Source: Fidelibacterota bacterium (GTDB lineage: Bacteria; Fidelibacterota; UBA8477). Taken from it: a stretch of 27,289 bases of DNA. This document shows positions 1 through 27,289 of this stretch, in pieces; the stretch's first letter is position 1, and every line of letters begins with the position of its first letter. The stretch is taken from the NCBI GenBank assembly GCA_021734045.1, contig JAIPJR010000038.1, positions 1 to 27,289 of the forward strand, written 5' to 3'. A program made the position numbers and the translations under genes. A model generated the notes under the pieces. That model was not told where the DNA came from, ran no database searches, and worked only from the letters and a program-made list of their open reading frames with translations.

Positions 1-54
1 TACGAAAAGAGAATTTTAAAAGACAGAGACTGGAACGGAGATCCTTTTGGATAA
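1..54 (+). CDS. C-terminal tail of an unidentified protein (partial)
   Basis: Frame 1 is open from the window edge for 17 codons and ends at a TAA. The peptide is rich in charged residues (EKR, KDRDWNGD) and looks protein-like, but it is too short to assign to a family. About 115 bases of non-coding sequence separate it from the next start. It could also be a chance reading frame. Confidence 0.3.
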   Translation, partial: YEKRILKDRDWNGDPFG

Positions 55-170
55 ATCAGTCTCAATTAAGTGAAAATCAGGACATGGTTCGTAGCTTATT
101 AAATTCTGATTCGCGACATTATTGAAAAATCGCGTCGATGTCGAAAACAATCAACCTGGAAGGAACCAGC

Positions 171-884
171 ATGCATCCATTCAAACTTTTCGTAGCCTTT
201 TCACCACTATTTACGACGCTCGTCTGGGGAGGAACGCCTGACACCACGGACCTGAGCACACAGCGCCCTGAGAGAGGATTACAGTTCAGCATCAATCAGC
301 TTTCCCTGGGCACGTTTCAGGGGAATACCTTCTCTTATGTGAGGAAAACCAACACCCATCAGGTGGAACGGTGGGGTGTGAGCCTTTCCAATATATCCCA
401 GTTGATGAACGAAGACATCACCAGCACATACTACAACGCCAGTGACAGCTCCACCGCGCCCAGTGCACCATTCGATGACGATGCGGACATGGACATCTCC
501 ATGAGCATCACCGTGAAGCGTCAGACCCTAAATTACCGACCGGCTTATGAAGAGATGTCTTTTTATTGGGGCTGGGGGCCACTGGTCTCTCTGGGTTATC
601 AATCCAATCACCTTGAAAATGAAATCCGACTGGATTCATACAGAAGTCCCGCAATTTCGCTCGGTGGAATTGTCACCGGCGGCGTGGAGTGGTATATCAG
701 ACCAAACCTTAGTCTGCATGCCGAATATCAATCCAACCTTACGCTCACCTACCAGCACCAGCGCTACTATGACAAAAATTACAGTGCTGATGGTAGCTAC
801 ACTGAACAGAAAACCGCTCGTGATATCTATAAGATTTCAAGTGCCTCCAAAGCTTTAATGGGTATAACGCTATGGTTTCTGTAA
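171..884 (+). CDS. Predicted outer-membrane beta-barrel-like protein
   Basis: Unrecognised protein of 237 residues. I chose the ATG at 171 because GGAAGGA lies six bases upstream and the product then begins with a signal peptide (HPFKLFVAF, hydrophobic stretch, WGG). An in-frame ATG at 138 would add eleven residues with no such support. The mature part has alternating polar and aromatic residues, with segments such as SFYWGWGPLVSLGYQ, VEWYIRPNLSLHAEY and ALMGITLWFL. These resemble transmembrane beta-strands, and the chain ends in a hydrophobic residue as barrel proteins often do. The gene overlaps the next lipoprotein gene by 13 bases, so the two are probably translated together and may work together in the outer membrane. 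No specific porin or OmpA family can be named from sequence alone. Confidence 0.6.
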   Translation: MHPFKLFVAFSPLFTTLVWGGTPDTTDLSTQRPERGLQFSINQLSLGTFQGNTFSYVRKTNTHQVERWGVSLSNISQLMNEDITSTYYNASDSSTAPSAPFDDDADMDISMSITVKRQTLNYRPAYEEMSFYWGWGPLVSLGYQSNHLENEIRLDSYRSPAISLGGIVTGGVEWYIRPNLSLHAEYQSNLTLTYQHQRYYDKNYSADGSYTEQKTARDIYKISSASKALMGITLWFL

Positions 885-1735
885 AATCGCACCCTAAAAA
901 ATTGTTGTGGCTACTCATCCTGGCGGGCAGTTCTCTCTGGTGGAACTGCAGCGAACCGGAGATGACATTTGAGCCTGCTATGGAGGATTTTTCTCAAGCT
1001 TGGAACAAAATCTGGACGCTTAAACTGCGTGAAAGACAATACACGAATTCCTCATCCTATCATTGGTTTAGTAACAATTTCCTCGCCATTTTCGACAGCA
1101 CGCTTGTCTGGCGGAGCAGTTACCTCTATTCCCACAGGTCATATAATCTCTACCCGCCAATTCTTGAATTAAAAAATGGTATTTGGGAGTACAGTTTCCC
1201 GCAGTTCAATGAACCCATTTATACACACGCTTTATATGGGCTATTTACCTATCATTTTGAGGGAAATGGGATGATGTTATCCCTTCTGGACAATGGCAAC
1301 CTAAGCCGTAAAGATTTGGATTATACTTTTGTGAATGAGTACCGGGATACACTGAGCAGCGCGGCTTACTATTCCCCAATTTGGCAACTGGTTACAGTGT
1401 CGGATGATGATGCAGCTCTGGCGATGGACAACTATCGGTATGAATTGTCATTCACGTCAAATCACAGCATACAGCTTCAAGTGATATGGAGAAACACACC
1501 CGGTTCCGAACGGACTGACCCGGGTATTTACGGCATAATGAACACTAACCAAATCTGCCTCCTCCCCCGGAACGAGCTGTCATATACCGATGATTACATT
1601 CCTGGTGCATCGAAACAAAATGACCTGCGTCTGCGCTACATCATCTTCCAATCCCGGGAAATCTCACTGGAAGGTGATTCCCTGCTGCATCTAAGCAGCA
1701 TTTACGGCGAAACCACCTTTCGGAAGAAATCATGA
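872..1735 (+). CDS. Putative lipoprotein of unknown function
   Basis: Unrecognised protein of 287 residues whose start lies inside the 3' end of the preceding barrel gene. The N-terminus is a clear export signal: two lysines (KK 9-10), a hydrophobic stretch LLWLLILAG, then a cysteine at residue 26. The residues before that Cys (WWN) do not match a classical lipobox, so lipidation is uncertain. The remainder is rich in Tyr, Trp, Ser and Asn and has no recognisable catalytic motif, which suits an extracytoplasmic beta-rich protein. Its overlap with the upstream gene implies co-expression. It has no obvious ribosome binding site, which fits translational coupling to the upstream gene. Confidence 0.6.
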   Translation: MVSVKSHPKKLLWLLILAGSSLWWNCSEPEMTFEPAMEDFSQAWNKIWTLKLRERQYTNSSSYHWFSNNFLAIFDSTLVWRSSYLYSHRSYNLYPPILELKNGIWEYSFPQFNEPIYTHALYGLFTYHFEGNGMMLSLLDNGNLSRKDLDYTFVNEYRDTLSSAAYYSPIWQLVTVSDDDAALAMDNYRYELSFTSNHSIQLQVIWRNTPGSERTDPGIYGIMNTNQICLLPRNELSYTDDYIPGASKQNDLRLRYIIFQSREISLEGDSLLHLSSIYGETTFRKKS

Positions 1736-1841
1736 GTCTGTTTTTTCTCCTCATCGAATCGTACCGGGGCAATGGTTAGATTTTTCCTGAAATGGGTGGG
1801 GCCGTGCATTTTAGGCGTTGGACGAGTGGGATAATTCATCT

Positions 1842-1862
1842 TTCGCTTGCGAAGGATTTTTT
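1842..1862 (+). terminator. Weak hairpin with T-run after the lipoprotein gene
   Basis: TTCGCTTGCGAA can fold as a four-base stem closing a CTTG loop, a known stable tetraloop type, and six Ts begin four bases later. The stem is very short, so this is at best a weak terminator. It lies about 105 bases after the lipoprotein stop. Nothing else was recognised in the 1736-1956 gap. Confidence 0.22.
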
Positions 1863-1956
1863 GCTTAATCTGGATGGTGACTATGGGGCGGCAATCTTCC
1901 AGACCATGAATTGATCGCAGGAGTTATTAATTAATCGAATACTGTCAATACTATCG

Positions 1957-2577
1957 TTGTGGACGGCCTACCGGGTTCTTGGATTATTTTTTTTAGGGTC
2001 GCTGACGGGCTGTATCGGATCGATGAATTACACCGGTCAGACCCTGTTACCCGAGCAACATGAATGGGTGATGTCCGTTGACCGGCTGGTGGAATATGAC
2101 CTGGAAGATTATCCAGGTCCACGATACAATATTTACCCGGGATTGGGTTATCGCCATGGACTTGCCGGTGGTTTTGAAATTGGTTTGATTGACCGTGCCA
2201 TAGTCAATCCGGAAATTTCGTTGAGGTACCAACTCCCCGAGCAGTGGACCGGTTATTTTGATGCCAGCCTGAATCTCCATGTCGGTGGCGCATTCAGTAA
2301 CCAATATGAGAGCTTGCTTAAAAATTTAGGCTATATCAGACCCGGCATTACCGTAAGCCACGCATTTACGAAGTTTGAGCCCTATTTGGGAATTGCCCGC
2401 ATCAACACCATTGCCACCCGGAAAAGCTATTACGATTCAATTGATCTGCTGATTTTCACAATCGGCGCAAAAATACCCACCACTGTAGAATCCTGGTTTC
2501 CTGAGTTGAATATCTACACCTATCCCAACGCGCCAGACAAACCCGTTCTTGTTTTTGGAATGGGCATGACTTTTTAA
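1957..2577 (+). CDS. Putative outer-membrane lipoprotein, beta-barrel-like
   Basis: Unrecognised protein of about 206 residues. A hydrophobic signal (VLGLFFLGS) leads to a good lipobox LTGC with Cys19, so the protein is probably lipidated. The mature part has repeated amphipathic beta-type segments (FEIGLIDRAIVNPEISLRY, GYFDASLNLHVGGAF) and ends in GMGMTF, a terminal aromatic typical of barrel proteins. The start is uncertain. TTG at 1957 is the first conventional start codon but has no ribosome binding site, whereas CAGGAG at 1918-1923 precedes in-frame codons from 1930 (ATT) that would extend the hydrophobic leader. It stands alone between the envelope pair and the perR operon. Confidence 0.5.
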   Translation: MWTAYRVLGLFFLGSLTGCIGSMNYTGQTLLPEQHEWVMSVDRLVEYDLEDYPGPRYNIYPGLGYRHGLAGGFEIGLIDRAIVNPEISLRYQLPEQWTGYFDASLNLHVGGAFSNQYESLLKNLGYIRPGITVSHAFTKFEPYLGIARINTIATRKSYYDSIDLLIFTIGAKIPTTVESWFPELNIYTYPNAPDKPVLVFGMGMTF

Positions 2578-2646
2578 GTCCAACCAATTACGCCAGCTCA
2601 CCATTCATTCAATAAGTGTTGTCCCCGCATTGAGATAAAAAACTTC

Positions 2647-2675
2647 TTGATTTATCCCAGTTTTTGAGTTATTCT
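2647..2675 (+). promoter_or_regulatory. Sigma70-type promoter of the perR-dps-zip operon
   Basis: A -35 box TTGATT (2647-2652) and a -10 box TATTCT (2670-2675) are separated by exactly 17 bases. They lie about 55 bases upstream of the Fur-family gene. The -10 box is overlapped by the palindrome described separately, a standard arrangement for autorepression. Confidence 0.6.
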
Positions 2676-2686
2676 AAATTCAGAAT
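2671..2686 (+). promoter_or_regulatory. Candidate PerR/Fur operator palindrome
   Basis: ATTCTAAATTCAGAAT is a 16-base near-perfect inverted repeat (one symmetric pair mismatched), AT-rich and similar in form to Fur/PerR boxes. It covers the -10 element of the promoter ahead of the Fur-family gene. The inference is that the regulator represses its own operon, including dps and the ZIP transporter. The assignment rests on position and symmetry, not on an exact consensus match. Confidence 0.5.
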
Positions 2687-2728
2687 GAGAACAAATACTC
2701 ACATAAGTTTGAAAGAATAAAAATCAGC

Positions 2729-3139
2729 ATGGATGTACAACAAACCATCATAGATGCCCTTAAACAAGCCGGAATCAACGCCACGGCACAACGAATTGCT
2801 GTGGGTCGCTATGTGTTACTTGAAGCCGACCATCCCACCGCGGATGAAGTCAAAGCCGCCGTGGACAAGGTCTTTCCCAAGATCAGCATGGCAACCATTT
2901 ACAACACCCTGCATACGCTGGAAAAGGCTGGAATTCTGCGGGCTGTGAAATTGCCCCACACCGGCCGGGTGGTGTACGACCGGAATATGGAACCTCACTA
3001 TCACATGATCGATGAGGAATCCGGCACACTTACCGATCTGGAAGCCCAGCGGGTGAAACTCCAGCATGAATTGGATAAGGAATACGACATTCACGAAGTG
3101 GAGATCTTTTTTCGGGGCGTTAGGAAGACCGATCAATAA
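2729..3139 (+). CDS. perR: Fur-family transcriptional regulator, PerR-like
   Basis: A 136-residue Fur-family repressor with an N-terminal winged helix (about 1-80, including MATIYNTLHTLEKAGIL) and a short metal-binding dimerisation domain. His35, Asp84, His90, His92 and Asp103 fall where the regulatory metal ligands of PerR sit (His37, Asp85, His91, His93, Asp104 in Bacillus PerR). Known PerR proteins sense peroxide by oxidation of these histidines. The protein contains no cysteine at all, so the usual CxxC structural zinc site is missing. It is followed closely by dps and a ZIP transporter and preceded by a promoter with an overlapping palindrome, which supports a peroxide or metal stress role. 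The precise inducer (peroxide or metal) is not proven. Confidence 0.82.
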   Translation: MDVQQTIIDALKQAGINATAQRIAVGRYVLLEADHPTADEVKAAVDKVFPKISMATIYNTLHTLEKAGILRAVKLPHTGRVVYDRNMEPHYHMIDEESGTLTDLEAQRVKLQHELDKEYDIHEVEIFFRGVRKTDQ

Positions 3140-3187
3140 ATCAACCGTTCGGGGGAACACATGAAAACAAAAACAAGGAGTGAAATC

Positions 3188-3655
3188 ATGCAAATTAATA
3201 CTGGAATGAAAGAACAAGACCGCCAGGCAGTGGCCGAAGGCTTGAAAAAAACGTTGGCGGACACCTACACCCTGTATCTGAAAACCCATAATTACCATTG
3301 GAATGTAACGGGTCCCATGTTTCAGACATTGCATCTGATGTTTGAGGAGCAGTACAACGAACTGTGGACAGCAGTCGATGAAATCGCTGAGCGAATTCGC
3401 GCACTGGGTGAAATTTCGCCGGGCAGCTACCGTGAATTTTCCCAATTGTCCTCCATTAGCGAGGACGAGAAACGCCCGGATGCCAATGGCATGATCAGAT
3501 CGCTGGTGGAGGGGCAGGAAGCGGTGATTCGCACGGCCCGGGAGATTTTCCCGCTGGCTGAGAATGCCAATGACCAGGTGACCCTTGATCTGCTGACCCA
3601 GCGGATGCAGATTCATGAAAAGTCTGCCTGGATGCTCCGCAGTCTTTTAGCCTAA
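3188..3655 (+). CDS. dps: Dps-family DNA-binding ferritin-like protein
   Basis: A 155-residue Dps/ferritin-like protein. Dps dodecamers oxidise iron with hydrogen peroxide, store it and protect DNA. The diagnostic motif [12 protein letters not shown] is present. His37, His49, Asp64 and Glu68 have the same spacing as the ferroxidase ligands of E. coli Dps (His51, His63, Asp78, Glu82). I place the start at 3188 because AAGGAG lies seven bases upstream. An in-frame ATG at 3161, also behind a purine-rich stretch, would add nine residues. The N-terminus is short, so the lysine-rich DNA-binding tail of E. coli Dps is lacking. It sits 48 bases after the PerR-like gene, almost certainly in the same transcript. 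Confidence 0.92.
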
Positions 3656-3689
3656 CCGAAGGATATGTAGGTAGGAGATAATCATCATC

Positions 3690-4505
3690 ATGGAAAGCCT
3701 TGTGGGATTACATCCCGCCTGGCAAGCCCTGCTGGCGACGCTCTTCACGTGGTTCATGACCGCGGCGGGAGCGTCGCTGGTTTTTATGACGGGAAAATCG
3801 CGCGCCATGAATATTAACATGGACGGGATGTTAGGGTTTGCAGCAGGCATTATGATCGCGGCAAGTTTTTGGTCACTGTTGGCGCCGGCTTTGGTCATGG
3901 CCGGTGAGCAAACCACCCATGCCTGGCTGCCGGTGGCGGCTGGATTCCTGTTTGGGGGAGGTTTTTTATGGGGAGTTGATAAAGTCCTGCCCCATCTGCA
4001 TCTGGGTGAGCCAAGAGAAGCGGCGGAAGGAATCCAGACGCACTGGCGGCGTTCCACCCTTTTGGTACTGGCCATTACGCTGCATAACATTCCGGAAGGA
4101 CTGGCTGTGGGTGTGGCCTTTGGTGCCGCCGCCAGCGGGTTGCCCGAGGCAACCCTGCCGGCAGCCATCGCTTTAGCGATTGGGATCGGCATTCAAAATT
4201 TCCCCGAAGGCATGGCCGTTTCACTGCCCCTGCGCCGGGAAGGAATGTCCGTACGAAAGAGTTTTTGGTATGGTCAACTTTCAGGCGTGGTAGAACCGGT
4301 GGCGGCTGTATTAGGCGCCGTGGTCGTCCTCACTTCCCAAATCATCCTGCCATTCGCCTTAAGTTTTGCCGCCGGCGCTATGATTTTTGTCGTGGTAGAA
4401 GAGCTTATCCCGGAATCACAGCGCGGCGGAGACACAGACATTTCCACGATTGGCGTAATGATTGGTTTTGCGCTGATGATGATTTTGGATGTAGCATTCG
4501 GGTAA
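3690..4505 (+). CDS. ZIP-family divalent metal transporter
   Basis: A 271-residue inner-membrane transporter of the ZIP family (bacterial ZupT/GufA-like), which moves Zn, Fe or Mn into the cytoplasm. About eight hydrophobic segments are visible. The family metal-site signatures are clear: HNIPEG at 132-137 in TM4 and QNFPEG at 169-174 in TM5, with EE at 237-238 in a later helix. A short variable loop with PHLHLGE (101-107) may be the cytosolic His-containing loop. The gene follows dps by 34 bases with TAGGAG upstream, so it is probably the third gene of the PerR-controlled unit. The transported metal cannot be read from sequence; iron or manganese would fit the neighbours. Confidence 0.88.
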   Translation: MESLVGLHPAWQALLATLFTWFMTAAGASLVFMTGKSRAMNINMDGMLGFAAGIMIAASFWSLLAPALVMAGEQTTHAWLPVAAGFLFGGGFLWGVDKVLPHLHLGEPREAAEGIQTHWRRSTLLVLAITLHNIPEGLAVGVAFGAAASGLPEATLPAAIALAIGIGIQNFPEGMAVSLPLRREGMSVRKSFWYGQLSGVVEPVAAVLGAVVVLTSQIILPFALSFAAGAMIFVVVEELIPESQRGGDTDISTIGVMIGFALMMILDVAFG

Positions 4506-4648
4506 TTTTTACAGGTCGGCGTACGGGGACGATGACAAGGACGAGTATCAAGTATCTGTTCGGTTCAGTCAGATTTAGTTGTTTAACACCACCAAGATTA
4601 TGAAGAACCTTGATTTAATTCAGACTTTACCTAAGCGCATCTACCCTC

Positions 4649-7498
4649 TCAACCAAAAATAGCCCGATGCACCAGATGAATAATGGATGAATAGGGTCGA
4701 TCCGTAGCGCTGGACATCCCCATCTCACAGGTGCGGCTGATGGAATAGTGCCCGGCGTCGCCCGTTAATTCCCGCACCAATTCAGCCTCCCGCTCCGTAG
4801 CAGATTCGGTTAATTCCGGTACCAGCATACCCCGGTCACCGGCAAAACCGCAACATCCATGGTGTTCCGGAATAATGGCGCGTTCCACACACGCTTCTGC
4901 CAAAGCCAGAAATTTTTCATCCAATTCCATTTTTGTGGTGGAACAGGTGGGATGGAGAACCGCTTCACCATGTACTTTAGTGATTTTTACCCGGGGCAGG
5001 ACACTGTCATGGAGAAACGCCACCACGTCCAGAATCGTAAGTTTTTGCCAACGCTCCAGGGCTTCACCATACAGGATTTCATCGTAGGTTTTAATACGAT
5101 ATGTGCAGGGTGAGGTGTCCATCACCACCGGGTATTTTCCCGCTTCCGTGCTTTCCCACAGGGCATTGGTGACGCGTTCCGCCATTCGAATCAAAGCATT
5201 TCGATAGCCTTTTGATGAATAAGGGGTACCACAGCACAACTCATTAACCTGTTTGGGATAGCGCATTTCAATACCAGCCGCCTGTACCACATCAATGAGG
5301 GCCTGCGGAACCGATTTTTCATGCTTTTCGTGGGGGATTTCGCCCATTCCCCGACTGAGACAGGCAGGAAAATAGACGATGGTATCCGTCCCGGATGGTG
5401 CCTGGGTCTGGGGTAATGCCGGCAACAGACGGGCACCGGTGGGGGTGAACCGATTCCAGGCGGGAATTTTACTAAACGAGGTGTTGTGTAACCACCGTCC
5501 CACGGTCGCGGCATTATTATTTCCAATAATTCGGGCGAAGGGCGTCGCTACCGTAAGCCCCAGTCGCAGTCCTTCAACAACGGATCCAAAATGATCCACG
5601 GTCCATTGAGCAATTTTCTCGGCGCGTTGACTGTGATATTCCTCCCGGAAATGTTTGGTGAGCTTTCCCGTATCAATTTTCACTGGACAGCCCAGCGCGC
5701 ACAAGCCATCTACGGCACATGTATCCACACTTTCATATGGATAATCGGCCATGAGTTCACGCGCAATGGCACGTTCGGTACCACTTCCCTTCTGCAGCAG
5801 TTGAATTTCCCGCCAGGTGGCAATGCGACGCCGGGGTGTCATGGTCAAATCCGCAGAAGGGCACCAGGTTTCACAAAAACCACATTCTACACACTGATCC
5901 ACTACCGCTTCAACGGCGGGAATAGGTTTGATATTTTTCAGATAGATTTCCGGGTCATTGTTGAGAATTACGCCCGGGTTCAGGATGTTATCCGGATCCA
6001 GTAAACGCTTCAACGCCAGCATAATCTCGCGTGCTTCCGATCCCCATTCGGTTTCCAGGAAGGGAGCCATATTTCGGCCCGTACCGTGTTCGGCTTTCAA
6101 AGCACCATCGTACTTCCCGGTAGTCATTTCAATGACATCGTTCATAAAATGGCGGTACTGCTCAATCCCGGCTGTATCGGCAAATTCCTGGGTGATGACG
6201 AAATGCAGATTCCCATCCTTGGCATGCCCAAAAATAATGGCGTTATCATACCCATGCTTGGCAAACAGGTCTTGCAGGGCTACACAAGCCGGAGCCAGAT
6301 CCTTCAGCCGAAAGCAGATGTCTTCAATAATCACCGTCGTGCCGCTTTTCCTCACCGCACCTACCGCCGGGAATAATCCTTTCCGAATTTTCCAGTACTT
6401 CTCACGAATTTTGGTGTCTTCGGTGAAATCAGGCGGATAGAGCAGCTTCAATTTTTCCAGTGCTGCCCGGCCAGCATTTACCTTCTCAATCAAGGCGGCG
6501 TGTTCAGGGGCTTGAAATTCACACAGCAAAGCGGCCGCCGGCTCTGGTAGTGTTTTCAATACCGACGGCATTCCCGGTTCATCCTGGACCGAGCGTAAGG
6601 AAGCCCGATCCATAAGCTCCAACGCCTCGGCACCGGCTGTTTTTAAGGGTGTAACGGCAGTTGCCGCGGCAAATAAGTCCGGAAAGAGCAGCAGAGCGGT
6701 GGATTTGTAAGGATCATCGTTCAGGGTATTGAAGGTGATTTCGCTGATAAATCCCAGCGTACCTTCCGAACCCACCAGCAAATGCGTTAGAATATCAATA
6801 GGTTTGTCAAAATCCAGAAAGGCATTAAGGGAATATCCCATCGTGTTTTTACGCTGGTATTTATCCCGAATACGCTCCCGGAGTTTTGGATTGCTCTCAA
6901 TCCGGTTCTTTAAATCGAGTAATCCGGCGTGAATGGCGGGCGCTTTTTCCCGCAAGATGGCATCAGCATCGGGATGGGCAGAGTCTAATTGCAGGCCGTT
7001 GGGTAAAACCATTTTTAATGACTGGATGGTGTGGTAAGAATTGTCTTTCACACCACAGCACATTCCACTGGCGTTATTTGCAACGATACCGCCCACGAAA
7101 GCCGCGGCAATGGAGGCCGGATCAGGACCGATTTTCTTCCCATACCTGCGCAGGTAATTATTGGCGTGCAATCCAATGACGGCGGGCTGCAGGGTTATCG
7201 CTTTAGCACCGTCCGGAATCTCGTACCCCCGCCAGTATTTGTTAATTTCAACCAAAATGCCATCGGTGATGGATTGGCCGGAGAGCGAGGTTCCGGCGGC
7301 ACGAAAAACCAGCGGAATCTTCGTCTTACGGGCGTAGTCAAACAGCGCAGCCACTTCATCACTGGATTTTGGCTGGACAATGACTTTGGGAATCAGGCGG
7401 TAAAAGCTGGCATCGCGGGCATAGGAGTAACGGTCAATCAGCCTCGCTTTTACGCGATTCTTTTCCAGCAATTGCTCTAAATCGTGAATCAAATCCAT
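4649..7498 (-). CDS. FAD/Fe-S D-2-hydroxyacid dehydrogenase (Dld-II/YdiJ type)
   Basis: A 949-residue fusion of a GlcD-like flavoprotein and a GlcF-like iron-sulphur protein. The N-terminal part holds the FAD-binding type 4 fold (AAGTSLSGQS, GGIVANNASGM), followed by an FAD-oxidase C-terminal domain with GHAKDGNLH. Two ferredoxin-type clusters follow: Cys536/539/542/546 and Cys594/600/604, with Asp597 at the place of the missing Cys. Two CCG motifs (Cys755-756, Cys882-883) belong to the C-terminal cysteine-rich domain. Related proteins oxidise D-lactate or D-2-hydroxyglutarate and pass electrons to the respiratory chain; the substrate here is not determinable. The start has GGGAGG about seven bases upstream. 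It is convergent with the ZIP gene and appears monocistronic. Confidence 0.87.
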   Translation of the reverse strand: MDLIHDLEQLLEKNRVKARLIDRYSYARDASFYRLIPKVIVQPKSSDEVAALFDYARKTKIPLVFRAAGTSLSGQSITDGILVEINKYWRGYEIPDGAKAITLQPAVIGLHANNYLRRYGKKIGPDPASIAAAFVGGIVANNASGMCCGVKDNSYHTIQSLKMVLPNGLQLDSAHPDADAILREKAPAIHAGLLDLKNRIESNPKLRERIRDKYQRKNTMGYSLNAFLDFDKPIDILTHLLVGSEGTLGFISEITFNTLNDDPYKSTALLLFPDLFAAATAVTPLKTAGAEALELMDRASLRSVQDEPGMPSVLKTLPEPAAALLCEFQAPEHAALIEKVNAGRAALEKLKLLYPPDFTEDTKIREKYWKIRKGLFPAVGAVRKSGTTVIIEDICFRLKDLAPACVALQDLFAKHGYDNAIIFGHAKDGNLHFVITQEFADTAGIEQYRHFMNDVIEMTTGKYDGALKAEHGTGRNMAPFLETEWGSEAREIMLALKRLLDPDNILNPGVILNNDPEIYLKNIKPIPAVEAVVDQCVECGFCETWCPSADLTMTPRRRIATWREIQLLQKGSGTERAIARELMADYPYESVDTCAVDGLCALGCPVKIDTGKLTKHFREEYHSQRAEKIAQWTVDHFGSVVEGLRLGLTVATPFARIIGNNNAATVGRWLHNTSFSKIPAWNRFTPTGARLLPALPQTQAPSGTDTIVYFPACLSRGMGEIPHEKHEKSVPQALIDVVQAAGIEMRYPKQVNELCCGTPYSSKGYRNALIRMAERVTNALWESTEAGKYPVVMDTSPCTYRIKTYDEILYGEALERWQKLTILDVVAFLHDSVLPRVKITKVHGEAVLHPTCSTTKMELDEKFLALAEACVERAIIPEHHGCCGFAGDRGMLVPELTESATEREAELVRELTGDAGHYSISRTCEMGMSSATDRPYSSIIHLVHRAIFG

Positions 7499-7902
7499 GC
7501 ACCCACCTCCCTCTCAGTCCTTGCGTTGCGCAGGTATGGTCAGAGGAAAAACTATGCCAATTGGCAAGTAATCAAAGCGGGAAGATGGTGCCTTTGAGAA
7601 CGACGAATTTCACGAATGGACACGCCGTTCATAACAACCACCGTAATCACCCGTTTTCGTTCCAAATCAATTCAGAACCACACACCGGGAGCCAACGCAG
7701 GAAATTAGACTGCAGCGTAAAAGTCCTTGAAACCAAATTGAGCTGACCGCCACTTAGAGAATTAAGCTCTATTTCAATTGGGAATACTTGTGAAATTTCG
7801 TGCTTAAGACCTGGGATTTCCCGCTACCCTTCAGACGCTAAACACCTCGTTATTCACTTCCCCTGGCTTGGCCTGATGTCGGTAATATTCATTTTTAATT
7901 CG
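7499..7902. other. 404-base intergenic stretch between two minus-strand genes
   Basis: The part next to the dehydrogenase holds its ribosome binding site and a perfect 12-base palindrome, described separately. In the rest I see no convincing gene: the open frames are short and have no ribosome binding site or family resemblance. No clear terminator for the amidase or dehydrogenase was seen. Confidence 0.5.
7555..7566. promoter_or_regulatory. Perfect palindrome upstream of the hydroxyacid dehydrogenase
   Basis: TGCCAATTGGCA is a perfect 12-base inverted repeat located 57-68 bases before the start codon of the minus-strand dehydrogenase. Position and symmetry suit an operator for a dimeric regulator. 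No regulator gene is adjacent, and a weak -35-like TTGGCA overlaps its minus strand. Function is inference only. Confidence 0.35.
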
Positions 7903-9228
7903 TTAAAAAACACGCTCCAGCATGAAGAGCTCATCCCTGGCTGATTTTACGAAATTGCTGGTGGGATAATAACCAATCACCCGATCAAAATATGTTACTG
8001 CTTTTCCCCTGGCCGATTCATCACCCAGCCAATCCAATTTCAAAACATGCATCTCACCCAATCGAAATTCAGCTTCTGCAGCACGGGGATTCACCGGCTG
8101 AAGTCTCAATGCCTGTTCATACCAATAGATGGTGGCATCCAGTTGTACCACAAAATTTGAGTCACCAGGATTCAACAAACCTCGTAAACTATCCGCCCGA
8201 CCGAATGCTGCATGCCAGGGTCCCTGCCAACGTTTTTCCTTCCCAATCATGGTAAGGAGGTCCCATTCCCTGGGGTGCAACGCGTTGCCAAGTTCATTTC
8301 GACCAAAGACCTGCACCTGAATGGTCTCATGAGAACAGCGTGGGGGCGTCACCGTCAACACGCCGCTCTTTTTATCCCATTGATGGGGAATGGTGTCGTC
8401 ATTGACCAGGACCAACAATGAATTGACATCAAAGGCGTGACCGCCCAATCCATCCGTCAGTCGAAAGATGATTTCCGACGATTCCGGTCGCAGGTAATCG
8501 TCACCCACCGGCTTTAGTAGTTCCGCCTTGGGAATGCCCCGTTTTGTGTAAGCTAAAATGCCTGCAAGGTACCCTTCAGCTTCCAAAGTCAATGCTTCGT
8601 CATCTCGCATGCGCTGCTCGCCGGCGGCATTGGTAAAAAAGCCCATCTCACCGATAATCCCGGGAATGCGCGGATAGGTGTTGCGCAGTACCGCAGTACC
8701 GGCAGAATAGATGAGAAAATCACTGTACACACCGGCACCAATTGGCGTTTCAAACGCCAGGTTTTGTTCTACACTATTCAGGATGGACTGGGCGAGATCC
8801 ACGGAAGCCGGATTTCGGCGCGCATCCCCCCAGATATAGACTAATGGATAATCCAATGTGGTATCATTGACCGAGCCATTGTGGTGGATGGATACAAAAA
8901 AATCGCTGTCATTTTTTATAGCTACCGATGCGCGTCCACCCAAATTCACATCCCGGTTATCGGTGCGGGTCATCACCACCTGTGCGCCCTGATGCAAAAG
9001 CAGCTTTTGAAGTTTTTTCGCAACCTTCAGGTTAATCCACTCCTCCCGATCGCCGGCCGGTCCTACCCGAAAATCATCGTACGCCTCGGTATCACCATGT
9101 CCCGGATCCAGCGTAATGGTCAACCCTTTCAACGGACCCTCTGGTGCTGGTTTTGGGATCGTGGCACAAGAAAAAACCAGTATTAACCCCAACATGCTTG
9201 TGATTATTATCCGTAATGTCTGCCCCAT
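7903..9228 (-). CDS. N-acetylmuramoyl-L-alanine amidase lipoprotein (Amidase_3)
   Basis: A 441-residue envelope hydrolase that should cleave the amide bond between MurNAc and the peptide of peptidoglycan. The signal peptide ends in the lipobox VFSC (Cys21). The Amidase_3 zinc site is visible: DPGHGD with His44, Glu62 or Glu63 in the EEWINLKVA helix, SIHHNG with His115, and the catalytic Glu194 in GEMGFFTN. A central beta-type region follows. The C-terminus has TPR-like helices (AEAEFRLGEMHVL, KAVTYFDRVIGYYP) that could bind partners. The frame stays open for 45 further codons upstream into the divergent kinase gene. I chose the ATG at 9228 because GGAGGTG lies just before it and it gives a clean signal peptide. 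Confidence 0.88.
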   Translation of the reverse strand: MGQTLRIIITSMLGLILVFSCATIPKPAPEGPLKGLTITLDPGHGDTEAYDDFRVGPAGDREEWINLKVAKKLQKLLLHQGAQVVMTRTDNRDVNLGGRASVAIKNDSDFFVSIHHNGSVNDTTLDYPLVYIWGDARRNPASVDLAQSILNSVEQNLAFETPIGAGVYSDFLIYSAGTAVLRNTYPRIPGIIGEMGFFTNAAGEQRMRDDEALTLEAEGYLAGILAYTKRGIPKAELLKPVGDDYLRPESSEIIFRLTDGLGGHAFDVNSLLVLVNDDTIPHQWDKKSGVLTVTPPRCSHETIQVQVFGRNELGNALHPREWDLLTMIGKEKRWQGPWHAAFGRADSLRGLLNPGDSNFVVQLDATIYWYEQALRLQPVNPRAAEAEFRLGEMHVLKLDWLGDESARGKAVTYFDRVIGYYPTSNFVKSARDELFMLERVF

Positions 9229-9299
9229 CATCACCTCCGGTAGCGTTTTTGATTGGCGGAAAGATACATCCTGCCGGTTGGGATGCCACACCCTAAGGC

Positions 9300-9327
9300 T
9301 TGGATGTTTCCCCAATCCGGCTAAAAT
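9300..9327 (+). promoter_or_regulatory. Candidate promoter for the lipid-kinase/acyltransferase pair
   Basis: TTGGAT (9300-9305) and TAAAAT (9322-9327) are spaced by 16 bases, with the -10 about 25 bases before the kinase start. It lies in the divergent region shared with the amidase gene. Confidence 0.42.
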
Positions 9328-9351
9328 AGACAAACCTGAAATGGAACCTAC

Positions 9352-10245
9352 ATGCACCGACATATAGCCATTATCGTCAATCCCTATTCCGGCGGTGAAC
9401 GTGCCAAAACCGTCTTACCGGAAATCAAACTGGCGCTCCAGCGGCGAGATTTGAGTTATGACTTACTGCTCACCGAGCGGCATAATCACGCTATTGAGCT
9501 GGCATCCCAACTGGATCCCGGGAAATATGACGCCCTGGTAGCCGTAGGTGGTGATGGCACCAATTTTCAAATGTTAAACGGACTGCTGGGAATGTACCCG
9601 GATGTTGAATTGCCACCGTTGGGCGTGATTCCCATCGGCAGTGGAAATTCCTTCGCGCTGGACCTGGAGATTCAAAACATTGATCAGGGCATTGCCCGGG
9701 TGGTGGACGGTGAGACCCGTCCCGTGGATGTTTGCTACTTCACCCAGGGCGACACGCGGCATTACTTCGTGAATCTCATGGGTTTTGGTTTTGTAACCGA
9801 TGTGGCCGCCACCGCCGCCAAGTTTAAAAAATTTGGTGACATGAGTTATATCATTGGTGTGTTGCATAGAACGGTGGGGCTCACCTTTCACCAGTTGGAG
9901 ATGGAGCTGGATGGAGAGCTGATTAGGGCGGAAAACTGCTTTGTGGAATTCTGTAATTCCCGCTTCACCGGCGGGAACATGTGTATTGCACCGAATGCGA
10001 AAATTGATGACGGGTATTTTGATGTCGTGGTCCTGGGGAATCTTAGTCGCCGTAGCCTGCTCAGGACATTCCCAAAAATCTTCAAAGGCACACATGGTGA
10101 AAATCCCGCCGTGCAATTTTTTCGGGGAAAACGGGCAACTGTCAGGACGACACCGGAAAAGCAGCTTTTGCCGGATGGTGAACTTTTCGGATCCACGCCT
10201 ACTGAAGTGGGCATTCTCCCACAGCGAGTGCGCTATCTGGCATGA
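9352..10245 (+). CDS. Diacylglycerol/lipid kinase family protein (DAGK catalytic domain)
   Basis: A 297-residue member of the DgkB/YegS/sphingosine-kinase-like family, which phosphorylates lipid alcohols such as diacylglycerol using ATP. The N-terminal nucleotide-binding part shows IIVNPYSGG, then the signature GGDGTN at 66-71 and PIGSGNSFA around 94-102. The C-terminal beta-sandwich domain includes NLMGFGFVTDVA and DDGYFDVVVL, and ends with a conserved-looking DGE motif (LLPDGELF). Its stop overlaps the start of a PlsC-type acyltransferase by four bases (ATGA). The product lipid phosphate may therefore enter the same phospholipid route, either recycling diacylglycerol to phosphatidic acid or making a special lipid. 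The exact lipid substrate is unknown. Confidence 0.85.
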   Translation: MHRHIAIIVNPYSGGERAKTVLPEIKLALQRRDLSYDLLLTERHNHAIELASQLDPGKYDALVAVGGDGTNFQMLNGLLGMYPDVELPPLGVIPIGSGNSFALDLEIQNIDQGIARVVDGETRPVDVCYFTQGDTRHYFVNLMGFGFVTDVAATAAKFKKFGDMSYIIGVLHRTVGLTFHQLEMELDGELIRAENCFVEFCNSRFTGGNMCIAPNAKIDDGYFDVVVLGNLSRRSLLRTFPKIFKGTHGENPAVQFFRGKRATVRTTPEKQLLPDGELFGSTPTEVGILPQRVRYLA

Positions 10246-11000
10246 GAGCATTGCTTTCCATATTGCTTTGGACGGCCGGTGGTCTGGTCTTTCTGCTGGT
10301 GGTACTGGTGGTGGCGGTGGGAATTCTTACCCTGGGTCGCGATGGCACTTATCCACTCATGCGCGGGGGGCTGCGAATTCTCACGACCATTATGGGATTA
10401 CCGGTGATTGTATCCGGAAAACATCACATTCCCCGGGACCGGCCGGTGATATTTATGGGCAATCATGAAAGTCTATTTGATGTCTTCGCTATTCCTGTGG
10501 GGATCCCCAAACCCTTCGTGGGTGTAGAGGCGGCTGAGCATTTTTCCTGGCCTGCCTGGGGCTGGATTGTCAGGCGTTGGGGCAATATTCCCATTCCGCG
10601 TGAAAATTTACAGGCCGCGAAACAAAGTCTGGAAATCGCCCGTCGCAGGATAACCGAGGAAGATGTGAGTATCGGGATTCTACCGGAAGGTACACGCACC
10701 TTAACCGGTGAAATTGGTGAATTTAAAAAAGGCCCTTTTCATCTGGCACTGGCAGCCGGTGCCGATATCGTCCCCTTTGCCATGGACGGGCTTTATCGGT
10801 ATAAGAGTAAACATAGCTGGATTCTGCATCCCACCCTCTGTCGCATACGGTTCGGTCCACCCATCCGGTTTAGCACCTTCTCGGGACAAAATGTGGAGAT
10901 GGTCCGCGATTTGGTACGGGAGCGCATCATCGGCCTTAAATTGTCCATCGTGCCGGAGGGTAATCAAGCGACCCAATCCAGCTCCAAAACCGTCCGCTGA
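10242..11000 (+). CDS. plsC: 1-acyl-sn-glycerol-3-phosphate acyltransferase (PlsC family)
   Basis: A 252-residue membrane-associated acyltransferase that would convert lysophosphatidic acid to phosphatidic acid. An N-terminal hydrophobic helix (about 4-30) anchors it. The catalytic motif NHESLFD carries His75 and Asp80 (H-x4-D). The glycerol-phosphate-binding motif PEGTRT at 148-153 and a proline-containing downstream motif (IVPFAMDG) are also present. It overlaps the lipid kinase gene by four bases, so the two are translationally coupled. Family-typical length. Other acyl acceptors (lyso-ornithine lipids, for example) cannot be excluded. Confidence 0.88.
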   Translation: MRALLSILLWTAGGLVFLLVVLVVAVGILTLGRDGTYPLMRGGLRILTTIMGLPVIVSGKHHIPRDRPVIFMGNHESLFDVFAIPVGIPKPFVGVEAAEHFSWPAWGWIVRRWGNIPIPRENLQAAKQSLEIARRRITEEDVSIGILPEGTRTLTGEIGEFKKGPFHLALAAGADIVPFAMDGLYRYKSKHSWILHPTLCRIRFGPPIRFSTFSGQNVEMVRDLVRERIIGLKLSIVPEGNQATQSSSKTVR

Positions 11001-11089
11001 TTTACATTTTCCCATATCGGAATATGGCTACACCTTTTTATATTCGTGTATTGTCACAACTATTAATAGTTGCGAGAAGGAGGCCAGAT

Positions 11090-12397
11090 GTGCATTGGCA
11101 GAAGGTAACGGATTTATCCATCAGGTGGATAAATACCAGCGGGATGCGAAATCTCCTTCTGGTGGTGGGATTTTGTGCAGGTCTCCAACTGATTGGTCAG
11201 GAAAATGTCTACCGGCAGGCTTACCTGACGGCTATGGCGGATAGTGTCATAACGGCTGATGAGCAAAAAATACTGGATGGTTTGCGGATTTCTCTGGAGT
11301 TAACGGAAGATGAAGTTATGGAGATTAACCGTAGCTTTGTCATGGGCGATACCACCCAAGGTTCGGTTAATCATGAGGGTCGTTACCAGGCCATTGGACT
11401 CGCCATGGTCTATGGAAATGGTCTGTATGGTTTTGGTATTCCCTATGTTCTGAATGCCGATGAATTAAGAACATACCTGGGTTTTCAGGGAGTCATGTTG
11501 GCTGCTGGTTTTTATTATGCCTGGGATGTAACGAAAAATCTGGACCTACCGCAGTCGCGTGTGGCTGTTGCCAGGACCGGCGCACTCCTGGGGACATACT
11601 CAACCCTGGTGCTAACATCGATGGTAGGCTTCGACCGGTGGTTTGAATTCGATGATGATGGGAAACTCATGGTCACCTATGCCATGATTGCAGCCCCTTT
11701 GGGACTAAAATTCGCTGATCGTTTGTACCAGAAATGGCAGCCATCCAACGGACTTGCCCAACTCATGAGTACGAACACGTTCATCGGTGCCTATAACGGA
11801 TTCACCACCTACAATCTCCTGTCAAGAAATCCGGATGATTTGGAGCATTACGAAGCGTATAACCGTGGCATTTTTACCTTTTCCTACGGTGGTGCACTAT
11901 TGGGTTTCTGGGGAACACAACAGCTGTTAAACCAGGATGATGTTACCGGAGGTGATGCTATTTTTTACGCCAGCGGGAGCCTTGCGGGCGCATTTACCGC
12001 CCAGCGGCTTATCACCTATTTTGATATTGATTATTATAAAGATGTGCTGGCGCTCTCGACCTTGCTGGTGGACGGTGGGATGTACGCCACCTACCACTTG
12101 GGTAGGCATGTGAATCTGTCCCGTGGTGATGCGGCGATAATCGTGCTGGGCGGCGGAGCCGGATACTCCTTACTCAGAGGCGCAGCCTATCTATTGGATG
12201 AAATGGACGCCGAAATTATACCCCTGCTGGATATTGTCGCCCTGCTGGGTGGCGGTTACGGTGCATTCCGTTACCTGGTGAATGCACCTGATTTTCGCTC
12301 GGGGGTCTTAGACCAGACAGACATCCGGATCTATCCCACCCTGCTCACCATGGGTGAAAAATCCCAAACCGGTTTGGGATTGGAGGTGCGCTGGTGA
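11090..12397 (+). CDS. Predicted envelope protein with many hydrophobic glycine-rich segments
   Basis: Unrecognised protein of about 435 residues. GTG at 11090 is preferred because AAGGAGG lies six bases upstream. ATG at 11144 is an alternative that starts right at the signal-like stretch MRNLLLVVGFCAGLQLIG. The open frame also continues upstream to 11024. After the signal comes a short acidic helical part (DSVITADEQKILDGLRISLELTEDEV). Then follow repeated hydrophobic segments rich in Gly, Ala and Tyr (GLYGFGIPYVL, GVMLAAGFYYAWDV, AAIIVLGGGAGYSLLRG), ending in GLGLEVRW. The pattern could be a multi-pass inner-membrane protein or a hydrophobic outer-membrane barrel; the terminal W slightly favours the latter. 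No enzymatic motif was seen. It follows plsC by 90 bases. Confidence 0.6.
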   Translation: MHWQKVTDLSIRWINTSGMRNLLLVVGFCAGLQLIGQENVYRQAYLTAMADSVITADEQKILDGLRISLELTEDEVMEINRSFVMGDTTQGSVNHEGRYQAIGLAMVYGNGLYGFGIPYVLNADELRTYLGFQGVMLAAGFYYAWDVTKNLDLPQSRVAVARTGALLGTYSTLVLTSMVGFDRWFEFDDDGKLMVTYAMIAAPLGLKFADRLYQKWQPSNGLAQLMSTNTFIGAYNGFTTYNLLSRNPDDLEHYEAYNRGIFTFSYGGALLGFWGTQQLLNQDDVTGGDAIFYASGSLAGAFTAQRLITYFDIDYYKDVLALSTLLVDGGMYATYHLGRHVNLSRGDAAIIVLGGGAGYSLLRGAAYLLDEMDAEIIPLLDIVALLGGGYGAFRYLVNAPDFRSGVLDQTDIRIYPTLLTMGEKSQTGLGLEVRW

Positions 12398-12506
12398 TTA
12401 TGACGAAAATGCGTCTATGCCATCAGAAATCAATTTTCACTTGATGATACCGGGACACTCATCCATCAGAATTAATATTTTCCCCTCATCGAAAAAGGAC
12501 TAAATC

Positions 12507-13532
12507 ATGACTCGCACTCGACGTTCATTTTTTCTGCTGCTGACATTTCTAAGCATTTCCCTGACCGCAGCTGCACCGGTTCAGGTAGCCGATATCGGCG
12601 ATTTGACATTGGAAAACGACCAGGTAATCCGGGATTGTCAGGTGGGGTATCGCACGTTCGGTAAACTGAATTTCTGGAAATCCAATGTGGTGATTTTCCC
12701 CTCCTGGTTTGGGGGCACCAGCGCCGGAACAGCCAATCTGGTGGGGGGACCGGATAAACTGGTGGACAGCACAAAATATTATGTCATTTGCCTGGATGCT
12801 CTGGGAGATGGTATCTCCTCTTCACCGGAAAACAGTGTGACACAGCCCGGCGAGGAATTCCCCCGCTTCACCATCGGGGATATGGTGAAGTCCCAATACC
12901 GTCTGCTTACGGAGGTTCTGGGGCTGAAAAAAATCTATGCCGTCATTGGCGGCTCCATGGGCGGCATGCAGGCATTTGAATGGGCCGTGCGTTATCCCGA
13001 TTTCATGAAAAAAGTCATCCCCTATGTTGGTTCCACCCGCCTCACCAGCAATGACCTGCTGTTCATCGAAGCCGAACTCAGCGCCATTCGAAACGGAAAA
13101 GCCTGTGGCATGCCTGAGGAGGGGATTCGGGAAATCGTGGCCCGAATTCAGAGCATGGTGGTGCAGACACCCGCCTACCGGGTGCGCAATACCAGCCCGG
13201 AAACATTTCCCGACTATCTGGCGGGTGTGGATGCCGGGTTTGAAACCTTTTTCCGCACCAATGACTGGGAAGCCCAGCTCTACGCCATGCAGAGTCATGA
13301 TATTGCCAGGCCCTTCGACGGGGATATGGAACAAGCGGCCAAAGCGGTCCGCGCGGGAATGCTCATTATCGTATCCCAACAGGATCACATTGTGAATCCC
13401 ACTCCGGCGATTGAATTTGCACGACTCACAGGCGCGGAACTTGTGGTGTTTGAGAATGATTGTGGCCATCTGGCGCCGGGATGCGAGATGGCGCGGTTTG
13501 TGGAAATTGTGCACCAATTTCTGGACAAGTAA
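12507..13532 (+). CDS. Exported MetX-like alpha/beta-hydrolase fold protein
   Basis: A 341-residue protein of the homoserine O-acetyltransferase (MetX) branch of the alpha/beta-hydrolase fold. The nucleophile elbow GGSMGG places Ser150. Asp293 in SQQDHIVNP and His321 in CGHLAPGCE complete the triad. MetX enzymes are cytoplasmic and about this length. This one instead begins with a signal peptide (RTRRSFFLLLTFLSISLTAAAP), so it is probably periplasmic, where acetyl-CoA is absent. Its role may then be hydrolysis or transfer of another acyl ester. GGA before the ATG serves as a weak ribosome binding site. The following two GIN lipoprotein genes are close enough to share its transcript. Confidence 0.8.
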   Translation: MTRTRRSFFLLLTFLSISLTAAAPVQVADIGDLTLENDQVIRDCQVGYRTFGKLNFWKSNVVIFPSWFGGTSAGTANLVGGPDKLVDSTKYYVICLDALGDGISSSPENSVTQPGEEFPRFTIGDMVKSQYRLLTEVLGLKKIYAVIGGSMGGMQAFEWAVRYPDFMKKVIPYVGSTRLTSNDLLFIEAELSAIRNGKACGMPEEGIREIVARIQSMVVQTPAYRVRNTSPETFPDYLAGVDAGFETFFRTNDWEAQLYAMQSHDIARPFDGDMEQAAKAVRAGMLIIVSQQDHIVNPTPAIEFARLTGAELVVFENDCGHLAPGCEMARFVEIVHQFLDK

Positions 13533-13573
13533 TTACGACGAAAAGTTGCCCACAGAAGACATTTGAGGGGAGA

Positions 13574-14323
13574 ATGGTTACAGCCGGTTTGACTAAAAAA
13601 TTTGATTTCACGATTGTAATCATGATGGTCCTGGTATTGAGTCATTGCACCTTCCTGGGGATTCCGGTGGACGGATCCGGGTCCATGGTCACCACGCAGC
13701 GCCAGGTAACACCATTCACCGAGATAGAAGCCAGCGGAAAGCTGGACATGGAGCTGGTCGCCGACAGTCTGTGTACCATTTCCATTGAAGCTCAGGAAAA
13801 TTTGGTCCCATACATCAGGACAGAAGTGAAAAATCACCGGCTGATCATCAGCACCACGGCGCCTTTACGCTCCACAAGCCCGGTACGGGTGATGGTGACC
13901 CTGCCCGCTATTGCCAGGCTGGAGGTCTCACAATTTGGGAAGATTTCCGCCACCGGTCCCTTGCCGGCGGAGGAATTCACCGCAGTCATTCGCAAAAGCG
14001 GGACGATTGCCATGGAGCTTTCCACCAAAACAGCCCGCCTGTTTCTTACCGATACAGAGATTGTAAGGATAAAGGGCACGACCCATACCGTGGAAGCGAC
14101 GCTCTATGGTCGTGCGATTCTGGATAGTCGGGCGCTCACAGCGACGGTGGGTCGCGCCCACGTTTATGGTCCCTCACAGTGCTCAATCTTTGCCTCAAAA
14201 GTGCTTTTCGCTAACGTGGATGGACCGGGCGAAATTATTTATTACGGTCAGCCGGAAGAACTGAACCGGCAAGTGAACGGGCCGGGCCAGATCACCGCCG
14301 GGATAAAATCGCCACACAACTGA
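13574..14323 (+). CDS. Head-GIN domain (DUF2807) lipoprotein, degenerate copy
   Basis: A 249-residue lipoprotein. I chose ATG 13574 since GAGGGGA precedes it and a signal with Cys25 follows (IMMVLVLSHC). The frame remains open upstream into the MetX-like gene. It is paralogous to the next gene: both have the segment (L)VPYIRTEV or LLPYIRTEV, then the SPVRVMVTLP / SPVKIYITLP strand, and both end with a YYGQPE or YYGDPD stretch. Proteins of this family fold as a beta-roll or beta-solenoid and are thought to act at the cell surface. Here the SGSG repeats of the sister gene have diverged to forms such as SQFGK, RKSGT and NGPGQ. Function is unknown. Confidence 0.75.
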   Translation: MVTAGLTKKFDFTIVIMMVLVLSHCTFLGIPVDGSGSMVTTQRQVTPFTEIEASGKLDMELVADSLCTISIEAQENLVPYIRTEVKNHRLIISTTAPLRSTSPVRVMVTLPAIARLEVSQFGKISATGPLPAEEFTAVIRKSGTIAMELSTKTARLFLTDTEIVRIKGTTHTVEATLYGRAILDSRALTATVGRAHVYGPSQCSIFASKVLFANVDGPGEIIYYGQPEELNRQVNGPGQITAGIKSPHN

Positions 14324-14429
14324 TTCAGCACGCAATTTCACCAGCCTAACAGACAACCACCCTCCCGGCGTGGTGTCCAACCTGCGCGGTTTGACAAACA
14401 TTTGGACAAAGTAAGTTGAGGAGGTTCTC

Positions 14430-15164
14430 GTGCATCAAATCAATCAAACCACCGCCGTTTTTCTGGCAACCACCTGGCTGTTTGCCTGTGCAGGATTGGG
14501 TGATACACAGGTCGGTAGCGGAGATGTAAAATCCGAAGTCCGCGACCTGACGGAATTTTCCCGGATCAGCGTAACCGGTAGCATGGATGTTTTTCTCACA
14601 CCGGGTTCTGATCAATTGGTGCGGGTGGAGGCGGACGACAATTTATTACCTTATATCCGAACTGAAGTGGAGGGTGAAACACTTCACATTGGGACGCGCC
14701 CCAGTTTCAACATCCGACCCCGCAGCCCCGTCAAAATTTACATCACCCTGCCCCACCTGACAGGGATTGCCGTCAGTGGATCGGGTGATGTGGAATCCAA
14801 TGGTGAATTTGATTCGGATAAAATGGATTTACGGGTGAGCGGATCCGGGCAAATCACGCTTCCGGTGGAAGCAAAAACCATTGACACCCACCTCTCCGGC
14901 TCCGGCAAAATCACCCTGCGCGGCAATGCCGGTGAATTGAACTGTAATATCTCCGGATCAGGGGATCTGGACGCCCGCCGACTTACCGCCGGTGTTGTGA
15001 CTTCCAATATCTCCGGAAGCGGCAGTAGCATGGTGAATGCGAAACGCTATTTACAAGCTTCCGTGAGTGGTAGCGGTCATGTTTGGTATTATGGCGATCC
15101 GGATGACATGGAAACCCGGGTGAGCGGTTCAGGGTCTGTGAAAAAGAAGGCCAAGGTGTACTAA
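14430..15164 (+). CDS. Head-GIN domain (DUF2807) lipoprotein with SGSG repeats
   Basis: A 244-residue lipoprotein starting at GTG 14430, with GAGGAGG five bases upstream. The signal ends at lipobox LFAC (Cys20). The mature protein carries the DUF2807 signature of regularly spaced turns, VSGSGDVES, VSGSGQITL, LSGSGKITL, ISGSGDLDA, ISGSGSSMV, VSGSGHVWY and VSGSGSVKK: seven repeats, each forming one rung of a beta-solenoid. It is followed by a strong terminator, so it closes the unit that begins with the MetX-like gene. The family is abundant in Bacteroidota and relatives, and its molecular role is not established. Confidence 0.88.
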   Translation: MHQINQTTAVFLATTWLFACAGLGDTQVGSGDVKSEVRDLTEFSRISVTGSMDVFLTPGSDQLVRVEADDNLLPYIRTEVEGETLHIGTRPSFNIRPRSPVKIYITLPHLTGIAVSGSGDVESNGEFDSDKMDLRVSGSGQITLPVEAKTIDTHLSGSGKITLRGNAGELNCNISGSGDLDARRLTAGVVTSNISGSGSSMVNAKRYLQASVSGSGHVWYYGDPDDMETRVSGSGSVKKKAKVY

Positions 15165-15200
15165 CGGATAGGTTTCCACATGAAACCAGTGCGATTTCTT

Positions 15201-15233
15201 AAAAAAAGCGTGGGCCTGTCCCGCGCTTTTTTT
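15201..15233 (+). terminator. Intrinsic terminator after the GIN lipoprotein gene
   Basis: A seven-base stem, GCGTGGG against CCCGCGC with one G-T pair, encloses the loop CCTGT and is flanked by seven As on the left and seven Ts on the right. This is the clearest rho-independent terminator in the window, and the A-run suggests it could work in both directions. It lies about 36 bases after the stop. Confidence 0.85.
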
Positions 15234-15286
15234 ACCGCCTCCGGCTGCCGGGTTGCGAATGACTGACTTTGGCGTCATATTTCCAC

Positions 15287-15523
15287 ATGGATTTTAATCA
15301 GCTCACACTTCAAGAAATGCGCTACCTCTATGTGGTGAAGTCACATGAACTGGAGACGCTTCTGGATAACTATTGGGCCGGAGCGCCGGAAGATCTGGAA
15401 AATTCGCCGGCTGTTAAGGAGCAGGTCCGGCAATTGGGTCATGAGATCCAGGAATTGGAGCGGATCATAGCTGAACGAAAAACCTCAATTGACAGCCCTG
15501 ATGATTCATCCACAAACCCATGA
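15287..15523 (+). CDS. Small helical (coiled-coil) protein of unknown function
   Basis: A 78-residue cytoplasmic protein beginning MDFNQLTLQEM. A TTG at 15269 would add six residues. Two charged amphipathic helices are visible, MRYLYVVKSHELETLLDNYW and a C-terminal heptad-like stretch VRQLGHEIQELERIIAERK. The tail SPDDSSTNP looks disordered. There is no catalytic motif. It sits 28 bases before the M61 peptidase gene and probably shares its transcript. Not recognised as a named family. Confidence 0.6.
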   Translation: MDFNQLTLQEMRYLYVVKSHELETLLDNYWAGAPEDLENSPAVKEQVRQLGHEIQELERIIAERKTSIDSPDDSSTNP

Positions 15524-15550
15524 TATTCGGTTCTGGAAGGTGGATTTATA

Positions 15551-17380
15551 ATGCAATTTCACCCGCACCAAACAGTCTCCCACCTGTATAAAAAAGGACT
15601 TTTTACCAGCCTGTTTGCCCTGTGGTACCTGCCCTTGTCAGCAGCATCCATCACCTATCAAATTGAGATTCCCAAGCCCCACACCCACATGATCCAGGTT
15701 GAAATGACGCTGGAGGGGGCACGGGGGGACGTAGTCATTGGTATGCCGGTGTGGACACCCGGTAGTTACCTGATCCGCGAATTTGAGCGCCACATCCAGG
15801 ACATTACTACCAGGGGTGCGGATGGCCGGACATTACCCATGGAAAAACTGGATAAAAACCACTGGAAAATCGACGGTGGCTGGCGGGATAAAGACATTGT
15901 GGTACGCTACCGGGTCTATGCCTTTGAACACAGTGTGCGTACCAGTTTTGTCAATGCCGAACACGCCCTGATCAATGGTGCCAGCGTGTTCATGTACTGG
16001 CAGGGACATCTGTCGGAGAAACACACGGTCCATGTCACGCTTCCGCCCCAATGGTCAACCATTTCCACCAGTCTGGAACCTTTCCATGTGCCGGGCAACA
16101 CCACCTTCACAGCTCATGATTACGATGAATTGGTGGATTCACCCCTGGAACTGGGGAATCAGCACGAAATCAGCTTTCTGGTGGATGGCAAGCCACATGT
16201 AATCGCGTTGTACGGATTGAGTAATTATGACGATGCCAAATTGGTTCAGGATTTCACGAAAATTATCCAGGTAGAAAAAGCCCTCTGGGGCGAACTGCCC
16301 TATGACCATTATCTTTTTATTCTTCATCTGGGAACCGGTGGTGGCGGACTGGAGCACAAAAACGCCAGCGTCATGTTCGCTAACCGCTGGTCATTCACCG
16401 ACCAAAAGGCCTACCATCGTCTGCTCTCACTGGTGGCACACGAGTTTTTCCACACCTGGAATATCAAACGACTCCGCCCGGCCGGTCTGGGGCCATTTAA
16501 TTACGATGAAGAAGCGTACACGAAAAATTTGTGGCTGGTGGAAGGATTCACCAGTTATTACGATGAATTTTTGCTCCTGCGGGCGGGATTTTATGAGCCG
16601 GAGGATTATTTTCGGGCAGTAACCGGCCATATGAATAATCTGGAAGGCCGTCCGGGGAGATATCACCAATCCCTGACGGAATCCAGTTGGGATGCCTGGA
16701 TCAAGTATTACAGGTCGGACGAACACTCGAAAAACAGTACGATTTCTTATTACAACAAGGGTGCGTTGGTGGGGTTACTTCTGAATTTAAAGATTCTGGA
16801 GACAACCGACGGTGAAAAATCTCTGGATGACCTCATGCGGGTTCTGTATGAACGCCATTATAAAAAAGCTGACGCACCCTATGCTTACACTGATGTGATA
16901 CAAGCGATCAATCAGCTCACCGGGCAGGATTTTAATGATTTTTTCACCCGATACGTGGCAGGAACCGATCCGCTGCCCTACGCCGAGTATCTGGATTTTG
17001 CCGGACTCCGACTGGACACGGCCGCAACCGATTCTTCCGCCTGGCTGGGCATTACGGCCCGTGATCAGAACGGACAGATTATGGTTCGCCAAGTGCTGGA
17101 GAACTCACCGGCTTGGGAATTTGGTATGAATATGGGTGACGAAATCATTGCTGTAAATGGGTTCCGGACGCGTCAGTTTCCACCGGAAATCCTGAGCGAA
17201 CTCAAGCCGGGCCAGGAAATCATCGTCACCGTAAACCGGGACGGGGTTCTGCAAGATATTCCGCTGGTATTGGGAATGGCGCCGGAGAGCATTCATAACA
17301 TCAGCCGCATTGAGGCGCCCACGGAACACCAACGATTACGCTACCGCGCCTGGTTGGGACAGGACTGGCCGTCTGATTAG
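15551..17380 (+). CDS. M61-family metallopeptidase with C-terminal PDZ domain
   Basis: A 609-residue exported peptidase of the glycyl-aminopeptidase family (M61). The start has GGAAGGTGG upstream and a signal peptide (LFTSLFALWYLPLSAAS). An N-terminal beta-domain (about 35-200, with PVWTPGSYLIREFERH) is followed by the catalytic domain. Its zinc motif HEFFH spans His297-Glu298-x2-His301 in HEFFHTWNIKRLRP, with the third ligand Glu331 in VEGFTSYY. A helical region comes next, then a PDZ domain (about 495-580, SAWLGITARD to GMNMGDEIIAVNG) that likely binds substrate C-termini. Known relatives release N-terminal Gly or Ala residues, with broad specificity. Full length and intact. Confidence 0.92.
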   Translation: MQFHPHQTVSHLYKKGLFTSLFALWYLPLSAASITYQIEIPKPHTHMIQVEMTLEGARGDVVIGMPVWTPGSYLIREFERHIQDITTRGADGRTLPMEKLDKNHWKIDGGWRDKDIVVRYRVYAFEHSVRTSFVNAEHALINGASVFMYWQGHLSEKHTVHVTLPPQWSTISTSLEPFHVPGNTTFTAHDYDELVDSPLELGNQHEISFLVDGKPHVIALYGLSNYDDAKLVQDFTKIIQVEKALWGELPYDHYLFILHLGTGGGGLEHKNASVMFANRWSFTDQKAYHRLLSLVAHEFFHTWNIKRLRPAGLGPFNYDEEAYTKNLWLVEGFTSYYDEFLLLRAGFYEPEDYFRAVTGHMNNLEGRPGRYHQSLTESSWDAWIKYYRSDEHSKNSTISYYNKGALVGLLLNLKILETTDGEKSLDDLMRVLYERHYKKADAPYAYTDVIQAINQLTGQDFNDFFTRYVAGTDPLPYAEYLDFAGLRLDTAATDSSAWLGITARDQNGQIMVRQVLENSPAWEFGMNMGDEIIAVNGFRTRQFPPEILSELKPGQEIIVTVNRDGVLQDIPLVLGMAPESIHNISRIEAPTEHQRLRYRAWLGQDWPSD

Positions 17381-17486
17381 TTCGGCCCGGTTTTGGGTGC
17401 CACTCGCCACACAATTTCCCGTATAACCAACCCATTTTTCTTAATCCATTTACCAATATGCAGCAAAATTAACGCAGATAAATGAT

Positions 17487-17516
17487 TTGATATTCCCGAT
17501 TTACAGGGCTTACCTT
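17487..17516 (+). promoter_or_regulatory. Candidate cfa promoter
   Basis: TTGATA (17487-17492) and TACCTT (17511-17516), 18 bases apart, lie about 80 bases before the cfa start. The -35 match is good and the -10 moderate. Confidence 0.38.
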
Positions 17517-17550
17517 TTCCCGCATCAAACCATCGGAAGCTTGATGAGAC

Positions 17551-17566
17551 CGGGCACAATTGCCCG
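17551..17566 (+). promoter_or_regulatory. Perfect hairpin in the cfa leader
   Basis: CGGGCA-CAAT-TGCCCG is a perfect six-base-pair hairpin with a four-base loop, 29 bases upstream of the cfa start codon. It could be an operator or a leader RNA element. Nothing like a T-run follows, so it is not a terminator. Confidence 0.35.
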
Positions 17567-17594
17567 CATGGATTATTGAGAATTGGAGGCAGCT

Positions 17595-18713
17595 ATGGCA
17601 TCCAAATCAGAAACCATTATCCGGAAATTACTCGCCACCGCCGGGATTGAGGTGAATGGCTCTCAACCCCGGGATATCCGCATCCATAACCCCAATTTTT
17701 ACAGCCGTGTCCTGCAAAATGCCAATCTGGGCCTGGGCGAGTCCTACATGGACGGCTGGTGGGATTGTGACGCCATTGACCAGTTCATTGACAGAATTTT
17801 ACGCGCCCGGCTGGATGAAAAGGTTAAGGGTAACTGGCGCATCGGCATGCATGTGTTGAAATCCAAATTGTTCAACCGCCAAATCAGCAAACGGGCTTTT
17901 CAGGTGGGTCAGCAGCATTATGATCTGGGAAATGACCTTTATATGGCCATGCTGGACCGCCGCATGAATTACACCTGCGCCTACTGGAAAAATGCTACCA
18001 ATCTGGAGGAAGCCCAGGAGGCCAAGCTGGATCTGGTTTGCCGGAAAATCGGTCTGGAACCGGGGATGGAGGTGTTGGAACTGGGGTGCGGTTGGGGCAG
18101 TTTTGCTCAATATGCCGCCGAAAAATATGGTGCCAGAGTCACGGGTGTTACGGTTTCAAAAGAGCAGGTCGCCCTGGGCATGGCGCGGTGTAAAGGGCTG
18201 CCGGTGGAGCTGAAGCTTCAGGATTACCGGGAAGTTTCCGGCCAGTATGACGCGGTGATTTCCATTGGCATTATGGAGCATGTGGGCTATAAAAATTACG
18301 GCACCTACATGGCGGTGGTGAATCGGTGTCTCAAACCCGGCGGCATCGGGTTCGTGCATACCATTGGCGGGAATCAGAGTACCCAATCCACCAACGCCTG
18401 GACTGATAAGTACATCTTCCCCAATGGCATGCTGCCCTCAATCGCTCAACTGGGGAGAGCGCTGGAGAAACATTTCGTCATGGAGGACTGGCACAATTTC
18501 GGCCCCGATTACGACAAAACCCTCATGGCCTGGTATGCCAATTTTGAGAACGCCTGGCCGGAGCTGAAAACGCGCTATGACGAGCGTTTTTATCGCATGT
18601 GGCAGTACTATCTGCTCAGCAGTGCCGGGAGTTTCCGGGCACGGAATATCCAGCTCTGGCAAATCGTATTCACCCGAACAGGTACACCGCAACCGGATTG
18701 CCGGGTGCGTTAA
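17595..18713 (+). CDS. cfa: Cyclopropane-fatty-acyl-phospholipid synthase family methyltransferase
   Basis: A 372-residue SAM-dependent enzyme that adds a methylene across double bonds of membrane phospholipid acyl chains. ATG 17595 has TTGGAGG five bases upstream. QHYDLGNDLY at 107-116 and YTCAYW (Cys128, matching E. coli Cys139) form part of the active site. LELGCGWGS at 161-169 is the SAM-binding loop, and Glu228-His229 in MEHVG supply further catalytic residues. The C-terminal signature AGSFRARNIQLWQ is present. Length is close to E. coli Cfa (382). A flavoprotein of the geranylgeranyl reductase group starts 14 bases downstream, so methylated or saturated branched acyl products other than a plain cyclopropane are possible. 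Confidence 0.9.
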   Translation: MASKSETIIRKLLATAGIEVNGSQPRDIRIHNPNFYSRVLQNANLGLGESYMDGWWDCDAIDQFIDRILRARLDEKVKGNWRIGMHVLKSKLFNRQISKRAFQVGQQHYDLGNDLYMAMLDRRMNYTCAYWKNATNLEEAQEAKLDLVCRKIGLEPGMEVLELGCGWGSFAQYAAEKYGARVTGVTVSKEQVALGMARCKGLPVELKLQDYREVSGQYDAVISIGIMEHVGYKNYGTYMAVVNRCLKPGGIGFVHTIGGNQSTQSTNAWTDKYIFPNGMLPSIAQLGRALEKHFVMEDWHNFGPDYDKTLMAWYANFENAWPELKTRYDERFYRMWQYYLLSSAGSFRARNIQLWQIVFTRTGTPQPDCRVR

Positions 18714-18726
18714 TTCATCAACACAG

Positions 18727-19704
18727 ATGTCAACCCAAAAAACAGACGTGCTTATCGTCGGTGGTGGCCCCGCCGGAGCCGCCTGCGCCGGTGTATTAAA
18801 ACAGAATGGTGTGGATTGTCTGGTGCTGGACAAGGCCCCATTCCCCCGGACCAAACCCTGCGCCGGCTGGATTACACCGGAAATTTTTCGCGAATTGAAT
18901 CTATCCCCCACCGACTATCCCCACGGTTTGACCACTTTCCGCTCCTTTCAGATTGCATTCCCCCGCGCCAAATTCAAACTCCCCGTGCACCAGTACGCCA
19001 TTCGCCGGTACGAGTTTGATGCGTGGCTATTACGCCGCTCCGGCGCCCGCGTGGTGAATCACGAGGTCAAAACCATCGTACCCAGGTCGGACGGGTATGA
19101 CATTGACGGAAAATTTTGGGGGAAATATCTGGTGGGGGCCGGCGGGACCCACTGTCCGGTGTATCGTACATTTTTTCAACGCGATGCACCCCGTAAGGCA
19201 GACGCCCTGGTCATCGCCCAGGAGGATGAATTCCCGTATCAGACCACGGATCAACAATGCCGGCTCTGGTTTTTCGAGCATGACCTGCCCGGCTACGCCT
19301 GGTTCGTTCCCAAAACCAATGGTCATGTGAATTTTGGCATCGGTGGTCTGGCGGGTGCACTGAAGCAGCAGGGCGAGACGCTGAAACAACACTGGGAGCT
19401 GCTGCAGCGGCAACTTGAGGCGGCGGGGTTATTACGGCATTACACACGCCGGCCGGTGGGACATTATTATTACCGCCGCGCCCGATCGCAACGTGTGCGG
19501 CAGGAGAATGCCTTTCTGGCCGGGGATGCGGCGTCACTGGCCACTTATGACATGGGTGAAGGCATTCGGGCGGCTATTATGAGCGGTCAGCGGGTGGCGC
19601 AGGCCATTGTTCACGATTCAGCCTATGGCATCAGCAACATACCCAAATATTCCCTGCCCTCTCTCCTCAAGTCCGGTGTGAAATCACTCGTGAGCCTGTC
19701 ATGA
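18727..19704 (+). CDS. FAD-dependent oxidoreductase, geranylgeranyl reductase family
   Basis: A 325-residue flavoprotein. The dinucleotide-binding motif VLIVGGGPAGAACAG lies at 8-22. KPCAGWI (43-49) is the cysteine-containing signature typical of geranylgeranyl-reductase-like proteins. PKTNGHVNFGIGG (195-207) and FLAGDAA (263-269) are the later FAD contacts. Family members reduce isoprenoid double bonds or oxidise and reduce other lipophilic substrates. The ATG at 18727 is chosen because the motif follows at once; the frame is open upstream but only through cfa. The close coupling to cfa suggests a lipid substrate. The C-terminus is a little shorter than many homologues, which may be natural. 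Last gene before the AT-rich cassette region. Confidence 0.82.
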   Translation: MSTQKTDVLIVGGGPAGAACAGVLKQNGVDCLVLDKAPFPRTKPCAGWITPEIFRELNLSPTDYPHGLTTFRSFQIAFPRAKFKLPVHQYAIRRYEFDAWLLRRSGARVVNHEVKTIVPRSDGYDIDGKFWGKYLVGAGGTHCPVYRTFFQRDAPRKADALVIAQEDEFPYQTTDQQCRLWFFEHDLPGYAWFVPKTNGHVNFGIGGLAGALKQQGETLKQHWELLQRQLEAAGLLRHYTRRPVGHYYYRRARSQRVRQENAFLAGDAASLATYDMGEGIRAAIMSGQRVAQAIVHDSAYGISNIPKYSLPSLLKSGVKSLVSLS

Positions 19705-20032
19705 GCGGGGAAACGACGGAAATGGGTCTTGGATGCTAATACCACGCACCTATATTAATCGAACGGAACTGACTTTAAGATGAAAATGATTATGGATACC
19801 GGGAATCAAAATTTACGCTACACCACCGAATTTGTAAAATTAGGACATATTAAAAAAAGGCCAACAAGTGCTGCATTGCGCCATGCCCATGTTTCCAAAC
19901 AGACCTTTACTCAGATTAAATCCCCCGGTTATGATTTCTTCCAACAAGGCTTTGAACTGCTAAAAGAGAAATATAGTCAATTGTGTTTATTCAGCCACAG
20001 GAGCGGGATAACAACAATAGATATAGGCAGTC
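19705..20032. other. Gene-poor junction between core region and cassette block
   Basis: About 330 bases with a shift toward AT-rich sequence. An open frame from 19780 to 20049 encodes 89 residues (with LGHIKKRPTSAALRHAHV) but resembles nothing I know and has no convincing ribosome binding site; it runs across the cassette boundary at 20033. GGGATAAC at 20005-20012 is partly complementary to GTTAT at 20033. No complete attC or attI could be discerned here. Confidence 0.4.
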
Positions 20033-20039
20033 GTTATGC
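20033..20039 (+). repeat. Cassette left-boundary core site GTTATGC
   Basis: A GTTRRRY-like core that is the exact reverse complement of the GCATAAC half-site at 21067-21073. It marks the inferred 5' crossover point of cassette A, 31 bases before the first cassette gene. No complete attC precedes it. Confidence 0.55.
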
Positions 20040-20064
20040 AACAGCTTAAAAAAGACATACAACT

Positions 20065-21054
20065 ATGGCAACAGAAATAAAAACTTGGGAAATAATAGAA
20101 GGTGAATTGTCAGAAATCAATACGACTCTTGCCCAAAATGGACGTAAAGAAAAGGACGATTTGGAAAAGTGGCTGAAAACAAATCCTAAAATACTTGGAG
20201 ACAATATATTAGTTTTCGGAGAGCAAGTTTGGACAAAATCAGGACCACTTGACTATTTGGGAATTGACAATAACGGAAACTTAGTAATTGTTGAATTAAA
20301 ACGTGATAAATTAGCAAGAGATGTTTTAGCTCAAGCAATAGATTACGCCTCAGATGTGGCAAATTGGGATATTGAAAAACTTAATGAAATTTGCTTAACG
20401 TTTTCAGACAATTCACTGGAAGATTATATCACTGACCATTTTGACAATGTCGAACTTGACGATTTGGTAATTAATAAAGCGCAAAGACTTTTATTAGTTG
20501 GATTTTCAATAGACGAAGCTTTAAGTAGAATGATTGAATGGTTGTCATCAAAATATGATGTTGGAATCAATGCAATTATTTTAAACTACGTTAAAACTTC
20601 TTCGGGAAACGAATTACTTTCAAGAACGGTAATCATTCCAGAAGAAATTGAAAAAGAAAAATCGAATAAGAAAAAATTTACAATTCCTATGTCAGATGAA
20701 CCAGGAACATATGAACTTGAAAGATTAAAGGAATTATTAAAAAATTATTTCAACAATAAGCAATGGTCTTCTAAGAGATTAAAAAACATAGTGCTACCTG
20801 TCTTGCTTAAAAAAGAAAAAATAACGAGAGAGCAACTTAAAAAAGAATTTGTGAAAGCTGGAGAAGCCACTGACGAAAACAAAGCAGGATATTTTATTGC
20901 TTTAATTTCAAACCAACTTGGACAGACCAAAAAAGATTTTTTAAGACAGATTATTCACTATGAATATCCTAAATATCATTGGGAAAAAGACAATTTTAGT
21001 ATAAGAACTGAATACAAAGAATTAGTAAAGGATATTTTAGAAATTAAAGAATGA
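20065..21054 (+). CDS. Putative NucS/PD-(D/E)XK-type endonuclease, cassette A
   Basis: A 329-residue AT-rich gene, sole occupant of the first cassette. The N-terminal half (about 25-140) holds a restriction-endonuclease-like core: Asp63 in GPLDYLGID, then Glu77-Leu-Lys79 in VIVELKRDK, then Gln90-x3-Tyr94. This matches the D...ExK...QxxxY pattern of the NucS/DUF91 and RecB-like nuclease families. The C-terminal half (about 210-329) is charged and helical, possibly a winged-helix DNA-binding part. The likely role is cleavage of branched or foreign DNA, but specificity is unknown. The cassette leader is only 31 bases, and the attC begins 13 bases after the stop. Nuclease-fold confidence is high; a defence role is inference from context. 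Confidence 0.72.
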   Translation: MATEIKTWEIIEGELSEINTTLAQNGRKEKDDLEKWLKTNPKILGDNILVFGEQVWTKSGPLDYLGIDNNGNLVIVELKRDKLARDVLAQAIDYASDVANWDIEKLNEICLTFSDNSLEDYITDHFDNVELDDLVINKAQRLLLVGFSIDEALSRMIEWLSSKYDVGINAIILNYVKTSSGNELLSRTVIIPEEIEKEKSNKKKFTIPMSDEPGTYELERLKELLKNYFNNKQWSSKRLKNIVLPVLLKKEKITREQLKKEFVKAGEATDENKAGYFIALISNQLGQTKKDFLRQIIHYEYPKYHWEKDNFSIRTEYKELVKDILEIKE

Positions 21055-21066
21055 ATGAAAGCCGTT

Positions 21067-21200
21067 GCATAACAGGTGGTATATTTTATTGCCGAGATAG
21101 TGCTGAAATGAAAGGTTGTGGCTCGCTTCAAACTTCATCGTGGTTTGACAGTGAAGTGCTCCGAAATCGGCAACAAAAACATACCGCCAAACCGTTGTGT
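21067..21200 (+). repeat. attC-like site 1 (134 bases)
   Basis: Outer half-sites GCATAAC (21067-21073) and GTTGTGT (21194-21200) pair over seven positions with two G-T pairs. Inner arms GGTGGTAT (21075-21082) and ATACCGCC (21181-21188) pair over eight, with unequal spacers (one base against five) as in attC sites. The stem continues with a T/A-rich tract and GCCGA against TCGGC (21091-21095, 21167-21171), leaving a large imperfect loop. Size is in the range of long attC sites. Confidence 0.68.
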
Positions 21201-21246
21201 TTAATTGCAATGTAGGGAGACGTATTTTGCATGAAAGATTAATAAA

Positions 21247-21795
21247 GTGAGCGAATCCGGTTTAATTGTTAAGGACTTTTTGGATCAGATTGACCAAATA
21301 TTTGGTCTTTATTTAGATACATTTTATGCAACTCTAATCTATAGAAGCAAGATGGAGGAAGTTCTTAAAACCAAGCCAACAGATTTTGTCGTGGAAATGA
21401 TAAGCGATGACCCTAAACTACCAGAAACATATCACATGCATTCTGTAACTAAATCTTCCCTACTCAGACGAATTCAAACCGACGGTCATAATACTATGAT
21501 GCTTGGAAATAGTATTATTGTTAATATTTATCAGTTATGGGAAGATGAGATTCGAGGCCGAATTGCCAAAGCTAAAGGTATCATAAAAAATGAAGTTAAT
21601 ATTGATCTATTTGGGGAAGTTAGGCATATTAGGCAAGCCATTGTTCACAACAACAGTTTGATTACGTCTGACTTTAAAAAAGTCATTACAATTGAATACA
21701 CAAAGAAAGAAGATAAGTCCTTTGGATTCACTCACAAACAATTTGAGAAGCTCATTAACGACATTAAGCGAGTTCTTAAGGAGTATTCCAGGTGA
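21247..21795 (+). CDS. HEPN-like protein, cassette B
   Basis: A 182-residue, mainly helical protein starting at GTG 21247; the upstream ATG at 21231 closes after three codons. It carries a HEPN-type R-x4-H motif, Arg129 to His134 in HIRQAIVHNN, preceded by an acidic helix QLWEDEIRGRI (97-107). HEPN proteins are commonly metal-independent RNases used in toxin-antitoxin, abortive-infection and restriction-linked defence. This one has no partner antitoxin in its cassette, so it may be self-contained or a non-toxic member. AGGGAGA at about 21214 is too distant to be an ideal ribosome binding site. Confidence in HEPN is moderate, and the biological role is inference. Confidence 0.6.
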   Translation: MSESGLIVKDFLDQIDQIFGLYLDTFYATLIYRSKMEEVLKTKPTDFVVEMISDDPKLPETYHMHSVTKSSLLRRIQTDGHNTMMLGNSIIVNIYQLWEDEIRGRIAKAKGIIKNEVNIDLFGEVRHIRQAIVHNNSLITSDFKKVITIEYTKKEDKSFGFTHKQFEKLINDIKRVLKEYSR

Positions 21796-21816
21796 ATTCA
21801 GCCACTTTGCAACTAA

Positions 21817-21874
21817 AAACAACAGCGGTTAAACGCCTTTGCTTCGCAACGTCATTTAGCCATGGACGTTGGGG
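21817..21874 (+). repeat. attC-like site 2 (58 bases)
   Basis: Outer half-sites AAACAAC and GTTGGGG share the CAAC/GTTG pairing. Inner arms GGTTAAA (21827-21833) and TTTAGCC (21855-21861) pair over seven bases with one wobble. CG-CG then continues with bulged bases, and TTGC-TTC-GCAA closes the hairpin. The short length, extrahelical bases and asymmetric spacers match compact attC sites. The end, AGCCATGGACGTTGG, resembles the end of site 3. Confidence 0.68.
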
Positions 21875-21877
21875 GCA

Positions 21878-21893
21878 AGGCTAAAAAGCCTAG
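21878..21893 (+). promoter_or_regulatory. Leader hairpin and CTAG site upstream of the methyltransferase
   Basis: AGGCT-AAAA-AGCCT is a perfect five-base-pair hairpin directly after the cassette boundary. It overlaps a CTAG at 21890-21893. TATATT at 21913-21918 could be a -10 box, with the CTAG at the -35 distance. CTAG is the MjaI recognition sequence, so methylation-sensitive autoregulation of the operon is possible. This is inference from position. Confidence 0.3.
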
Positions 21894-21950
21894 AACATCG
21901 GACAGAAAACCTTATATTATGACTAACTTTGCAAACAAAAATATATACAA

Positions 21951-23234
21951 TTGAAGACAGTACACAAAATAGTAAATGGTGACAGCCGACAGATGAATCT
22001 CATTGAAGACAAGTCGGTAGATTTGGTAATTACTTCACCACCATATTGGCAGTTAAAAGACTACGGAACAGAAAATCAAATCGGGTTTCATGAGGACTAC
22101 GAAACTTATATCAACAACTTAAATCTTGTTTGGAAAGAGTGTTATCGAGTTCTTGACAATGGATGCAGGTTGTGTATAAATATCGGAGACCAATTTGCCA
22201 GAGCTGTTTACTACGGTCGTTATAAAGTAATTCCAATCAGAACAGAGATAATTAAATTCTGCGAAAGTATCGGATTTGATTATATGGGAGCCATTATTTG
22301 GCAAAAACAGACTACAACAAATACGACAGGTGGCGCGTCACTGATGGGGAGCTTTCCAACACCAAGGAATGGCATCCTCTCAATTGACTATGAATTTATA
22401 CTGATCTTCAAAAAATTAGGAACACCAAAAAAAGTCAGCAAAGAAATCAAAGACCAGTCTAAAATGACCACGGAGGAATGGAAAGAATATTTTGCAGGTC
22501 ATTGGAACTTTGGTGGGGTAAGACAGGACGGCCATATAGCAATGTTCCCTGAAGAATTGCCCAAACGACTTATAAAAATGTTTGCTTTCAAAGGGGAAAT
22601 TGTTTTGGATCCCTTTATGGGAAGTGGAACAACTTCATTAGCTGCAAGAAATCTTGGACGGAGTTCAGTTGGTTATGAAATAAACCCTGATTTTATTGAA
22701 ATTGCTAAAGAAAAACTGAATATCAATCAGGCTGATATTTCAGGTACATCCTATCAATTCTTGAAAGATACAATTGATTTAGATATTGAAAAGGAGTTTG
22801 AGATCTTACCTTACCGCTTTGTTGATTATCATAAATTTGATAAGAAGGTTGATCCTAAGAAATTACAATTCGGCTCCAAAATTGATAATAATGAAAGCAA
22901 AAGAGAAGAATACTATTCCGTGAAAGAAATTATTAGCCCTGTACTTGTAAAACTAAATAATGACCTCATTGTAAGATTAATTGGCGTGAAAGAAAAGGAA
23001 AGTGCAAATGGTTCAGCAAAACAATTTCTTTACGATAAGACAAAAGGGCAAAAGGTTTTTATGAAGTTCGATAATCAAAAGTATGACGACCAAAATATTC
23101 TAATGTGTTATCTGTATTTGAAAAATAGGACTTTCTTAAATGCTCACCTTATCAAAGAGGGTTTAGCGTTACCAAATACAGAGATAGAATTCAAATACAA
23201 AAATAAATTTACAAAGCTTGCTACTAATGAATGA
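21951..23234 (+). CDS. MjaI-type DNA methyltransferase with SNase-like tail, cassette C
   Basis: A 427-residue protein. The N-terminal domain (1-260) is a beta-class DNA methyltransferase: catalytic motif TSPPYW at 28-33 comes first and the SAM-binding DPFMGSGTT at 220-228 near its end, typical of N4-cytosine or N6-adenine enzymes. The neighbouring MjaI-like endonuclease predicts N4-methylation of CTAG. The C-terminal part (about 325-405; VRLIGVKEKES, VFMKFDNQKYD, FLNAHLIKEGLA) matches the staphylococcal-nuclease (SNase) fold. However, Lys347 stands where a catalytic Asp is expected and no Arg occupies the second catalytic position. Start is TTG 21951; the ATG at 21919 opens only an 11-codon frame that overlaps it. 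The broken small gene and the endonuclease gene follow. Confidence 0.82.
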   Translation: MKTVHKIVNGDSRQMNLIEDKSVDLVITSPPYWQLKDYGTENQIGFHEDYETYINNLNLVWKECYRVLDNGCRLCINIGDQFARAVYYGRYKVIPIRTEIIKFCESIGFDYMGAIIWQKQTTTNTTGGASLMGSFPTPRNGILSIDYEFILIFKKLGTPKKVSKEIKDQSKMTTEEWKEYFAGHWNFGGVRQDGHIAMFPEELPKRLIKMFAFKGEIVLDPFMGSGTTSLAARNLGRSSVGYEINPDFIEIAKEKLNINQADISGTSYQFLKDTIDLDIEKEFEILPYRFVDYHKFDKKVDPKKLQFGSKIDNNESKREEYYSVKEIISPVLVKLNNDLIVRLIGVKEKESANGSAKQFLYDKTKGQKVFMKFDNQKYDDQNILMCYLYLKNRTFLNAHLIKEGLALPNTEIEFKYKNKFTKLATNE

Positions 23235-23247
23235 GGAACAAAACGCC

Positions 23248-23530
23248 ATGCTCGATTATCTGAATTAAAATACAATTGGGTACAATAATCGTAAATCATC
23301 AACTGAAATCAGAGAATTTCTTAAACTTGAAAATGGACTAGTTACAAGATTTGATACGGGAAATGATTCTTAACCAAGGTGTCTGTATTGGTAGTCTTAT
23401 GTGGGACAGTGGCTATTGGATTATTCAGGATGAAAAACAATTAAATCGGGTCTGTGAAAGTTTAGAAAGTCGTGCAGATTCAGTCCATGAGAGAGCTAAC
23501 GCTCCAAGTAGAAACTGGGAGAATAGATAA
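23248..23530 (+). pseudogene. Broken small winged-helix-like gene between M and R genes
   Basis: The pieces read as one small protein. ATG 23248 starts MLDYLN, then an in-frame TAA, then NTIGYNNRKSSTEIREFLK. After about 23340 the sense passes to another frame: LQDLIREMILN, then GSLMWDSGYWIIQDEKQLN and RVCESLESRADSV, ending at TAA 23530. The composite of about 90 residues has the helix-helix-wing layout of small phage or plasmid HTH proteins. Its 3' end is two bases from the endonuclease start, so it was probably translated with it. It may have been a controller (C-protein-like) of the restriction system. A sequencing error could explain one lesion, but hardly both a stop and a frameshift. Confidence 0.5.
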
Positions 23531-23532
23531 AT

Positions 23533-24165
23533 ATGGCAAAAGAATGGATTTTAAATAGTGCAATGAATCGGTTTCAGCTAAATTTCAAACGAAATGTCGG
23601 GCCGACATCAGAGAGCATCAGGAAATGTGAACCTAAAACCCTTGAAGAGTGGAGGGAATACTACTTTAAAGAGGTTCGTTCTAAAGACCATATCATTGAA
23701 CTTGGGAAAAAACTTTACATAAAAATAACAGAAGTAATTTCGGCTGAAGTTGAAGAAATCACCGAGCAAGATTGTATTGATTACATGCTCAAAATTGTAA
23801 TAGACAGGACATTTGACGGATATTGGACGGAAATCAAAACTATTTATGGTCAACTCGAGCAAGAGCTTGGGTATAAAATTGAACCGGCTCCGGACAAGTG
23901 GGACAGATCATATAATGTTGACTTCTTTATCAAAATCAAGGACAATCATATAGGTCTTCAAATAAAACCTGTAAATCAAGGAATACAGCTTCCTCAAATT
24001 TTTAAAGAGAAAGGATTGCAGGAAAAGACACATGCTAAATTTGAAAAGGAATTTGGTGGCAAAGTGTTTTATATTTTTTCTTCCAAGGCGAATGGGAAGA
24101 AAGTCATTATGAATCCTGAAGTAATTGAAGAAATTCGGAAGGAAATTAACCGACTTGAACAATAA
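23533..24165 (+). CDS. MjaI-family type II restriction endonuclease, cassette C
   Basis: A 210-residue protein that I recognise as the MjaI restriction endonuclease family (RE_MjaI), whose prototype cleaves CTAG. Family-like segments are EWILNSAMNRFQLNFKR (4-20), EEWREYYF (38-45), QDCIDYMLKIVIDRTFDGYW (79-98), and DKWDRSYNVDF followed by GLQIKP (121-131, 141-146). Asp130 and Gln143-Ile-Lys145 probably form a variant PD-(D/E)XK site. Length is full. It follows the methyltransferase by about 300 bases that hold only the broken small gene. The downstream attC starts two bases after its stop, so the methyltransferase and endonuclease travel as one cassette. Family assignment is from recalled motifs, not a search. 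Confidence 0.8.
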   Translation: MAKEWILNSAMNRFQLNFKRNVGPTSESIRKCEPKTLEEWREYYFKEVRSKDHIIELGKKLYIKITEVISAEVEEITEQDCIDYMLKIVIDRTFDGYWTEIKTIYGQLEQELGYKIEPAPDKWDRSYNVDFFIKIKDNHIGLQIKPVNQGIQLPQIFKEKGLQEKTHAKFEKEFGGKVFYIFSSKANGKKVIMNPEVIEEIRKEINRLEQ

Positions 24166-24166
24166 T

Positions 24167-24307
24167 GCCCAGCCCCTCAAAAAAAGGCTATAGGCAATGG
24201 CGGCTGACACTGTAAAAATGAATATTCAAACACATAAGAAATTTTTGGTTTCGGTTGACAGTGACGTATTCCAAATCCGCCACTGCTCATAGCCATGGCC
24301 GCTGGCA
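24167..24307 (+). repeat. attC-like site 3 with variant core (141 bases)
   Basis: Arms GGCTAT (24186-24191) with ATAGCC (24289-24294), and TGGCGG (24198-24203) with CCGCCA (24277-24282), form a long stem, continued by CACTG with CAGTG (24208-24212, 24259-24263). Outer half-sites are TGCCCAGC (24166-24173) and GCTGGCA (24301-24307), which pair with one bulged C. The core reads AGC/GCT instead of the usual AAC/GTT. The end AGCCATGGCCGCTGG parallels that of site 2. Confidence 0.62.
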
Positions 24308-24333
24308 TTCATTACGGGACGAAAATTCGACAT

Positions 24334-24696
24334 ATGAATTCAATGAAAAAACCTGAAAATGTAGCGGTCCAAAAATTTTTGGACGAAATAGAATTGATCG
24401 ATGCTGAGAAGGCTGATGCTCTCATTGGAATACGTGAAATCATTTTAAATCATTTCCCGAAAACTGACGAAAGGATCATGTATGGCGGCATTGTATTTTT
24501 TCTCGATGATGAAATGTATAGTGGATTATTTTTAAACAAGAAGCATGTCACCCTTGAATTTTCCAGAGGATTTCTAATGGAAGATCCTAACCGGGTCCTT
24601 GAAGGAAAAGGCAAATACCGAAGACACCTGAAAATATTGACAAAAGATGACGTCTTAAGCAAAGGCGTTTCCTTCTTTGTGAAACAAGCAGTATAA
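24334..24696 (+). CDS. DUF1801 (YdhG-like) domain protein, cassette D
   Basis: A 120-residue protein of the DUF1801 family, seen in FLDEIE...DALIGIREIILNHFPKTDERIMYGG and in the segment VFFLDDEMYSGLF with FSRGFLMEDPNRVLEGKGKYRRHLK. The frame is open from an ATG at 24295, but that lies inside attC site 3. The ATGs at 24334 and 24343 are better starts because they follow the core site, and I use the first. Members are small single-domain proteins of unknown function, related to iron chaperone frataxin-like folds. It is AT-rich like its neighbours and is the first gene of the fourth cassette; no right-hand attC was found after it. Intact. Confidence 0.78.
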   Translation: MNSMKKPENVAVQKFLDEIELIDAEKADALIGIREIILNHFPKTDERIMYGGIVFFLDDEMYSGLFLNKKHVTLEFSRGFLMEDPNRVLEGKGKYRRHLKILTKDDVLSKGVSFFVKQAV

Positions 24697-24721
24697 ATTG
24701 ATTCAAGTGCTTTAAAAAAAT

Positions 24722-25034
24722 ATGGCTTCACTTTCACCGAACATTTTTGCAAAAGACATCCGCGAGATGATTAATTTTAATGAAAACATCGGATTTCAAG
24801 TTGCTATGACCGTTCCGGAAGAAGGCGACTTTGTGGTGGTGATGATGACCTGGTTTCATGTTTCAAACATAGGAGAGTTTGGGCTCAGAACTGCCCGAAA
24901 TATCAAGATGAAATGGAGCTTCATTATTACGATACATCCAAATAAAACGAATCAGGCAATTTCACGATAAAATAAAGGGCAGAGTGAAAGTCATCAAAGA
25001 CATTCGAAAAATCGCAGCTGTCTTTGAAGTCTGA
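24722..25034 (+). pseudogene. Frameshifted VOC/glyoxalase-family gene
   Basis: The start reads as a normal VOC-family protein (NIFAKDIREMINFNENIGFQ, then VAMTVPEEGDFVVVMMT). After about 24855 the sense moves to other frames: FMFQT, an in-frame TAG, then ESLGSELPEISR. A third stretch, GASLLRYIQI, then QFHDKIKGRVKVIKDIRK, ends at TGA 25034. The pieces follow the usual order of VOC metal-binding enzymes (glyoxalase or bleomycin-resistance fold), so this is a decayed gene with at least two lesions. It lies 25 bases behind the DUF1801 gene and is followed directly by a truncated reductase fragment, marking the decayed right flank of the cassette block. Confidence 0.65.
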
Positions 25035-25275
25035 AGAATCCTCAAAAAATCCCCTTCACCTGGTAGCCAGTCTGGATGGTTCTATCGTCAAAAATGACGG
25101 CAGATTTACCTGGATGGACTCTACAGACCAATGCCCACCAGCTATGACCCTGTCCGACGATGATATTACTTATTTCCTGGCAGCGGTGGATTGTTATGTC
25201 ATGGGTTCCAGCACCTATGAACACGCCGTTGAACCGGGCTGGCTGTACGGGGGCGATCATTGCGCTTTCCGATGA
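25024..25275 (+). pseudogene. Truncated RibD C-terminal/dihydrofolate-reductase-like gene
   Basis: About 80 residues survive: LHLVASLDGSIVKNDGRFTWMD and VDCYVMGSSTYEHAVEP. These match the N-terminal half of RibD-C/DHFR-like reductases (SLDGxI and MGxxTYE motifs), which normally have about 180 residues. The reading stops at TGA 25275 with no remaining NADPH-binding part. There is no convincing start codon; the frame emerges from the end of the VOC remnant. It is a fragment rather than a functional gene. The next 130 bases to the DUF4386 gene hold only an A/T-rich stretch. Confidence 0.6.
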
Positions 25276-25409
25276 TAATTTTTTTTAAAAAAAGGAAATA
25301 TGTGTGTCTAATAGCCTGGTTTATTATAAAATCAGCTTATCATAAAAACCCAGCGCCCTACAAGGTAAAACTGCTGATTTGAACCTCATTAAAAAGGACC
25401 CTATACCAG

Positions 25410-26114
25410 ATGTCAAACCCCACCACTCACACCGTTTCTTTGAAATCCGCCGCGCTTGTGGCCGGATTGAGCCTCTTGCTCATGGCCATCCTGGCACCCA
25501 TTGCCAATTTTGGCATTTTATTGAAGCTCTATGTCCCCGGTGATGCCGCTACCACGTTCCATAACTTCACCACCTCATCCGGGAGCGTCCGCTGGGCGGT
25601 GCTGCTATTTCTCATCGTTGCGATTTTGGATATTATCGTCGCCTGGGCACTTTACCTGGTTTTCAAATCCGTCAATCAGGGCATCTCCCTGCTCACCGGC
25701 TGGATCCGGGTGGTTTATGCCGCCATGCTGGGCACGGCACTTTTTCGTCTGTTGAATGTCCTGCAGTTGACGGGCGCTGGAGAAAATCTACCCGGTCTGG
25801 CGCCGCAGCAGCTCCACACGCAAACCCTTTTGGCATTCCAGTCTTTCCAGGATGGTTGGAGCATGAGCCTTATCATTTTCGGCATTCACCTCGGGCTCCT
25901 GGGTTACCTAACCGTTAAATCGGGACTTTTCCCAAAATGGCTGGGCGTCCTGGTCGTCATCGCCGGTCTGGGTTATTGCATTGATTCAGCGGGGAAAATG
26001 CTGTCGCCCACCTACGACCTGAATCTGGCTGCATATACATTCCTGGGTGAGGTTCTGCTCATGGGATGGCTCATTTGGCGGGGTGTGAAAGGATTTGACA
26101 GGGCATCCGGTTAA
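25410..26114 (+). CDS. DUF4386 family integral membrane protein
   Basis: A 234-residue inner-membrane protein with about six hydrophobic segments: AALVAGLSLLLMAILAPIA, WAVLLFLIVAILDIIVAWAL, IRVVYAAMLGTALFRLLNV, SLIIFGIHLGLLGYL, WLGVLVVIAGLGYCI and LAAYTFLGEVLLMGWLIW. The FGIHLGLLGYL-V-KSGLFPKWLG stretch is a hallmark of the DUF4386 family, whose function is unknown. AAGGA lies 12 bases before the ATG. Base composition returns to that of the left part of the window, so the AT-rich cassette island ends before this gene. Confidence 0.85.
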   Translation: MSNPTTHTVSLKSAALVAGLSLLLMAILAPIANFGILLKLYVPGDAATTFHNFTTSSGSVRWAVLLFLIVAILDIIVAWALYLVFKSVNQGISLLTGWIRVVYAAMLGTALFRLLNVLQLTGAGENLPGLAPQQLHTQTLLAFQSFQDGWSMSLIIFGIHLGLLGYLTVKSGLFPKWLGVLVVIAGLGYCIDSAGKMLSPTYDLNLAAYTFLGEVLLMGWLIWRGVKGFDRASG

Positions 26115-26163
26115 AAAAAATTCCACGCTGGACACCCTACCATCAAACGATAACAGATATCAA

Positions 26164-27123
26164 ATGAAAATACTTACACCCATTTTTGGCGCGATAATTC
26201 TATTTTATAGCTGTTCAAACATCCATGGCGAGTTGATTTATGTTTCCGAGAACGCCAGCGCGGGGTTCAACTTCCCCTACTTCTTATTTATCCCTGAAGA
26301 GGGACGCCCAAATAGTCCTGTATCCATAATTGTTGAGCCCAACAATACCGGGTTTACGAGTGATGATTTCAACGCTCACAAAGATGAAGCAGAGAATCTT
26401 GCCACAAATGATGGTAATCTGGGTAATTTTTTGGCGCATGAATTAGACTATCCTTTGCTTATCCCTGTTTTTCCCAGAGGACAAGCAAACTGGAAAATTT
26501 ATACACATGCTCTTGATCGAGATGCCATGCTTCAGAAGGATAACGCTTTAGAAAGACTGGACCTGCAGTTGCTTGCCATGCTTGATGATGCAAAGGCAAA
26601 ACTCATGACCATGGGTTACTCGGTTCAGGAAGGGATTATTCTCACAGGTTTTTCCGCTTCAGGAACATTTGCCAATAGATTTACAGCGATTCATCCCAAT
26701 ACGGTTTCTGCCTGCGTTGCAGGGGGGTTAAATGGGATACTGATATTACCAACCGATTCACTTGGTCATACAGCCCTAAACTATCCGCTTGGCACGAATG
26801 ATTTTCTTGAAATTACGGGACATGATTTCGATTTGACGGCCTTTCAGAACACGCCTCAGTTTCTATTTATGGGTGATCGGGACGACAATGATGCCGCAAA
26901 ATTTGGTGATGCCTATGATGAGAATGAAAGAGAAATCATCTATAGAATCCTTGGAGAAGCAATGCAGCCCGACAGGTGGTAAAGATGTGTCAATGTATAC
27001 AAGAAATTTGGTATTGATGCTGACCTGAGAACATCCCGTAACATTGGACATGAACCCGCTGAAAATATTAAACAGGATATTCTAAAATTTTTGGAAGAGA
27101 ACGATATCCCGGACAATCGATAA
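26164..27123 (+). pseudogene. Alpha/beta-hydrolase lipoprotein gene with in-frame stop
   Basis: The gene reads from ATG 26164 with a lipoprotein signal (FGAIILFYSC, Cys18). The nucleophile elbow GFSASG is followed by SACVAGG and by FLFMGDRDDND, which may carry the acid residue. At codon 273 an in-frame TAA (26980-26982) cuts the protein. The same frame continues for 46 more codons (CVNVYKKFGIDADLR, NIGHEPAENIKQDIL) to TAA 27123. The GHE histidine in this tail is the expected catalytic His, so the truncated form should be inactive. A frame open from TTG 26095 would add 23 unlikely residues. This is a recent nonsense mutation, a sequencing error, or, less likely, readthrough. Confidence 0.65.
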
Positions 27124-27151
27124 AGGGGAACCGGGTGGCATTTTTTTAAAA

Positions 27152-27289
27152 GGCTCTTCCGGCATTAGTGTGGAATCATGTCCAACCCACCGAGATGGAA
27201 GAGGATAGCTGTCCGATAGTTTTCAAAACTTCTGAACCCTCTGGCGACGGACTTTAGTTGCTGAATTCTTGAGTTCAACCCTTCGGTTA
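27152..27289 (-). mobile_element. End of an ISL3-family insertion sequence (partial)
   Basis: The right edge of the window enters an insertion sequence. The probable terminal inverted repeat starts GGCTCTTCC at 27152 and overlaps the stop of the transposase gene, an arrangement common in ISL3-family elements. The rest of the element lies beyond the window, so completeness and target duplication cannot be judged. Confidence 0.6.
27165..27287 (-). CDS. ISL3-family transposase, C-terminal fragment (runs off window)
   Basis: Forty residues on the minus strand, TEGLNSRIQQLKSVARGFRS then FENYRTAILFHLGGLDMIPH, are the typical C-terminus of ISL3-type DDE transposases: the EGxNSxIQxLKxxARGFRxFxNYR motif. 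The active-site residues lie upstream, beyond the window. The stop codon falls inside the terminal inverted repeat. Confidence 0.8.
   Translation of the reverse strand, partial: TEGLNSRIQQLKSVARGFRSFENYRTAILFHLGGLDMIPH

Follow-up and report, generated by a model that had tools for sequence, protein, structure and literature searches.

The 27,289-nucleotide stretch analysed here (the window), which is contig C2 of the 2.5-Mb metagenome-assembled genome of a lake bacterium, carries an island that is very probably a short and now stranded array of an integron-like platform run by an Xer-like tyrosine recombinase. Support at the level of the sequence comes from the anatomy of the array, covariation in its sites, closure of the cassettes as circles, a common attI followed by different first cassettes, and a linkage to the recombinase that extends throughout the family; catalysis, folding as single strands, action in trans and recombination itself are what we infer from these. 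The recombinase in the window is broken, and so short an array cannot reveal recent movement. We read this integron-like platform without the I2 domain, with its restriction-modification and nuclease-like cargo, as a new variant to which the rAID clusters are the closest described system; no description of such a platform was found in the open-access literature, which sets the scope of this judgement.

The cassette array and its broken recombinase

The island (19.75-25.3 kb) is poorer in GC than its surroundings, with about 30-43% compared with about 50% on either side; it is bounded by two host genes, and all of its cargo genes are on one strand (Table 1). Three hairpin-forming elements of 134, 58 and 141 bp are found, one after each of the first three units, and the junction sequence is G|TT at 20033, 21194 and 21868 and G|CT at 24301, the four positions at which the preliminary description had already placed the cassette boundaries. 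The non-proteobacterial host that it proposed is borne out by a 94% identical protein in a related Candidatus Neomarinimicrobiota MAG.

The product of the first cassette is PD-(D/E)XK nuclease-like (a weak NucS_C match) and falls in the PADLOC candidate defence family PDC-S11; its closest homologue found (G025, 58%) lies outside any recognised cassette. Cassette 3 encodes an N6/N4 MTase with an SNase-like tail (21951-23234) and an MjaI-family endonuclease (23533-24165). PADLOC and domain matches are in line with the nuclease-like and restriction-modification parts of the cargo as originally described; the HEPN-like part is an RQAIVH motif spotted by eye in the short protein of cassette 2, whose ORF has no match in Pfam, NCBIfam or PADLOC. 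No counterpart of the window's cassette proteins was found in the other arrays, and an Rfam search gave no relevant match.

Table 1. Features of the island and its left flank, in window positions
Feature	Position	Strand	Basis or remark
Left flanking host gene, FAD-dependent reductase-like	18727..19704	+	88% aa identity to G001 homologue, which is followed there by an intact recombinase
Xer-like tyrosine recombinase remnant, internally deleted	19780..19960	+	tblastn with C72 protein, E=2e-6; blastn of both ends
attI-like site, end ...AACAATAGATATAGGCAGTC|GTT	19966..20032	+	match to G001:C67; same layout behind other family recombinases
Cassette 1	20033..21193	+	ORF 20065-21054; circle closure 13/14 nt
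attC-like site A, 134 bp	21067-21200	+	R'' GCATAAC, R' GTTGTGT; R1 80.4 bits (E 1e-17)
Cassette 2	21194..21867	+	ORF 21247-21795; circle closure 12/14
attC-like site B, short form, 58 bp	21817-21874	+	R1 25.5 bits (E 8e-5)
Cassette 3, type II restriction-modification	21868..24300	+	circle closure 9/14, weak
attC-like site C, 141 bp	24167-24307	+	R'' GCCCAGC, R' GCTGGCA; crossover GCT, not GTT; R1 57.5 bits (E 3e-12)
Start of cassette 4, DUF1801 ORF ending 24696	24301..24696	+	own 3' site missing
Degraded AT-rich tail of the array	24697..25400		precedes host DUF4386 gene (25410-26114)

Although no integrase had been seen in the preliminary description, the array is immediately preceded by what is left of a tyrosine recombinase. 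The 5' part of this remnant resembles a gene on contig C49 of a congener (G001), and its 3' part resembles the genes on G001:C67 and on C72 of the window's own genome (G000). On G001:C49 the tyrosine recombinase is intact and follows the left flanking gene, the contig ending 13 bp past the recombinase stop. The C72 paralogue, on its own contig, is likewise intact, with a similar attI-like segment and a stop codon 89 bp from the contig edge. The recombinase of G001:C67 (locus L093) has an internal stop codon, so that the window is not the only place where the local recombinase has decayed.

The array-linked recombinase belongs to an Xer-like family without the IntI-specific insert (I2/patch III) rather than to IntI. 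Against the IntI profile TIGR02249 the C72 protein falls below the curated cut-off and aligns in two pieces, skipping positions 179-242, though IntI4 also matched in two stretches; the spacing from KDR to HxLRH, where measurable, is about 58 aa in the array recombinases vs. 100 in IntI. In the tree, IntI proteins, including IntI1, form a single clade (support 100/100) with the array recombinases outside it, in two groups that are apart from an array-less Xer-like clade and from XerC/D, the deep branches being weakly supported. The catalytic residues R125, K150, H214, R217, H240 and Y249 are invariant in 20 members of the array recombinase family. A fold search with the predicted model (mean pLDDT 82.7) gave archaeal Xer and IntI4 as the best matches, with the aligned range of IntI4 about 44 residues longer; this search serves for similarity only and cannot demonstrate the absence of a domain.

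By blastn, the segment at 19915-20035 aligns with G001:C67 at 81% identity over 121 bp, in a match that stops exactly at the GTT junction, and the cassettes behind it differ between the two genomes, which is the boundary polymorphism at 20033 that had been proposed as a check. These are congeners rather than strains of one species, and the comparison stands in for one with an empty site: of the congener contigs, G001:C49 carries the left flank but stops at the array, while G002:C55 carries only the right flank. Similar attI-like segments are conserved behind the family recombinases, with apparent insertion at G|TT, and one is common to two phyla, Neomarinimicrobiota and Bacteroidota (84% over 75 bp up to the junction).

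The attC-like sites and circle closure

A covariance model, R1, was built from 31 sites, all of them from genomes other than that of the window. It is mostly sequence-driven (8 pairs in 132 positions), and double compensatory changes are seen in all 8 predicted pairs of the inner stem among the 31 sites. On both strands of the window R1 has exactly three matches, which are the three structured elements of the preliminary description; with the cargo described above, they support its view of a defence-gene cassette array with attC-like sites. R1 delimits site C as 24176-24307 and finds nothing in the window beyond 24307 that could terminate cassette 4, and in the whole 2.5-Mb genome it matches the two long window sites only.

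The same model run on 39 further loci (454 kb) gave 48 matches, 47 of them in loci of array-type recombinases, and zero in the loci of the array-less Xer-like clade; the remaining match (14.8 bits) is in an IntI array of the relatives. All 88 non-window matches at family loci lie downstream of the recombinase and on its strand. Near-identical sites occur in Neomarinimicrobiota and Bacteroidota (90% over 142 bp), the match being limited to the site and excluding the gene. The arrays at L175 and L179 were found by a search for circle closure and missed by R1, so the sites of the family vary. A structure-only attC finder proved far too loose (47 matches on one strand) and was dropped in favour of the closure search and the covariance models.

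At its start each window unit is complementary to its own R'' arm, as expected of circular cassettes; this closure is strong for two units and weak for cassette 3. In arrays outside the training set, 30 units lying between successive R1 sites were compared: the six bases after GTT are complementary to the unit's own R'' arm at a mean of 4.83 of 6 nt vs. 2.04 for the arms of other units, and none of 10,000 permutations did as well. The arrays consist of cassettes in tandem on one strand, every one with its gene and a hairpin site at its end and closing as a circle, except that the final window unit has no site of its own and closure is weak in cassette 3.

The sites of the family are laid out as R'', short spacer, 20-bp stem, variable loop, stem, about 5 nt and R'. 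Some 19-20 bp of the stem are paired. Of the 31 sites, 26 have an A.C mismatch at position 15, and none has extrahelical bases at a fixed position; on folding, 28 of the 31 are more stable as the bottom strand, the opposite of what is seen in IntI sites. The three sites of the window follow this layout less strictly: two are somewhat bulged, at no common position, and there is no strand bias in folding energy.

In the mechanism that we propose, the recombinase without I2, encoded immediately upstream of the attI-like site and on the cassette strand, would insert circular cassettes into attI at G|TT, each cassette made up of a gene or operon plus a single hairpin-forming attC-like site. A cassette would leave as a circle when two neighbouring sites recombine, and could be reshuffled in this way. 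Folded single strands are probably the active form of the sites, the bottom strand being preferred and the stem with its mismatch taking the role of the extrahelical bases. As the local recombinase is a deletion remnant, any movement in this genome would depend on the intact C72 paralogue acting in trans.

IntI, XerC/XerD and other candidate explanations

The most serious alternative, though in our view an unlikely one, is that of a conventional integron, in which these would be ordinary attC sites in a CALIN loaded and reshuffled in trans by a true IntI. Such an enzyme is indeed encoded elsewhere in this genome, on contig C115 (480 bits vs. the TIGR02249 cut-off of 265), with its own cassette adjacent, and with their AAC/GTT boxes, their paired R and L arms and a length of about 130 bp the window sites are similar in geometry to those in the IntI arrays of relatives. 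IntI recognises structure more than sequence, which fits action in trans on sites such as these. Models of the two kinds of site, however, hardly match each other's arrays: R1 has zero matches in the C115 region itself, in two class 1 arrays and in the Thiodictyon and Kovacikia integron regions, its one hit to an IntI array being the 14.8-bit match mentioned above, while a reciprocal model, R2, from 15 IntI-array sites (narrow, with an effective n of 4.3) finds no site in the window and, apart from a single partial match of 17.9 bits in the family arrays, matches IntI arrays only. The stems differ as well, all 15 of the IntI-array sites being bulged with extrahelical bases at recurrent positions, mostly 9 and 16 after AAC, as against the A.C mismatch at position 15 of the family sites. 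Finally, the array adjoins the remnant of a recombinase that is not IntI, and most comparable Bacteroidota genomes (15 of the 18 with such loci) are without IntI. Of the integron reading first offered, the cassettes and the attC-like sites stand, but not the plain IntI integron without its integrase, as the linked recombinase is of the non-IntI, Xer-like family.

Several features of the IntI loci themselves may be recorded. On C115 (L019 235-391 and 1711-1843) an ORF-less, hairpin-rich repeat occupies the attI position of IntI and recurs after the first cassette. IntI arrays lie 3' of intI in Neomarinimicrobiota loci L005, L033, L045 and L049, and IntI is above the cut-off in 17 of the 40 genomes searched.

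It is improbable that the adjacent Xer-like recombinase is a bystander and that the housekeeping XerC/XerD move the cassettes. Xer recombinases are able to act on folded phage DNA (CTXphi), and Xer proteins and IntI4 are the closest in the fold search, but the array recombinases are separate from XerC/D and from the array-less clade, the attI-like segments are conserved, and the constant position and strand of the non-window R1 sites behind the family recombinases tie the two together. Least probable are dispersed repeats, terminators or mobile hairpins with no role in recombination, the outcome that was to have refuted the cassette reading: the elements do form hairpins and come after stop codons, but each unit's start is complementary to its own arm, the orientation is constant, only one array was found in the genome, and the near-identical sites in the two phyla match over the site and not the gene.

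Known systems and distribution of the family

With the platform run by an Xer-like recombinase as the preferred reading, its nearest described counterpart is the rAID (recombinase-associated acquired interbacterial defence) of gut Bacteroidales (PMC12247911 and its reference 16). In these clusters the genes behind a predicted tyrosine recombinase are low in GC, share one orientation and have conserved motifs between them, and the mechanism of biogenesis has been called an open question (PMC12247911). They are defined by a homologous tyrosine recombinase upstream of at least 2 co-oriented genes of <41% GC, with orphan T6SS immunity cargo. A layout of this kind occurs in relatives, the recombinase of the window itself being a remnant; the cargo here is instead nuclease-like, MTase and MjaI endonuclease, and the host is from Neomarinimicrobiota rather than the gut Bacteroidales. 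On a Bacteroides ovatus plasmid, a recombinase with 56.5% identity to the C72 protein is followed by a run of same-strand genes, some of them for predicted immunity proteins; the cluster looks like a rAID, which is our own reading and is not stated in the record. Its intergenic sites are hairpin-like and similar in general layout, but of about 60 bp and with an ATTA crossover, against mostly about 130 bp and GTT in the family; R1 finds no site in this cluster, and circle closure there is not significant, being mostly no better than with other units. The cluster (L196 7695-16774) comprises the recombinase and 13 genes on one strand, of which several are predicted to confer immunity, and the intergenic sites measure about 40-80 bp.

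Sedentary chromosomal integrons share with the present array the cassette of one gene or operon and a hairpin site, the single orientation behind recombinase and attI, the AAC/GTT boxes, the circular-cassette logic and the defence cargo; they differ in having a recombinase of the IntI clade (100/100) with its insert, and fixed extrahelical bases in place of the mismatched stem of 19-20 bp found here. The xerD/tnpF-tet(X3) unit of Acinetobacter plasmids has a recombinase 58.5% identical to the C72 protein and the same order of attI-like palindrome, G|TT junction, gene and left half of an attC-like site, so that tet(X3) looks like a captured cassette, though a single, truncated one in IS-rich plasmid DNA with weak closure (8/12). 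In plasmid p80-1-2-tetX3 (L193 5052-7150) the xerD/tnpF before tet(X3) is a recombinase of this family. In pdif modules, 28-bp XerC/XerD sites flank genes in inverted orientation; the hairpins here are of 58-141 bp and directly oriented.

Neither the I2 domain of IntI nor the extrahelical attC bases would seem of use without the other, a chicken-and-egg problem (Escudero et al. 2016, PMC4792948). A platform that has cassettes, attI and hairpin sites yet lacks both I2 and extrahelical bases would make this question testable. Loci of this kind escape standard integron searches, which demand the IntI domain (PMC9668308). Few integrons were reported in Bacteroidetes by the IntegronFinder 2.0 survey (PMC9024848), yet the family recombinase is present in 94 of 395 sampled Bacteroidota genomes (at 1e-65). 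Such a platform, running without a recombinase part regarded as indispensable to integrons, could shed light on integron evolution and on gene exchange among Bacteroidota, and may, as leads only, explain the growth of rAID clusters and the mobilisation of tet(X3). The balance is even on whether there is a second integron class across Bacteroidota and Neomarinimicrobiota, with an Xer-like recombinase without I2, circular cassettes and folded sites without extrahelical bases, that would include rAID and the source platform of tet(X3) and would represent, in living form, the stage that preceded the gain of the special domain by IntI.

Among Neomarinimicrobiota, relatives of the family are found in 36 of 245 genomes at 1e-45, a count that includes the array-less Xer-like clade. 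R1 sites number 2-45 per genome in 14 genomes with the recombinase and 0-7 in 14 with no match to it at 1e-65. Where the sequence continues past a family recombinase an array usually follows; many Neomarinimicrobiota contigs end just past it, as would be expected of assemblies that break before variable arrays. An identical 522-aa protein is encoded by two neighbouring cassettes at locus L170, in the units that start after 5333 and 7784.
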